From assembly GCF_003610255.1 (NCBI RefSeq), contig NZ_RAPS01000001.1, positions 1,364,001 through 1,428,000 on the forward strand: 64,000 nucleotides of DNA. The letters run 5' to 3'. The position numbers and the translations under genes were made by a program. Of this stretch, positions 1 through 64,000 are shown piece after piece. The first letter of the stretch is position 1, and each line of letters opens with the position of its first letter. The notes beneath the pieces were generated by a model, which saw only the letters and a program-made list of their open reading frames with translations, had not been told where the DNA came from and did no database searches. Source of the stretch: Streptomyces sp. TLI_171 (GTDB taxonomy: Bacteria > Actinomycetota > Actinomycetes > Streptomycetales > Streptomycetaceae).

Positions 1-404
1 GTGGTGGCGTTGTACTTGCCGCCGCCCTCCCCGGCCTTGTGGCAGTCGGCCCACTCGTTGTCGCCGGGGGTGTAGACCAGCGGGTCGGCGAAGGTGTTCC
101 AGAGCGCGGCGATCGACCGGTCGTACGCCTCGGTGCAGTACTGCTTGCCGGAGTGGATGTCACCGACGTGGATCACCGTGCTGACGTCGGGGTCGGCGTT
201 GACGGACGCGATGAACGCCGGCGTGGCCCGGAACTCCGTCGTGTCGGTCGGGGAGGTGCCGTACGGGGCGTCGCCGTACACGCCGAGGGTGAACGGCGCG
301 CGGGCGCCGCGCCCGGGGCCGTCCTGGTCCGCCGACGCCGTGGTGGCCGGGACCACGCTCAGGGCGAGGGCGAGCCCGGCCGCCGCGTACAACGTTCTCT
401 TCAT
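1..404 (-). CDS. Secreted metallophosphoesterase-like protein (3' end cut by window edge)
   Basis: Only the first ~134 codons lie in the window. The ATG at 404 opens a Sec-type signal peptide (MKRTLYAAAGLALALSVV, then an Ala-rich cleavage region ending TTASA), so the product is probably exported. The mature part shows YGDAPYG, HVGDIHSGK and TPGDNEW. These resemble the GD-x-H and GDN metal-binding motifs of calcineurin-like phosphoesterases. The rest of the metal site would lie beyond the window. It is divergent from the GNAT gene; the 250 bp between them hold no further gene that I can see. The fold is inferred from motifs only; substrate unknown. Confidence 0.75.
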   Translation of the reverse strand, partial: MKRTLYAAAGLALALSVVPATTASADQDGPGRGARAPFTLGVYGDAPYGTSPTDTTEFRATPAFIASVNADPDVSTVIHVGDIHSGKQYCTEAYDRSIAALWNTFADPLVYTPGDNEWADCHKAGEGGGKYNAT

Positions 405-654
405 GCTGTCTCCCGATGGGTTCCGCCGTGTCGAGGCGTCGAGAATTGTGCTGGCGGCGCACCCCGCACCGGGCGACGCCCGGATGAACGCTTGTTCAAG
501 AGCGTCGCCGAGAGTCGACAAGCCCAGCCGTGATACGTCAACCGCCCCGACGGCCCGCCGAGTTGACCGCTGCCCGGACCGCCGGGCAGCGGGTCCTCGC
601 AGCTCGGGCCGGGTCCGGTATCGTCCGTGCCCGGACCGCCGAGAGGGAGCACCG

Positions 655-1119
655 TTGACCGAGATCCGACCCGAACCCGTCGAGTCGCCGGACGCCCGCC
701 TGCTCCTGACGGAGTACCGGGCCGAGATCCACCGCCGCTGGAGCGGCCCCGCGGCCGCCGGGAAGCTGCCCGCCGAGGCCCCGCCCGACCTCGAACTCGG
801 GCCGCCGGACGGGGTCTTCCTGCTCGCCCGGCTGGACGGCCGTCCGGCCGGCTGCGCGGGTGTGCGCACCTTCTCCGCGGGCACCGCCGAGCTGAAGCGG
901 CTGTACGTCCGCCCGGCCGGGCGCGGCCGCGGCCTGGGCCGCGCGCTGCTGGCCGCCGCGGAGGACGCCGCCCGCGCGCTCGGCCACACCCGGCTGCGCC
1001 TGGACACCATGGCCGAACTCACCGAGGCCCGTGCCCTGTACGCCGCCGCCGGCTACCTCGACATCCCGCCGTACACCGGTGGACCCCACATCGCGCACTG
1101 GCTGGAGAAGACGCTGTGA
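655..1119 (+). CDS. GNAT-family N-acetyltransferase
   Basis: A 154-aa single-domain GNAT. Motif A is seen as LYVRPAGRGRGLGRALL (acetyl-CoA pyrophosphate loop R-G-x-G-L-G). A C-terminal 'LDTMAELTEARALYAAAGY' stretch is typical of the amino-group acetyltransferase subfamily. The open frame extends upstream to 94, but that part is low-complexity with no coding character. The TTG at 655 is preceded by GAGGGAG and gives the family's usual length. The stop overlaps the GTG of the next gene (GTGA), so the two are translationally coupled. Substrate cannot be read from sequence. Confidence 0.85.
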   Translation: MTEIRPEPVESPDARLLLTEYRAEIHRRWSGPAAAGKLPAEAPPDLELGPPDGVFLLARLDGRPAGCAGVRTFSAGTAELKRLYVRPAGRGRGLGRALLAAAEDAARALGHTRLRLDTMAELTEARALYAAAGYLDIPPYTGGPHIAHWLEKTL

Positions 1120-1841
1120 CCGGCGGCCCGGTGGTCGACCTGTGGCGGGCGGGCCTGGCCGCCGTCCCCGACGAGGTGTGGGCGCGCACCGACGCCGAGG
1201 TGCTGATCCTCGCCGACAACGAACTGACCGGACTCCCGGACGCCATCGGCGACCTCACCCGGCTGCGGACGCTCGACCTGGGCCACAACGCGCTCACCGC
1301 CGTCCCAGGCCGGCTCGGCGAGCTGGCCGGGCTGAGCGGCTTCCTCTACCTGCACGACAACCGGCTGACCGCGCTGCCCGACACCCTCGGCCGGCTCCGC
1401 CGGCTGCGCTACCTCAACGTCGGCGACAATCCGCTCACCGAACTTCCGTCCACCCTCGGCGAGTTGGAGTCGCTTCTCGAACTGCGCGCGCAGAACTGCC
1501 GGTTGACGGCACTGCCGAACACCCTGGGCTCGCTCCCCCGACTGCGCGAGCTGCGCCTCCGGGGCAACGCGCTGACCGCGCTGCCGGATTCGCTCGGCAG
1601 CTTGCCCGAGCTGCGCTGCCTGGAGCTGCGCGACAACGCCCTCACCACGCTCCCCCGTGCGCTCGCCGCACTCCCCCGGCTGCGCGAACTCGACCTGCGC
1701 GGCAACCCGTTGACGGCGGTGCCGGACTGGCTGGCCGAGCTGCCCGCGCTGGAGAAGCTCGACCTGCGCTGGGTCGCGGCCGAACCGGGAGCCGCGCTGC
1801 TCGACTCGCTCGAACAGCGCGGCTGCGCGGTCTACCACTGA
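1116..1841 (+). CDS. Leucine-rich-repeat protein
   Basis: A 241-aa protein made almost entirely of about eight 23-residue leucine-rich repeats of the form L-x-L-x-x-N-x-L-T-x-L-P-x-x-L-G-x-L, for example 'LDLGHNALTAVPGRLGEL' and 'LRLRGNALTALPDSLGSL'. No signal peptide, membrane segment or second domain is visible, so it is probably a cytosolic protein-binding solenoid. The GTG start at 1116 overlaps the GNAT stop. This fits the 23-aa phase of the repeats and suggests that the LRR protein works with the acetyltransferase. Cytosolic LRR proteins are uncommon in actinobacteria. Partner unknown. Confidence 0.85.
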   Translation: MTGGPVVDLWRAGLAAVPDEVWARTDAEVLILADNELTGLPDAIGDLTRLRTLDLGHNALTAVPGRLGELAGLSGFLYLHDNRLTALPDTLGRLRRLRYLNVGDNPLTELPSTLGELESLLELRAQNCRLTALPNTLGSLPRLRELRLRGNALTALPDSLGSLPELRCLELRDNALTTLPRALAALPRLRELDLRGNPLTAVPDWLAELPALEKLDLRWVAAEPGAALLDSLEQRGCAVYH

Positions 1842-1857
1842 GCCGCCGCCACCCGGA

Positions 1858-2829
1858 TCACCAGGCGTAGTCCTCCGGCGCGGTGCGGTGGCCGGGGAAC
1901 AGCTCGTCCAGCCGCTCCAGCGTCTTGGCGTCCAGCTCGACGTCCAGGGAGCGCACCGCGGCGGTGAGTTGCTCCTCGGTGCGGGGGCCGACGATCGGCG
2001 CGGTGACGGCCGGGCGGGAGCGCAGCCAGGCGAGCGCCACGTCGCCGGGCTCGTGACCGAGCTCCGCGCACAGGTCCTCGTACGCCTGGATCTGCTCGCG
2101 GCGCTCGTTCAGGGTGTCGACGGCCCGGCCCTCGGCGCGGCGCACGCCCTCGCGCTCCTTGCGGAGCACGCCGCCGAGCAGGCCGCCGTGCAGCGGCGAC
2201 CACGGGATCAGGCCGAGGCCGTAGTGCTGGGCGGCGGGGACGACCTCCAGCTCGACGCTGCGCTCGATCAGGTTGTACAGCGACTGCTCGCTGGTCAGGC
2301 CGAGGAAGTTGCGGGCCCGGGCGGTCTCCTGGGCCTGGGCGAGGTGCCAGCCGGCGAAGTTGGAGGAGCCGACGTAGATGATCTTGCCCTGGAGGGTGAG
2401 CACCTCCATCGCCTGCCAGATCTCGTCCCAGGGCGTCTCCCGGTCGACGTGGTGCATCTGGTACAGGTCGATGTGGTCGGTCTGCAGGCGGCGCAGGCTG
2501 GCGTCCACGGCGCGGCGGATGTTCAGCGCGGAGAGCCTGCCCTCGTTGGGCCAGTCGCCCATGTCGCCGTACAGCTTGGTGGCGATGACGGTCTTCTCGC
2601 GCCGCCCGCCGCCCTTGGCGAACCAGTTGCCGATGATGGTCTCGGTGAGGCCCTTGTTCTCGCCCCAGCCGTAGACGTTGGCGGTGTCGAAGAAGTTGAT
2701 GCCGTGCCCGTGGGCGGCGTCCATGATCCGGTGCGCGTCGGACTCTTCGGTGTGCACGCCGAAGTTCATGGTGCCCAGGCACAGGCGGGAGACGGACAGG
2801 CCGGTGCGGCCGAGGTGGGTGTACTCCAT
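1858..2829 (-). CDS. Aldo/keto reductase
   Basis: A 323-aa NADPH-dependent aldo/keto reductase of the YghZ/Kv-beta-like group. It starts MEYTHLGRTGLSVSRLCLG. It has FFDTANVYGWGENKGLTE (catalytic Asp/Tyr region), the catalytic Lys in 'VIATKL', the His in 'YQMHHVD', and a C-terminal 'PIVGPRTEEQL' NADP phosphate-binding stretch. The frame is open up to 2877; the ATG at 2829 is chosen because GGAGGG lies 6-8 nt upstream and family members begin MEYRxLGxTG. It is convergent with the LRR gene and spaced only 16 bp from it. Physiological carbonyl substrate unknown. Confidence 0.9.
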   Translation of the reverse strand: MEYTHLGRTGLSVSRLCLGTMNFGVHTEESDAHRIMDAAHGHGINFFDTANVYGWGENKGLTETIIGNWFAKGGGRREKTVIATKLYGDMGDWPNEGRLSALNIRRAVDASLRRLQTDHIDLYQMHHVDRETPWDEIWQAMEVLTLQGKIIYVGSSNFAGWHLAQAQETARARNFLGLTSEQSLYNLIERSVELEVVPAAQHYGLGLIPWSPLHGGLLGGVLRKEREGVRRAEGRAVDTLNERREQIQAYEDLCAELGHEPGDVALAWLRSRPAVTAPIVGPRTEEQLTAAVRSLDVELDAKTLERLDELFPGHRTAPEDYAW

Positions 2830-2962
2830 GATCCCACCCTCCGCCGCACCGGCCGCGATGTCCAGTACCCTCCGCACGGGGGTTCGTCCGACCCTGACGA
2901 ACGGTCTTCGAAGGCGGCCTGCGGCGGCGCCTGCTCACCGCCCTGCTGACGGGTCGGCGGGC

Positions 2963-2992
2963 TGACGCGGCGTCGGCCCGCCTGCCGCGTCA
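2963..2992 (-). terminator. Putative terminator of rsmB
   Basis: A perfect 9-bp inverted repeat (tgacgcggc 2963-2971 / gccgcgtca 2984-2992) with a 12-nt loop. Its upstream arm overlaps the rsmB stop codon. There is no U-tract, as is usual in streptomycetes. Confidence 0.5.
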
Positions 2993-4447
2993 GGCAGTTC
3001 GGCGCAGCAGCGCCAGGTACATCGCGTCCGTCCCGTGCAGGTGCGGCCACAGCTGGACGTCGGGGCCGTCGCCCAGCTCGGGGACGCCGGGCAGCAGCGG
3101 GCGGGCGTCCACCCACTCGACGTCGTCCCGGCCGCGCAGCACGTCGTCGACCACGGCGCGGGTCTCGGCCAGGTGCGGCGAGCAGGTGGCGTAGCCGACC
3201 ACGCCGCCGACCCGGGTGGCGGCCAGCGCGGAGCGCAGCAAGTCCCGCTGCAGCGGCCCGAATCCGGCGATGTCCTCGGGACGGCGGCGCCACCGCGCCT
3301 CGGGGCGGCGGCGCAGCGCGCCCAGGCCCGAGCACGGGACGTCGACCAGGACCCGGTCGAACGCGCCCTGCTCCCAGGCGCCCCGGGTGCCGTCGGCGAC
3401 GATCACCGCGTGCGGGCCGGGGTTGCCGTTCAGCGCGCGGGCCACCAGGCGGGCGCGGTGCGGCTGCTTCTCGGAGGCGACCAGCGCCGCCCCGCGCTCG
3501 GCGGCGACCGCGCCGAGCAGCGCGGCCTTTCCGCCGGGTCCGGCGCAGCCGTCCAGCCAGAGCCGGTCGGGGCCGTCGAGCGGCGCGTTGGCGAGGGCGA
3601 GCGCGACCAGCTGGCTGCCCTCGTCCTGCACGCCCGCCCGGTTCTCGCGCACCGCGTCCAGCGCGGCCGGGTCGCCGCCGTCGGTGAGCCGCAGCGCGAA
3701 CGGCGACCAGCGGCCGTCCTCCGCCTCCGGCAGCGCCTCGCGCAGTTCGGCGACCGAGGACCGCCCGGGCCGGGCCACCAGCGTCACCTCGGGTCGGGCG
3801 TTGTCGGCCTCCAGCAGCGCCTCCATCGCCTGCCGCCCGCTCGCGCCGGGCTGCCAGCGGCCGAGCGCGTCCCACAGCGAGGACACCACCCAGCGCGGGT
3901 GCGAGTGCACCACGGCCAGGTGGTCCTCGGCGTCGTCCTCGTACGGCGGGGCGACCTGGGCGACCCAGCCCGCCAGGTCCTGGGCGCTGATCTTGCGCAG
4001 CACCGCGTTGACGAACTTGGCCCGCCCGTCGCCGAGCACCGCCCGGGCGAGCTCGACGGTCGCGGACACCGCGGCGTGGCTGGGGATCCGGGTGCCGAGC
4101 AACTGGTGCGCGCCCAGCGACAGAACGTCCAGCACCGGCGGGTCGACCTCGCGCAGCGGCCGGTCCACGCACGCGGCGATCACCGCGTCGTAGGTGCCCT
4201 GGCCGCGCAGCGTGCCGTAGACCAGCTCGGTGGCGAGTGCCGCGTCGCGCCGGTCCATGCCCTTGCGCTCGGCCTCGCGCAGCAGCGACGGCAGGATCAG
4301 GTTGGCGTACGCGTCGCGCTCGTCGACGGCCCGCAGCGCGCGGAACGCGACGATCCGGGCCGGGTCCTTCTTCGGACGGCGGTGCGGGCGGGGGGCGCGC
4401 TTCGCGCCGGCGGGACTGCTCGCGGGAGTACTCGCGGGGGTGCTCAA
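2990..4447 (-). CDS. rsmB: 16S rRNA (cytosine-967-C5)-methyltransferase RsmB
   Basis: 485 aa. The N-terminal half is a NusB-like RNA-binding domain (ARIVAFRALRAVDERDAYANL; LGAHQLLGTRIPSHAAV). The C-terminal half is a Rossmann SAM methyltransferase with motif I 'DGCAGPGGKAALL', motif IV 'VLVDVPCSGLGALRRRPE' and the catalytic cysteine in 'YATCSPH'. It methylates C967 of 16S rRNA. A TTG at 4447 is preferred over the TTG at 4465 because GAGG lies 7 nt before it. The lysine/arginine-rich N-terminus (KRAPRPHRRPKKDPAR) is typical of actinobacterial RsmB. It is last in the def-fmt-rsmB cluster, a widely conserved order. Confidence 0.93.
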   Translation of the reverse strand: MSTPASTPASSPAGAKRAPRPHRRPKKDPARIVAFRALRAVDERDAYANLILPSLLREAERKGMDRRDAALATELVYGTLRGQGTYDAVIAACVDRPLREVDPPVLDVLSLGAHQLLGTRIPSHAAVSATVELARAVLGDGRAKFVNAVLRKISAQDLAGWVAQVAPPYEDDAEDHLAVVHSHPRWVVSSLWDALGRWQPGASGRQAMEALLEADNARPEVTLVARPGRSSVAELREALPEAEDGRWSPFALRLTDGGDPAALDAVRENRAGVQDEGSQLVALALANAPLDGPDRLWLDGCAGPGGKAALLGAVAAERGAALVASEKQPHRARLVARALNGNPGPHAVIVADGTRGAWEQGAFDRVLVDVPCSGLGALRRRPEARWRRRPEDIAGFGPLQRDLLRSALAATRVGGVVGYATCSPHLAETRAVVDDVLRGRDDVEWVDARPLLPGVPELGDGPDVQLWPHLHGTDAMYLALLRRTA

Positions 4448-4567
4448 AACGATGCCTCGAAACAAAGGTGCTGCGGATCAGGTCCGGCCCGGGCGGTACG
4501 GCCGGGCCTCACCGTGAAGTCTAGGACGAGACCCGTCCGAACCGGACATCCGCTGCACCGGCGGGCG

Positions 4568-5500
4568 TCAGCCCTCGAAGCGCTCCCCGGACTCGATCCG
4601 GGCGCCGCGCGCCCAGTCCGCGGCCGGCATCGCCTTCTTGCCCTGCGGGCGGACCTCGCCCAGCTCCACCTCGTGGCTTCCGGTGCCCACCCGGACGCTG
4701 TTCTTACTGACCGCCAACTCGCCCGGCGCCAGGGCGGTTTCGCCCGGCAGCAGGCGCACCGGGCCGGTCACCTTCAGGCGCTCGCCGCGGAAGGTGGTCC
4801 AGGCGCCGGGCGCGGGCGCGCAGCCCCGCACCACCCGGTCGACCCGCAGCGCGGGGTGGGTCCACTCGATCCGGGCGTCCGCCACGGTGATCTTCGGGGC
4901 CAGCGACACCCCGTCCACCGGCTGCGGCTCCGGCCGGGCCTGCCCGTCCTCGATCGCGTCCATGGTGCGCACCAGCAGCTCGGCGCCCGACACCGACAGC
5001 CGGGTCAGCAGGTCGCCGCTGGTGTCGGTGGGCTTCACCGGTTCGGTGAGGACGCCGAACACCGGGCCGTCGTCCAGCCCCTCCTGGATCCGGAACGTCG
5101 ACGCCCCGGTGAGCTCGTCGCCCGCCATGATCGAGTGCTGCACCGGGGCGGCGCCGCGCCACGCGGGCAGCAGCGAGAAGTGCAGGTTCACCCAGCCGTG
5201 CACCGGGATCTCCAGCGCCCCGGGCCGGATCAGCGCGCCGTACGCCACCACCGGGCAGCAGTCCGGGGCGATCTCCGCGAGCCGGGCCATGAACTCCGGC
5301 TCGCTCGGCCGGGCCGGCTTCAGCACCTCGATGCCCGCCTCCTCGGCCCGCTGCGCGACGGGGCTGGCCACCAGCTTCCGCCCGCGCCCGGCCGGCGCGT
5401 CGGGGCGGGTCACCACGGCGACCACCTCGTGCCGGGAGGCCAGCAGGGCGTCCAGGGCGGGAACGGCAACCTCGGGGGTGCCGGCGAAGACGAGACGCAC
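4568..5500 (-). CDS. fmt: Methionyl-tRNA formyltransferase
   Basis: 310 aa. It formylates initiator Met-tRNA using 10-formyl-tetrahydrofolate. It starts [20 protein letters not shown]. The formyltransferase signature is '[20 protein letters not shown]' (Asn-His catalytic residues), followed by the SLL/GADxTG-like '[18 protein letters not shown]' and a C-terminal OB-fold tRNA-binding domain. The frame is open to 5602, but the GTG at 5500 gives the exact family N-terminus, with GAAAGG about 10 nt upstream. It lies between def and rsmB on the same strand and forms with def the start-formyl cycle of bacterial translation. Confidence 0.95.
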
Positions 5501-5635
5501 GGGCCACGGCCTTTCGTGAAGTTCAACGGGGAGCAGGTGATCGGAACATCGGATTGCCGGAAAATGACGGTCGGACAGTCGGCTGATCGGCCACTCCGAC
5601 AATCGCCTGTTCGACAGCGGCGAACGGACGGTTCG

Positions 5636-6181
5636 TCAGCGGACCGGACCGAAGGTGGAATGCGGCGAGATCCGCACCGTCGGAGCCGGGCCGCCGCCCC
5701 AGTCGGTCTCCCGGATCGCCTTCATCGCCGCCTTCCGGGCCTCCCGGTCCAGCCGGTCCACGAAGATGATCCCGTCCAGGTGGTCCGTCTCGTGCTGGAT
5801 GCACCGCGCCAGCAGCTGCGTCCCCTCCACCGTCACCGGCTCCCCGTGCATCGTGACGCCCTTCGCCACCACGCCGTACGCCCGCTTGGTGTCGAACCGC
5901 AGCCCCGGCAGCGACAGGCAGCCCTCCGGGCCGTCCTGCTCCTCCTCGCTGAGCGACAGGTCCGGGTTGATCAGGTGCCCCACCACGCCGTCCACGTGGT
6001 ACGTGAAGACCCGCAGCGAGACGCCCAGTTGCGGCGCGGCCAGGCCGGCGCCCGGGGCCTCCAGCATGGTGTCGGTCAGGTCCTTCACCAGCCTCCGCAG
6101 CTCCTTGTCGAAGACGGTCACCGGCTTCGCGGTCGCCCGCAGCACCGGGTCGCCGAAGATCCGGATCGGCTGAACTGCCAA
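5636..6181 (-). CDS. def: Peptide deformylase
   Basis: 181 aa. It removes the N-formyl group from nascent proteins. All three deformylase motifs are present: GAGLAAPQLG (44-53), EGCLSLPG (86-93, Cys metal ligand) and QHETDHLDG (129-137, HExxH metal ligands). The start is TTG at 6181 with GGGAG 10 nt upstream. The 135 bp before fmt contain no gene. Genomes of this family usually carry several deformylases; this is the fmt-linked copy. Confidence 0.95.
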   Translation of the reverse strand: MAVQPIRIFGDPVLRATAKPVTVFDKELRRLVKDLTDTMLEAPGAGLAAPQLGVSLRVFTYHVDGVVGHLINPDLSLSEEEQDGPEGCLSLPGLRFDTKRAYGVVAKGVTMHGEPVTVEGTQLLARCIQHETDHLDGIIFVDRLDREARKAAMKAIRETDWGGGPAPTVRISPHSTFGPVR

Positions 6182-6334
6182 GACTGCGACTCCCTGCCTG
6201 CCGGATCCGTGCGAACGGAACGGAACGAAACGTCGATCACCGGAAGTCTATGCAATCCCCGCCACCTGGTCGGAGCAGTCGCCGGCATATCCCGAGTCGT
6301 ACTCCACGCGTGACTCAACGACCCGCCGTGCGTT

Positions 6335-6352
6335 GGTCAATGCGAATTGACC
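6335..6352. promoter_or_regulatory. Candidate operator (inverted repeat GGTCAAT-N4-ATTGACC)
   Basis: Perfect 7-bp arms (6335-6341 and 6346-6352) separated by 4 nt, in the intergenic region between def and the HTH gene, about 55 bp before that gene's start. The symmetry and position suggest a binding site for a dimeric regulator, possibly the HTH protein itself. No experimental link is known to me. Confidence 0.45.
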
Positions 6353-6406
6353 GGGACGCGCGAGCGCCCCGAGCACGCGACCCGACCGAGAGGTGGCAAC
6401 GAGGCC

Positions 6407-6868
6407 ATGGCCGAGCAGATCAACCACGACGCCCGGGCCCGGGCGTCCCTGCACCTGCTGGTGCGGGACATCGAGCGGGTCCGACGCCAGGTCGACGCCC
6501 TGCGCACGCTCACCGCCCAACTGGGCAACGTCTACCGCCCCCGTCGCCCCAGCACCTCCGCCGGCTTCGTGGTCTACGGCCGCGCGCCCGCCCCGACCGT
6601 CCGCCTCGCCCAGGAACTGCGCGAGAGCGTCGAGACCCTGGTCGCCGCCGCCGTCGAGTTCGACCGCGCCCTGGGCTTCTCCTGGGACTCCGTCGGCTCC
6701 GCGCTCGGCGTCACCAAGCAGGCCGTCCACCGCCGCTACGGCATGCGGCGCCCGACCGGCGAACTCCTCCCGACCCCCCGCGAAACCGAGACCCCGCCAC
6801 CCCCCGCCCTCCCCGCCACCACCCCGCCCCGCCCCCCGATCCCCAGGCCCGCCAGTCCAGCCCCCTGA
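6407..6868 (+). CDS. Small protein with C-terminal helix-turn-helix
   Basis: 153 aa. The N-terminal half is predicted helical ([22 protein letters not shown]). A helix-turn-helix-like stretch, '[20 protein letters not shown]', lies near residue 105-125, followed by a proline-rich tail. The ATG at 6407 (MAEQINHD) is chosen over upstream starts because AGGTGGC/GAGG-like sequence precedes it and the region before lacks coding character. The protein resembles short actinobacterial DNA-binding proteins with a '[10 protein letters not shown]' recognition helix. Specific targets are unknown. A palindrome sits upstream and a strong hairpin follows. Confidence 0.75.
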
Positions 6869-6898
6869 TGCCGCAACGCACCATCACGCGCTGAGCCC

Positions 6899-6956
6899 GC
6901 GGAGGAGTGCGAGAACAGGGCCGTCCCCGCGCGCCCCTGTTCTCGCACCCCTCCGC
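6899..6956. terminator. Bidirectional terminator between HTH gene and priA
   Basis: A 22-bp inverted repeat with one mismatch (arms 6899-6920 and 6935-6956, 14-nt loop) between two convergent genes. It can serve both strands. Confidence 0.8.
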
Positions 6957-6990
6957 GCTGCTCCGGTCAACCGCTCCTCGGCGCCGCGGG

Positions 6991-9084
6991 TCAGCCGATG
7001 TCCGTGGGGTCGACCCGGATGCGGACGGTCTCCGCGCCGCGCAGCGCGAGCCGGGCGATCTGCGCGGCCTTGAGCGCGGAGGCGAGCGCAGCGCCCTGCC
7101 CCGGCGCGACCCGGACGAGCGCGCGCTCCGCCGGCTCCCCCTTCGCGCCCCCGTACCCGCCCCCGCCCTGGTAGACCGGCACCGGGCCCAACACGTCCGC
7201 GCCCTCGGGCAGTCGGAGCAGGCCCAGCAGGTCCGCGACCGCCTGCGGGGGGCCGGTCACGGCGGCCATCCGGGAGACCGGCGGGAAGCGGAGTTCCTCC
7301 CGCTCGTCCAGTTCCAGACCGGCGTGCCCCGCGGGGTCCCAGCGGACCAGCGCCTGCACGGCCCGCGCCGCGGCCTCCGCGACGACCACGACCGTGCCGC
7401 CCTCGCCCGCCGGCCGGACCAGCGCGGCGGCGGTCAGCCACCGCCGCACCGTCTCCTCCCCGGCCCGCAGGTCCGGCCGGTTGAGCAGCGCCCACCCGTC
7501 GAGCAGCAGCGCCGCCGCGTAGCCGGGGCCCTCGGCGACGGGCTCCGCGCCCGGCGTGGAGATCACCAGCGCGGGGGCGGCCGGCACGGAGGCCAGCACC
7601 GCGTCCCGCCCGGAGGTCCGCACCGGGACCCGCGGGAACGCCTTCCCCAGTTCCTCGGCCGTCCGCCGCACCCCGACCACCTGGGCCCGCAGCCGGAAGG
7701 ATCCGCATTCCAGGCAGTGCCAGTCCCGTTCCTCGGTGCCGCACCAGCTGCACACCAGCGCGGCGTCCGCGGCCGGCGACTCCAGCGGGCCGCCGCAGGC
7801 CCGGCACCGCACCGGCGTCCGGCACTGGGCGCACGCCAGCCGCGGCGCGTAGCCCCGCCGCGGAACCTGGATCAGCACCGGCCCGCGGGCCAGCGCCTCG
7901 CGCGCGGTCTCCCACGCGACCGAGGGCAGCCGGGCGGCCTGCGCGGCGGCGTCCCGCGCCTGGTCGTACTCGGTGACCGTCCGTACCCGCGGCGCGGTCC
8001 GACGGACCGTCTCCCGGGTGGCGGCGAGCGGCCGCGCCCAGCCGGAGCGCAGCAGTTGTGCCGCCTCGACCGTCATCGACACCCCGCCGAGCAGCATCGC
8101 GGCGCCCTCCTCGGCGGCCCGCAGCAGCGCCACCTCCCGCACGTGGGGGTAGGGCGCGTTGGGGTCGCTGTGGCTGCTGTCGCCGTCCGACCAGACCACC
8201 ACCAGGCCGAGGTCGCGGACGGGCGCGAAGACGGCGGCCCGGGTGCCGATCGCGGCGTGCACCGAGCCGCGGCTGACGGAGAGCCAGCTCCGGTAGCGCT
8301 CCTGCGGGCCGGCGTCGGCGGCGAGCACGGCGTGCCGGCCCTCGCCCAGCACGGCCCGCAGCGCGGCGTCGACCCGGGCCACGGCGCGGCCGTCCGGCAG
8401 CACCGCCAGCGCGCCCCGCCCGGAGGCCAGCGCGGCCGCCACCGCCCGGGCGATCTCGAACGGCCACTCCGGCCCGGGCAGCGCCGTCCACACCGCGCGC
8501 GGGGCGTGGCCGCCGGCCAGCGAGGCGAGGAACTCGGGCCCGTGCGCGTAGCGCTCCCAACTGCCCGCCGCGGGGGCGTCGGCGGGCGGCGGCAGCGGCC
8601 GCGGCGAGGGTTCGCCCTCGGCGCCCGCGTGCCGCGGCGGGACGGCCAGTTGCAGCACGTCGGCGAGGGTGCCGGCGTAGCGGTCGGCGACGGCCCGGCA
8701 CAGCCGGAGCAGACGGGGCGTCAGCACCACCTCGGGCGAGAGCACCCGGGCCAGCGGCGCCAGCGGGCCCGCGTAGTCGGAGTCGTCGCGCCGTTCGACG
8801 ATGAACCCGTCGTGCAGGGAGCCGCCCTCGCGCCGCCCGTGCGCGCCGACCCGGCCGCCGAACCTGACCCGGACCCGGACGCCGGGCTGCGCGTCGGCGG
8901 ACATCGCCTCGGGCACCGCGTAGTCGAAGTACTGGTCGAGGCTCAGCACGCCCTTGTCGACCAGCACCCGGGCGACCGGCTGCCGTTCGGCGGGCACCAC
9001 CCCGCGGGCGGCGCGCGGCTTGGCCCGGCGCACCGTCTCCCGGATGAACGCCAACTGCTCCCCGGCCCCGTCCGCGCTGCTCAC
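6991..9084 (-). CDS. priA: Primosomal protein N' (PriA), ATPase-degenerate actinobacterial type
   Basis: 697 aa. Replication-restart protein PriA. The N-terminal 3'-DNA-binding domain (VLVDKGVLSLDQYFDYAVPE) and the zinc-binding block with eight cysteines (CAQC...CRAC...CSWC...CLEC, about residues 410-460) are intact. The Walker A loop expected in PriA helicases is replaced by 'ALPGPEWPFEIA', and the DEEH box by 'WSDGDSSH', so it should not hydrolyse ATP. This loss is known for actinobacterial PriA. The GTG at 9084 has a GGGGGG stretch upstream. It follows metK on the same strand. Confidence 0.9.
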   Translation of the reverse strand: MSSADGAGEQLAFIRETVRRAKPRAARGVVPAERQPVARVLVDKGVLSLDQYFDYAVPEAMSADAQPGVRVRVRFGGRVGAHGRREGGSLHDGFIVERRDDSDYAGPLAPLARVLSPEVVLTPRLLRLCRAVADRYAGTLADVLQLAVPPRHAGAEGEPSPRPLPPPADAPAAGSWERYAHGPEFLASLAGGHAPRAVWTALPGPEWPFEIARAVAAALASGRGALAVLPDGRAVARVDAALRAVLGEGRHAVLAADAGPQERYRSWLSVSRGSVHAAIGTRAAVFAPVRDLGLVVVWSDGDSSHSDPNAPYPHVREVALLRAAEEGAAMLLGGVSMTVEAAQLLRSGWARPLAATRETVRRTAPRVRTVTEYDQARDAAAQAARLPSVAWETAREALARGPVLIQVPRRGYAPRLACAQCRTPVRCRACGGPLESPAADAALVCSWCGTEERDWHCLECGSFRLRAQVVGVRRTAEELGKAFPRVPVRTSGRDAVLASVPAAPALVISTPGAEPVAEGPGYAAALLLDGWALLNRPDLRAGEETVRRWLTAAALVRPAGEGGTVVVVAEAAARAVQALVRWDPAGHAGLELDEREELRFPPVSRMAAVTGPPQAVADLLGLLRLPEGADVLGPVPVYQGGGGYGGAKGEPAERALVRVAPGQGAALASALKAAQIARLALRGAETVRIRVDPTDIG

Positions 9085-9120
9085 GCCCCCCAACCTAGCG
9101 GACGGCCCCGACACGACGAC

Positions 9121-9160
9121 GGAGCCGCCCGCCGAGGGACGAACCTCGGCGGACGGCTCC
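9121..9160 (-). terminator. Terminator after metK
   Basis: Arms ggagccgcccgccgag (9121-9136) and ctcggcggacggctcc (9145-9160) pair with one mismatch around an 8-nt loop, 24 nt past the metK stop. Confidence 0.75.
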
Positions 9161-9184
9161 GAAGGAGAGCGATCAGGGATGCGA

Positions 9185-10396
9185 TCAGGCGGCGACGGCC
9201 TTCTTCAGCGCCTCGACGCGGTCGGTGCGCTCCCAGGTGAAGTCCGGCAGCTCGCGGCCGAAGTGGCCGTAGGCGGCGGTCTGCTGGTAGATCGGGCGCA
9301 GCAGGTCCAGGTCGCGGATGATCGCGGCCGGGCGGAGGTCGAAGACCTGGGTGACGGCTTCCTGGATCTTCTGGACCGCCACGGTCTCGGTGCCGAAGGT
9401 CTCGACGAACAGGCCGACCGGCTCGGCCTTGCCGATCGCGTAGGCGACCTGGACCTCGGCGCGCTTGGCCAGGCCGGCGGCGACGATGTTCTTGGCGACC
9501 CAGCGCATCGCGTACGCGGCGGAGCGGTCGACCTTGGACGGGTCCTTGCCGGAGAACGCGCCGCCACCGTGGCGGGCCATGCCGCCGTAGGTGTCGATGA
9601 TGATCTTGCGGCCGGTGAGGCCGGCGTCGCCCATCGGGCCGCCGATCTCGAAGCGGCCGGTCGGGTTGACCAGCAGGCGGTAGCCCTCGGTGGTCAGCTT
9701 GATGCCCTGGTCGGCGAGCGCCTTCAGCTCGGGCTCGACCACGAACTCGCGGATGTCCGGGGTGAGCAGCGAGTCCAGGTCGATGTCGCTGGCGTGCTGC
9801 GAGGAGACCACCACGGTGTCCAGGCGCACGGGGCGGTCGCCGTCGTACTCGATGGTGACCTGGGTCTTGCCGTCGGGCCGCAGGTAGGGGATGGTCCCGT
9901 TCTTGCGGACCTCGGTGAGGCGGCGGGAGAGCCGGTGCGCCAGGGTGATCGGCAGCGGCATCAGCTCGGGCGTGTCGTCGCAGGCGTAGCCGAACATCAG
10001 GCCCTGGTCGCCGGCGCCCTGGCGGTCCAGCTCGTCCTCGACGTCGCCCTCGACCCGGTGCTCGTGGGCGGTGTCCACGCCCTGCGCGATGTCCGGGGAC
10101 TGCGAACCGATCGACACCGACACGCCGCAGGAGGCGCCGTCGAAGCCCTTCTTGGACGAGTCGTAGCCGATCTCCAGGATCTTCTCCCGGACCAGCTGCG
10201 CGATCGGCGCGTACGCCTTGGTGGTGACCTCGCCGGCGATGTGCACCAGGCCGGTGGTGATCAGGGTCTCCACGGCGACGCGGGAGGTCGGGTCGTCCTT
10301 GAGGAGGGCGTCCAGGATGGTGTCGCTGATCTGGTCAGCGATCTTGTCGGGGTGTCCCTCGGTCACGGACTCCGAGGTGAACAGGCGGCGAGACAC
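9185..10396 (-). CDS. metK: S-adenosylmethionine synthetase
   Basis: 403 aa. Makes S-adenosylmethionine from methionine and ATP. It shows [20 protein letters not shown] at the N-terminus, the methionine-binding '[10 protein letters not shown]', the hexapeptide signature GAGDQG, and '[19 protein letters not shown]' (P-loop-like signature 2). The frame is open to 10747, but the GTG at 10396 gives the exact family start ([15 protein letters not shown]) with AGGGAG 6 nt upstream. The 235-bp leader to coaBC shows partial hairpins (10501-10510/10531-10540) but no SAM riboswitch that I can recognise. Confidence 0.97.
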
Positions 10397-10631
10397 AGCG
10401 CTCCCTGGGGTTGCAGCGGCTGCTGACTGAATGCGTTCGGAAGTCCCGAGGCATCCGGAAAGACTTGATTCCTGGTGTGGAGTGTAACGGTCGGCTACCG
10501 ATCCCGGGCACTCCCCGTACCCGTCGGACGTGTCCGGGATGCGGATCACACCGGGGCGGAAGCGGCCGGTGGATCCCGGCCGCCCGGGCACGGTGATCCA
10601 ACTACCGGGGCAACACCGGGCATTGCGGTGG

Positions 10632-11858
10632 TTAACGGGCGACTTCGCCCCCGGGGCGGGCCAGCCGGGCGGCGACCTGGTCCCAGATCGCGTCGGCCAG
10701 CATCTCCTTCGGGCCGTCCGGGATGTGGACTTCCGAGCCGTCCGCACCGAGCAGCACGGCGCTGTTGGTGTCCTGCCCGAACGCCTTGCCGTCGCCGACC
10801 TCGTTGACCACCAGCAGGTCGCAGCCCTTGCGGGCGAGCTTGGCGCGGCCGTGGGCGAGCACCTCGTCGGTCTCCGCGGCGAAGCCGACCACCACCTGCC
10901 CGTCGACGGCCCGCTCGGCGGAGATCTCGGCCAGCACGTCGGGGTTGCGGACCAGCACGATCGGCGCGGGCTCCACCCCGTCCACCTTCTTGATCTTGCC
11001 GGGGGCGTACTCGGCGGGCCGGAAGTCCGCGACGGCGGCGGCCATCACCACGGCGTCGGCGTCGCCGGCGGCCTTCAGCACGGCCTCGCGCAGCTGCAGC
11101 GCGGTGCCGACCCGGACCACGTCCACCCCGGCCGGGTCCGGCAGCGCGGTGTTCGCCGCGACCAGGGTGACCCGGGCGCCGCGGGCCGCGGCGGTGACGG
11201 CCAGCGCGTAGCCCTGCTTGCCGGAGGAGCGGTTGCCGAGGAAGCGCACCGGGTCCAGCGGCTCCCGGGTGCCGCCCGCCGAGACCACCACGTGACGGCC
11301 CGTCAGGTCCGGTGCCCGGTCGCCGCGGGCCAGCACCCGGCGGCAGGCCGCGAAGATCTCGCCCGGGTCGGGCAGCCGGCCCTTGCCGGTGTCGACGCCG
11401 GTGAGCCGGCCCACCGCGGGCTCGATCACGATCGCGCCGCGCCGGCGCAGCGTGGCCACGTTGTCCTGGGTGGCGGGGTGCTCCCACATCTCGGTGTGCA
11501 TCGCGGGCGCGAACACCACCGGGCAGCGCGCCGTCAGCAGGGTGTTGGTCAGCAGGTCGTCGGCCAGGCCGTGGGCGGCCTTCGCCAGCAGGTCCGCGGT
11601 GGCCGGGGCGACCACGACCAGGTCGGCCTGCTGTCCGATCCGCACGTGCGGGACCTCGTGCACCCGGTCCCAGGTCTCGGTCGCCGCGGGCCGCCCGGAC
11701 AGCGCCGCCCAGGTCGCCTCGCCGACGAAGTGCAGCGCCGCGGCGGTCGGCACCACCGTCACCTGGTGCCCGGACTCGGTGAACCTGCGCAGCAGCTCAC
11801 AGGCCTTGTACGCGGCGATCCCGCCGCTGACACCGAGGACGACACGGGGCGCGGTCAT
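10632..11858 (-). CDS. coaBC: Bifunctional phosphopantothenoylcysteine decarboxylase / phosphopantothenate-cysteine ligase
   Basis: 408 aa. Two consecutive coenzyme A steps in one protein. The N-terminal CoaC domain is an FMN flavoprotein ([20 protein letters not shown]; catalytic His in 'HVRIG'; substrate clamp 'APAMHTEMW'). The C-terminal CoaB domain has '[26 protein letters not shown]', 'AAVADFRP', and 'KIKK' with the NPD motif of the ligase. The ATG at 11858 is preceded by AGGAG; a TTG three codons earlier (11867) is the alternative. It sits between rpoZ and metK, the usual streptomycete order. Confidence 0.95.
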
Positions 11859-11972
11859 GACGGTCAACTCTCCTAACGACGGGCTCGCCGCCCACCTTAC
11901 GACCCCTCAGACCGCCGCAGCGACGTGTCGGCGCGCACACGGCCGGGCCCGCCGGACCGGACCGCGCACATG

Positions 11973-12016
11973 CCGAGGGCCCGCCCGAACACGGAACGTG
12001 TCGGACGGGCCCTCGG
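11973..12016 (-). terminator. Terminator after rpoZ
   Basis: Arms 11973-11988 and 12001-12016 pair over 16 bp with one mismatch, and inner bases (cacg/cgtg) extend the stem. It lies 15 nt past the rpoZ stop. Confidence 0.75.
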
Positions 12017-12030
12017 AGGAGTGCGGGGGC

Positions 12031-12297
12031 TCAGGCGCCCTCGACCGCCTCGGCGGTGAGCAGGCCGGCGTTGATCTCGCGCAGCGCGATCGACAGCGGC
12101 TTCTCGTGCACGTGGGTGTCGACCAGCGGGCCGACGTACTCCAGCAGGCCCTCGCCGAGCTGGGAGTAGTACGCGTTGATCTGGCGGGCGCGCTTGGCCG
12201 CGTAGATCACCAGGCTGTACTTGGAGTCGGTGGCCTCGAGCAGCTCGTCGATCGGCGGGTTGATGATGCCCTCGGGCGCGGTCATCGAAGAGGACAC
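12031..12297 (-). CDS. rpoZ: RNA polymerase omega subunit
   Basis: 88 aa, the normal length for streptomycete omega. It binds the beta' subunit and promotes RNA polymerase assembly. The conserved core '[20 protein letters not shown]' followed by AKRARQIN is present. The GTG at 12297 has GGAAGG 7 nt upstream. It is downstream of gmk, an order shared with many bacteria, where it links nucleotide supply to transcription. Confidence 0.95.
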
Positions 12298-12349
12298 GCT
12301 GAACCTTCCGAAGTGGTTTTCATGGACCGGCTGGATGCAGCCGATCCGG

Positions 12350-12907
12350 TCAGGCTACACCGAGCAAGGCTAGCAGTTCGGCCGCTACCTGCTCGACGGA
12401 GGTGTTGACCAGCGTCGTGTCGAACTCCGCCTCGGCGGCCAGTTCGACCCGGGCCGCGGCCAGCCGCTGGTCGATCACGTCCTGCGGCTCGGTGCCGCGG
12501 CCGGTCAGCCGGCGCACCAGCTCGTCCCAGCTCGGCGGGGCCAGGAAGACCAGCTGCGCCTCCGGCATCGACTCCTTGACCTGGCGGGCACCCTGCAGGT
12601 CGATCTCCAGCAGCACCGGTTCGCCCTTGTCGAGCTTGTCCAGCACGGCCTGCCGGGGCGTTCCGTACCGGTTGCCGGCGAACACCGCCCACTCCAGCAG
12701 CTCGCCGTTCGCGACCAGCTTGTCGAACTGCTCGTTGTCGACGAAGTGGTACTGCACGCCGTCCCGCTCGCCGGGTCGCGGGTGGCGGGTCGTCGCCGAC
12801 ACCGACAGCCAGACCTCGGGGAACTGCTTCCTCATATGAGCGACGACCGTGCTCTTGCCGACCCCGGAGGGGCCGGAGAGCACGGTCAGCCGCGGACGCT
12901 CACTCAT
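12350..12907 (-). CDS. gmk: Guanylate kinase
   Basis: 185 aa. Phosphorylates GMP to GDP with ATP. The P-loop is [11 protein letters not shown], and the GMP-binding region is '[20 protein letters not shown]' followed by '[14 protein letters not shown]'. The lid and C-terminal '[14 protein letters not shown]' are typical. It sits between mihF (49 nt upstream) and rpoZ. It starts at ATG 12907. Confidence 0.96.
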
Positions 12908-12955
12908 GTACCGATTATCCCGGATCGCGGAGGTTCCGCCGACACCGGCCTCCAG

Positions 12956-13282
12956 TCAGGAGGCGGCGCCGCCGAACTCCCGCTCCAGGGAAGCGATCTG
13001 GTTCGTACCGAGGCCGCGCACGCGACGGCTCTCGGAGATGCCCAGGCGCTCCATGATCTGCTTCGCGCGCACCTTGCCGACACCCGGCAGGGACTCCAGC
13101 AGGGCGGAGACCTTCATCTTGCCGATGACCTCGTCGTCGGACTTGCCGGCCTTGATGACGTCGTGCAGCGAGGCGCCCGAGTGCTTCAGCCGGTTCTTGA
13201 CGTCGGCACGCTTGCGACGAGCCTCGGCGGCCTTGGCGAGCGCGGCGGTGCGCTGTTCGGGAGTAAGGGGCGGAAGAGCCAC
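12956..13282 (-). CDS. mihF: Actinobacterial integration host factor (sIHF/mIHF)
   Basis: 108 aa. A sequence-independent, nucleoid-associated DNA-bending protein unique to actinobacteria and needed for normal nucleoid structure and sporulation in Streptomyces. It shows the family core 'NRLKHSGASLHDVIKAGK', 'KMKVSALLESLPGVGKVRAK' (helix-two-turn-helix DNA contact) and 'LGISESRRVRGLGTNQIA'. The frame could start at GTG 13291, but GTG 13282 gives the family start VALPPLTPEQ with GAGG 8 nt before. It is placed between pyrF and gmk as in S. coelicolor. Confidence 0.96.
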   Translation of the reverse strand: MALPPLTPEQRTAALAKAAEARRKRADVKNRLKHSGASLHDVIKAGKSDDEVIGKMKVSALLESLPGVGKVRAKQIMERLGISESRRVRGLGTNQIASLEREFGGAAS

Positions 13283-13441
13283 GCCGTTCACCTCAGGTGT
13301 GGATGGAAGGGATGAGCCATGACTTGGTTGTGCCCGGACGCCACGGTCTCTGACCTGCGGCGGTGGCCGTGACCACCGCCAACTGGCGTCCTACCGCCGG
13401 ACACTACCCAACTTGGGCCGCCGCGTCAGGAAAAGAACACG

Positions 13442-13478
13442 AAAAGTCCTGGTCAGCAGGGGCAGACCCGGGACTTTT
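13442..13478 (-). terminator. Terminator after pyrF
   Basis: Arms 13442-13454 (aaaagtcctggtc) and 13465-13478 (gacccgggactttt) pair with one bulge. On the minus strand the stem ends in GACTTTT followed by further T-rich sequence. It is the most classical intrinsic terminator in the window, 34 nt after pyrF. Confidence 0.8.
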
Positions 13479-13511
13479 CCGGGCAAATCAGCCGAGTTGA
13501 CGGCTCATGAC

Positions 13512-14351
13512 TCAGGCGTTTGTGACGGCCCTCACATCGTCGACGAACGCCTGCGCGGCCTGTCGCAGCGCCGCCACGGACGGCCCGTGCTTCAGCACGT
13601 CGCGGCTGACGCTGGGCACCACGTTGCGCACCTGGTCGCCGAACACCCGCGGCAGGTCCTTCGCGGTGGCGCCCTGCGCGCCCACCCCGGGGGCCAGCAG
13701 CGGACCGTTGATCGCCAGGTCCACGCCCGCGTCGGCGAGCGTCGCGCCGACCACCGCGCCGAACGAGCCGAGCGGCTGCGCACCCGCGTTCTCCGCCGCC
13801 AGCCGGCGCAGCACCGCCTGCGCCACGCTCTCCCCGTCCGCGCCGACCGCGCGCTGCACCTCGTGGCCCTCCGGGTTGGAGGTCAGCGCCAGCGCGAACA
13901 GGCCGCAGCCGCTCGCGTTCGCCAGGTCGACGGCCGGCTGCAGCGAACCGAAGCCCAGGTACGGGCTGACGGTGAGGGCGTCCGAGAACAGCGGGCTGTC
14001 CGGGGAGAGGAAGGTCTCGGCGTAGGCGGCCATGGTGGAGCCGATGTCGCCGCGCTTGGCGTCCATCAGCACCAGCGCGCCCGCCTCCCGGGCCTCGGCG
14101 ACGGTGCGCTCCAGCACGGCGATGCCGCGGCTGCCGAAGCGCTCGAAGAACGCCGACTGCGGCTTGAGCACCGCGACCCGGTCGGCGAGCGCCTCGACCA
14201 CGGTGCGGGAGAACGACTCCAGGCCCGCCAGGTCGTCGTTCAGTCCCCAGGCGGTGAGCAGCGAGCCGTGCGGGTCGATGCCGACGCAGAGCTGGCCGCG
14301 GGTGTCGAGGGCGGTCCGCAGGCGGGTGCCGAAGGGCGTCGTGTCAGTCAT
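13512..14351 (-). CDS. pyrF: Orotidine 5'-phosphate decarboxylase (type 2)
   Basis: 279 aa. Last step of UMP synthesis: decarboxylates OMP. It has the type 2 signature 'LVLMDAKRGDIGSTMAAYAE' with the catalytic Lys/Asp array, an N-terminal 'LCVGIDPHGSLL' and a phosphate-binding 'APGVGAQG'. It starts at ATG 14351, overlapping the end of the DHODH-like gene by 8 nt, so it is coupled to it. It is the last pyr gene before the terminator. Confidence 0.96.
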   Translation of the reverse strand: MTDTTPFGTRLRTALDTRGQLCVGIDPHGSLLTAWGLNDDLAGLESFSRTVVEALADRVAVLKPQSAFFERFGSRGIAVLERTVAEAREAGALVLMDAKRGDIGSTMAAYAETFLSPDSPLFSDALTVSPYLGFGSLQPAVDLANASGCGLFALALTSNPEGHEVQRAVGADGESVAQAVLRRLAAENAGAQPLGSFGAVVGATLADAGVDLAINGPLLAPGVGAQGATAKDLPRVFGDQVRNVVPSVSRDVLKHGPSVAALRQAAQAFVDDVRAVTNA

Positions 14352-15384
14352 CGGTGTCCTTGCTCGTCGTGCGGTGGGCGAGCCCCACCGCGTCGGTGTA
14401 CTTCGTGAAGTCGCGGGCGGCGAGTTCGCCGCGCAGTTCGTCGAGGATCCGCAGCGGCGCGGTCGGGTCGCGCAGCAGTTCGGATCCGACCGCCACGCCG
14501 GACGCGCCGGCCAGCGTGAACTCCAGCGCGTCGCGCCCGGTGCGGACCCCGCCCATGGCGAGGATCGGCACCGCGGGCATCCGCCCGGCCAGCATCGCCG
14601 CGTGCACCTGGTACACGCAGCGCACCGCGATCGGGCGCAGCGCCGGGCCGGACAGGCCGCCGACGCCGGCCGCCAGCGCGGGGCGGCAGCTGTCCAGGTC
14701 GATGGCCAGGCCCTGCGCGGTGTTGACCATCGCCAGGCCGTCGGCGCCGGCGGCCACGCAGCCGGCGGCGACCTCGGTGATCGTGCCGGTGTCGGGGGCG
14801 AGTTTGGCGTAGACCGGCAGCCCGGGCGCGGCGGCCTTCACGGCGGCGACCACGTCGTAGCTGACGGCCGGGTTGGCGGCGAACAGCAGTCCGCGGGCGG
14901 CGGCGCCCGGCGCGGACAGGTTGAGCTCCAGGCCGTGCACGCCGCGCGCCCCGGCCAGCCGTCCGGCCAGGTCGGCGAACTCCTCCAGCCGGTGCCCGCC
15001 GATCGACACCACCGTCCGCACCGCGCGTTCGGCCAACCAGGGCAGGTCCCGCCGCAGGAAGGCGTCGATCCCGGGGTTCTGGTGCCCGATCGCGTTCAGC
15101 AGCCCGCCGGGCGTCCGCACCACCCGCGGGCCGGGCTGCCCGGCGCCGGCCCTCGGCAGCACCGTGCGGGTGGTCAGCGTCCCGAGCTGGTCCAGCGGCA
15201 CGAACCGCGCCAGTTCCCGCCCGAACCCGGCGCACCCCGCCGCGGTCGACAGCGGGTTGGGAACCGTCCCGGCCCCGAACAGAGCCTCCAGGTCGACGTT
15301 CTGAGGGTCCGTCATGCGCCTGCTGCCGCCGGAGCCGGGTCCGCCCGCGCCGGGCCGTCCCGGCTCCGTCCGTCGCTGCGTCAT
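14344..15384 (-). CDS. Dihydroorotate dehydrogenase-like protein (class 1B fold) with altered active site
   Basis: 346 aa, a TIM-barrel FMN protein of the PyrD class 1B type. It shows 'TPGGLLNAIGHQNPG', the FMN/phosphate motifs 'GGLSGPALRP' and 'PILAMGGVRTGRDALEF', and 'YAKLAPDTGTI'. The catalytic-base motif NLSCPN is changed to NLSAPG (Ala158), and the usual Lys of VTKTV is Arg73. A start at ATG 15384 is chosen: GGGAG lies just before it and it overlaps the stop of the PyrK-like gene (ATGA). The 23 extra N-terminal residues are Gly/Arg-rich. A full class 2 pyrD lies two genes upstream, so this may be redundant or repurposed. See findings. Confidence 0.85.
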   Translation of the reverse strand: MTQRRTEPGRPGAGGPGSGGSRRMTDPQNVDLEALFGAGTVPNPLSTAAGCAGFGRELARFVPLDQLGTLTTRTVLPRAGAGQPGPRVVRTPGGLLNAIGHQNPGIDAFLRRDLPWLAERAVRTVVSIGGHRLEEFADLAGRLAGARGVHGLELNLSAPGAAARGLLFAANPAVSYDVVAAVKAAAPGLPVYAKLAPDTGTITEVAAGCVAAGADGLAMVNTAQGLAIDLDSCRPALAAGVGGLSGPALRPIAVRCVYQVHAAMLAGRMPAVPILAMGGVRTGRDALEFTLAGASGVAVGSELLRDPTAPLRILDELRGELAARDFTKYTDAVGLAHRTTSKDTDD

Positions 15385-16181
15385 GCTCCCGCCCCTTCCA
15401 CGTCCGCCGGGACCTCCCCCAGCTGCCCCCAGCGGACCCGGGCGCCGTCGAAGACCGGGCCCTCGGTGCAGGCCCGCACCAGGCGGCTGACGCCGTCCGC
15501 GTCGCGGACCGGCAGCACGCAGCCCAGGCACAGGCCGGTGCCGCACGGCAGTTCGGCGGTGACGGCGGCCCAGCTGCGCACCCCGCGGACGGCGGCCGCG
15601 GTGCTGGCGGCGGCGGACAGCTCGGGGCCGGCCGCGGCGTACAGCAGGTCGGCGTCCAACGCGGCCAGCGCCCGGTCGAACAGGTCGGGGTCCTGGTCGA
15701 GCGGCAGGCCGGCGCTGCCGTCGGCGGTGAGCACCAGGACGTCGGCGGTGAGCTCGCGTGCCCGGTCGACGCCGTACAGGCGCTCGGCGGTGGGCGCGGC
15801 GAGCACGAAGCCGACCCGGCTGCCGGCGGCCAGCAGCTGTTCGGCGAGCCCGAGCAGCGGCCCGGCCTGCGCGTCCTCGCCGAGCAGCAGGGCGCAGGCG
15901 GGGGTGTCGGGCTGCGGGTAGGGGGTGCCGAGCGGGGCGATCAGGTCGAGCACCGGCGGGGGTTCGGCGGGGAGCAGCAGGTCGAGGGTGTCGCCGTCGG
16001 CGCGCAGGATCGGCACGGCGCGGCGCAGCACGTCCTCGGTGCCCGGCGGGGCGGCGAGGGCGGCGAAGTGGCCGGGCCGGTACCGGGCCGCGGCCGTCGC
16101 GCACCGCACCGTGACCCGCCAGTGCGGGCCGTCCGCCCGCGCGCCGGTCACCTCGGCGCGGGCGACCACCGGATTAGCCAT
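15381..16181 (-). CDS. pyrK: PyrK-like iron-sulfur flavoprotein subunit
   Basis: 266 aa, similar to the electron-transfer subunit of class 1B dihydroorotate dehydrogenase. It has an N-terminal ferredoxin-reductase-like barrel (YRPGHFAALAAPPGTEDVLRR) and a C-terminal [2Fe-2S] motif C-G-T-G-L-C-L-G-C-V plus a distal Cys in 'RACTEGPVFDG'. The FAD motif is RRAVPI rather than RRPISI, and the NAD-binding GGGxG region reads 'LLLGEDAQAGPLLGLAE'. Pyridine-nucleotide binding is therefore uncertain. ATG 16181 has AGGAG 8 nt upstream. It is coupled to the next gene by an ATGA overlap and follows pyrD by 30 nt. Confidence 0.82.
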   Translation of the reverse strand: MANPVVARAEVTGARADGPHWRVTVRCATAAARYRPGHFAALAAPPGTEDVLRRAVPILRADGDTLDLLLPAEPPPVLDLIAPLGTPYPQPDTPACALLLGEDAQAGPLLGLAEQLLAAGSRVGFVLAAPTAERLYGVDRARELTADVLVLTADGSAGLPLDQDPDLFDRALAALDADLLYAAAGPELSAAASTAAAVRGVRSWAAVTAELPCGTGLCLGCVLPVRDADGVSRLVRACTEGPVFDGARVRWGQLGEVPADVEGAGA

Positions 16182-16211
16182 CTCCGCCACTCCTTCCGCT
16201 CAACGGGGCCC

Positions 16212-17309
<1,098 letters not shown>

Positions 17310-17340
17310 GGGACCTCCGTCGGCCGGGCCTGGACATGGA

Positions 17341-17376
17341 CGTGGGGGGCACCCGGCAACCGGCGTGCCCCCCACG
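17341..17376 (-). terminator. Hairpin between carB and pyrD
   Basis: A perfect 12-bp stem (cgtggggggcac 17341-17352 / gtgccccccacg 17365-17376) with a 12-nt loop, 9 nt past the carB stop. It looks like a terminator inside the pyr gene series, so pyrD to pyrF may be transcribed less than, or separately from, pyrR-carB. Confidence 0.65.
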
Positions 17377-17384
17377 GTTTCGGC

Positions 17385-20685
<3,301 letters not shown>

Positions 20686-20693
<8 letters not shown>

Positions 20694-21858
20694 GCTGGCC
20701 CTCCATAAGGCTCACGAAGCGGTCGAAGAGGTAGGCGGCGTCGTGCGGGCCGGCTGCCGCTTCGGGGTGGTACTGCACGCTGAAGGCGGGGACGTCGAGT
20801 GCCTGCAGGCCCTCGACCACGTCGTCGTTGAGGCAGACGTGGGAGACCTCGACCCGCCCGAAGGGGGTGTCGCTCACCTTGTCCAGCGGCGCGTTCACGG
20901 CGAAGCCGTGGTTGTGGGCGGTCACCTCGACCTTGCCGGTGGTGCGGTCCTGCACCGGCTGGTTGATGCCGCGGTGGCCGTACTTGAGCTTGTAGGTGCC
21001 GAAGCCGAGGGCCCGGCCGAGGATCTGGTTGCCGAAGCAGATGCCGAAGAACGGGGTCTTCTTCGCGAGCACGCCGCGCAGCACCTCGACCTGGTGGTCG
21101 GCGGTGGCCGGGTCACCGGGGCCGTTGGAGAAGAACACGCCGTCGGGCTGCACGGCGTAGACGTCCTCGACGGTGGAGTTGGCGGGCAGCACGTGCACCT
21201 CGATGCCGCGCTCCGCCATCCGCTGCGGGGTCATGCCCTTGATGCCGAGGTCGAGGGCGGCGACGGTGAACTTCTTGGCGCCGATCGCCGGGACGACGTA
21301 GGTCTCCTTGGTGGCGACCTCGGCGCACAGGTCGGCGCCCTTCATCTCCGGGGCCTGCTGCACCTTGGCGAGCAGCGCGGCGTGGTCCTCGACGGCCGGG
21401 CCGGAGAAGATGCCGACCCGCATCGCGCCGCGCTCGCGCAGGTGGCGGGTGAGCGCGCGGGTGTCGATGCCGCTGATGCCGACGACGCCCTGGCGCTCCA
21501 GCTCCTCGTCCAGCGAGCGCTTCGAGCGCCAGTTGGAGGCGACCCGGGAGGGGTCGCGGACGACGTAGCCGGCCACCCAGATCTGCTGCGACTCGTCGTC
21601 CTCGTCGTTCCAGCCGGTGTTGCCGATCTGCGGGGCGGTCATCACGACCACCTGGCGGTGGTACGACGGGTCGGTCAGGGTCTCCTGGTAGCCGGACATG
21701 CCGGTGTTGAAGACCGCCTCGCCGAAGGTCTCGCCGATCGCGCCGTACGCCTGGCCGCGGAAGGTCCGGCCGTCCTCCAGGACGAGCACGGCGACGGGCC
21801 GATCAAACGACGTGCGCTCCCGCCTGGTGCGCTGCGTGGTGGGGGCAGGTGCGGTCAT
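20686..21858 (-). CDS. carA: Carbamoyl-phosphate synthase, small (glutaminase) subunit
   Basis: 390 aa. Hydrolyses glutamine and channels ammonia to CarB. The class I amidotransferase triad is visible: Cys in '[17 protein letters not shown]', and His/Glu in '[14 protein letters not shown]'. The N-terminal domain shows '[20 protein letters not shown]'. The frame is open to 22077, but ATG 21858 with GGAAGAGG upstream matches the family start and overlaps the stop of the preceding membrane protein (ATGA). Confidence 0.96.
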
Positions 21859-22412
21859 GTCGCGGCCTCTTCCGTCTTCTTCGTCTTCGTACGTGTCACT
21901 AGTGCCTCGACGGCCTCGACCCAGGCCTCGTGCTCGGCGGCGGCGTCCAGCCGGAAACCGCTCTCCAGCTCGCGGTCGCCGTGCGTCCAGCCGACCACCA
22001 GCAGGCCGGAGGGCACCACCTTGCCGGCGATGCCGGAGTCCGGGCGGGCGCCGGCGAGCGCGGCGGCGGGGATCCACAGGTCGTCCGCACCGGGGCGGCG
22101 GGCCAGCAGCCCCCGCTCGGTGAGGGTGAGTTCGGCGAGGCTGCGGGTGCCCAGGCCGTGCGCGACGACCCGGTCCAGCCAGTTCCCCGCGGTGGTGGAG
22201 CCGTGGTAGCGGCCGGGCGCCGCGAGCAGCGCCGGGCCCGGGTCCTGCGGCACCGCGGGCAGCGGCGGGAGGTCGGACTGCAGCGTGCGCCGCCAGTTCC
22301 AGCCCTGCCGCATCAGCCAGTACACCAGGGCGACCAGGATCAGCAGGCCGACCGTCGCGCCGATGTACCCGGGCCAGTCGGTCACCTGGCCCTTCTCGGT
22401 GGCGAGCAGCAT
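21855..22412 (-). CDS. PH-like integral membrane protein of the pyr operon
   Basis: 185 aa, function unknown. One membrane segment near residues 17-35 ([19 protein letters not shown]) follows a short N-terminus. The cytosolic C-terminal part ('[20 protein letters not shown]', '[16 protein letters not shown]', then an alpha-helix) fits the PH-like domain annotated on the homologue at this position in Streptomyces pyr operons. It overlaps both pyrC (ATGA at 22412) and carA (ATGA at 21858), so it is tightly coupled to them. Its constant place suggests a link to pyrimidine synthesis, but no activity is known to me. Confidence 0.8.
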
Positions 22413-23704
22413 CAGCGCTCGACCAGTTCGCCCGCGAGGACGGTCGCCTCGCCGCGCAGGAAGGTGGCGTGCACCCGGCCGGGCAGGTCCATGCCGCGGT
22501 ACGGGCTGTTACGGGAACGCGTCGCGAAGGTGTCGGGGTTCACGACTCCACGGTACGCGGGATCGAACAGCACCAGGTTCGCCGGCTCACCCACCGAGAT
22601 CGGCCGCCCGTGGCCCTTCAGCCGCCCGATCCGGGCCGGACGGTGCGACATCCGGTCGGCGACGCCCTCCCAGTTCAGCAGGCCGGTGTCGACCATGGTC
22701 TGCTGCACGACGGACAGCGCCGTCTCCAGTCCGACCATGCCCATCGCGGCGACCGCCCACTCGCAGTCCTTGTCCTCCGCGGGGTGCGGGGCGTGGTCGG
22801 TGGCGACGGCGTCGATGGTGCCGTCGGCCAGCGCGCGGCGCAGCGCCTCGACGTCCTCGGCGGTGCGCAGCGGCGGGTTGACCTTGTACACCGGGTCGTA
22901 GGAGCGCACCAGTTCGTCGGTGAGCAGCAGGTGGTGGGGGGTGACCTCGGCGGTGACGTCCCAGCCCTTGCCCTTGGCCCAGCGGACGATCTCCACCGAG
23001 CCGGCCGTGGACAGGTGGCAGATGTGCACCCGGGAGCCGACGTGCGCGGCCAGCAGCACGTCCCGCGCGATGATCGACTCCTCGGCGACGGCGGGCCAGC
23101 CGCTCAGGCCGAGCTCGCCGGAGACCAGGCCCTCGTTCATCTGGGCGCCGGCGGTCAGCCGCGGCTCCTGGGCGTGCTGGGCGATGACGCCGTCGAAGGC
23201 CTTCACGTACTCCAGCGCGCGGCGCATGATCACCGCGTCGTCCACGCACTTGCCGTCGTCGGAGAACACCCGCACCCCGGCGGCGGAGTCGTGCATCGCG
23301 CCGAGCTCGGCGAGCTGCTTGCCCTCCAGGCCGACGGTGACGGCGCCGACCGGCTGCACGTCGCAGTAGCCGTACTCCTGGCCGAGCCGCCAGACCTGCT
23401 CGACCACGCCCGCGGTGTCGGCGACCGGGAAGGTGTTGGCCATCGCGTGCACCGCGGTGTACCCGCCCATGGCGGCGGACTGCGTGCCCGTCAGCACGGT
23501 CTCGGCGTCCTCGCGGCCGGGCTCGCGCAGGTGGGTGTGCAGGTCGACCAGGCCGGGCAGGGCGATCAGGCCGGAGGCGTCGAGGTCGATGTCGGCCTCG
23601 ACGGCGAGGCCGGCGCCGATCTGCGCGAACACGCCGTCGACGATGTGGATGTCCTGGGGGGCGCCGCCGAGGATCTGGGCGTTGCGGATCAGGTAGGTGG
23701 TCAC
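22412..23704 (-). CDS. pyrC: Dihydroorotase
   Basis: 430 aa. Zinc amidohydrolase that cyclises carbamoyl aspartate to dihydroorotate. It has the metal-binding '[10 protein letters not shown]', a carbamylated-lysine region replaced as in class I enzymes (DDGKCV), metal histidines in 'IAQHAQEP' and '[12 protein letters not shown]', and the catalytic Asp in '[14 protein letters not shown]'. GTG 23704 overlaps the pyrB stop (GTGA). It is part of the coupled chain pyrR-pyrB-pyrC. Confidence 0.96.
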
Positions 23705-24678
23705 TGGGCGGCCTCCTGGGATTCGGTACGGGGGGCGTCGGCGAGGGTGGCGCCGCCGAGCAGCAGGTAGAGCACGGCCATCCGGACGGAGACGCCGTTG
23801 GCGACCTGCTCGACCACGGTGCAGCGCGGCGAGTCGGCGACGTCGGCAGTGATCTCCATGCCGCGGACCATCGGGCCGGGGTGCATCACGATCGCGTGCT
23901 CGGGCAGCTTGGCCAGCCGCAGCCCGTCCAGGCCGTAGCGGCGGGAGTACTCGCGCTCGGTGGGGAAGAACGCGGCGTTCATCCGCTCGCGCTGGACCCG
24001 CAGCATCATCACCGCGTCGACCTTCGGCAGCACCGTGTCGAGGTCGTAGGAGACCTGGCAGGGCCAGGTCTCGATGCCGATCGGCAGCAGGGTCGGCGGG
24101 GCGACGAAGGTGACCTCCGCGCCGAGCGTGGTCAGCAGGTGAACGTTGGAGCGGGCCACCCGGCTGTGCAGGATGTCGCCGACGATGGCGACCTTGCGGC
24201 CGGCCAGGTCGCGGCCCAGGCCCGGGTTGAGGTGGCGGCGCATGGTGAACGCGTCGAGCAGCGCCTGGGTGGGGTGCTCGTGGGTGCCGTCGCCGGCGTT
24301 GATGACCGAGCCGTGCAGCCAGTCGGAGCCGGCCAGCCGGGCGGGCGCGCCGGAGGCGTGGTGCCGGATGACCACGGCGTCGGCGCCCATCGCCTGCAGG
24401 GTGAGCGCGGTGTCCTTCAGGCTCTCGCCCTTGGAGACCGAGGAGCCCTTGGCGGAGAAGTTGATGACGTCCGCGGACAGCCGCTTCTCGGCGACCTCGA
24501 AGGAGGTCTTGGTGCGGGTGGAGTCCTCGAAGAACAGGTTGACGACGGTGCGGCCGCGCAGCGTGGGGAGCTTCTTGACGGCCCGTCCGGAGAGCTGGGC
24601 GAGCTCCTCGGCGGTGTCCAGGATCAGCAGCGCGTCGTCGCGGCTGAGGTCGGCGGCGGAGACGAGGTGGCGCTTCAC
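23701..24678 (-). CDS. pyrB: Aspartate carbamoyltransferase catalytic subunit
   Basis: 325 aa. Condenses carbamoyl phosphate with aspartate. Signature motifs: carbamoyl phosphate-binding '[20 protein letters not shown]', '[10 protein letters not shown]', '[17 protein letters not shown]', and the aspartate-binding 'MMLRVQRER'. It starts at GTG 24678, 6 nt after the pyrR stop. There is no pyrI regulatory subunit nearby, as usual for actinobacteria. Confidence 0.96.
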
Positions 24679-24684
24679 GCGGTT

Positions 24685-25296
24685 TTACTCCGGGAGCTCG
24701 GGGTCGGCGGCCAGGGCCTGGGAGGAGCGGGCGGCGTAGTCGCGGTCGCCGAGCAGGACGGCGTCCCGGCCGTCGGTCTCGGCGAGCTGGACCTGCACGG
24801 CCTCGCGCAGCGAGGTGGGCAGGTTCTTGCCCACGTAGTCGGCGCGGATCGGGAGTTCGCGGTGACCGCGGTCCACCATCACGGCGAGCTGCACGGCGCG
24901 CGGGCGGCCGATGTCGCTGAGCGCGTCGAGCGCGGCGCGGATGGTGCGGCCGGAGAACAGCACGTCGTCGACCAGGATCACCAGCTTGCCGTCGATGCCG
25001 TCGGCGGGGATCTCGGTGTGCTCCAGGGCCCTGGCCGGCTTCAGCCGCAGGTCGTCCCGGTACATGGTGATGTCCAGCGTGCCGAACGGGATCTCCCGGC
25101 CGGTGATCTGGGTGAGCTTGGCGCGCAGGCGGCGGGCCAGGTGGACGCCGCGGGTGTGGATGCCGAGCAGCACGACGTCCTCCGCGCCCTTGGCGCGTTC
25201 CACGATCTCGTGGGCGATCCGGGTGACGACCCGGGCGACGTCGGTGGCGTCCAGCACCTGGTGCGGGGCGCGCGGAGCAGAACTGGGTGTGGTCAT
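24685..25296 (-). CDS. pyrR: Pyrimidine operon regulator / uracil phosphoribosyltransferase
   Basis: 203 aa. UMP/UTP-sensing RNA-binding regulator of the pyr operon with a type I phosphoribosyltransferase fold. The PRPP loop is '[20 protein letters not shown]', preceded by '[17 protein letters not shown]' and '[14 protein letters not shown]'. First gene of the operon. ATG 25296 has GGAGGT (25307-25312) about 10 nt upstream, and a PyrR-binding hairpin lies directly before that Shine-Dalgarno site. This points to autogenous translational control as described in mycobacteria. Confidence 0.96.
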
Positions 25297-25314
25297 GCCG
25301 AAGCGGACCTCCTT

Positions 25315-25334
25315 CCCCGCCTCACTGGACGGGT
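25315..25334 (-). promoter_or_regulatory. PyrR-binding RNA loop in the pyr leader
   Basis: On the minus strand the leader reads CCCG-UCCAGUGAGG-CGGG. The loop UCCAGUGAGG (25329-25320) matches the PyrR-binding consensus UCCnGnGAGG and is closed by a 4-bp GC stem. It ends about two bases from the AAGGAGGU ribosome-binding site of pyrR. Bound PyrR should therefore block translation of pyrR and, through coupling, the genes after it. An alternative GACC/GGUC pairing could also mask the site (inference). Confidence 0.8.
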
Positions 25335-25444
25335 CTTAAAGGATGTCGGGAAAGGTCGCCGGCCGCAGCCGGAGCCTCGCCCATGGTAGCAGCGTGCTGA
25401 TCCGGGCCTGGTCGGGGCCCGTTCGCACGAGTGCCCCATTCGGC

Positions 25445-25474
25445 TTGACGCGCCACCCTCACTCTACGTAACCT
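25445..25474 (+). promoter_or_regulatory. Candidate bldD promoter
   Basis: TTGACG (25445-25450), an 18-nt spacer and TAACCT (25469-25474), about 85 bp before the bldD start. The -10 box touches the BldD-box just downstream. Confidence 0.5.
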
Positions 25475-25486
25475 CACAGTGAGTTA
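25474..25486 (+). promoter_or_regulatory. BldD-box in the bldD promoter
   Basis: TCACAGTGAGTTA matches the reported BldD consensus TnACnC(A/T)GnGTnA at eight of nine defined positions (one change, C to G). It contains the perfect palindrome CTCAC-A-GTGAG. Its position at the start of transcription fits the known autorepression of bldD. Confidence 0.7.
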
Positions 25487-25558
25487 CGAAGGTGCTCCAC
25501 AGAGGGCCTCGTCACTCCCATTTCAGCGCACGCGAAGCAATCTCGTCCGGGGAGATCC

Positions 25559-26062
25559 ATGTCCAGCGACTACGCGAAGCAGCTCGGGGCCAAGCTCCGG
25601 GCGATCCGCACTCAGCAGGGGCTCTCCCTGCACGGCGTCGAGGAGAAGTCCCAGGGTCGCTGGAAGGCTGTCGTCGTCGGCTCCTACGAGCGCGGCGACC
25701 GCGCGGTCACCGTTCAGCGCCTCGCCGAGCTGGCCGAGTTCTACGGCGTCCCGGTGCAGGAGCTGCTGCCCGGCGGCACCCCGGGCGGCGCCGCCGAGCC
25801 GCCGCCGCGCCTGGTCCTCGACCTGGAGCGGCTGACCCAGGTGCCGTCCGAGAAGGCCGGCCCGCTGCAGCGCTACGCGGCGACCATCCAGTCCCAGCGC
25901 GGCGACTACAACGGCAAGGTGCTCTCGATCCGTCAGGACGACCTGCGCACCCTGGCCGTGATCTACGACCAGTCCCCCTCGATCCTCACCGAGCAGCTGA
26001 TCAGCTGGGGCGTGCTGAACCCGGACGCGCGCCGCGCCGTCCGCGAGGAGGACGCCGGCTGA
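25559..26062 (+). CDS. bldD: Developmental master repressor BldD
   Basis: 167 aa. Cyclic-di-GMP-dependent repressor of sporulation genes in streptomycetes. The N-terminal XRE-type helix-turn-helix (AKLRAIRTQQGLSLHGVEEK ... VVVGSYERGDRAVT) binds DNA. The C-terminal domain carries the RxD-x8-RxxD signature RGD...RQDD with R114, D116, R125 and D128. These are the residues that clamp a cyclic-di-GMP tetramer between two subunits. It is divergent from pyrR and followed by a strong terminator. The ATG is preceded by GGGGAG. Confidence 0.97.
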   Translation: MSSDYAKQLGAKLRAIRTQQGLSLHGVEEKSQGRWKAVVVGSYERGDRAVTVQRLAELAEFYGVPVQELLPGGTPGGAAEPPPRLVLDLERLTQVPSEKAGPLQRYAATIQSQRGDYNGKVLSIRQDDLRTLAVIYDQSPSILTEQLISWGVLNPDARRAVREEDAG

Positions 26063-26088
26063 CCTCCGTGGTCAGCTGAAGAAACGTC

Positions 26089-26134
26089 ACGGCGGGGCGG
26101 GTGGTCGGCAGTCGGCGACCACCCGCCCCGCCGT
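26089..26134. terminator. Terminator after bldD
   Basis: A perfect 19-bp inverted repeat (26089-26107 / 26116-26134) with an 8-nt loop between bldD and the convergent unknown gene. It can act on both strands. Confidence 0.85.
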
Positions 26135-26141
26135 CGTGCGC

Positions 26142-26996
26142 TCACACCACGGTGCCGAGGCTGAACCCGGGCCGGGCCGCCACCCCGTCGACCGCGAGTT
26201 CGGCCGGCGTCCAGTCGTGGCCGGTGCTCCGCCAGGCCCAGGCCACCTGCCGGTACTCCCCGCACAGCGCGCCGGAGCCCTGCGTCCCGTGCAGCACCGC
26301 CGCGCCGGGGAGCTCGCGGTACAGGCCCGCGCAGAGCACCGCCGTCACCAGGTCCAGGTCCTCGTCGTGGATCCGCACCGCGCCGTCCTCCCAGTGCAGC
26401 ACCCGCGCCTGGGCCTCCAGCGGCCCGGACGGGGCGTCCACCGCGAGCCGGAACTCGTACGCCCCGCAGCCCGCGCCGACCAGCACCCGCCGGAACACCT
26501 CTGAGGCCTGCTGGTACGTCCACCGCACCCGCGGGTCGGCAGCCGCCTGCTCGGGCGCGCAGAGCGCGCCGTCCATCAGCAGGTCGGCGTAGCGCAGCGC
26601 CAGGCCGCTCTCGCGGGCCCGGACCAGGCGCGGCAGGAAGTCCACCAGGTCCTCGCCGCGGTAGACCACCAGCTGGGTCTGCAGCGGCGGGTTGACCAGG
26701 TACCCGTCCCGGGCCGCCTGCTCGCGCGGGTCGAGGCCGTGCAGCAGGCAGTAGTCCGCGAAGTCGTCGGGGTGGAACATCCGGGCCCGGACGGTGCCGT
26801 AGTCCTCCACCGCCTCGGCGAGCAGTTCCCCCGCCTCGCGCAGGTAGGTGGCGAAGTCGGGGGCGTCCGTGACGTGCCACTCCCGCACCCGGTCGAAGTC
26901 CGCCTCGCCGGTCAGGATGCCCGTCACGAACGCCTCCTCGCTGCGGCGCGCGGACTCTGCACTGCAACGGCGCGGCCGGCGGCTGTTCCTGGACAT
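26142..26996 (-). CDS. Protein of unknown function
   Basis: 284 aa; I do not recognise the family. It starts with a basic stretch (MSRNSRRPRRCSAESARR), then an acidic, aromatic soluble protein. Visible stretches are 'FATYLREAGELLAEAVEDYG', 'MFHPDDFADYCLLHGLDPRE', 'YLVNPPLQTQLVVYRGED' and a C-terminal 'RVLHWEDGAVRIHDEDLDLV'. No signal peptide, membrane helix or known catalytic motif is apparent. ATG 26996 is chosen because GGGAG lies 6 nt before; the frame is open to 27080. GC content and codon use look like the neighbours. With the following thioesterase it interrupts the bldD-nusB neighbourhood that is compact in S. coelicolor. Confidence 0.7.
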   Translation of the reverse strand: MSRNSRRPRRCSAESARRSEEAFVTGILTGEADFDRVREWHVTDAPDFATYLREAGELLAEAVEDYGTVRARMFHPDDFADYCLLHGLDPREQAARDGYLVNPPLQTQLVVYRGEDLVDFLPRLVRARESGLALRYADLLMDGALCAPEQAAADPRVRWTYQQASEVFRRVLVGAGCGAYEFRLAVDAPSGPLEAQARVLHWEDGAVRIHDEDLDLVTAVLCAGLYRELPGAAVLHGTQGSGALCGEYRQVAWAWRSTGHDWTPAELAVDGVAARPGFSLGTVV

Positions 26997-27110
26997 CGGT
27001 GGCTCCCGGGGATCTCGGTCGAGCAACTGCTGACCCATGTCCTCCCCGTCCACACCCGTCCCACACACACGGCCTGTCACAACTCTGCAACTGACCGTGA
27101 GGCGGCCCGG

Positions 27111-27944
27111 CTACTGGCCGCGCGGCACCTTGGCGAGCTGGCGGGACTGGGCGACCAGGCGACCGTCCTGGTCCCAGATCTCGCAGTCCTCCTCGAAGTA
27201 GCCGCCGGCCACGTTGCGGGTGGCGTGCGAGACCCGCAGCCAGCCGTCGGCGGGCAACGCCCGGAGGTGGACGGTGAGTTCGATGGTGGGCGCCCAGCCG
27301 GGGCGGCCCAGGTCGAAGGTGACCGGCGGCAGCGCGTCGGCGGTCAGCAGCAGCGACAGCGGGTCGGCGGGGCGGCCGTCGGCCAGCCGGAACCAGCCCT
27401 GGATGCGCCCCTCCTTGGACGGCTGGCCGAGCGCCCAGCCGACGGTGGCCGGGTCGAGCCGCAGGTCCAGGCGCTCCAGCAGGGCGGCCTGGGCGATGAA
27501 CTCCTTCGGCGCGTGCTCGACGCCTATGCACTGCTCGGGCGCGGGCAGCACGGGCGGCAGCGCCGTGGTGGCCACCTCCTCGTCGAGCGCGCCGAGGTCG
27601 GTGAAGGCGGCGGTCAGCCGCAGCCGCTCCTCGCCGTCCTGGGAGAGGATCGCGCTGCCGGTGGCGAGGGTGCGGCCGCGCCGCACGATCTCGGTGCGGA
27701 CGGTGGCCGGGCCCGGGCGGGAGGCGGAGACGTAGGTGCCGCTGACGGTGAGCGGGTGAGGGTGGCCGGGTCCGGCCTCCAGGGCGAGGGCGTGGGCGGC
27801 GAAGGCGAGCAGCAGGCCGCCGTTGACGCCGCCGCCGATCTGCCAGCCGTCGCCGAGCTCGCCGTCGTAGCGGCCGGGTTCGGAGGGGTGCGGGGTGAGC
27901 GCGATGCCCTGGTCGAACTCGAACTCGCTGGTGGTCTCCGGCAT
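27111..27944 (-). CDS. Thioesterase-family (double hotdog) protein
   Basis: 277 aa. Resembles acyl-CoA thioesterase/TesB-like proteins with two hotdog domains. The first half has 'WQIGGGVNGGLLLAFAAHAL', '[16 protein letters not shown]' and 'GSAILSQDGEERLRLTAAF'. The second half has 'PTIELTVHLRALPADGWLRV' and 'CEIWDQDGRLVAQSRQLA', the typical strand that ends such folds. The ATG at 27944 (MPETTSEF) is chosen; a TTG at 27974 would add ten residues. Substrate is unknown. It probably forms a short unit with the unknown gene downstream. Confidence 0.8.
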   Translation of the reverse strand: MPETTSEFEFDQGIALTPHPSEPGRYDGELGDGWQIGGGVNGGLLLAFAAHALALEAGPGHPHPLTVSGTYVSASRPGPATVRTEIVRRGRTLATGSAILSQDGEERLRLTAAFTDLGALDEEVATTALPPVLPAPEQCIGVEHAPKEFIAQAALLERLDLRLDPATVGWALGQPSKEGRIQGWFRLADGRPADPLSLLLTADALPPVTFDLGRPGWAPTIELTVHLRALPADGWLRVSHATRNVAGGYFEEDCEIWDQDGRLVAQSRQLAKVPRGQ

Positions 27945-28000
27945 GGCTTCGCGGCCCTTCTGCGCATCGGGCAAAACATTACTTGCCAGTAGCTTACGCG

Positions 28001-28036
28001 CGAAGGCCGCCGGCCCAACAGGTCCGGCGGCCTTCG
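28001..28036 (-). terminator. Terminator after nusB
   Basis: A perfect 13-bp stem (28001-28013 / 28024-28036) with a 10-nt loop, 16 nt past the nusB stop. It separates the efp-nusB unit from the thioesterase. Confidence 0.8.
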
Positions 28037-28051
28037 GGGGCGTGCGGGTGC

Positions 28052-28489
28052 TCAGCGCCGAATGCTCGGCTTGAGCTCCATGAAGCGGGCGAGCAGGCCG
28101 TTCACGAAGGCGGGCGACTCGTCCGTGGAGAACTCCTTGGCGATCTCCACCGACTCGTCCAGCACCACCGCGTCGGGCGTGCCGTCCTCCCAGATCAGCT
28201 CGTACGCGCCGAGCCGGAGTACGTTGCGGTCGGCGATCGGCATCCGGTCGAGCGTCCAGCCCACCGCGTAGGTGGAGATCAGGTCGTCGATGGTGCGCGC
28301 GTGCTGGGCGTAACCCTCGACCAGCTGCATCGTGTACTCCGCGACCTGCGGAATGCCCTCGTCCGGCCGGGGGTCGCGCGCCCGCGCGATCCAGTCGGCG
28401 AGCACCCTCTCGGGGGACACACCGCGGTGGTCCGCCTCGAACAGGATCTGGAAGGCCCGGGTGCGGGCCTTGCTACGAGCAGCGGCCAC
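28052..28489 (-). CDS. nusB: Transcription antitermination factor NusB
   Basis: 145 aa, all-helical RNA-binding factor that with NusE (S10) acts on boxA of rRNA operons. Conserved stretches are 'RSKARTRAFQILFEADHRG', 'DRMPIADRNVLRLGAYELIW' and 'VVLDESVEIAKEFSTDESPA', ending 'FVNGLLARFME'. The GTG at 28489 lies 2 nt after the efp stop, so translation depends on efp. The order efp-nusB is common in Gram-positive bacteria. Confidence 0.95.
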   Translation of the reverse strand: MAAARSKARTRAFQILFEADHRGVSPERVLADWIARARDPRPDEGIPQVAEYTMQLVEGYAQHARTIDDLISTYAVGWTLDRMPIADRNVLRLGAYELIWEDGTPDAVVLDESVEIAKEFSTDESPAFVNGLLARFMELKPSIRR

Positions 28490-28491
28490 GA

Positions 28492-29055
28492 TTACTTGAC
28501 CCGGCCGAGGTAGCTGCCGTCGCGGGTGTCGACCTTGACCTTCTCGCCGGTGGTGACGAAGAGCGGGACCTGGATCTCGGCACCGGTCTCCAGGGTGGCG
28601 GGCTTGGTGCCACCGGTGGAGCGGTCGCCCTGCACGCCCGGCTCGGTCTCGGCGATGACCAGCTCGACCGCGGCCGGGAGCTCGACGTACAGCGGGACGC
28701 CGTCGTTCTGCGCGACCAGGGCCTCGAAGCCCTCCAGCAGGTACTTGGCGGCGTCGCCGACGGTGGCGGAGTCGACCGGGACCTGGTCGTAGGTGTCCAT
28801 GTCCATGAAGATGAACGCGTCGCCGTCGCGGTAGGAGTACTGCATCGTCCGCTTGTCGACGTTGGCGGTCTCGACCTTGACGCCCGCGTTGAAGGTCTTG
28901 TCGACGACCTTGCCGCTGAGGACCTCCTTCAGCTTGGTGCGCACGAAGGCCGGGCCCTTGCCGGGCTTGACGTGCTGGAACTCGACGACGGTCCAGAGCT
29001 TGCCGCCGTCGAGCTTGAGGACCATGCCGTTCTTGAGATCGTTCGTGGTAGCCAC
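28492..29055 (-). CDS. efp: Translation elongation factor P
   Basis: 187 aa. Relieves ribosome stalling at polyproline. Three beta-barrel domains: the N-terminal KOW-like domain carries the tip loop '[15 protein letters not shown]' with an unmodified-type Lys; the C-terminal OB domain ends '[20 protein letters not shown]'. The frame is open to 29088, but GTG 29055 gives [10 protein letters not shown], the streptomycete N-terminus, with GGAG about 11 nt upstream. It is cotranscribed with nusB. Confidence 0.96.
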
Positions 29056-29130
29056 GGGCGCACTTACTCCTGATATGTCCGCTGTCAAAGAGCACCAAGC
29101 AGGCGCGCCGCCGACGCCCGCCGGAGCGGA

Positions 29131-30237
29131 CTACAACGCGAGGAGCTCCTTGGTGGTGATGGTGAGCAGCTCGGGCCCGCCCTCCTCGGGAGGCCGCACC
29201 ACGAGCGTGTCCTCGATCCGGACCCCGCCCCGGCCCGGGAGATGGACCCCTGGACCGACGGTGACCGGCACGCGATTGTCCAGTTTACCCATGTCGGCGG
29301 GCCCGAGGCGCGGAGCCTCCCGGATCTCCAGGCCGATGCCGTGTCCCAGGGCGTGGACGGACTGCTCGGCGTGGCCCGCGGCCTGGAGGATCGAGCGCGC
29401 CGCGTCGTCCGGGACGTGCTGCTCGACGCCCGGCCCGAGCGCCTCCCGGCCGGCCCGCTGGGCGTGGAAGACCAGGCGGTGCAGCTCGACCTGCCAGGCC
29501 GCCGGGGCGGCGCCGATGACGAAGGTGCGGGCGGTGGAGATGCCGTAGCCGCGGTACTGCGCGCCGAGCGCGACGGTCAGGAAGTCGCCCTCCTCCACCC
29601 GGCGGTCGGTGGGCTGGTGGCGCTCCAGGCCGGAGTGGCTGCCGGTGCCGACGGAGACCGGGAAGGCCGCCCGGTCCGCGCCGTGGTCGATCATCCGACG
29701 CTCCAGCTCCATCGCCAGGTGCCGCTCCGTCCGGCCGACCAGGATCGATTCGAGCAGCTCGCCGAGCGCCTGGTCGGCGATCTCGGCGGCGATCCGCAGG
29801 TCGGCGATCTCGTGCTCGTCCTTGACCACCCGCAGCCGCTCCACCGCCCGGTCCAGGTCGAGCAGCCGGCGGGCGCCGGCCAGTCGGGCGACCGCGCGGT
29901 GCCGGCTGACGGTGAGGTCGTGCTCCTCCACCGCCAGGTCGCCGACCCGCAGCCGGGCTGCGGCCTCGGCCACGGCCTGCGCGGCGTCCGCGTCGGCGGG
30001 CACCGGCAGCTGGGTGATCTCCGCCTCCAGCGCCCGCTCCCCCGCGTCCTCGGGGGCGGCGTCCTCGGGCCGGGCGAGCACCGCGCGCTCGCGGGTGAGC
30101 AGCAGTGCGGCCCCGCACGGCGGGCAGCCGGTCAGGTAGCGGACGTTGGCGGCGCGGGTGATCAGCGCGGCGTCGGCCCCGGAGGCGCTGCAGTACTCGC
30201 GAAGGCGTTCGCGTCGGGCGGCGTGCGCGTCGGACAT
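29131..30237 (-). CDS. M24-family (Xaa-Pro peptidase-like) protein lacking metal ligands
   Basis: 368 aa, with a creatinase-like N-terminal domain and a C-terminal 'pita-bread' domain of aminopeptidase P/prolidase type. The five metal ligands of M24 enzymes (D, D, H, E, E) are mostly lost. The first Asp is Ala223 (VALGA), the second Asp is Ser234 (YGISTARTF) and the first Glu is Gly328 (TVGPG). His299 (GHGIG) and Glu342 (RIEDT) remain. It is unlikely to be a metallopeptidase. The fold, start (ATG 30237) and frame are intact, so it is not a decaying pseudogene. It sits directly upstream of efp, where an aminopeptidase is usually annotated. Confidence 0.85.
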   Translation of the reverse strand: MSDAHAARRERLREYCSASGADAALITRAANVRYLTGCPPCGAALLLTRERAVLARPEDAAPEDAGERALEAEITQLPVPADADAAQAVAEAAARLRVGDLAVEEHDLTVSRHRAVARLAGARRLLDLDRAVERLRVVKDEHEIADLRIAAEIADQALGELLESILVGRTERHLAMELERRMIDHGADRAAFPVSVGTGSHSGLERHQPTDRRVEEGDFLTVALGAQYRGYGISTARTFVIGAAPAAWQVELHRLVFHAQRAGREALGPGVEQHVPDDAARSILQAAGHAEQSVHALGHGIGLEIREAPRLGPADMGKLDNRVPVTVGPGVHLPGRGGVRIEDTLVVRPPEEGGPELLTITTKELLAL

Positions 30238-30331
30238 GGTCCGAGCGTACGAACGGGGGCGGGGGCCCGCCCGTCGGGACGGGCCGTTGGGGAATGCCCC
30301 GGGGGCGGGCCGCGTTGTGGCCTGATGAAAA

Positions 30332-30346
30332 CGGCAATCGTTGCCG
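30332..30346. promoter_or_regulatory. Candidate Zur-type operator before rpmG
   Basis: The palindrome CGGCAA-TCG-TTGCCG is preceded by TGAAAA and lies 21 bp before the rpmG start. Zinc-free rpmG/rpmE2 paralogues are Zur-repressed in Streptomyces, and TGAAAA-like half sites occur in Zur boxes. The match to the Zur consensus is only partial. Confidence 0.4.
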
Positions 30347-30367
30347 GGATCGGATCGGGAGGTCCAG

Positions 30368-30532
30368 ATGGCACGCAGCGAGCTGCGACCGGTGATCACG
30401 CTCAGGTCGACGGCGGGTACGGGCTTCACGTACGTGACGCGGAAGAACCGCCGCAACGACCCCGACCGGATCGCGCTGCGGAAGTTCGACCCGGTGGCGG
30501 GGCGGCACGTCGAGTTCCGCGAGTCCCGCTGA
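30368..30532 (+). CDS. rpmG: 50S ribosomal protein L33 (cysteine-free paralogue)
   Basis: 54 aa: bL33 with '[20 protein letters not shown]' and FDP near the C-terminus. It lacks the CxxC pairs of the zinc-binding form, so it is the zinc-independent paralogue used in zinc starvation. ATG 30368 follows GGGAGGT at 30358-30364. It is paired with a type B L31 gene 50 nt downstream. Confidence 0.93.
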
Positions 30533-30582
30533 CCGCGCGCACGCACCCACGAGCACGTTCGAAGGCTTGAGAAGGAGGAGCA

Positions 30583-30825
30583 ATGCAGCAGGGAATTCAC
30601 CCCGAGTACCGTCCGGTGGTGTTCCGGGACAAGACCGGGGGCCTCACGTTCCTGACCCGCTCCACCGCCACGAGCGGTCGGACGGTCGAGTGGGCGGACG
30701 GCCGCAGCTACCCGGTGGTGGACGTCGAGACGTCCTCGGCGAGCCACCCGTTCTACACCGGGAAGGCCAGGCTGCTGGACACCGCGGGCCGGGTGGAGCT
30801 GTACCGGCGCCGGTACGGCGGCTGA
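30583..30825 (+). CDS. rpmE2: 50S ribosomal protein L31 type B (zinc-free)
   Basis: 80 aa. It starts [16 protein letters not shown] and contains '[20 protein letters not shown]', typical of type B bL31, with no cysteines. AGGAGG lies before the ATG. Type B L31 replaces the zinc-containing L31 when zinc is scarce, which frees zinc. It is cotranscribed with rpmG and followed by a hairpin. Confidence 0.95.
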
Positions 30826-30835
30826 CGGTGCGATC

Positions 30836-30863
30836 GAGGGCCCCGGGGCGACCCGGGGCCCTC
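30836..30863 (+). terminator. Terminator after rpmE2
   Basis: A perfect 12-bp GC stem (gagggccccggg 30836-30847 / cccggggccctc 30852-30863) with a 4-nt loop, 10 nt past the rpmE2 stop. Confidence 0.8.
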
Positions 30864-30885
30864 TCGCATGCCGCCGGCGCGCGGG

Positions 30886-31461
30886 TCACTTGGCGGGCGG
30901 GGGCACCGAGACGACCATGGTGACGCGGCAGGGGGTGTCCTCGGCGTTGCGGTAGCCGTGCGCGGTGACGGCCTCGTAGGAGGCGGTGGAGCCGGCCGGG
31001 ATGCGGTGGTCGCGGCCGTCCAGGGTGAGGGTGAGGACGCCCTCGTCGACCCGGGCGATCTCCACGGTGCCGGGCGGGTGCGGGTCGGAGGCGTGCGCCT
31101 CGCCGGGCTGCAGGTGCCAGGCCCAGAGCTCCAGCGGGCCGGGGGCCTCGGCGCCGTTGAGCAGGGTGCCGCTGCCGCCGCCGGGGCCGGTCCACAGGCG
31201 CACGGCGTCCTCGGCGGGGACGATCCGGACGGCCGAGGACTCGTCGTAGTCCAGCAGCCGGGCGATCGAGACGCCCAGCGCGTCGGCGAGCCGGACCACG
31301 GTGCCGACGCTGGGGTTGGTGCGGGCCTGTTCGATCTGGACCACCATGCCGCGGCTGACGCCGGAGCGGGCGGCCAGCGCGTCCAGGGTGTGGCCGCGTT
31401 CGGTGCGCAGGCGTTTGAGGTTGCGGGCGAGGGCCTGGGTGACGAGGTCGGCGTCCGGCAC
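30886..31461 (-). CDS. XRE-family regulator with cupin domain
   Basis: 191 aa. The N-terminal helix-turn-helix is 'TLDALAARSGVSRGMVVQIE' then QARTNPSVGT. The C-terminal cupin barrel (WAWHLQPGEAHASDPHPPGT, 'GRDHRIPAGSTASYEAVTAH') probably senses a small ligand. The GTG at 31461 has no clear Shine-Dalgarno site, and an AT-rich CCAATATTCTGG lies 8-19 bp upstream, so a leaderless transcript is possible. Divergent from an EamA exporter, it is likely that exporter's regulator. Confidence 0.87.
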   Translation of the reverse strand: MPDADLVTQALARNLKRLRTERGHTLDALAARSGVSRGMVVQIEQARTNPSVGTVVRLADALGVSIARLLDYDESSAVRIVPAEDAVRLWTGPGGGSGTLLNGAEAPGPLELWAWHLQPGEAHASDPHPPGTVEIARVDEGVLTLTLDGRDHRIPAGSTASYEAVTAHGYRNAEDTPCRVTMVVSVPPPAK

Positions 31462-31480
31462 GGGCAGTCCAATATTCTGG

Positions 31481-31510
31481 TTGGGTCGGTACAGCCTGGT
31501 GAACTATGCT
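31481..31510 (+). promoter_or_regulatory. Candidate promoter of the EamA gene
   Basis: TTGGGT (31481-31486), an 18-nt spacer and TATGCT (31505-31510) in the divergent regulator/transporter gap. Confidence 0.4.
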
Positions 31511-31578
31511 GCGGCGGCACCGGAAAGATCCATCGACTGTACTGCGGAGTCCACCATGCTGTCCGCCTCCCTCGCTTC

Positions 31579-32424
31579 ATGAGCGCCGCCCTCGCCCTGC
31601 TCGCCAGCCTGCTCTGGGGCGTCGCCGACTACGGCGGCGGAGCGATCACCCGCCGGATGCCCGCGCTGACGGTGGTGGTGCTCTCGCAGACCGCGGCCGC
31701 CGCGGTGCTCGCCGTCGCGGTCACCGCCACCGGCGGCTGGGGCGGGGCCGGAGCGGCGCTCTGGTACGCGGTGGCGGCGGGCGTGATCGGGCCGTTCGCG
31801 CTGCTGGCCTTCTACCGGGCGCTGGCGCTCGGGCCGATGGGCGTGGTGTCGCCGCTGGCCACGGTGGGCGTGCTGGTGCCGATCGGCGTGGGCCTGTTCC
31901 TCGGCGAACGGCCGGGCGCCGTCCAGGGGCTGGGCATCCTGGTGGCGATCGCCGGGGTGGCGCTGGCCGGCGGCCCGCAGCGCGGCGGCGCGGCCGCGAG
32001 CCGGCAGGTGCTGGTGCTCACCCTCGGCGCGGCCTTCGCCTTCGGCGCGGTGCTGGCGCTGATCGCGCACGCCAGCAGCGGCGGCGCGCTGCTGCTCACG
32101 CTGTGCGTGCAGCGGCTGACCAACGCGGTGATCGGCGCCGGGATGCTGGCCGCCGCCGCCCGCCGGCAGCCGCTCGGACTGCGGTCCGGCGGGCGGGCGC
32201 TGCCGTCGCTGACCGCCGTCGGCGTCGCGGACGTGGCCGCCAACGGCCTGTACGCCGCCGCCTCGCACCTCGGCTCGGTGGCGGTGGCGGCCGTGCTGGC
32301 CTCGCTCTACCCGGTGGTCACCGCGCTCATGGCGCGCGGACTGCTGAAGGAGCGGCTGCTGCGGGTCCAGGTGGTCGGCGCCGGACTGGCGGTGGCCGGG
32401 ACGCTCATCCTGGCCGCCGGCTGA
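31579..32424 (+). CDS. EamA/DMT-superfamily transporter
   Basis: 281 aa with about ten hydrophobic segments in two EamA halves. The first starts 'MSAALALLASLLWGVADYGG' and contains 'AFYRALALGPMGVVSPLA' and 'GERPGAVQGLGILVAIAGVA'. The second ends 'AAVLASLYPVVTALMARGLL' and KERLLRVQVVGAGLAVAG. These are the duplicated signatures of drug/metabolite exporters. The frame is open far upstream, but ATG 31579 is the first codon before the membrane region. Substrate is unknown; control by the divergent XRE-cupin gene is inferred. Confidence 0.88.
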   Translation: MSAALALLASLLWGVADYGGGAITRRMPALTVVVLSQTAAAAVLAVAVTATGGWGGAGAALWYAVAAGVIGPFALLAFYRALALGPMGVVSPLATVGVLVPIGVGLFLGERPGAVQGLGILVAIAGVALAGGPQRGGAAASRQVLVLTLGAAFAFGAVLALIAHASSGGALLLTLCVQRLTNAVIGAGMLAAAARRQPLGLRSGGRALPSLTAVGVADVAANGLYAAASHLGSVAVAAVLASLYPVVTALMARGLLKERLLRVQVVGAGLAVAGTLILAAG

Positions 32425-32452
32425 CCCGCCCGGGCCGCCCCTCGACGCCCCG

Positions 32453-33571
32453 TCAGGCCCCTTCGGCCCCGGCGAACGCCCTGGAGCGCCGGGCGATCCG
32501 CCAGTAGCCGATCGCGGCGGCCCAGACCACCACGAACAGGCCGACGATCACGAAGCCGACGTTGTCCAGGCTCAGGCCGGCGATCCAGCCGGTCACCGGG
32601 TCGGACAGGTCGAACTTGTCGTGCAGCACTGCGACCAGCTCGATGGTGCCGATCACGAACGCCACCGCGATCGACAGGCCGGTGATGGTCAGGTTGTAGT
32701 ACACCTTGCGGACCGGGTTGGAGAACGCCCACTGGTAGGCGAAGTTCATGAACGTGCCGTCCAGCGTGTCGAACAGGCTCATCCCGGCGGCGAACAGCAG
32801 CGGCAGGCACACCACCGCGTACCAGGGCAGCCCGGAGGCCGCGCCGGAGCCCGCCATCACCATCAGGGTCACCTCGGTGGCGGTGTCGAAGCCCAGGCCC
32901 AGCACCATGCCGACCGGGAACATCTGGCCCGGCCGGGTGATCGAGCGGGTCGCCCGGCTCAGGATCCGGGCCAGCAGGCCCCGCGAGTCGAGGTGCTTCT
33001 CCAACTCGGCCTCGTCGTACTGCCCGGCCCGCATCGCCCGGAACACCCGCAGGATGCCCAGCAGCGCCACCAGGTTGAGCGCCGCGATCAGGTACAGGAA
33101 CGCCCCGGACGCGGTGGTGCCGATGGTGCCGAGCACCTGATGGGTCGTCGAGTCGTCGTCCATCAGGGTGCCCGCCAGCGCCGCTCCCCCGGCCACCAGG
33201 GCGGCCATCACCACCACCATCGAGGAGTGGCCGAGGGCGAACCAGAAGCCCACCGAGACCGGGCGGCGGCCGTCCGCCATCAGCTTGCGGGTGGTGTTGT
33301 CGATCACCGCGATGTGGTCGGCGTCGAAGGCGTGCCGCATGCCCAGGGTGTAGGCGGTGACGCCCAGGCCGACGCCGAACACCTGGGTGCCGACCTGGTA
33401 CTTCTCCGGCACCACCAGGAACAGCAGGGTCCCGAACGCCGCCACGTGCAGCGCCAGGATCACCGCCAGCAGCCCGGCCGTGCGTACGGTGTCCTCGCGC
33501 CGCCAGCGGAACGAGGGCAGCGGGGAGCCCGCCGGGCCGGTTCCGGGCAGGGTCGATTCGGACGCGGTCAT
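32453..33571 (-). CDS. Nickel/cobalt transporter (NiCoT family)
   Basis: 372 aa with eight predicted membrane spans. It carries the NiCoT signatures RHAFDADHIAVID (helix II metal site), 'FALGHSSMVVVMAALVA', 'LGFDTATEVTLMVMAG' and 'GMSLFDTLDGTFMNFAYQWA'. ATG 33571 is chosen; in-frame GTGs up to 33604 would add eleven residues. Because a cobalamin riboswitch lies just upstream, cobalt uptake for B12 synthesis is the probable role. Confidence 0.93.
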   Translation of the reverse strand: MTASESTLPGTGPAGSPLPSFRWRREDTVRTAGLLAVILALHVAAFGTLLFLVVPEKYQVGTQVFGVGLGVTAYTLGMRHAFDADHIAVIDNTTRKLMADGRRPVSVGFWFALGHSSMVVVMAALVAGGAALAGTLMDDDSTTHQVLGTIGTTASGAFLYLIAALNLVALLGILRVFRAMRAGQYDEAELEKHLDSRGLLARILSRATRSITRPGQMFPVGMVLGLGFDTATEVTLMVMAGSGAASGLPWYAVVCLPLLFAAGMSLFDTLDGTFMNFAYQWAFSNPVRKVYYNLTITGLSIAVAFVIGTIELVAVLHDKFDLSDPVTGWIAGLSLDNVGFVIVGLFVVVWAAAIGYWRIARRSRAFAGAEGA

Positions 33572-33611
33572 CCGCGGATCACGCTCCAGCACCTCGTGGA
33601 TCACTTCGTGA

Positions 33612-33785
33612 GATGCCGTGGCCGGTCTCCTGGCTGACGGGGTGTTGCGCGCCGGCGCCCGGCCTTCCCGGCCGCGGGCGGCCAGTGGCACGAGGTGGGA
33701 GCCGACGACTCCCCGATCACAGTGGCGAGGGCCGCTCCGGACTCCTGTGACGAGCACAGTGCACCGGCTTCCCGAACACCACGGC
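33612..33785 (-). promoter_or_regulatory. Cobalamin riboswitch controlling the NiCoT gene
   Basis: On the minus strand the leader contains the conserved cobalamin elements in order: GTGTTCGGGAAGCCGGTGCA, a variable stem, CGGCCCTCGCCACTGTGA, then GGGAGTC...GGCTCCC, TGCCACTGG, CGGGAAGGCCGGGC and the B12 box GTCAGCCAGGAGACCGGCC (about 33637-33619). The element ends some 40 nt before the transporter start and fills most of the 310-bp gene-free stretch 33572-33881. B12 should switch off expression. No long terminator hairpin was seen, so control of translation start is more likely. Confidence 0.92.
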
Positions 33786-33881
33786 CCGACCACCGTAGGC
33801 CCGGCGGCCGCGTGGCGGCAAGACCGCACCCGGCCCGAGGTGGTGCAGATCACGCCTGGTCAGGGGCGGATTGACGGTCGG

Positions 33882-34574
33882 TCAGGCCATCCAGAAGAAG
33901 ACGCAGGTCATCCGCTTCTCGTCCAGGGTCGCCCCGTGGTACTCGGTGGCGGTGTGGATCAGGTTGGCGGTGTAGAGCAGCAGCCGGTTGTAGCGGTGCG
34001 GGACGGCCAGGTCCTCGGTGAAGGAGTCCGGCGGGACGAAGCGGGTGCCGAGGGCGTCCACCAGGTTGTTGTGCGGGGCGACCACGCTGTTGCCGCCGAG
34101 CCGGCCGCCCGGGAGGCTCTGCCGGTAGAAGCTGGTGCCGCAGCGCTTGGGCACGCCCGGGTTGAGGTACAGCACCGCGGCGTAGCGGCACAGCGAGCGC
34201 GAGTCGGTGTGCGGGCGCGGCTCGCACTCCCCCGCGCCCACCACCTGCACGCAGTTGTGGTTGAAGGTGCCGCCCTCGGCCTCGTCCAGCGCCCAGATCC
34301 GCGGCGCCCCCACGGTCTCCCGGACCAGCTTCTCCACGTGCGCCAGCTCGTCCGGCTCCAGGCCCGGCATCGCGCGCAGGCCCGGCCAGGACTCCGGCTT
34401 GTGCGGGTAGCCCTCGTCCCAGTCGGTGCGGGCGAGGTGGCGGGCGCGCACCGCGTCCGGGTCCGGGAGGACGTCGTCCAGCACCCAGTAGTCACGGCCC
34501 TTGGTGGGCTTGCGGTACGGCAGGACGGGGAGCGCCGGGGTCGGGCGCGGGCCCTGGAACGGTTGTGCGGGCAT
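33882..34574 (-). CDS. DUF6445-like protein with an iron/2-oxoglutarate oxygenase-like core
   Basis: 230 aa. The C-terminal half has the layout of a non-haem iron oxygenase: H-x-D in 'PRPHTDSRSLCRYAAVLYLN', then 'GTSFYRQSLPGGR', a distal His in 'NRLLLYTANLIHTATEYHG', and Arg in 'EKRMTCVFFWMA'. This matches proteins annotated DUF6445. ATG 34574 is chosen over a start at 34625. No biosynthetic neighbours explain its substrate. The assignment as 2-oxoglutarate-dependent is inference. Confidence 0.72.
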   Translation of the reverse strand: MPAQPFQGPRPTPALPVLPYRKPTKGRDYWVLDDVLPDPDAVRARHLARTDWDEGYPHKPESWPGLRAMPGLEPDELAHVEKLVRETVGAPRIWALDEAEGGTFNHNCVQVVGAGECEPRPHTDSRSLCRYAAVLYLNPGVPKRCGTSFYRQSLPGGRLGGNSVVAPHNNLVDALGTRFVPPDSFTEDLAVPHRYNRLLLYTANLIHTATEYHGATLDEKRMTCVFFWMA

Positions 34575-34616
34575 GGACCCGACAATAGGAGCGCCGTTCT
34601 GGGCCCTCGCCCATGA

Positions 34617-34648
34617 CCGGGTCAACCTTGCGTCAAGGCTTGGCCCGG
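34617..34648 (-). terminator. Terminator after the nei-type gene
   Basis: Arms 34617-34630 and 34634-34648 pair over about 14 bp with one mismatch and one bulge around a 3-nt loop (cgt), 10 nt past the glycosylase stop. Confidence 0.6.
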
Positions 34649-34658
34649 CGACGAACCG

Positions 34659-35465
34659 TCAGCTCTGCTGGCAGCGCGGGCACCAGAACAGGTTCCGGGC
34701 CGCCAGTTCCTCGGTGCGGACCGGGGTCTCGCACACCAGGCAGGGCTGGTCGTGCCGCCGGTACACGTACACCTCGCCGCCGTGGTCGTCCACCCGCGGC
34801 GGCCGCCCCATCGCCTCCGGGGTGTGCTCCGGCCGGACGGTGTCGATCCGCCCCGCGGCCACCCCGTCGTGCATCAGCGCCACCAGGTCCGACCAGATCG
34901 CGTCCCACTCCGCGCGGGACAGCTCGCGGCCCGCCCGGTGCGGGCTGATGCCCAGGCGGAACAGCACCTCCGCGCGGTACACGTTGCCGACGCCCGCCAG
35001 GATCTTCTGGTCCATCAGCAGGGCCGCCACCGTGCTGCCGCTGCGCGAGATCCGCTGCCAGGCCGCGTCGCCGGGCTCGCCCGGGCGCAGCGGGTCCGGG
35101 CCCAGGCGGCGGTGGACGGCCGCCTTCTCCGCCGGGGTGAGCAGCTCGCAGGCCGTCGGGCCGCGCAGGTCCGCGTAGCCGCCGTCGTTGACCATCCGCA
35201 GCCGGACCTGCCCGACCGGCGCCGGGGCCTCGCCCGCGCCGAACTCGTACTTCCCGTACAGGCCCAGGTGCACGTGCAGCCAGTCCTCGCCGAACCCCAG
35301 GAACAGGTGCTTGCCGTGCGCCTCCGCCTCCTCCAGCACCCGCCCGTCGATCAGCGCCGCCCCCTCCGCGAACCGCCCCTGCGGGCTCGACACCCGCACC
35401 TCGCGACCACCGAACAACTCCGCGTTCTGCCTGGCCAGGCGGTGGATCACATGCCCCTCGGGCAC
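34659..35465 (-). CDS. nei: Endonuclease VIII-like DNA glycosylase (Fpg/Nei family)
   Basis: 268 aa. Removes oxidised pyrimidines and cleaves the abasic site. The protein starts V-PEGHVIHRLARQNAELF; after removal of the first residue, Pro1 and Glu2 are the catalytic pair. The H2TH region has 'DQKILAGVGNVYRAEVLFR' and the C-terminal zinc finger has four cysteines (CLVC...CPRC). The frame is open to 35513, but GTG 35465 places Pro at residue 2 as catalysis requires, with GAGGAG upstream. Confidence 0.92.
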   Translation of the reverse strand: MPEGHVIHRLARQNAELFGGREVRVSSPQGRFAEGAALIDGRVLEEAEAHGKHLFLGFGEDWLHVHLGLYGKYEFGAGEAPAPVGQVRLRMVNDGGYADLRGPTACELLTPAEKAAVHRRLGPDPLRPGEPGDAAWQRISRSGSTVAALLMDQKILAGVGNVYRAEVLFRLGISPHRAGRELSRAEWDAIWSDLVALMHDGVAAGRIDTVRPEHTPEAMGRPPRVDDHGGEVYVYRRHDQPCLVCETPVRTEELAARNLFWCPRCQQS

Positions 35466-35537
35466 CGGCGTCAACTCCTCGGTCGATCTGGCGTGAGAAC
35501 CCCATTCTCCCAAACCGCTCCGACACCCGGCGGCGGG

Positions 35538-36104
35538 TCAGAGGGCGGCGGCGGCCTCGCGGAGGCTGGCGAGTTCGGTGCGGGCCAGGGTGGTGAAGTC
35601 CTGGTCGGGGTGGGCGGTCCAGCGGGCGAGGGCGGTGCGGAGGGCGAGGAGGGTGAGCTCGGCGGTCAGGGTGGCGGTGGGGTCGCCGACGCCGCGGGCC
35701 CGGAGGGCGGCGGTGAGCGCGGTGGCGAGCGCCTCGCGCTTGAGGAGTTCGCGTTCCGTCAGTTCCGGGTTGGCGGCGACCACCTGCTGGCGTTCGCGGA
35801 CGGTGGCGTGGCGTTCGGGGCGGAAGGCGTGGGCGCCGGCGGCGGCGAGGGCGGCCTCGGCGAGCCGCCGGGGACCGGCCTCGGGCGGGGCGGCGGCGAT
35901 CGCGTCGGTGAGCAGGCGGGCCAGGGCGTCCCCGCCGGACAGCACCTCGCGCTTGTCGGCGAAGTGCCGGAAGAACGTGCTCTTGGCCAGGCCGGCGCGC
36001 TCCGCGATCTCGGCGACGGTGGTGCGGTCGTAGCCCTGGCGGACGAAGAGTTCGAGCGCCGCGCGCTCCAGTCGTCCGCGCGCGTCCGGGTCCCATCTGG
36101 CCAT
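35538..36104 (-). CDS. TetR-family transcriptional regulator
   Basis: 188 aa. N-terminal HTH 'TVAEIAERAGLAKSTFFRHF' followed by ADKREVL, with a helical C-terminal ligand domain. It starts at ATG 36104. Divergent from the SDR gene; two 23-bp palindromes in the 84-bp gap are the likely operators. Ligand unknown. Confidence 0.92.
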   Translation of the reverse strand: MARWDPDARGRLERAALELFVRQGYDRTTVAEIAERAGLAKSTFFRHFADKREVLSGGDALARLLTDAIAAAPPEAGPRRLAEAALAAAGAHAFRPERHATVRERQQVVAANPELTERELLKREALATALTAALRARGVGDPTATLTAELTLLALRTALARWTAHPDQDFTTLARTELASLREAAAAL

Positions 36105-36118
36105 GGTCCGGAGTCTAC

Positions 36119-36141
36119 GTGACGAGACTTGGTCGCATCAC
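36119..36141. promoter_or_regulatory. Operator 1 of the TetR/SDR region
   Basis: A 23-bp imperfect palindrome of form GTGAyGnGAC...GTCnCrTCAC next to the TetR start. Near-identical to operator 2; centres 32 bp apart. Confidence 0.75.
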
Positions 36142-36150
36142 TGGGCTATG

Positions 36151-36173
36151 GTGATGGGACAAGGTCTCATCAC
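36151..36173. promoter_or_regulatory. Operator 2 of the TetR/SDR region
   Basis: The palindrome GTGATGGGAC...GTCTCATCAC has 9 of 10 outer positions symmetric. It ends 15 bp before the SDR start and overlaps a TATGGT that could be a -10 box. Confidence 0.78.
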
Positions 36174-36188
36174 TCGGAGGTTCCTGCC

Positions 36189-37085
36189 ATGCGCGTCTTC
36201 GTCACCGGAGCGACCGGCCACCTCGGCTCCGCCCTCGTCCCCGAACTGCTCGCCGCCGGCCACCGGGTCACCGGCCTGGCCCGCTCCGACGCCTCCGCCG
36301 CCGCCCTCACCGCCCTCGGCGCGGACGTCCGCCGCGGCGACCTCGACGACCTGGACGGCCTGCGCGCCGCAGCCACGGCCGCCGACGGCGTGGTGCACCT
36401 GGCGTTCAAGCACGACCTGATGGCCGGCGGCGACTACGCCGGCGCGATCGCCGAGGACCTGAAGGTGGTGCGCACCCTCGTCGAGGCGCTGGCCGGCACC
36501 GGAAAGCCGCTGGTCGGAACCGGCGGGACGGGCGCCGGCGGCGCACCCGGGCAGCACGCGGTGGAGAACCGGGTCGCGCCCGGCGCGCCGCGGACGGAGG
36601 CCGAGCAGGCCGTCGTCGGCGCCGCCGCGGAAGGCGTGCGCTCCTCCGTGGTCCGGCTCCCCCCGGTGGTGCACAGCCCGCTCGACCGGCACGGCTTCGT
36701 CCCCACCCTGATCCGGATCGCCCGCGCCACCGGCGTCTCCGGCTACCTCGGCGACGGCGCCAACCGCTGGCCCGCCGTCCACACCCTCGACGCCGCCCGC
36801 CTCTACCGCCTGGCCCTCGACCACGCCCCGGCCGGCGCCCGGCTGCACGGCGTCGACGACCAGGGCATCCCGTTCCGCGAGATCGCCGAACGCATCGGCA
36901 TCCGCCTCGGCGTCCCCGCCGCCCCCGTCGACGGGGACCGGGCCGCCGACCACTTCGGTTTCCTGGCCGGCTTGGTCGGCCTCGACCTCCCCGCCTCCGC
37001 CGACGCCACCCGCAGTCTGCTGGACTGGCACCCCGAACACCCGGGCCTGCTCGACGACCTCGACGAGGACCACTACTTCGCCTGA
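36189..37085 (+). CDS. NAD(P)-dependent epimerase/dehydratase (extended SDR-like)
   Basis: 298 aa. Rossmann nucleotide motif GATGHLGSAL at residues 7-16 and 'GDLDDLDGLRAAATAADGVV', as in atypical/extended SDRs acting on sugar or cofactor-like substrates. The Tyr-x3-Lys motif is not clear. GGAGG stands 9 nt before ATG 36189. Divergent TetR and operators suggest induction by a small molecule. Substrate unknown. Confidence 0.87.
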   Translation: MRVFVTGATGHLGSALVPELLAAGHRVTGLARSDASAAALTALGADVRRGDLDDLDGLRAAATAADGVVHLAFKHDLMAGGDYAGAIAEDLKVVRTLVEALAGTGKPLVGTGGTGAGGAPGQHAVENRVAPGAPRTEAEQAVVGAAAEGVRSSVVRLPPVVHSPLDRHGFVPTLIRIARATGVSGYLGDGANRWPAVHTLDAARLYRLALDHAPAGARLHGVDDQGIPFREIAERIGIRLGVPAAPVDGDRAADHFGFLAGLVGLDLPASADATRSLLDWHPEHPGLLDDLDEDHYFA

Positions 37086-37131
37086 CGCCCCGTCACCGCC
37101 GCGGCCGCGGCGACCGGAGCGCCTGGGCCCG

Positions 37132-37977
37132 TCAGCGGGACCGGAGGCGGGCCAGGACGGCCTGGTCGAGGGCGGCGGCGGTCTCGGGGACGGTGAGGTT
37201 GGAGTTGTCGATGATGGGGAGGCCTGAGGTGCGCCAGCCGGCCATCCGGCCGTGGATCCGGGCGACCTCGTCGTCGGAGAGGCGGCGGTTGCCGGCCCGT
37301 TCGGCGTTCCGGGCGAGGACGCGGTCCAGGCCGGGGAGCAGCACGACCGGGATCATGCCGGGCCCGATGTGGCGCTTCCAACCGCCGAGGCCGATCGCGG
37401 GTCGGTCCGGGAAGACGGCGTCGTCGATGATGCACGAGATGCCGTTGGCGAGGTAGTTGCGGCAGGCGAAGCCGCAGGTGCGGCGGGCCAGCCGGTACTG
37501 GGCCTCGGAGGCGGTGTTCCAGCCGGACTGCGGGTTGGCGAAGCCGGACTGGACCCATTCGCGGACGTCGTCGAGGCTGATGTGCGCGGTGGGCGTCGGG
37601 CGGCGTTCGGCCCAGTGACGGGCGACGGTGGTCTTGCCGGCGCCGGCGGGGCCGATCAGCAGGACGGCGATCGGGCCGGTCGGCACGGGTGCGGGCATCG
37701 AGGGCATCGGTGGCGGCGGGGCCGGGAGTTGGACGGTGCCGCCGGTCGGCAGCAGGAAGTGCCCGGTGCCGCCGGCGGCGACCGGCGGGACGGCCTTCAG
37801 CGGGACCGTCGGCCGGTCCGGGCGGTGCTGGGCCGGCCCGAGGGTCGGGATGGCCTGTGTGGCGGCGGGCAGCGCCGGTACGGGGTAGGGCGGTTGAGGG
37901 GCCGTCGGATACGGGGACGCGGCCGGTCGGGGCGGCACCTGGCCCCCCGCACGATGGCTCTCCGCGTACTGGCTCAC
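37132..37977 (-). CDS. AAA-type P-loop ATP-binding protein with proline-rich N-terminus
   Basis: 281 aa. The first ~105 residues are a disordered Pro/Ala-rich tail. The rest is a P-loop kinase-like domain: Walker A 'VLLIGPAGAGKTTVARHWAE', 'SLDDVREWV', and a possible Walker B 'CIIDDAVFP'. It resembles AAA_33/zeta-like nucleotide kinases conserved near the aro genes in streptomycetes. GTG 37977 has GGGAGG five to ten nt upstream. An aroQ terminator separates it from the aro operon. Confidence 0.82.
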   Translation of the reverse strand: MSQYAESHRAGGQVPPRPAASPYPTAPQPPYPVPALPAATQAIPTLGPAQHRPDRPTVPLKAVPPVAAGGTGHFLLPTGGTVQLPAPPPPMPSMPAPVPTGPIAVLLIGPAGAGKTTVARHWAERRPTPTAHISLDDVREWVQSGFANPQSGWNTASEAQYRLARRTCGFACRNYLANGISCIIDDAVFPDRPAIGLGGWKRHIGPGMIPVVLLPGLDRVLARNAERAGNRRLSDDEVARIHGRMAGWRTSGLPIIDNSNLTVPETAAALDQAVLARLRSR

Positions 37978-38003
37978 CGTCACCTCCCTGCGCCGAATGT
38001 ACA

Positions 38004-38045
38004 CGTCGGCCCGGTGGCGGGCACAAGTCCGCCACCGGGCCGACG
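38004..38045 (-). terminator. Terminator after aroQ
   Basis: A perfect 17-bp inverted repeat (38004-38020 / 38029-38045) with an 8-nt loop, 7 nt past the aroQ stop. Confidence 0.85.
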
Positions 38046-38051
38046 GGTCGC

Positions 38052-40090
<2,039 letters not shown>

Positions 40091-40094
<4 letters not shown>

Positions 40095-41275
40095 CGGACG
40101 ATCAGGTTCTCGAGGTACGACTGCACGTTGCGGCGGGTCTCGGAGACGTTGTCGCCGCCGAACTTCTCCGCCACCGCGTCGGCCAGCACCAGCGCGACCA
40201 TCGCCTCGGCGACGATGCCGGCCGCCGGGACGGCGCACACGTCGGAGCGCTGGTGGTGCGCCTTGGCGGGCTCGCCGGTGCGCACGTCCAGGGTCTGCAG
40301 GGCGCGCGGGACGGTCGCGATCGGCTTCATCGCGGCGCGGACCCGCAGCAGCTCGCCGGTGGACAGGCCGCCCTCGGTGCCGCCGGAGCGGCCGGAGGTG
40401 CGCCTGATGCCCTCGGGGGTGGGGACGATCTCGTCGTGCGCCTGCGAGCCGGGGATCCGGGCCAGGTCGAAGCCGTCGCCGACCTCGACGCCCTTGATCG
40501 CCTGGATGCCCATCAGGGCAGCGGCCAGCCGGGCGTCCAGCCGGCGGTCCCAGTGCACGTGCGAGCCGAGGCCGACCGGCACGCCGTACGCCAGCACCTC
40601 GACCACGCCGCCGAGGGTGTCACCGTCCTTGTGGGCCTGGTCGATCTCGGCGACCATCGCCTTCGAGGCGTCGGCGTCCAGGCAGCGCACCGGGTCCTCG
40701 TCCAGGCGGGCCTCGTCGGCGGGCAGCGGCAGCACGCCGGCCGGGGCCTTGGCGGCGGCCAGCTCGACCACGTGGCTGACGATCTCGATGCCGCAGGTCT
40801 CCTTGAGGTAGGAGCGGGCGACCGCGCCGAGCGCGACCCGGGCCGCGGTCTCCCGGGCGCTGGCGCGCTCCAGGATCGGCCGGGCCTCGTCGATCGAGTA
40901 CTTCTGCATGCCCGCCAGGTCGGCGTGGCCGGGGCGCGGGCGGGTCAGCGCCTCGTTGCGGGCCAGGCCCGCGAGGATCTCCGGGTCGACCGGGTCGGCC
41001 GACATGACCTGCTCCCACTTCGGCCACTCGGTGTTGCCCACCATGATCGCCACCGGCGAGCCCATGGTCTCCCCGTGGCGGACGCCGCCGAGGAAGGTCA
41101 CCTCGTCCTGCTCGAACTTCATCCGCGCGCCGCGACCGTAGCCGAGCCGCCGGCGGGCCAGCGCGTCGGCCACCATGGCGGTGGTGACCGGCACCCCGGC
41201 CGGCAGGCCCTCCAGCGTCGCGACCAGAGCGGGGCCGTGCGACTCCCCCGCCGTCAGCCAGCGCAAGCTACCCAC
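40091..41275 (-). CDS. aroC: Chorismate synthase
   Basis: 394 aa, FMN-dependent EPSP to chorismate lyase. All three signatures are present: '[21 protein letters not shown]', '[19 protein letters not shown]'-type block ([16 protein letters not shown]) and '[20 protein letters not shown]'. The frame runs up to 42115, but GTG 41275 ([14 protein letters not shown]) has AAGGAG 6 nt before it. A 185-bp gap separates it from aroE upstream; short palindromes such as CCGCGATCGCGG at 41426 are present. Confidence 0.96.
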
Positions 41276-41460
41276 CGAAAGCTCCTTCGTCAGCGGCCCG
41301 CACCGCGAACGGCGGCCGGTCCGGCGTGTCGTGCTGCCCGGTCGCGGAGCGCGACGGGGCACCACCGATCCTTTCACGTCCCGCAGGCCACCGGGGTCAC
41401 GGTCCGCGTGGCGGACATCCGGCGTCCGCGATCGCGGCCGGTCCGGGCCGGCCCGCGGGG

Positions 41461-42288
41461 TCAGCCTGCCAGCGCCGCCTCGCCTGCCGCTCGCATCGCG
41501 GCCAGCGGCCCGCGCGGCACCCCGGTGAACCGCTCGAACTGGAGCACCGCCTGATGCACCAGCAGGTCCAGCCCGCCCAGCACGGTGCCGCCGCGCTCCA
41601 GGCAGGCCGCGGCGAGCTTGGTCGGCCACGGGTGGTACAGCACGTCGAACAGCACGCCCGGCGCGTCGGTCAGCCCGGCCGCGAAGGCGTCGGTGGCCCC
41701 GACCGGCGTGGTGGACACCGTCAGCGGTCCGGCCAGCGCCCGGGCCGACTCCGCCCAGTCCGCGGTGCGCACCGGCACGGCCAGCTGCTCGCCCAGCGCC
41801 CGCATCTCGGCGGCCCGTTCGGCGCTGCGCACGTACACCGTGACCTCGCCGTCGCAGAGCTGGCCGAGCGCGGCGAGCGCGGAGGAGGCGGTGGCGCCCG
41901 CGCCCAGTACGGCGGCGGACTCCACCCGGTCGACGCCGCGTTCGCGCAGCGCGTTGACCAGGCCGGGGACGTCGGTGTTGTGGCCGTGCCGGCGCCCGTC
42001 GGCGTCGAACACCACGGTGTTGACGGCGTCCACGGCGCGGGCGGTGTCGCTGACGGTGTCCAGCAGCGGCCGGATCGCCCGCTTCAGCGGCATGGTGAGC
42101 GACAGGCCGGCCCACTCGGCGGGGTCGAGGGCGGTGACGAACGCCTCCAGGGTCGACTCGTCGATCTCGTGGCGGCCGTAGTGCCAGTCGGTGAGGCCGA
42201 GCGCGGCGTAGCCCGCGGTGTGCAGCACCGGCGAGAGCGAGTGGGCGATCGGCGAGCCGAGCACGGCGGCCCGGTGCTGACTGGTCAC
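41461..42288 (-). CDS. aroE: Shikimate dehydrogenase
   Basis: 275 aa, NADPH-dependent reduction of 3-dehydroshikimate. N-terminal '[20 protein letters not shown]' contacts substrate; '[16 protein letters not shown]' carries the catalytic Lys. '[12 protein letters not shown]' carries the Asp. The Rossmann motif reads '[16 protein letters not shown]', and the C-terminal motif is '[18 protein letters not shown]'. GTG 42288 overlaps the GNAT stop (GTGA). Confidence 0.95.
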
Positions 42289-42770
42289 GAGGCGGCCTTC
42301 CGGGAGTCCGGGGTTCGAGGGGTGCGGTGCAGGTACACGTCGACCGGGTCCTCGGCCTCCAGCGCGAAGCCGTGCCGTTCGTAGAGCCGCCGGGCGGGGC
42401 TGCCCTGCAGCACGTTCAGCCGGACGTCCAGGCCGTCCAGGTCCGCGCGCTCCAGCGCGGCGCGCAGCACGGCGGTGCCCACGCCGCGGCCGTGCAGCGC
42501 CGGGTCGAGGTAGAAGTGCTCCAGCAGCAGGGTGCCGGCCCGGTCGTCGGGGCGCACCGCCACGCAGCCGGCCGGCGAGGGGAAGCCGGGCACCTCGACC
42601 ACCGAGGTGTGCTCGGGCCGGTACGCGTCGCGCAGCCGCTGGCGGACCTTGTGCTCGTCGTATCGGCCGAGGCGCTCCAGGTCGGGGCGCATCGCCGCGG
42701 CGCGCAGCTCGACCAGCGGTTCCAGGTCGGCGGCGGTGGCGGGGCGCAACTGCCAGGCGGGGGCGGTCAC
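42285..42770 (-). CDS. GNAT-family N-acetyltransferase
   Basis: 161 aa. GNAT core with '[20 protein letters not shown]' (acetyl-CoA loop) and '[18 protein letters not shown]'. It is overlapped by 4 nt with both the ABC ATPase gene upstream and aroE downstream. It therefore lies within a coupled mltG-to-aroE unit although nothing ties it to aromatic synthesis. Substrate unknown. Confidence 0.88.
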
Positions 42771-43597
42771 TCGGCGCCCCGGCGGGTGCGGGCGGTCCAG
42801 CGGCCCTCGCTGTGGCCGATCCGGATCGGGTGCCGGAAGCAGTCGGAGACCAGCTCGGTGGTGAGCACCTCGGCGGCCGGGCCGGCGGCGGTGACCAGGC
42901 CGTCGCGCAGCAGCAGGGCGTGGCTGGTGCTCTCGGGCAGCTCCTCCAGGTGGTGGGTGACCAGCACGGAGGCCACCTCGGGGAAGCGGCGGCGCAACTC
43001 GTCCAGGCTCTCCAGGAGTTGCTCACGAGCCGTCAGGTCGAGTCCGGTGGCGGGCTCGTCGAGCAGCAGCAGCCGGGGCTCGGGCATCAGCGAGCGGGCG
43101 ATCAGCACCCGGCCGCGCTCGCCCTGCGAGAGCGTCGTCCACGGGCTCTCGGCGCGGTGGCCGATGCCCAGGGTGCGGATCAACTCCTCGGCGTGGTCGA
43201 GCTGTTCGGCGGTCGGCTTGCGGAACGGGTCGGGCTCGATGGACTGCGTGGTGCCGGTCAGCACCACCTGGCGGACCGTCAGCGGGGAGCGCAGCGGGTG
43301 TCGCGGGTTGACGTGCCCGAGGTGGCCGCGCAGCTCCCGGACGTCAACCCGCCCGAGCTGCCGGCCGAGGACCTTGACCGTCCCGGCCGTGGGGTGCTCG
43401 ACCGCGCCGAGCAGCGACAGCAGGGTGCTCTTGCCCGCGCCGTTGGCCCCGAGCACCGCCCAGTGCTCCCCCGCCCGGACGGTCAGCGACACGTCCGTCA
43501 GCAGGTACTGCCCGCCGCGGACCACGTCGACGTGCGCGGCCTCCAGCAGGGCCGGTTCGGACGGGTGCGGCGTCTCCGGTGTCTCCATTCGGATCAC
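42767..43597 (-). CDS. Stand-alone ABC ATPase
   Basis: 276 aa, one nucleotide-binding domain. Walker A 'AVLGANGAGKSTLLSLLG', signature 'TTLSQGERGRVLIARSLM', Walker B 'PRLLLLDEPATGLDLTAR' and H-loop 'VLVTHHLEELPES'. No permease or binding protein is encoded nearby. This matches solo ATPases of the YlmA/ModF-like type. GTG 43597 has GGGGAG 9 nt before; ATG 43588 is the alternative. Confidence 0.88.
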   Translation of the reverse strand: MIRMETPETPHPSEPALLEAAHVDVVRGGQYLLTDVSLTVRAGEHWAVLGANGAGKSTLLSLLGAVEHPTAGTVKVLGRQLGRVDVRELRGHLGHVNPRHPLRSPLTVRQVVLTGTTQSIEPDPFRKPTAEQLDHAEELIRTLGIGHRAESPWTTLSQGERGRVLIARSLMPEPRLLLLDEPATGLDLTAREQLLESLDELRRRFPEVASVLVTHHLEELPESTSHALLLRDGLVTAAGPAAEVLTTELVSDCFRHPIRIGHSEGRWTARTRRGAE

Positions 43598-43663
43598 GCT
43601 ACCCGCTCCCCCCGGCCGTCCCGCAAAGCCATATCGACTGGCGGACGGCCGGGTTCCGCCCGG

Positions 43664-45463
43664 TCAGGAGCTGCAGGTGACGGACTTGGAGTCGAACTTG
43701 AGGCCGCGCGAGATGCACCAGTTCTTGGTGTTCTCGGCGTGCTCGGCGCCGGTGGCGGCGAACTTGGTCTCCTGCGGCGACACGGCCAGCCAGAACACCC
43801 AGTCGCCCGGAGTCGGGTTGAGGACGGCCTGCAGCGCCTCCTCGCCGGGGTTGCCGATCGGGGTCGGCGGCAGGCCCGGGTTGATGTACGAGTTGTACTT
43901 CAGCGAGCCGTCGTTGATCTCCTGCGAGGTCAGCTTGGTGCGGCCGAGCTGGTACTGCAGGGTGGTGTCCAGCGCGAGCTTGTGCTGGGTGACGTTGGTG
44001 GTGAGGCGGTTGGAGATGGCGCGGGCCATCTTGCCGAAGTCCTCGGAGTTGTTGCCCTCGGCCTGCAGGATGCTGGCCTCGGTGACCACCTCGTAGGCGT
44101 TCTTCAGCCCGATCTTCTGCGCGGCCTCGTCCAGCTTGAGGTCGTTGTAGTGCTGGACCGCGCTGGCCACCATCTGCTTCAGCAGGTCCTCGGGCTTCAT
44201 CCCGTCGGTGACCGAGTAGCGGGCCGGGAAGAGGAAGCCCTCCGGGTTGTTGTTGGCGTACGCGGGCAGGCCCAGGCTTACGGCCTGGCTCTTCGCGATG
44301 TTCGCGGTGGTGCCCGGCGGGACCTTCAGCTTGCCGTCGATCTTGGTGTAGATGTCCGTGGACTTCATGCCCTCGGCGAAGACCAGCACGTTGCCGCCGT
44401 TGGACTCCACCAGCTCGTTGACGGCCGCCGCGGCGGACATCTGGTGGCGCAGCGTGTAGATGCCCGGCTGGATGCTGCGGCCCTTGGGGTTCTTCTCGTA
44501 GGCCGCGCTGAACGCGCCGATGCTCTTGACCACGCCGGCGTCCTTCAGCGTCTTGCCGATGTCGCCGCCGCCCGCGCCTTCCTTGACGGTGATGTTCACC
44601 GAGCCGGCGCCGTCGCCCTTGAAGTCCGGCGGCGGGCCGAAGTTGTCCTGGTAGAAGCCGTAGCCCCACCAGCCGGCGCCGCCCATGCCGCCGAGCAGCA
44701 CCAGCGCGACCACCAGGCAGGCGCCGCGGTTGCGGCGGCCGGACTTCTTGCCCTTCTCCTTGCGCTTGCGCTCGGCCTCGCGCGAGTTGTCCTCGTCGGC
44801 GAAGAAGGAGTCGTCCTCCTCCTCGTCGTACTCGTCCTCGGCCCACTGCTCGTGCTCGTCGAGCTCCTCGGCGGGCTCGGCGACCCGGGCGCCGGGCACG
44901 GCCGACGGGTTGTCGAGGGCGGCGGCCTCCGCCTCCCAGTCGATGCCGTCGGGGCCGGGACCGCTCACCGGTGCCGGCTGCGGCGCGGGACGCTGCTGCT
45001 GCATCGCCTGCTGCGGCTGCTGGCCGTAGCCCGGCCGGCCCGGCTGATGGCCGTACTGGTCGCCCATCGGCATCTGCTGCTGGGGCTGCTGCCCCTGCTG
45101 CGGGAAGCCCTGCTGCGGGGCGAACCGCCCCTGCTGCATCCCGGGCTGCTGGACGAACTGCTGCTGCCCGCCCAGGCTCTGGCCCTGCTGCGGATACCCC
45201 TGGGGGTGCTGCTGCCCGTAGCCCTGCTGCTGCGGGTAGCCCTGCTGACCCATCGGCATCTGCGGCTGGCCGCCCTGCGGGTAGCCCTGCTGACCCATGC
45301 CCTGCGGCTGGACGAACTGCTGCTGGCCGCCGAGGCTCTGGTCCTGCTGCGGGTACCCCTGGGGGTACTGCTGCTGCTGGCCGTACGGGGCCTGGGGTTG
45401 CTGTTCCCCGGGGTACCACGGCTGGTCGCCCTGGGCGCCGTAGCGCCCGCTCTGATCAGTCAT
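43664..45463 (-). CDS. mltG: Endolytic murein transglycosylase MltG, long Gln-rich form
   Basis: 599 aa. Cleaves nascent glycan strands at the membrane. Residues 1-165 are a cytosolic Gln/Pro/Gly/Tyr-rich low-complexity tail with an internal duplication (37-52 and 90-105), followed by an acidic stretch and KRKRK-type basic residues. One membrane span lies at about 248-272. The YceG domain follows, with catalytic Glu469 in 'TEASILQAEGNN' and the substrate motif 'NSYINPGLPPTPIGNPG'. ATG 45463 follows AAGGGG. A second mltG lies directly upstream. Confidence 0.93.
   Translation of the reverse strand: MTDQSGRYGAQGDQPWYPGEQQPQAPYGQQQQYPQGYPQQDQSLGGQQQFVQPQGMGQQGYPQGGQPQMPMGQQGYPQQQGYGQQHPQGYPQQGQSLGGQQQFVQQPGMQQGRFAPQQGFPQQGQQPQQQMPMGDQYGHQPGRPGYGQQPQQAMQQQRPAPQPAPVSGPGPDGIDWEAEAAALDNPSAVPGARVAEPAEELDEHEQWAEDEYDEEEDDSFFADEDNSREAERKRKEKGKKSGRRNRGACLVVALVLLGGMGGAGWWGYGFYQDNFGPPPDFKGDGAGSVNITVKEGAGGGDIGKTLKDAGVVKSIGAFSAAYEKNPKGRSIQPGIYTLRHQMSAAAAVNELVESNGGNVLVFAEGMKSTDIYTKIDGKLKVPPGTTANIAKSQAVSLGLPAYANNNPEGFLFPARYSVTDGMKPEDLLKQMVASAVQHYNDLKLDEAAQKIGLKNAYEVVTEASILQAEGNNSEDFGKMARAISNRLTTNVTQHKLALDTTLQYQLGRTKLTSQEINDGSLKYNSYINPGLPPTPIGNPGEEALQAVLNPTPGDWVFWLAVSPQETKFAATGAEHAENTKNWCISRGLKFDSKSVTCSS
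45149..45196 (-). repeat. Direct repeat copy 2 in the Gln-rich tail of MltG
   Basis: Codes for residues 90-105, YPQQGQSLGGQQQFVQ. Nearly the same 48-bp segment occurs at 45308-45355. Confidence 0.85.
45308..45355 (-). repeat. Direct repeat copy 1 in the Gln-rich tail of MltG
   Basis: Codes for residues 37-52, YPQQDQSLGGQQQFVQ. It differs from the other copy by one residue and a few bases. Confidence 0.85.
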
Positions 45464-45575
45464 CGTTCCCCTTACAGCGTCCAGGGTGTCCGTCGAACCG
45501 GCGTGCTAGGGACCAGCACGTGGTGGGAGACGTTACCGTACCGCAGCGTAGCCAAAATCCGTCAGTGCCCGGAGT

Positions 45576-46763
45576 TCACGGGGACGGGCTGGTGGAGGCG
45601 GGCGGCGAGCCGTGCTGGGCGCGGTAGGCGTTGAACTCCTCGACGTTCTTGCGCTGCTGCTCCTCGCTGTCGGTGAAGCGGGTGTCGCCGGGGCTGACCG
45701 TGACGAAGTACAGCCAGTCACCGTCGGCGGGGTGGACGGCGGCCCGCAGTGCGTCGCTGCCGGGGTTGCCGATGGGGGTCGGGGGCAGTCCCGGGTGGGC
45801 GTAGGTGTTGAACGGGGAGTCGAGCTTGGTGTCGGCCTCGGTGGTGGTGAGGGTGGAGCGGCCGAGCGCGTAGTTGATGGTGGAGTCGAGCTGCAGCGGC
45901 ATGTTCTTGGCCAGCCGGTTGTAGACGACCCGGGCGACCTTCGCCATGTCCTCGGGGTTGTCGGCCTCGGCCTGGGCGAGGCTGGCGACCGCCAGCACGC
46001 CGTACGGGGAGAGGTTGTTGGCGGTGGCGGCCTGCGCGAGCCCGTCGCCGGCCAGCGTCGAGCCCGCCTCCTTGACCATCTCCTGAAGGAGCGTCAGCGC
46101 GGTGGTGTCGCCGGTCACGGGGTAGGTCGCGGGGTAGAGGTAGCCCTCCAGGTGGCCGGCCGCGTCGGCGGGCAGGCCGAGCTCGGCGAGGTGCTGCTCG
46201 GCGGTGGACTTGGCGGTACCGGCTGCCAGGCCGAGCCGGCTGTCGATCGCGGCGTAGACCTGGGTGGAGCGCCAACCCTCGGGGATGGTCAGGGCGTTGG
46301 CGTTGGAGGGGTCGAGCAGCACGTTGAGCGCCGAGGCCGCCGACATCTTCTCCTTCAGGGTGTACGTCCCCGGGTGGATCTTGTCGCCGGCCGGGCTCTT
46401 GGCCGCGGCCTCGGTGAACGCCTGGGTGGAGGCGATCACGTGCTTGGCCGTCAGGGCCTTGCCGATCTGGGTGATGCTGGCGCCCTGCGCCACCGACACC
46501 TGGACCTGCCCGCTGCCGTTGCCCGCGAAGTCCGGGGCGGGCTGCTTGCCCTCGGGCCACATCAGGAACACCGCGAGGGCCAGCGCCGTCGCCACCCCGA
46601 CCAGGCCCGCGATGCTCAGGCAGCAGGCGGCTCCGGTGCGCACCTGCTGCGGGTCGGGCGGTTCGACGCCGTACGGCAGGCCGGGCGGGGCCCCCTCGGG
46701 CTCGACGACGGGGGCGCCGAGGTGACCGGGGGTCAGTCCGGGTGCGGTGTACGGGTCGGTCAA
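45576..46763 (-). CDS. MltG paralogue (endolytic transglycosylase), short form
   Basis: 395 aa. A 45-residue cytosolic N-terminus, one membrane span (about 46-69), then a complete YceG domain with catalytic Glu266 in 'VASLAQAEADNPEDMAKVAR' and 'NTYAHPGLPPTPIGNPG'. TTG 46763 follows GGAAGG. It is similar throughout the domain to the longer MltG 112 bp downstream, so the pair looks like an old tandem duplication. Both active-site motifs are kept; a split of roles (growth versus sporulation septa) is only a guess. Confidence 0.9.
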   Translation of the reverse strand: MTDPYTAPGLTPGHLGAPVVEPEGAPPGLPYGVEPPDPQQVRTGAACCLSIAGLVGVATALALAVFLMWPEGKQPAPDFAGNGSGQVQVSVAQGASITQIGKALTAKHVIASTQAFTEAAAKSPAGDKIHPGTYTLKEKMSAASALNVLLDPSNANALTIPEGWRSTQVYAAIDSRLGLAAGTAKSTAEQHLAELGLPADAAGHLEGYLYPATYPVTGDTTALTLLQEMVKEAGSTLAGDGLAQAATANNLSPYGVLAVASLAQAEADNPEDMAKVARVVYNRLAKNMPLQLDSTINYALGRSTLTTTEADTKLDSPFNTYAHPGLPPTPIGNPGSDALRAAVHPADGDWLYFVTVSPGDTRFTDSEEQQRKNVEEFNAYRAQHGSPPASTSPSP

Positions 46764-46792
46764 GGCGGGGCCTTCCGGCGGCGGGCAGCGGT

Positions 46793-46830
46793 CGGGGGCC
46801 CGTGCGGACGCGCGTCCGCACGGGCCCCCG
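46793..46830. terminator. 38-bp perfect palindrome between ruvX and mltG paralogue
   Basis: cgggggcccgtgcggacg (46793-46810) and its exact complement 46813-46830, with only a 2-nt centre (itself cg). It is 22 nt past the ruvX stop. It is either a terminator/attenuator or a cruciform-prone site. It may uncouple mltG expression from alaS-ruvX. Confidence 0.75.
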
Positions 46831-46852
46831 ATCGGAAGCTAGCCCGAACCGA

Positions 46853-47344
46853 TCAGATGACCGGGTCGACACTCTCACCGGGTGCGCGCCCGCTCACCCG
46901 TTCGGTCTCAAGCGCCGACTGCAGGATCACCACGGCGGCGGCCTGGTCGATCACCGAACGGCCCTTCTTCGCGGACCGCCCGGAGGCCCGCAGCCCGGCG
47001 GCGGCGGTGACCGTGGTCATCCGCTCGTCCACCAGCCGCACCCCGACCGGGTACAGCAGGCCGGCCAGCCGGCCCGCGTAATCCCGGACCTTGGCGGCGG
47101 CCGGGCCCTCCTTGCCGTTCAGCGAACGCGGCAGGCCGACCACCACCTCGATCGCCTCGTACTCCTCGACGATCGCCTTCAGCCGGGCCTGCGAGCGGCC
47201 CCCGGCGGGGACGGTCTCCACCGGCGTGGCGATCAGCCCGTCGGGGTCGCAGACCGCGACCCCGATCCGGGCGTCGCCCACGTCAACGGCGATCCGCCGG
47301 CCGCGCCGGAAGACCTTCTCCTCGATGTGGGGCTCCTCGCTCAC
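46853..47344 (-). CDS. ruvX: Putative pre-16S rRNA nuclease / Holliday junction resolvase-like YqgF (RuvX)
   Basis: 163 aa, RNase H fold. '[20 protein letters not shown]' (first catalytic Asp), '[20 protein letters not shown]', '[13 protein letters not shown]' (Glu) and '[17 protein letters not shown]' (last Asp) are all present. GTG 47344 overlaps the alaS stop (GTGA). The alaS-ruvX-mltG order is widely conserved. Confidence 0.94.
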
Positions 47345-50007
47345 GCGCGCTCGGCCACCAGTGCCCGCACGGCCTCGATCGCGTCCGCGACGGCGGCCGG
47401 GTCGGTGCCGCCGCCCTGCGCGACGTCGTCCTTGCCGCCACCGCCGCCGCCGAGCGTCTTCGCCGCGGCGCGGACCAGCTCGCCCGCCTTGATGCCGCGC
47501 CCGCGGGCGTCCTCGTTGGTGGCGATCACGGTCAGCGGGCGGTCGTTCGCGACGGTGAACGCGGCGACCACGGCCGGGCGCGAGCCGAGCCGGGCCCGGA
47601 CGTCCAGCACCAGCTTGCGCAGCTCGTCCGCACCGGTGCCGTCACCGACCCGGGCGGCGACCAGGGCCACGCCCCGGACGTCCTCCGCACCCTCGGCGAG
47701 GCCCGCGGCGGCCTGCAGCACCTTCTCCGCGCGGAACTTCTCGATCTCCTTCTCGGCGTCCTTGAGCTTGCCGAGCATCCCGGCGATCTTCTCCGGCAGC
47801 TCCTCCGGGCGGCCCTTGACCAGCTCGGTCAGCTGGGACACCACGGTGTGCTCGCGGGCCAGGAACTTGTACGCGTCGACGCCGACCAGCGCCTCCACCC
47901 GGCGCACGCCGGAGCCGATCGAGGACTCCCCGAGCAGCTTCACCAGGCCCAGCTGGGCGGTGTTGCCGACGTGCGTGCCGCCGCACAGCTCCTTGGAGAA
48001 GTCGCCGATGGTGACCACCCGCACCGAGTCGCCGTACTTCTCGCCGAACATCGCGATGGCGCCCTGCTTGCGGGCCTGGTCCATCGTCATCACCTCGGCG
48101 GTGACGTCGAGTTCGCGGACCAGCACCTCGTTGATCTTCTGCTCGACGTCCGCCAGCACCGAGCCCGGCACCGCGGCGGGCGAGCCGAAGTCGAAGCGGA
48201 AGCGGCCCGGTGCGTTCTCCGAACCGGCCTGCGCGGCCGTCGGACCGAGCGCGTCGCGCAGCGCCTGGTGGGTGAGGTGCGTCGCCGAGTGGGCGCGCGA
48301 GACCGCGCGGCGGCGGTCGGTGTCGATGGTGGCGTACGCGGACGCACCGAGCACCACCTCGCCGAACAGCACGCCGCCGGAGTGCACCGTCACGCCGGGC
48401 ACCGGCTGCTGCACGTCGCGGATCTCGACCACCGCACCGGAGTCGAGGCGGATCCGGCCGTGGTCGGCGAGCTGGCCGCCGCCCTCGGCGTAGAACGGGG
48501 TGCGGTCGAGGACGATCTCGACCTCGTCGCCCTCGGTGGCGGCCGGCGAGGGCACGCCGTCCACCAGCAGGCCGACCACGGTGGCCTCGCCCTCGGTGTG
48601 GGCGTAGCCGGTGAACACGGACGCACCGGCCCGGTCCGCGACCTCGCGGTACGCGGCGACGTCGGCGTGGCCCATCTTCTTGGCCTTGGCGTCCGCCTTG
48701 GCGCGGTCGCGCTGCTCCTGCATCAGGCGGCGGAAGCCGGCCTCGTCGACCTGGAGGCCCTGCTCCTCGGCCATCTCCAGGGTCAGGTCGATCGGGAAGC
48801 CGTAGGTGTCGTGCAGCTTGAACGCCTGGTCGCCGGAGAGCACCGCGCCGCCGGACTGCTTGGTCTCGGTGACCGCGGCGTCCAGCAGGCTGGTGCCGGA
48901 GCGCAGGGTCTGCAGGAAGGCGTTCTCCTCGGCGACCACGACCGTCTCGATGCGCTTGCGGTCGGACTCCAGCTCCGGGTACTGCGGGGCCATCGCCTTG
49001 ATGGAGACGTCGATCAGGTCCTTGGCGACCGGCTCGGTGGCGCCGAGCAGCCGCATGTTGCGGATCGCCCGGCGCAGGATGCGGCGCAGCACGTAGCCGC
49101 GGCCCTCGTTGCCGGGGGTGACGCCGTCGCCGACCAGCATCAGCGCGGTGCGGAAGTGGTCGGTGACCACGCGCAGCGAGACGTCCGACTTGTGGTCGGC
49201 GCCGTAGCGGTGGCCGGTGAGCTCGGCGGCGCGGTCGAGGATCATCCGCGAGGTGTCGATCTCGAAGAGGTTGTCGACGCCCTGCAGGACGGCGGCCAGG
49301 CGCTCCAGGCCGAGGCCGGTGTCGATGTTCTTGCTCGGCAGGTCGCCGAGGATCTCGAACCCGTCCTTGCCGTCGCCGTGGCCGCGCTCGTACTGCATGA
49401 AGACCAGGTTCCAGATCTCCAGGTAGCGCTCGCCGTTGACCGCCGGGCCGCCCTCCTCGCCGTACGCGGGGCCGCGGTCGTAGTTGATCTCCGAGCACGG
49501 GCCGCACGGGCCGGGGACGCCCATCGACCAGAAGTTGTCCTTCATGCCCAGGCGCTGGATCCGCTCGGACGGGACGCCGATGACGTCGCGCCAGATCTGC
49601 TCGGCCTCGTCGTCGTCCTGGTAGACGGTGATCCAGAGCTTCTCCGGCTCCAGGCCGTAGCCGCCGTCCGCGACGGAGCTGGTGAGCAGCTCCCAGGCGA
49701 ACGTGATGGCGCCTTCCTTGAAGTAGTCGCCGAACGAGAAGTTGCCGCACATCTGGAAGAAGGAGCCGTGCCGGGTGGTCTTCCCGACCTCCTCGATGTC
49801 CAGCGTGCGGACGCACTTCTGCACGCTGGTGGCGCGCGAGAACTGCGGCTTGATCTCACCCAGGAAGTACGGCTTGAACGGCACCATGCCGGCGTTCACC
49901 AGCAGCAGGGTGGGGTCGTCGGCGACCAGCGAGGCCGACGGTACGACGGTGTGGCCGCGCTCCTCGAAGAAGCGCAGCCAGCGGCGGCGGATCTCTGCCG
50001 ACTCCAT
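47341..50007 (-). CDS. alaS: Alanyl-tRNA synthetase
   Basis: 888 aa, full length. Class II aminoacylation domain ([20 protein letters not shown]; motif 2 '[20 protein letters not shown]'). The editing domain has the zinc motifs '[11 protein letters not shown]' (HxxxH) and '[13 protein letters not shown]'. The C-Ala domain ends with '[16 protein letters not shown]'. ATG 50007 overlaps the stop of the DUF6167 gene (ATGA). Confidence 0.97.
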
Positions 50008-50441
50008 CAGTGGGGGTCCTTCCGATCGGTCGTGCTGCCCGGCAGCTCGCGCTGGCGGGGCTTGGCAACGATGGTCTGGGGGGTGCTGCGGCGCGGACTG
50101 CGCGACGGAGGCAGGGCGGCGGCCGGGGAGCCCGGGGCCGCCGAGATAGCTCGGTCGCCGCCGGTGCCGGCCGCACCGCTCAGGGCGCGCCGGCGCGGCG
50201 GCTCGACCACCGCGGAGCCGTCCAGGCCGAGGTCGGCGCGCAGCTGCTGCTCGCGCTCGGCCATGCCGGACTTCACGTCCCGCGCGAAGCGCTTGGCGGC
50301 GTCGCCGAGGTGGAGCGCGCCGCGGGCCGCGGTGCCTGACAGCGAGTCAGGGGTGAGGCGGTGCACCGCCTCGTTGGCCTTGTTCATGGCCCAGACGGTG
50401 GCGCCCGCGCCGACCGCCATCCAGAAGATCCTGCGCACCAT
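50007..50441 (-). CDS. DUF6167-family membrane-associated protein
   Basis: 144 aa. Short hydrophobic N-terminus ([20 protein letters not shown]), a charged helical middle ([20 protein letters not shown]) and a Pro/Ser-rich tail. It matches proteins placed between alaS and a DUF948 protein in streptomycetes. Function unknown. It overlaps alaS by one nucleotide set (ATGA). Confidence 0.8.
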
Positions 50442-50447
50442 CGCCCG

Positions 50448-50924
50448 TCAGCCCCTCACGGCCCGGCGGACCCGGGCCAGCAGCCCGCCGCGCGGCGCGG
50501 TCGCCGCGCGCACCTCGGCCCGGATCAGCCGGGCCAACTCCTCGCGCTCACCTGCCTGCTGGGGCACCGTCGGCCCGGCGTTGCGGCGCGCCGCGGCCTT
50601 GCGCACGCCGTAGCTGAACGCGGCCATCTTCACCAGCGGCCCGCCCAGGGTGGCCGCCACGGTGGAGGACAGCGCCTTGGCGTCGGCCGCGGCGTCCTGC
50701 ACGTTGGCGGTGATCTCGTCGACCCGCTCCAACTGCTCGTGCGCGCTGCGGACCGCGGCGTTCGCGTCCTGCAGCAGCGGCACGGCCTGCTCGGTGACGG
50801 CGGCGACCAGCACGGTGGCCTCCCGCAGCACCTTGGACAGCCGCACCAGCACCACGGCGAGCAGGGTGACCAGGACCGCCCAGAAGACGGCGACCAGCAG
50901 ACCGGCCAGCTCTCCCACGGACAC
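50448..50924 (-). CDS. DUF948-family membrane protein
   Basis: 158 aa. An N-terminal membrane helix (LLVAVFWAVLVTLLAVVLV) is followed by a long amphipathic coiled-coil-like helix (LLQDANAAVRSAHEQLERVD) typical of DUF948. The frame extends to 51059, but GTG 50924 with GGGAG about 10 nt upstream starts right at the membrane helix. First gene of the alaS unit. Function unknown. Confidence 0.82.
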   Translation of the reverse strand: MSVGELAGLLVAVFWAVLVTLLAVVLVRLSKVLREATVLVAAVTEQAVPLLQDANAAVRSAHEQLERVDEITANVQDAAADAKALSSTVAATLGGPLVKMAAFSYGVRKAAARRNAGPTVPQQAGEREELARLIRAEVRAATAPRGGLLARVRRAVRG

Positions 50925-51172
50925 CTTCGCGCGCTCCCTCGCCTGTGCTGGTCCCATTCGTGCAATCCCAGGGTTGAACCCTACCGTGACTGCCGGTCGC
51001 TCCCCGACCGGATATCCCCCGGTACGGCCCCGTCCCGACCCGGTCGGATGTGCGAACACGGCGCGTAACCTACCGCCAGGTCACCTCGTTGGGGGATTGG
51101 CTCGCGGAACGCGGGCCGCCCGGTTCCGGATTCTCCGGATTCCCGGTGGTTCCTACCTGACGGGGGCGTCTC

Positions 51173-53344
51173 TTGGACAGCAAGTCGGCAGCGTCCAGAA
51201 GTCCGGGCCGGCTGCCCGCCGAAGTCACCAGCTTCGTCGGCCGGACGGCCGAACTCGACGCGCTGGCCGCCCTGGTGGCCCGCACCCGGCTGGTCACGGT
51301 GACCGGCGCCGGCGGTGTCGGCAAGTCCCGGCTGGCGCTGCGCGCCGCCGGCCGGCTCGCCGACGGGTTCCCGGACGGCGCGCACCTGGTCGAGATCGGC
51401 CCGGTGCAGGACGGGCTGCTGCTCGGCCACGCGGTGCTGGAGGCGCTGCGGCTGACCGACCACACCGCTCGCCCGCCGCTGGACGTGCTGGTCGAGCAAC
51501 TCGCCGACCGCCGCCTGCTGCTGGTGCTGGACGGCTGCGAGCACCTGGTCGAGGCCTGCGCCGAGCTGGTCGACGCGCTGCTGCGGGCGGCGCCCGGCCT
51601 GCGGGTGCTGGCCACCTCCCGGCAGTCGCTGCGCGCCGCCGGCGAGCACCTGCTGCCGCTGGCCCCGCTGCCGTTCGAGCCCGCCGAGGGCCGGGTCGAC
51701 TCGGAGGCGATGCTGCTGTTCGCCGACCGGGCGGCCGCCGTGCGGCCGGGCTTCCGGCTGGATCGCCGCAACCGCGCCGAGGTGGCGCTGCTCTGCCGGC
51801 GCCTGGACGGCATCCCGCTGGCCGTCGAGCTCGCCGCGGGTCGGCTCCGGGCGCTCTCCGTCGAGCAGGTGGCGGCCCGGCTGGACGACCGGTTCCGGCT
51901 GCTCACCCGAGGTGACCGGACGGCCCCGGCCCGGCACCAGACCATGCGGACCGCGATCGGGTGGAGCCACGAACTCTGCACAATGCAGGAACGTTTACTC
52001 TGGGCCCGCCTCTCCGTGTTCGCCGGCGGCTTCGACCTGGACGCCGCCGAGTACGTCTGCGCAGGCCACGGCCTGGACACCGAGGACGTGCTGGACCTCG
52101 TCGACTCACTGGTCGACAAGTCCGTGCTGGACCGCCTGGAGGACGACGGCGCCGTCCGCTTCCGGATGCTCGACACCCTGCGCGAGTACGGCGGCCACTG
52201 GCTGCGGGCCGGCGGCGACGACCACCGGCTGCTGCGCCGCCACCGCGACTGGTACCTGGGCGTCGCCACCTGGGGCGAGGTCGAGTGGTTCGGCCCCCGG
52301 CAGGCCGAGACCGCCGAACGCACCCGGCTCGCCCACGCCAACCTGCGCGCCGCCCTGGAGTTCTCGCTCGCCGAGCCCGGCGAGGAGCAGCTGGCCCTCG
52401 TCCTGGCCGGCACCCTCTGGTACTTCTGGGTCGGCACCGGCCACCTCGGCGAGGGCCGGCACTGGCTGGACCGCGCCCTCGCGCTCGCCCCCGAACCCAC
52501 CGACGCCCGCGCCAAGGCGCTCTGGGTCACCGGCTACCTCGCCATCCTGCAGGGCGACCTGGTCCGCGCCCGCCCCGCCCTGGAGGAGTGCCGCCTGCAG
52601 GCCCTCGACACCGGCGACGACCGGGCGCTCGCCTACGCCGTCCACCGGCAGGGCTGCGCGGCCCTGATCGGCGACGAACCGGCGCGCGCCGCCGAGCTGT
52701 TCGAGGAGGCGCTCTGGCACTACAACACCCTCGGCGAGCTCAACTCCAACGTGCTGATGGCGATGTTCGAGCTCGCTCTGGCCTACCTGTTCCTCGGCGA
52801 CGAGGAGAACGGCGAGACCTGGGTCGAGCGGGTCCGGGAGATCTGCGAGGAGCACGGCGAGCAGTGGGCGTACGGGTACTGCCTGTACGCGATGGCCTAC
52901 TCGCACCGGCAGGCCGGCGACCTGCGGCTCGCGCGGGCCTTCGCGCGCGAATCGATGCGGCTCAATCACCTGTTCCGCGACCTGCTGGGCATCGTCATCG
53001 CGATGGACCTGCTGGCCCTGCTCGCCACCGACGGCCCCTCCCCGGACCTGCGCGAGGCCCGCGTCCTGCAGGGCGCCGCGCACCGGCTGTGGCAGGCGGT
53101 CGGCACCCCGTTCTTCGGCTCCCGGAGCTTCAACGGCCCGCACCTGGAGTGCGAGCAGCGCGCCCGCTCCGGCCTCACCGAGGAGGAGTACACCACCTCC
53201 TTCCGGCTCGGCTCCCGGCTGGACCTGGACGCCGCCGTCCGCCGCGCGCTGGGCGGCGAGCACCCCGGTCCGGCCGCCGGCGGCGACGACCACCCCGGCC
53301 CGCCGCGCCACCCGGTCCGCCCGTACTCGCCGGTGGGCGCCTGA
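51173..53344 (+). CDS. STAND-type NTPase/TPR regulator without LuxR domain
   Basis: 723 aa. N-terminal 'LPAEVTSFVGRTAELDALAA', then Walker A 'VTVTGAGGVGKSRLALRAAG', Walker B-like 'LLLVLDGCEHLVEACAELV' and the STAND/AP-ATPase 'LATSRQSLRAAGEHLLPLAPL' and 'RRLDGIPLAVELAAGRLRAL' motifs. A winged-helix-like region and C-terminal TPR-like helices (ARPALEECRLQALDTGDDRA) follow. Many close relatives end in a LuxR-type HTH. Here the C-terminus is a Gly/Pro/His-rich tail, so the protein has no visible DNA-binding domain. TTG 51173 follows GGGGGCG. Confidence 0.88.
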   Translation: MDSKSAASRSPGRLPAEVTSFVGRTAELDALAALVARTRLVTVTGAGGVGKSRLALRAAGRLADGFPDGAHLVEIGPVQDGLLLGHAVLEALRLTDHTARPPLDVLVEQLADRRLLLVLDGCEHLVEACAELVDALLRAAPGLRVLATSRQSLRAAGEHLLPLAPLPFEPAEGRVDSEAMLLFADRAAAVRPGFRLDRRNRAEVALLCRRLDGIPLAVELAAGRLRALSVEQVAARLDDRFRLLTRGDRTAPARHQTMRTAIGWSHELCTMQERLLWARLSVFAGGFDLDAAEYVCAGHGLDTEDVLDLVDSLVDKSVLDRLEDDGAVRFRMLDTLREYGGHWLRAGGDDHRLLRRHRDWYLGVATWGEVEWFGPRQAETAERTRLAHANLRAALEFSLAEPGEEQLALVLAGTLWYFWVGTGHLGEGRHWLDRALALAPEPTDARAKALWVTGYLAILQGDLVRARPALEECRLQALDTGDDRALAYAVHRQGCAALIGDEPARAAELFEEALWHYNTLGELNSNVLMAMFELALAYLFLGDEENGETWVERVREICEEHGEQWAYGYCLYAMAYSHRQAGDLRLARAFARESMRLNHLFRDLLGIVIAMDLLALLATDGPSPDLREARVLQGAAHRLWQAVGTPFFGSRSFNGPHLECEQRARSGLTEEEYTTSFRLGSRLDLDAAVRRALGGEHPGPAAGGDDHPGPPRHPVRPYSPVGA

Positions 53345-53394
53345 CCCGCCGTCGAGGTCCGAGCCGTGTCCGATGTCCGGCCCCGCCGGAACGG

Positions 53395-53432
53395 GGAACG
53401 CCCCCTCGGTCCGAGGACCGAGGGGGCGTTCC
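53395..53432. terminator. Bidirectional terminator between STAND gene and rpsD
   Basis: A perfect 17-bp inverted repeat (53395-53411 / 53416-53432) with a 4-nt loop between two convergent genes. Confidence 0.87.
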
Positions 53433-53441
53433 GCTCGCGGG

Positions 53442-54056
53442 TCAGCGCGAGTAGTACTCGACGACCAGCTGCTCGTCGCAGACGACCGGAACCTCGCGGC
53501 GCTGCGGCGCGCGGTCCAGACGGAAGGCCAGGGCCTTCAGGTTGACCTCGAGGTACTTCGGGGTCTGGCCCTCGCCGGCGTTGCCGCCCTCGCGAGCCAC
53601 CTGGAAGGGGACCTTCTCCTTGGACTTTTCCTTCACCGTGACGACGTAGCCCGGCTTCATCTGGAACGACGGCTTGTTGACCTTCGAGCCGTTGACCTCG
53701 ATGTGACCGTGCACGACCATCTGGCGGGCCTGGTAGATGGTGCGGGCGATGCCCGAACGCAGGACCAGGGAGTCGAGGCGGACCTCCAGCAGGGCGACGA
53801 GCGCCTCACCGGTCTTGCCCTCGACCTTCTTGGCGGCCTCGAAGGCACGCGCCATCTGCTTCTCGCTGAGGTCGTACTGCGCGCGCAGACGCTGCTTCTC
53901 GGTCAGACGGACCTTGTAGTCAGAGTTCTGCTTGCGGCCACGGCCGTGCTGGCCGGGCGGGTACGGACGGGCCTCGAAGTACTTGACGGACTTCGGGGTC
54001 AGCGGAACGCCGAGAGCACGGGCGATCTTGACCTTGGGGCGCTTCTGGTTCGCCAT
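53442..54056 (-). CDS. rpsD: 30S ribosomal protein S4
   Basis: 204 aa. Primary 16S rRNA-binding protein. 'RPYPPGQHGRGRKQNSDYKV' and the S4 RNA-binding domain 'LDSLVLRSGIARTIYQARQM' followed by VVHGHIEVNG are present. It has no N-terminal zinc cysteines. It is monocistronic here, apart from the alpha operon, as in Streptomyces. Confidence 0.97.
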   Translation of the reverse strand: MANQKRPKVKIARALGVPLTPKSVKYFEARPYPPGQHGRGRKQNSDYKVRLTEKQRLRAQYDLSEKQMARAFEAAKKVEGKTGEALVALLEVRLDSLVLRSGIARTIYQARQMVVHGHIEVNGSKVNKPSFQMKPGYVVTVKEKSKEKVPFQVAREGGNAGEGQTPKYLEVNLKALAFRLDRAPQRREVPVVCDEQLVVEYYSR

Positions 54057-54362
54057 GTTTCCTTTTCCTGTTCAGATACGGCTGCCACCAGGTGTTGACG
54101 GAGGACGCTTCTCGCGGTCCGGAGAAAAACCGTCCGTCGCCGGACGATCAGCCGCTCTCCGCGACCGGGCACTAAGTGCTTGCACACGAGAGGCCCACCG
54201 ACCGGGAAGGGTGGTGGGCTGCCCGCGACACCGAAGACCGGTGCGCGCCGCTCCTGGGGAACTCCCTTGCGGGAGAGCCCCGTTCAGTGCCCCGCTGGTG
54301 CGGCCGGTCGTTCCTCGCGGAACCCCTGGCCCGGGACACACTGCGGACAGTCTACAGGCTGC
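54057..54362 (-). other. Gene-free rpsD leader region
   Basis: 306 bp between rarA and rpsD with no gene. It must hold the rpsD promoter and leader. A possible -10 box TAGACT lies at 54354-54349 on the minus strand, but I cannot see a good -35. A stem gcccacc/ggtgggc (54193-54199 / 54213-54219) may be part of a leader structure. S4 autoregulates its own leader in other bacteria; whether this one does is open. Confidence 0.4.
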
Positions 54363-55712
54363 TCAGTCCCCCTTGAGCCGGGCCCTGGTCCACTCCGCGA
54401 TCTCCGCGTACCGGGCCTCTCCCCCGCGCCGGGTCGGCTTGTAGTACTCCTTGCCGTGCACGGCGTCCGGCGCGTACTGCTGCGCGGCGATGCCCTCGGC
54501 CAGGTCGTGCGGGTACTGGTAGCCCTTGCCGTGCCCGAGCTTCCTGGCCCCGCCGTAGTGCGCGTCCCGCAGGTGCGCCGGCACCGCGCCCGCCAGCCCC
54601 TGCCGGACGTCCGCCAGCGCCGCGTCGATGGCCAGGTACGCGGCGTTCGACTTCGGCGCCAGGGCCAGCGCGATCGCCGCCTGCGACAGGATGATCCGCG
54701 CCTCCGGGAAGCCGATCAGCGCGACCGCCTGCGCGGCGGCGACGGCGGTGGACAGCGCGGTCGGGTCGGCCAGGCCGATGTCCTCACTGGCCGAGATCAT
54801 CAGCCGCCGGGCGATGAACCGCGGGTCCTCCCCCGCCTCGATCATCCGCGCCAGGTAGTGCAGCGTGGCGTCCACGTCGCTGCCCCGGATCGACTTGATC
54901 AGCGCGCTCGCCACGTCGTAGTGCTGGTCGCCGTCCCGGTCGTAGCGCACCGCCGCCTGGTTGACGGCCGTCTCGGTCGCCGCCAGCGTCAGCACCGGCT
55001 CGCCCTGCTCCAGCGCCGCGCCCGCCGCCGCCTCCAGGGTGGTCAGCGCCCGCCGTGCGTCGCCGCCGGCCAGCCGCACCAGGTGGTCCTCGGCCTCCGC
55101 ACTGAGCTCCACGCTGCCGCCGAGGCCGCGCTCGTCGGCGGTGGCGCGGCGCAGCAGGGTGCGGATGTCCTCGTCGGTGAGCGACTCCAGGGTGAGCAGC
55201 AGGGAGCGGGACAGCAGCGGCGAGATGATCGAGAAGTACGGGTTCTCGGTGGTCGCGGCGATCAGCGTCACCCAGCGGTTCTCCACCGCGGGCAGCAGCG
55301 AGTCCTGCTGCGCCTTGGAGAAGCGGTGGATCTCGTCCAGGAACAGCACCGTCTCCCGGCCGGTCATCCCGACCGCGCGGCGGGCGCCGTCGATCACGGC
55401 GCGGACCTCCTTGACGCCGTGGGTGATCGCGGAGAGTTCGACGAACCGGCCCTCCACGGCCTGGCTGATCACGTGCGCGAGGGTGGTCTTGCCCGTCCCG
55501 GGCGGTCCCCAGAGGATCACCGAACTGGTCGCTGCCGGGCCCTTCGCGCCGGCCACCAGCCGGCGCAGCGGCGACCCGTCCTTCAGCAGCTGCTGCTGCC
55601 CCGCGACCTCGTCCAAGGTCCGCGGCCGCATCCGCACCGCGAGCGGCGCGCGCCCCGGCTCGGAGCTCTGGCGTTCCTCGGCTGCATGGGTGAAAAGGTC
55701 CGGCTCGTCCAC
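54363..55712 (-). CDS. rarA: Replication-associated recombination protein A (RarA/MgsA)
   Basis: 449 aa AAA+ ATPase of the clamp-loader type that acts at stalled replication forks. Walker A '[20 protein letters not shown]', Walker B '[20 protein letters not shown]', sensor 1 '[11 protein letters not shown]', '[13 protein letters not shown]' (sensor 2) and the C-terminal tetramer domain '[11 protein letters not shown]'. GTG 55712 (VDEPDLF) is preferred; a TTG three codons earlier is possible. Confidence 0.94.
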
Positions 55713-55745
55713 GAGACGCAAGCCTAGGCGACGGCGCCGACACCG

Positions 55746-56348
55746 CTACGGTCGGTCGAGCAGGACGACGTCGAACTCCTCCAGCCCGTAGACGATCGAG
55801 CCGGCCTCCTTGGTGACCCCGGAGCGGATCGCGGCCTGCGGACCCCGGGAGGCCTCGAAGGCCTGGCGGTCGGCGAAGATCGCGCCGACCGTGCCGATCT
55901 TCTTGTGACGGTCGATCAGCATCGCCGTGCCCACGAACCCGTCGATCTTCCGGACCTCCGGCAGCCCCTGCTCGGTGAAGCCCCGGACCAGCCCGTCGAG
56001 CTTCGCCGGGTCGTAGGCGAAGCGGACCAGGCGGAAGCCGCCGTTCTCGACGGCGGGGCCGGTCTCGGCGGCGACGGCCTCCCACCGGTCGACGGCGACG
56101 GTGGACGCGAAGGGCACCAGCAGGGTGTCGCGGCGCTCGGCCAGGGCGGTGTCGCTGGCCTCCTCGTGGTCGGTGGTGTCCCACCAGGAGCCCATGGTGA
56201 GGGTGCCGAGCTCGCGGTTGGCGAACAGTCCGTAGCCCCGGTAGCCGGGTTGGGCGGACAGCAGTTTCACGGATTCGCCGCGCAGCGCGTCGAGGGTGTC
56301 CTCGAGCAGCGCGGGGTCTCCGGTGACGTAGACGGTGCGGACGAACAT
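55746..56348 (-). CDS. Antibiotic biosynthesis monooxygenase-fold protein
   Basis: 200 aa, apparently two ferredoxin-like ABM repeats: 'FVRTVYVTGDPALLEDTLDA' and GYGLFANRELGTLTMGSWWD, then 'FRLVRFAYDPAKLDGLVRGF' and 'VGTAMLIDRHKKIGTVGAIF'. Proteins of this shape are often annotated monooxygenases but lack cofactor motifs. GGAGG lies 9 nt before ATG 56348. Function unknown. Confidence 0.75.
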   Translation of the reverse strand: MFVRTVYVTGDPALLEDTLDALRGESVKLLSAQPGYRGYGLFANRELGTLTMGSWWDTTDHEEASDTALAERRDTLLVPFASTVAVDRWEAVAAETGPAVENGGFRLVRFAYDPAKLDGLVRGFTEQGLPEVRKIDGFVGTAMLIDRHKKIGTVGAIFADRQAFEASRGPQAAIRSGVTKEAGSIVYGLEEFDVVLLDRP

Positions 56349-56430
56349 GGCGGGGCCTCCAGTCCCGAGGTGCCCGGACGGAATCCCTTCCATCGCACGC
56401 CCGCCCCTACGCCGGGTCAACCGGGCGCGG

Positions 56431-57264
56431 TCACTGCGCGAGCACCGTCGCGGCGTGGTCGAAGACGTACTTCTGCAGGTCGCGCGGAGGCCGCTGGTAG
56501 CCGCGCGGGGCGGGCCTGGGCGGGAGCGAGACGGCCGGCCGCACCACCTCGTGGTAGGGGACGGAGGAGAGCAGGTGGGCGATCATGTTGATCCGGGAGC
56601 GCCGCTTGTCGTCGCTGTCGACCACGTTCCACGGGGACTCGGGGATGTCGGTGTAGACGAACATCTCGTCCTTGGCCCGCGAGTACTCCTCCCAGCGGGA
56701 GATCGACTCGACGTCCATCGGGGAGAGCTTCCACTGCCGCATCGGGTCGTCGAGGCGGCCCCGGAAGCGCCGCTCCTGTTCGACGTCGCTGACCGAGAAC
56801 CAGTACTTGCGCAGCTGGATGCCGGCCTCGATGAGCATCCGTTCGAAGGTGGGGCACTGGTGCAGGAACTGCCAGTACTCCTCGTCGGTGCAGAAGCCCA
56901 TCACCTTCTCCACGCCGGCCCGGTTGTACCAGGAGCGGTCGAACAGGACCATCTCGCCGGCGGCGGGGAGCTGTTCGACGTAGCGCTGGAAGTACCACTG
57001 GCCGCGCTGGCGTTCGGTGGGGGCGGGCAGGGCGGCGATCCGGGCGATGCGCGGGTTGAGGTACTCGGTGACGCGCTTGATGGCGCCGCCCTTGCCGGCG
57101 GCGTCCCGGCCCTCGAAGACGATCACCAGCCGGATGCCTTCGCTGCGCACCCATTCCTGCATCTTGACCAGCTCGTACTGCAGGCGGAGCAGCTCCGTCT
57201 CGTAGATCCGCCTGGGCATCCGCTTGGCGCCGCGGTTCTTCTTGCCGTCCTTGGGTTCCGCCAC
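56431..57264 (-). CDS. ppk2: Polyphosphate kinase 2
   Basis: 277 aa. Transfers phosphate between polyphosphate and nucleotides. Walker A 'VIVFEGRDAAGKGGAIKRVT', Walker B 'VLFDRSWYNRAGVEKVMGFC', lid 'SVSDVEQERRFRGRLDDPMR' and 'QWKLSPMD', as in class I PPK2 enzymes (one PPK2 domain). GTG 57264 follows GGAGGG 9 nt upstream. Divergent from a LysR regulator. Confidence 0.93.
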   Translation of the reverse strand: MAEPKDGKKNRGAKRMPRRIYETELLRLQYELVKMQEWVRSEGIRLVIVFEGRDAAGKGGAIKRVTEYLNPRIARIAALPAPTERQRGQWYFQRYVEQLPAAGEMVLFDRSWYNRAGVEKVMGFCTDEEYWQFLHQCPTFERMLIEAGIQLRKYWFSVSDVEQERRFRGRLDDPMRQWKLSPMDVESISRWEEYSRAKDEMFVYTDIPESPWNVVDSDDKRRSRINMIAHLLSSVPYHEVVRPAVSLPPRPAPRGYQRPPRDLQKYVFDHAATVLAQ

Positions 57265-57434
57265 TGTGTGTGCCCTCCGCTCACCGTGCCGCTGACGGGC
57301 TCTCAGGCTACGGTCCGTCAGGGATCGGCGCAGGTCGGGCCGCACCCGGGGGTGGTACCGGCAGCCCCCCGTGACCGCCGGTGCCCACCCCCGGGGTTGG
57401 CCGGACAACTGTGTTACACCCCCGGGTGCCGGGT

Positions 57435-57446
57435 CCAATGCATTGG
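57435..57446. promoter_or_regulatory. Candidate LysR-type operator
   Basis: A perfect 12-bp palindrome CCAATGCATTGG, flanked by GGT/TCC, 17 bp before the LysR start in the 198-bp gap to ppk2. A likely autoregulatory site. Confidence 0.5.
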
Positions 57447-57462
57447 TCCATAACCTTCAGGC

Positions 57463-58434
57463 ATGGATGTGGACACCCGGATGCTCCGGTACCTGACGAT
57501 GGTGTGCGAGGAGGGCCAGCTGACCGCCGCGGCGGCCCGGCTGGGCGTCAGCCAGCCCACGCTGACCAAGCAGGTCCGGGCGCTGGAGCGGGAGTTGGGG
57601 GTGGAGCTGTTCCGGCGCTCGAAGGCGGGGGTGTCGCCGACGGCGGCCGGGGCCGAGCTGGCGGGGCACGCGAAGCAGCTGCTGGCCGGCTGGGAGGAGG
57701 CGCTGCGGGCGACCCGGCGGGCGGCGGCGGAGGCCGGCGGGGAGCTGCGGGTGGGCTTCGAGGGGTCGACCATCAACCTGCTGGGCCGGGCCGTGGTGGA
57801 GGACTTCGCCCGCCGGATGCCGGGCTGGCGGGTGCAGATGCGGCAGAACAACTGGTTCGACGAGTCGCTCGGCCTGGCCTCCGGCCAGCTGGACCTGGCG
57901 CTGTGGCACGCCCCGGCCTGCGTCGCCGAGCGGTACGCGCACGTACTGCTGGGCACCGAGGAGCGCTGGGTGGTGCTGGCGGCCGACCACCGGCTGGCGG
58001 CCCGGGTCACGGTGCACGCGGACGACCTGTGGGACGAGCCCTTCGTGTCGATACCGGAGGAGGCCGGCCTGTGGCGGGACTACTGGCTGGGCGCGCCGGA
58101 GCGCGGGGGCCGGCCGGTCCGGATCGGGGCGGTGGCGCACAACGCGGACGAGTGGATGGCCGCGGTGGCGTGCGGGCAGGGCGTGGGATTCGCCCCGCAG
58201 TCGGCCGCCCGCTGGGCCGGCCGTCCGGACGTGCGGTGCCTGCCGGTGCGCGGGCTCAGCCCGAGCCTGGTGGGGCTGTTCCGGCTGCCGGGCCGAGCGC
58301 TGACACCGGCCATGGAGGCGTTCGCGGAGTCCTGCCGGCTGCACCTGGAGGTGCAGTTCCGGGCGGCCGGTGGCGGCCGGTCGCCCGCGGAGGGAACTGC
58401 CGGCGCTCAGACCTCGGCGAACGGCGCGGGGTAG
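57463..58434 (+). CDS. LysR-family transcriptional regulator
   Basis: 323 aa. N-terminal winged HTH 'EEGQLTAAAARLGVSQPTLT' then KQVRALERELGVELFRR; linker helix; then a two-lobed effector domain (GELRVGFEGSTINLLGRAV, 'GVGFAPQSAARWAGRPDVRC'). ATG 57463 follows the palindrome. It is divergent from ppk2, which is a possible target. The 3' end overlaps the convergent GNAT by 28 bp. Effector unknown. Confidence 0.92.
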   Translation: MDVDTRMLRYLTMVCEEGQLTAAAARLGVSQPTLTKQVRALERELGVELFRRSKAGVSPTAAGAELAGHAKQLLAGWEEALRATRRAAAEAGGELRVGFEGSTINLLGRAVVEDFARRMPGWRVQMRQNNWFDESLGLASGQLDLALWHAPACVAERYAHVLLGTEERWVVLAADHRLAARVTVHADDLWDEPFVSIPEEAGLWRDYWLGAPERGGRPVRIGAVAHNADEWMAAVACGQGVGFAPQSAARWAGRPDVRCLPVRGLSPSLVGLFRLPGRALTPAMEAFAESCRLHLEVQFRAAGGGRSPAEGTAGAQTSANGAG

Positions 58435-58913
58435 CGGCACACACCGTGCGGGACGCCGTCCGCGCCCGGCAGCCGGAGCGCCTGGAAGTACGCCTCGGGC
58501 ACGTCGAACGGTCCGCTGATGCGGAGCCCGGTGGCGGGGGCGAACCCGAACCGGCCGTAGTAGCCGGGGTCGCCGAGGACCACCACGACCCGCTCTCCGG
58601 CCTCGTCGGCGGCGGCCAGCGCCGCCTGCACCACCGCGGTGCCGACGCCCTTGCGCTGCCACTCGGGTGCGACGGCGACCGGAGCCAGCGCCAGGCCCTT
58701 GCCGTTGCCGATCTTCAGGCGGGTGAGCAGGGCGTGGCCGATGACCACCTCGCGCTCGTCCACCGCCACCAGCGAGAGTTCCGGCAGCCAGGCGGAGTCG
58801 CGGCGCAGCGCGTCCACCAGATCCGCCTCTTCGGGGCCTGGGAAGGCCGCCATGTGCACCCGCCTGGTCTCGGCGGCGTCGCTGGGGAGTTCGACTCTGG
58901 TTCGTACGGTCAT
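58407..58913 (-). CDS. GNAT-family N-acetyltransferase (YhbS-like)
   Basis: 168 aa. 'LAPVAVAPEWQRKGVGTAVV' acetyl-CoA motif and 'VVVLGDPGYYGRFGFAPATG', the mark of the YhbS group. ATG 58913 with AAGGG upstream is chosen over 58937. Substrate unknown. Convergent overlap with the LysR gene. Confidence 0.88.
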   Translation of the reverse strand: MTVRTRVELPSDAAETRRVHMAAFPGPEEADLVDALRRDSAWLPELSLVAVDEREVVIGHALLTRLKIGNGKGLALAPVAVAPEWQRKGVGTAVVQAALAAADEAGERVVVVLGDPGYYGRFGFAPATGLRISGPFDVPEAYFQALRLPGADGVPHGVCRYPAPFAEV

Positions 58914-59063
58914 CCTCGACCCTTCTTGCGCCTGCACCCCGTCGTGCAGCGATCCGGCCCCGGGCGGTGCGAGCCTACTCCTGGTGGGCGCGCACCGACC
59001 GGGGCCGGAACGAATCGTGATCTCTGTGATGCCCCGTCAGAATTCCGACGGCCGGACGGTCCG

Positions 59064-60854
59064 TCAGGCGGTGGGCTCCGCCTCGGCCTTGGCCGCCTCC
59101 TTGGCCTTCGGCTGGGCGTCCACACCGGCCTCCCGGCGCTGGGCCGGGGTGATGGTGGTGGGGGCGCCGGTCAGCGGGTCACCGCCGGTGGAGGTCTTCG
59201 GGAAGGCGATGACGTCCCGGATGGTGTCGTAGCCGCCCAGCAGGGTGACCACGCGGTCCAGGCCGAGCGCGATGCCGCCGTGCGGCGGCGGGCCGTAGTT
59301 GAAGGCGTCCAGCAGGAAGCCGAACTGGGAGGCCGCCTCCTCCTCGGACAGGCCGATCGCGTCGAACGCCCGCTTCTGCACCTCGCGCTGGTGGATACGG
59401 ATCGAACCGCCGCCCAGCTCCGAGCCGTTCAGCACCAGGTCGTACGCGTTGGAGAGCGCGCTGCCCGGGTCGGTGTCGAAGGTCGCCAGCGACTCGGCGG
59501 TCGGCGCGGTGAACGGGTGGTGCACCGCGTGCCAGCCCTGGAACTCGCCCTTGTCGTCCTCGATCGGCTCGAACATCGGGAAGTCCACCACCCAGAGGAA
59601 CGCCCACTGGGACTGGTCGATCAGGTCGCAGCGGCGGCCGATCTCCAGGCGGGCGGCGCCGAGCAGCTCCTGCGAGGGGGTCTTCTTGCCGGCCGCGAAG
59701 AACACCGCGTCGCCGGGCTTGGCGCCCGCCGCGGCGGCCAGGCCCGCCAGGTGCTCCTCGGACAGGTTCTTGGCGACCGGGCCGCGCAGCTCGCCGGTCT
59801 CCGCGTCGACCAGCACGTAGGCCAGGCCGCGGGCGCCGCGGGCCTTCGCCCAGTCCTGCCAGGCGTCCAGCTGCTTGCGGGGCTGCGAGGCGCCGCCGGG
59901 CATCACGACCGCGCCGACGTACGGGGCCTGGAAGACCCGGAACTCGGTGCCCTTGAAGTACTCGGTGAGGTCGGTGAGTTCCTGCCCGAAGCGGACGTCC
60001 GGCTTGTCGGAGCCGTAGCGGGACATCGCGTCGGCGTAGGACAGGCGGGGCAGCGGGTTGGGGATCTCGTAGCCGTGCACCTGCTTCCAGATCGCGGCGA
60101 TGATCTTCTCGCCGAGCGCCAGGATGTCCTCCTGGTCGACGAAGGACGCCTCGATGTCGAGCTGGGTGAACTCCGGCTGCCGGTCGGCGCGGAAGTCCTC
60201 GTCGCGGAAGCAGCGGGCGATCTGGTAGTACCGCTCCATGCCGGCCACCATCAGCAGCTGCTTGAACAGCTGCGGGGACTGCGGCAGGGCGTACCAGTGG
60301 CCCGGCTGGAGGCGGACCGGGACCAGGAAGTCGCGGGCGCCCTCGGGGGTGGACCGGGTCAGGTACGGGGTCTCGATGTCGAGGTAGTCGTTCTCCTCCA
60401 TCACCGTGCGGATGATGTGGTTGACCTTCGAGCGCAGCCGCAGCGCGCGGGCCGGGCCCTCGCGGCGCAGGTCGAGGTAGCGGTAGCGCAGCCGCACCTC
60501 CTCGTTGACCGAACCGGGCTCGTACTCGGCGACCTGGAACGGCAGCGGCGCGGCCTCGGACAGCACCTCGATGCTCTCCACGACGACCTCGACGGCGCCG
60601 GTCGGGATGTCCGGGTTCTCGTTGCCCGCCGGGCGGACCCGGACCTCGCCGACCACCTTCACGCAGTACTCGGAGCGCAGCCCGTGCACCGACTCCAGGT
60701 CGCGGACCACGACCTGCACGGTGCCGGAGGCGTCCCGCAGGTCGATGAAGGCCACGCCGCCGTGGTCACGGCGGCGGGCCACCCAGCCGGCCAGGGTGAC
60801 GGTGGTGCCGGCGTGCTCCGCGCGGAGCGTGCCCGCGTCGTGCGTGCGGATCAC
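59064..60854 (-). CDS. aspS: Aspartyl-tRNA synthetase
   Basis: 596 aa, bacterial type. OB-fold anticodon domain ([20 protein letters not shown]), class II motif 2 '[20 protein letters not shown]', GAD insertion, and motif 3 '[15 protein letters not shown]'. A charged Lys/Ala tail ends the protein. GTG 60854 overlaps the hisS stop (GTGA). Confidence 0.96.
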
Positions 60855-62113
60855 AGCTGCTTCTCCTTCAGGGTGGTGACGAGCGCCTCAAGGGCGACGG
60901 GGGTCTGCTCGCCGGACTCCATGTCCTTGAGCTGGACCACGCCCTCGGCGAGGTCCCGGTCGCCGGCGATCACGGCGAATCGGGCGCCGGATCGGTCCGC
61001 CGACTTCATGGCGTTCTTGATGCCCTTGACGCCGAACGCCAGGTCGGTGGCCACACCGGCCCGGCGCAGCTCGACCGTGGTGGCGAACAGGACGGTCTTG
61101 GCCTCTTCGCTCAGCGCGACGGCGTACACCGCGGTGGCGGCGGGCAGTTCGAGGGTGACGCCTTCGGCCTCGAGCGCCAGGAACGTGCGGTCCACGCCGA
61201 GCGCCCAGCCGACCGAGGGCAGTGCCGGGCCGCCGATCATCTCGGACAGGCCGTCGTAACGGCCGCCGCCGCCGATGGCGGACTGCGCGCCGAGGCCGTT
61301 GTGCACGAACTCGAAGGTGGTGCGGGTGTAGTAGTCCAGCCCACGGACCAGCTTCGGGTCGTCGGTGAACGCGACCCCGGCGAGGGTCAGCAGTTCCCGG
61401 ACCTTGTCGTCGTACGCCTTGCACTCCTCACAGAGGAAGTCGCGCAGCATCGGCGCACCGGTGAGCTGGGCCTGGACCGACTCGCGCTTGTCGTCCAGCA
61501 CGCGCAGCGGGTTGATCTCGGCGCGGCGACGGGTGTCCTCGTCCAGGTCGAGGCCGGACAGGAACTCGATCAGCGCGGCGCGGTAGACCGGGCGGCACTG
61601 CCTGTCGCCGAGGCTGTTGAGCAGCAGCGAGTAGTTCGACAGTCCGAGCGAGCGGAACGCGTCGTCGGCCAGGATGATCAACTCGGCGTCCAGTGCCGGG
61701 TCCTCGGCGCCGATCGCTTCCGCGCCGACCTGCGAGAACTGCCGGTAGCGGCCCTTCTGCATCCGCTCGTAGCGGTAGTAGTTGCCGGAGTACCAGAGCT
61801 TGACCGGCAGGTTGCCCTGCTTGTGCAGGTTGGCCTGGAGCGCGGCGCGCAGGACCGAGGCGGTGCCCTCGGGGCGCAGTGCGAGCTCGTCGCCGCCGCG
61901 GGTGGTCAGGCTGTACATCTCCTTGGTGACGATGTCGGTGGACTCGCCGACACCGCGGGAGAAGAGCTTCACGTCCTCGAAGACCGGGGTCTCGACGTAG
62001 CCGTAGCCGGCCCGGCGCGCGGGAGCGGCGATCGCCTCGCGGACCGCCAGGAAGACCGCCGAACTGGGCGGCAGCAGGTCGTAGGTGCCCTTGGGGGCGG
62101 TGAAGGTGCTCAA
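60851..62113 (-). CDS. hisS: Histidyl-tRNA synthetase
   Basis: 420 aa, class II. '[20 protein letters not shown]' N-terminus, motif 2 '[20 protein letters not shown]', histidine motifs '[20 protein letters not shown]' and '[20 protein letters not shown]', and a C-terminal anticodon domain. TTG 62113 (LSTFTAPKG) is chosen with GGAAGAG upstream; GTG 62128 is an alternative. It follows the hydrolase gene by 11 nt. Confidence 0.96.
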
Positions 62114-62124
62114 CTTCTCTTCCG

Positions 62125-62832
62125 TCACATTCCTCGTCGCGGGAAAGCCGGGGCGCCTGACGCCCCCGCTGCCTGCTGGAGGTAGGGGTTCGTGGCGCGC
62201 TCTCGGCCGATGGTGGTCTGGGAGCCGTGGCCGGAGAGCACCACGGTCGCGTCGTCGAGGGGCAGGCACACCCGGGCCAGCGAGCGCATGATCGCCGCGC
62301 TGTCTCCGCCCGGGAGGTCGGTACGCCCGATGGAGCCGGCGAAGAGCAGGTCACCCGAGAAGAACACCGGAGGGATGTCCTGCGAGGCGGGCGTCCTGAA
62401 CGTCACCGACCCCTCGGTATGGCCGGGGGCGTGGTCGACGGTGAGCTGCAGGCCGGCCAGGTCGAGCACGCTGCCGTCGGTCAACTCGCGGACGTCGTCC
62501 GGCTCTCCGACGGTGATCGAACCCATCAGCTGCTGGCCGAGCGAGCGGCCGAGCGCCTTCTCGGGGTCGGCCATCATGTACCGGTCGGCGGGGTGGATCC
62601 AGGCCGGGACGCCCTGCGCGCCGCAGACCGGGACCACCGAGGCGACGTGGTCGATGTGCCCGTGGGTGAGCAGCACCGCCACCGGCTTCAGCCGGTGCTC
62701 GCGGATCAAGTCCTCGACGCCGCGCGCCGCTTCGTGACCCGGGTCGACGATCACGCACTCCTCACCGGCGGCGGGTGCGACCAGGTAGCAATTGGTGCCC
62801 CAGGCCCCGGCGGGGAATCCGGCGACGAACAC
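62125..62832 (-). CDS. Metallo-beta-lactamase-fold hydrolase (glyoxalase II-like)
   Basis: 235 aa. '[20 protein letters not shown]', the HxHxDH zinc motif '[19 protein letters not shown]', '[14 protein letters not shown]', '[17 protein letters not shown]' and a late His in '[12 protein letters not shown]'. GTG 62832 has GAAGGA 6 nt upstream; ATG 62850 is the alternative. Commonly next to hisS in actinobacteria. Substrate unknown, probably a thioester. Confidence 0.92.
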
Positions 62833-63057
62833 GCGAGTCCTTCGTTTCATGCGGTGGCGGTCTGCTTTTCCCCCGCAGCCTACCGGCGGCACCGGGCCGC
62901 GGGCGAACCGGATTGCGGGAGCGTTCAGGCCTTTCTCATCCTGAGCTGATCCCGCACCTACGCGCGAGGTCCCTACACTTGGCCGCCGATGGGTGCGATG
63001 ATCCGCACACGACAGTCACAAGTCCGACGTCACACAGCCCAGTAGGAGACACGGCCG

Positions 63058-63807
63058 GTGGTCAGCAGCGAACAGCGGCGGCGGCAGCTCGCCCGCGACA
63101 AGTACGAGCGCCAGGTGCAGGCGCGCGCCGAGGCGGCCAGCCAGCGCAAGAAGCGCAACGCGATCGTGGCCGCGGTGCTGGCCGTCGTGGTGGTGGCCGG
63201 TGTGACCACCGTCGCGACCGGCGTGTTCAGTTCCGACGACAAGAAGGACAAGGCGGCCGCCGCGGCGCCGTCCCCGTCGTCGAGCATCAAGCAGTGGGCC
63301 GCCGAGCCGGCCATGTCGATCGACACCAAGGGCACCTACACGGCGACCCTGGACACCTCGGCGGGCAAGGTCGGGTTCACCCTGGACGCGGCGAAGGCCC
63401 CGCACACCGTCAACTCCTTCGTGTTCCTTGCGGGTCAGCAGTTCTGGGACAACACCAAGTGCCACCGCCTCACCACCGAGGGCATCTACGTCCTGCAGTG
63501 CGGTGACCCGACGGGCACCGGATCGGGCAGCCCGGGCTACTCGTTCACCGACGAGAACCTGGAGGGCGCGACCTACCCGGCCGGCACCGTGGCGATGGCC
63601 AACTCGGGCGCGAACACCAACGGCAGCCAGTTCTTCCTGGTCTACAAGGACACCCAACTGCCGCCCAACTACACCCCGTTCGGCAAGATCACCAGCGGCC
63701 TGGACGTGCTGCAGAAGATCGCCGCCGCGGGCGTCCAGGGCGGTGGCGGCGACGGCCCGCCGGCCACCCCCGTCAACGTGAAGAGCATCACGACCACCAA
63801 GGGCTGA
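63058..63807 (+). CDS. Membrane-anchored cyclophilin-type peptidyl-prolyl isomerase
   Basis: 249 aa. A basic N-terminus with a coiled-coil look (EQRRRQLARDKYERQVQARA) is followed by one membrane span (about 34-55, IVAAVLAVVVVAGVTTVATG). An Ala/Ser/Pro linker follows, then a cyclophilin domain facing outward: 'GKVGFTLDAAKAPHTVNSFV', 'GTVAMANSGANTNGSQFFLV' and 'PPNYTPFGKITSGLDVLQKI'. GTG 63058 with AGGAG about 10 nt before. Likely folds secreted or cell-surface proteins. Confidence 0.93.
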   Translation: MVSSEQRRRQLARDKYERQVQARAEAASQRKKRNAIVAAVLAVVVVAGVTTVATGVFSSDDKKDKAAAAAPSPSSSIKQWAAEPAMSIDTKGTYTATLDTSAGKVGFTLDAAKAPHTVNSFVFLAGQQFWDNTKCHRLTTEGIYVLQCGDPTGTGSGSPGYSFTDENLEGATYPAGTVAMANSGANTNGSQFFLVYKDTQLPPNYTPFGKITSGLDVLQKIAAAGVQGGGGDGPPATPVNVKSITTTKG

Positions 63808-63827
63808 CCCGCCGCGAAAATCGACCG

Positions 63828-63853
63828 GCGCCGGATGCGGACAGCACCGGCGC
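63828..63853 (+). terminator. Possible terminator after the cyclophilin gene
   Basis: Arms gcgccgg (63828-63834) and ccggcgc (63847-63853) with a 12-nt loop, 20 nt past the stop. Only 7 bp. The last 147 bp of the window show no gene. Confidence 0.35.
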
Positions 63854-64000
63854 TGTTCGCCTATGTTGCTGTTGTATAGGGTGCCCAGACCGTCGGCCGT
63901 CACCCTCGGCTCAGCACAACGGCGGCTCGGGACGGCGGGCTTCATCGGTCCGCCGCACATCAACTGTGGACGACGCTCCCGCCCGTGGGCGTGGCGTCAT

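Follow-up and report, generated by a model that had tools for sequence, protein, structure and literature searches.

The window is the whole stretch of DNA that was analysed, 64,000 nucleotides from Streptomyces sp. TLI_171. On its minus strand it carries a homologue of the M24B peptidases, upstream of efp and nusB (Table 1). The open reading frame (30237 to 29131) starts with ATG, ends with TAG and encodes 368 amino acids, with no frameshift or internal stop. Both domains of an M24B peptidase were found with Pfam: Peptidase_M24 scored 155.7 bits against a cut-off of 23, and Creatinase_N scored 59.5 against 22. In NCBIfam no model exceeded its cut-off for this protein, and the best reached 194 bits where 630 were required. 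The top matches among solved structures were Xaa-Pro dipeptidases (1wy2, E 1.6e-49). The AlphaFold model has a pLDDT of only 72.7 (low at 294-327, 344-350 and 355-368), so it is of moderate quality; it shows the pita-bread two-domain fold and matched 3q6d best (Z 29.7, rmsd 4.0, 341 residues, 29% identity). Thus the window protein shares fold and sequence family with the bacterial Xaa-Pro dipeptidases and aminopeptidases P of M24B (3q6d, 1wy2, 1pv9, 2zsg). A first-pass annotation of this DNA had described the fold as otherwise complete and the frame as undamaged, and both the reading frame and the domain scores bear this out.

The genome of 8.46 Mb has eight M24 members. Nearest to the window protein is the paralogue L002, at 34% identity. 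In Saccharopolyspora erythraea a pepQ-efp-nusB locus is reported (PMC3359211), with pepQ in the same place as the gene studied here. The same source describes bldD immediately after nusB in Saccharopolyspora. In the window, two open reading frames (26142-27974; by eye, one thioesterase-like and one hypothetical) lie between nusB and a BldD-like gene at 25559-26062. A terminator-like hairpin is found upstream of the M24 gene at 30346-30332.

Table 1. Features of the M24B homologue and its neighbours, in positions of the window.
Feature	Position	Strand	Basis
CDS, M24B homologue with degenerate metal site, 368 aa	29131..30237	-	ORF list, domain matches, alignment
Codons 57-60 (PEDA); intact orthologues conserve a TDxRY stretch, whose D-x-R-Y part is lost here	30058..30069	-	
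Codons 149-185, helix pair, near-fixed in the degenerate clade	29683..29793	-	
Codon R206; His in 49/49 intact rows	29620..29622	-	
Codon A223; first Asp ligand in intact orthologues	29569..29571	-	
Codon S234; second Asp ligand in intact orthologues	29536..29538	-	
Codon H299, His ligand kept; also in 204/213 distinct degenerate copies	29341..29343	-	
Codon R306; His in 49/49 intact rows	29320..29322	-	
Codon G328; first Glu ligand in intact orthologues	29254..29256	-	
Codon E342, Glu ligand kept; Asp in most of the Streptomyces lineage	29212..29214	-	
Codons 353-368, C-terminal tail; conserved as protein and at synonymous sites	29134..29181	-	
efp, first gene downstream; elongation factor P with tip loop PGKGPAF	28492..29055	-	
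nusB, directly after efp, start approximate	28052..28492	-	

The metal site of M24B peptidases consists of five ligands, D, D, H, E and E. When the window protein was aligned with 1wy2, 1pv9, 3q6d and L002, these columns read A223, S234, H299, G328 and E342, as the first-pass annotation had found by eye. The active-site histidines of the P-H-H and E-I-H-E stretches are also gone and are replaced by R206 and R306. With its ligand set incomplete, the window protein is not a member of the active peptidase family. It has the M24 fold without a complete metal site, as do M24 pseudoenzymes. In the M24-fold lyase RnDddP, mutation of any metal-binding residue to Ala is reported to inactivate the enzyme (PMC4108388). 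The sequence is still best read as that of a non-enzymatic M24 member, as had been proposed.

We surveyed orthologues upstream of efp. The 262 distinct sequences consist of 149 family copies (drawn from 246 family genomes with a match), 71 named records (from the best 80 matches listed, duplicates removed) and 42 copies from outside the family. The last group has 39 copies from the class (of 40 fetched; 105 non-family class genomes had a match) and 3 from the order. The ligand count left out 19 paralogue or non-orthologue loci, a split copy of genome G012 (L104, L123, L132), a truncated copy of G131 (L148, L149, L164) and the incomplete or atypical L117, L119 and L086. L147 was dropped as a repeat of L124, and in all 271 rows were reduced to 262.

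DDHEE was found in 49 of the 262 and other combinations in 213. The intact set is made up of 39 copies from other families of the class, 3 from the order (f2/g18 and f3/g19) and 7 from Streptomycetaceae. These seven belong to two early-branching genera, g2 (3 copies) and g5 (4 copies). Both Asp ligands were missing in 213/213 distinct core Streptomycetaceae copies, none of which kept either one, and both were present in 49/49 orthologues outside the core; the pattern is therefore not due to chance. A loss limited to this strain, or an assembly error, is ruled out, since all distinct core-family copies that were read share it. Equally ruled out is a family that is non-enzymatic throughout the actinomycetes, given DDHEE in all 49 orthologues outside the core. 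The first-pass annotation had named intact orthologues at the same locus, together with activity of this protein on Xaa-Pro peptides, as evidence against its reading. Intact orthologues do occur there, but they are absent from the core family, and they point to a single derived loss and not to a misread site.

The number of canonical letters kept in the 213 degenerate copies was two in 197, one in 15 and three in 1. His was kept in 204, the first Glu in 124 and the second Glu in 84 (127 have Asp there). The Streptomyces lineage mostly reads C-E-H-E-D: among its 132 rows we counted E234 in 125, H299 in 131, E328 in 126 and D342 in 130. The Kitasatospora lineage mostly has V, A or S followed by S-H-G-E (VSHGE, ASHGE and similar, also SRHGE and SCHGE), so usually only H299 and E342 are left, and copies of genus g3 have degenerated as far as AAAGE. 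The window protein, with ASHGE, comes from a genome that probably belongs to Kitasatospora. His206 has become Gly (87/132) or Arg (35/132) in the Streptomyces lineage. His306 has become Asp in 102/132 rows of the Streptomyces lineage and Arg in 71/89 rows of the Kitasatospora lineage. Two of the named records carry titles other than Streptomycetaceae: L262 (Streptosporangium nondiastaticum) and L285 (Actinobacteria bacterium OK074). Their copies read CEHDD and CEHED and match the window protein at 64% and 63%.

Some sequences outside the count were also read. L086 is DDHEE, as are L002 and the paralogue loci L305, L307, L308 and L310. The paralogues L306 and L311 align Pro at the fifth ligand place and L312 aligns Arg at the third; the methionine-aminopeptidase-like ones align poorly, and their letters are unreliable.

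In a tree of 76 rows, a single change separates the DDHEE copies (22 rows) from the degenerate ones (54 rows) with an SH-aLRT of 99. This tree came from a quick search with no bootstrap, was rooted at the midpoint and has some long end branches. The change runs in the direction of ligand loss, because all outgroups fall on the intact side. The earliest-branching degenerate copy is L124/L147 (genome G083, genus g15), which reads EAHEQ in a frame of 444 aa with extra residues. It may be an intermediate state, though its branch is long.

The gene is widely kept. At E<=1e-60 a match was found in 69/70 genomes of the genus and 246/249 of the family, and at E<=1e-40 in 56/60 genomes of the order sample and 127/246 of the class sample. 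The three family genomes with no match (G041, G101 and G240) also gave none for efp (E<=1e-40) and nusB (E<=1e-8), so specific loss of the M24 gene is not concluded for them. In every row kept for the counts (222 degenerate and 49 intact) efp lies downstream on the same strand. The gap between the two matches is 51-217 nt in the degenerate rows and 9-772 nt in the intact rows. The fixed place before efp, to which the first-pass annotation had drawn attention, is therefore real. It had been taken as a sign of a role in translation, and this does not follow: intact DDHEE orthologues occupy the same place across actinomycetes. The gene already stood there when it coded for the enzyme, and its location therefore says little about a role in translation.

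The degenerate copies are nearly always full length. One is truncated in G131, a genome that is 76% complete. In the nearly complete Kitasatospora genome G012 (L104) the orthologue is split over frames, one of which runs into efp; this copy is either a natural pseudogene or a sequencing error. Four genomes of family f3 (L143-L146, genera g20 and g21) have efp and no M24 match in the fetched stretch, at most 1.5 kb on each side. It was lost or moved in these genera, and a related family can thus lose the gene.

To describe selection on the gene, we used dN/dS and the divergence of NusB as a yardstick. Because silent sites are saturated and inflate NG86 estimates (intact M24 pairs gave 0.49 and 0.37, and EF-P 0.34-0.41 in closer pairs), the median dN/dS (Kitasatospora lineage 0.27, Streptomyces lineage 0.23; 397/400 sampled pairs in each) shows only that the ratio is well below 1. 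Relative to NusB, degenerate copies had a dN of 1.40 (Kitasatospora lineage) and 1.11 (Streptomyces lineage), where intact copies had 1.02 and 0.99. For the selection and synonymous analyses, L124, L122 or rows under 345 aa were also left out and pairs were sampled. The degenerate gene evolves at about the pace of a core gene, a little faster in Kitasatospora, and does not look like a gene in decay. It is thus conserved despite the lost site, in the 246/249 family genomes of which two genera still keep the site, and with dN/dS of 0.23-0.27.

Site rates were computed separately for intact, Kitasatospora-lineage and Streptomyces-lineage copies. Catalytic and pocket positions that are fixed in intact copies, namely S41-N42, T56-D-x-R-Y60, P205-H206, D223, H232, D234, T236, H306 and Y332, have been replaced or vary freely in each of the degenerate lineages. 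Positions 57, 59, 60 and 205 are fast in both, with relative rates of 1.6-4.0. For seven positions chosen in advance, the five ligands and two histidines, pair differences relative to the rest of the protein were 0 in intact copies; the ratio was 1.28 among Kitasatospora-lineage copies, 0.87 among Streptomyces-lineage copies and 2.05 between the lineages. A wider set of 19 catalytic and pocket columns gave 0.03-0.04 in intact and 1.28-1.71 in degenerate copies, ratios that are biased because the columns were chosen partly from those seen to be lost.

The Streptomyces-lineage pocket is remodelled and not simply free. Its five ligand columns alone differ at 0.44 of the rest, and relative rates are 0.29 at 234, 0.12 at 299, 0.25 at 328 and 0.25 at 342. 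New residues are fixed in it: R232 (0.15), G236 (0.39) and H332 (0.12), besides E234. These slow, conserved positions would suit an altered enzyme, in which E234-H299-E328-D342 forms a one-metal site with swapped Asp and Glu lengths and a changed activity or ligand, with full loss of activity in the Kitasatospora lineage alone. An M24-fold enzyme that needs no M24 metal site is creatinase, and its structure 1chm is among the fold matches (Z 27.5, rmsd 4.6, 347 residues, about 20% identity). When the window protein was judged as a creatinase-type enzyme, the seven columns varied about as the rest (1.28 and 0.87) with some Streptomyces pocket positions fixed anew. However, neither lineage retains the TDxRY stretch, and change is rapid at positions 57, 59, 60 and 205. 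His206 and His306 are replaced in both lineages, and Kitasatospora copies mostly keep only H299 and E342. We consider an altered enzyme rather unlikely. The same figures bear on the suggestion that the protein might bind proline-containing peptides in its old pocket. This is less likely than had been proposed: in Kitasatospora the seven positions vary at 1.28 times the rest against 0 in intact copies, and the Streptomyces values (0.87, 0.44 for the ligands, and the newly fixed residues) would still allow a remodelled pocket.

While the pocket loosened, another part of the protein tightened. Residues 149-185, which fall in helices 141-163 and 171-184 of the model, have a relative rate of 1.06 in intact copies, 0.17 in the Kitasatospora lineage and 0.12 in the Streptomyces lineage. 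This block was picked after the rates had been seen, and its shift test (1/367 shifts as low) is not a probability. As a cross-lineage check, the lineages were taken separately: in both, 156-185 was the 30-residue block that tightened most, and a block of 20 or 37 residues picked in one lineage came second or third in the other. At a divergence of 0.25-0.35 in the rest of the protein, the helix block differed by 0.328 in other intact copies (27 pairs), 0.197 in intact Streptomycetales (24 pairs) and 0.051 in degenerate copies (698 pairs). As the intact Streptomycetales lie between, the tightening had started ahead of the ligand loss; the Streptomycetales value comes from ten sequences. Judged from the known fold and a moderate model, the two helices would sit on the outer side of the pita-bread domain.

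The site rates of M24 correlate at 0.80 between the two degenerate lineages, and only at 0.38 and 0.37 with those of intact copies. The corresponding values are 0.78, falling to 0.77 and 0.72, for EF-P and 0.69, falling to 0.52 and 0.55, for NusB. No matching rate shift, such as a co-shifting partner would show, was seen in EF-P. The NusB control is only partly clean, as it shows a weaker loss of correlation. At four-fold sites the helix block is not reduced in Streptomyces (0.403 against 0.385 overall) and is lower in Kitasatospora (0.227 against 0.334). Synonymous differences over all codons are low at codons 141-160 (0.105-0.169 and 0.179-0.258 in the two lineages), so the beginning of the block may be subject to some DNA-level constraint or codon bias.

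Most of residues 53-100 in the N-terminal domain, and the TDxRY stretch, are among the most relaxed parts of the protein. This is not expected if the window protein were a dead regulatory subunit, joined to an intact M24B peptidase (for instance L002) and modulating that enzyme, since these N-terminal residues would then complete the partner's site. Dimers are usual in M24B, and L002 is an intact paralogue in the same genome. The M24-fold lyase RdDddP is described as a homodimer (PMC4108388), and inactive subunits are reported in other metallopeptidase families (PMC11266112). Even so, a subunit of this kind seems very improbable.

The 3' end of the gene behaves differently. Synonymous differences at codons 353-368 were 0.104 against 0.269 overall in Kitasatospora and 0.148 against 0.321 in Streptomyces, with no depression in intact copies (0.499 against 0.440). 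In all 132 rows of the Streptomyces lineage Leu357 is CTA and Thr361 is ACG. The CTA codon is rare in Streptomyces. In this lineage the lowered synonymous change reaches back to about codon 321 (codons 321-368, 29134-29277, minus strand). The synonymous test rules out that the C-terminal tail is constrained purely as protein. As it is constrained at least partly as DNA, we did not use the tail as evidence for protein function. In S. venezuelae a ChIP peak of WhiA is reported 191 nt ahead of the start of efp (PMC3781837); given the M24-efp gaps in the Streptomyces rows, it would fall inside the M24 gene. The efp gene of S. coelicolor is listed in the HrdB regulon (PMC6344877). The 3' end of the M24 gene is probably promoter or WhiA regulatory DNA of efp. 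A promoter scan of 28950-30500 found no sigma-70-like site. At about 29060-29100, just before efp, 11 Kitasatospora-lineage junction rows have in common a block with TTGACAGC and CAGGAG; the 14 Streptomyces-lineage junction rows are without that TTGACAGC block, except for CAGGAG.

These results raise the question whether the whole frame persists mainly because its 3' end holds the efp promoter or regulatory sites, so that the protein matters little. The synonymous depression in both degenerate lineages and its absence from intact copies, the two invariant codons, and the reported WhiA and HrdB links at efp would all agree with such a relic. However, it accounts only for about the last 50 codons. 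Over the gene as a whole dN/dS stays well under 1, and the residues that tightened most (156-185) are far from efp. We think a relic kept for its DNA quite improbable.

M24 pseudoenzymes are already known. Ebp1/PA2G4 is described as a pseudo-methionine-aminopeptidase with two of five ligands left, which is non-catalytic and caps the ribosome exit tunnel (PMC11266112). The window protein likewise has the M24 fold and two of five metal ligands, and by the same measure would be non-catalytic. Ebp1 differs in being a eukaryotic protein of the methionine aminopeptidase branch whose pseudo-active site faces the tunnel, whereas the corresponding site of the degenerate M24B copies is under loose constraint, above all in Kitasatospora. 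Ebp1 shows that a pseudoenzyme with the M24 fold can work at the ribosome, though it presents its pocket side. The N-terminal domain of Spt16 (FACT), a non-peptidase, has a pseudo-aminopeptidase-P fold like that of the window protein (5ce6, Z 23.4, rmsd 4.9, 346 residues). Spt16 is a eukaryotic chromatin protein with further domains, unlike the window protein, and the likeness seen is one of fold. The ectoine hydrolase DoeA (6twk) also has this fold (Z 27.2, rmsd 4.5, 352 residues, about 20% identity).

In B. subtilis, yqhT presumably lies before efp. YqhT is listed as an Xaa-Pro peptidase, and its mutant is reported to be slow to enter sporulation (PMC4703394); it is suggested to clear proline peptides from premature termination (PMC4993169). 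In these sources YqhT is treated as an active enzyme, unlike the degenerate window protein. A search of full-text literature, judged by titles and the starts of abstracts and covering few subscription journals, found nothing on metal-ligand loss in this M24B family. The S. coelicolor gene is presumably SCO1492, and no paper with that tag was found in the search. A bacterial M24B pseudoenzyme that is conserved and whose constraint has shifted would thus be new beside Ebp1 and the Spt16 fold.

Compared with active M24B enzymes, the window protein is without the D, D and E ligands, His206, His306 and the TDxRY stretch, and its tightest part is the helix pair 149-185 instead. On balance we favour, with modest confidence, the view that it descends from an efp-linked Xaa-Pro peptidase, is now non-catalytic and is kept for a binding role through this helix pair. 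The ancestor would have been an Xaa-Pro peptidase gene beside efp, as in the intact orthologues of the other actinomycetes that were read. Beside EF-P, such an enzyme could plausibly have cleared proline peptides. In the ancestor of the core Streptomycetaceae both Asp ligands would have been lost once, together with several pocket motifs, and the Kitasatospora lineage would afterwards have lost a glutamate ligand as well. The window protein would then no longer be an Xaa-Pro peptidase and would be retained for a non-catalytic role, its partner probably being another macromolecule bound by residues 149-185. The computations themselves show that the ligands were lost, that this happened once, that the gene persists under purifying selection and that its constraint has shifted; inactivity, binding as the mode of action and the outer position of the helices are inferred.

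The second role probably came first, because intact relatives in this order already show the helix block becoming tighter. Enzyme activity would have become dispensable later, perhaps thanks to the other intact M24B peptidase (L002). The full order of events is more tentative, and we give it a little less than an even chance: a constrained surface gained in an intact prolidase, catalysis lost once, the surface then near-fixed and the 3' end turned into regulatory DNA of efp.

Almost all Streptomyces and Kitasatospora genomes share a core gene that family search presents as a peptidase, although its active site is missing. If the order of events given above is right, nearly all Streptomyces would carry a conserved, unrecognised binding protein that resembles a peptidase. 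The locus offers a clean before-and-after series from enzyme to pseudoenzyme, with the same position, one branch, intact relatives within the family and a measurable move of constraint. The order of new function and loss of catalysis becomes directly testable, and the stretch 149-185 would serve as bait for the partner in a laboratory species.
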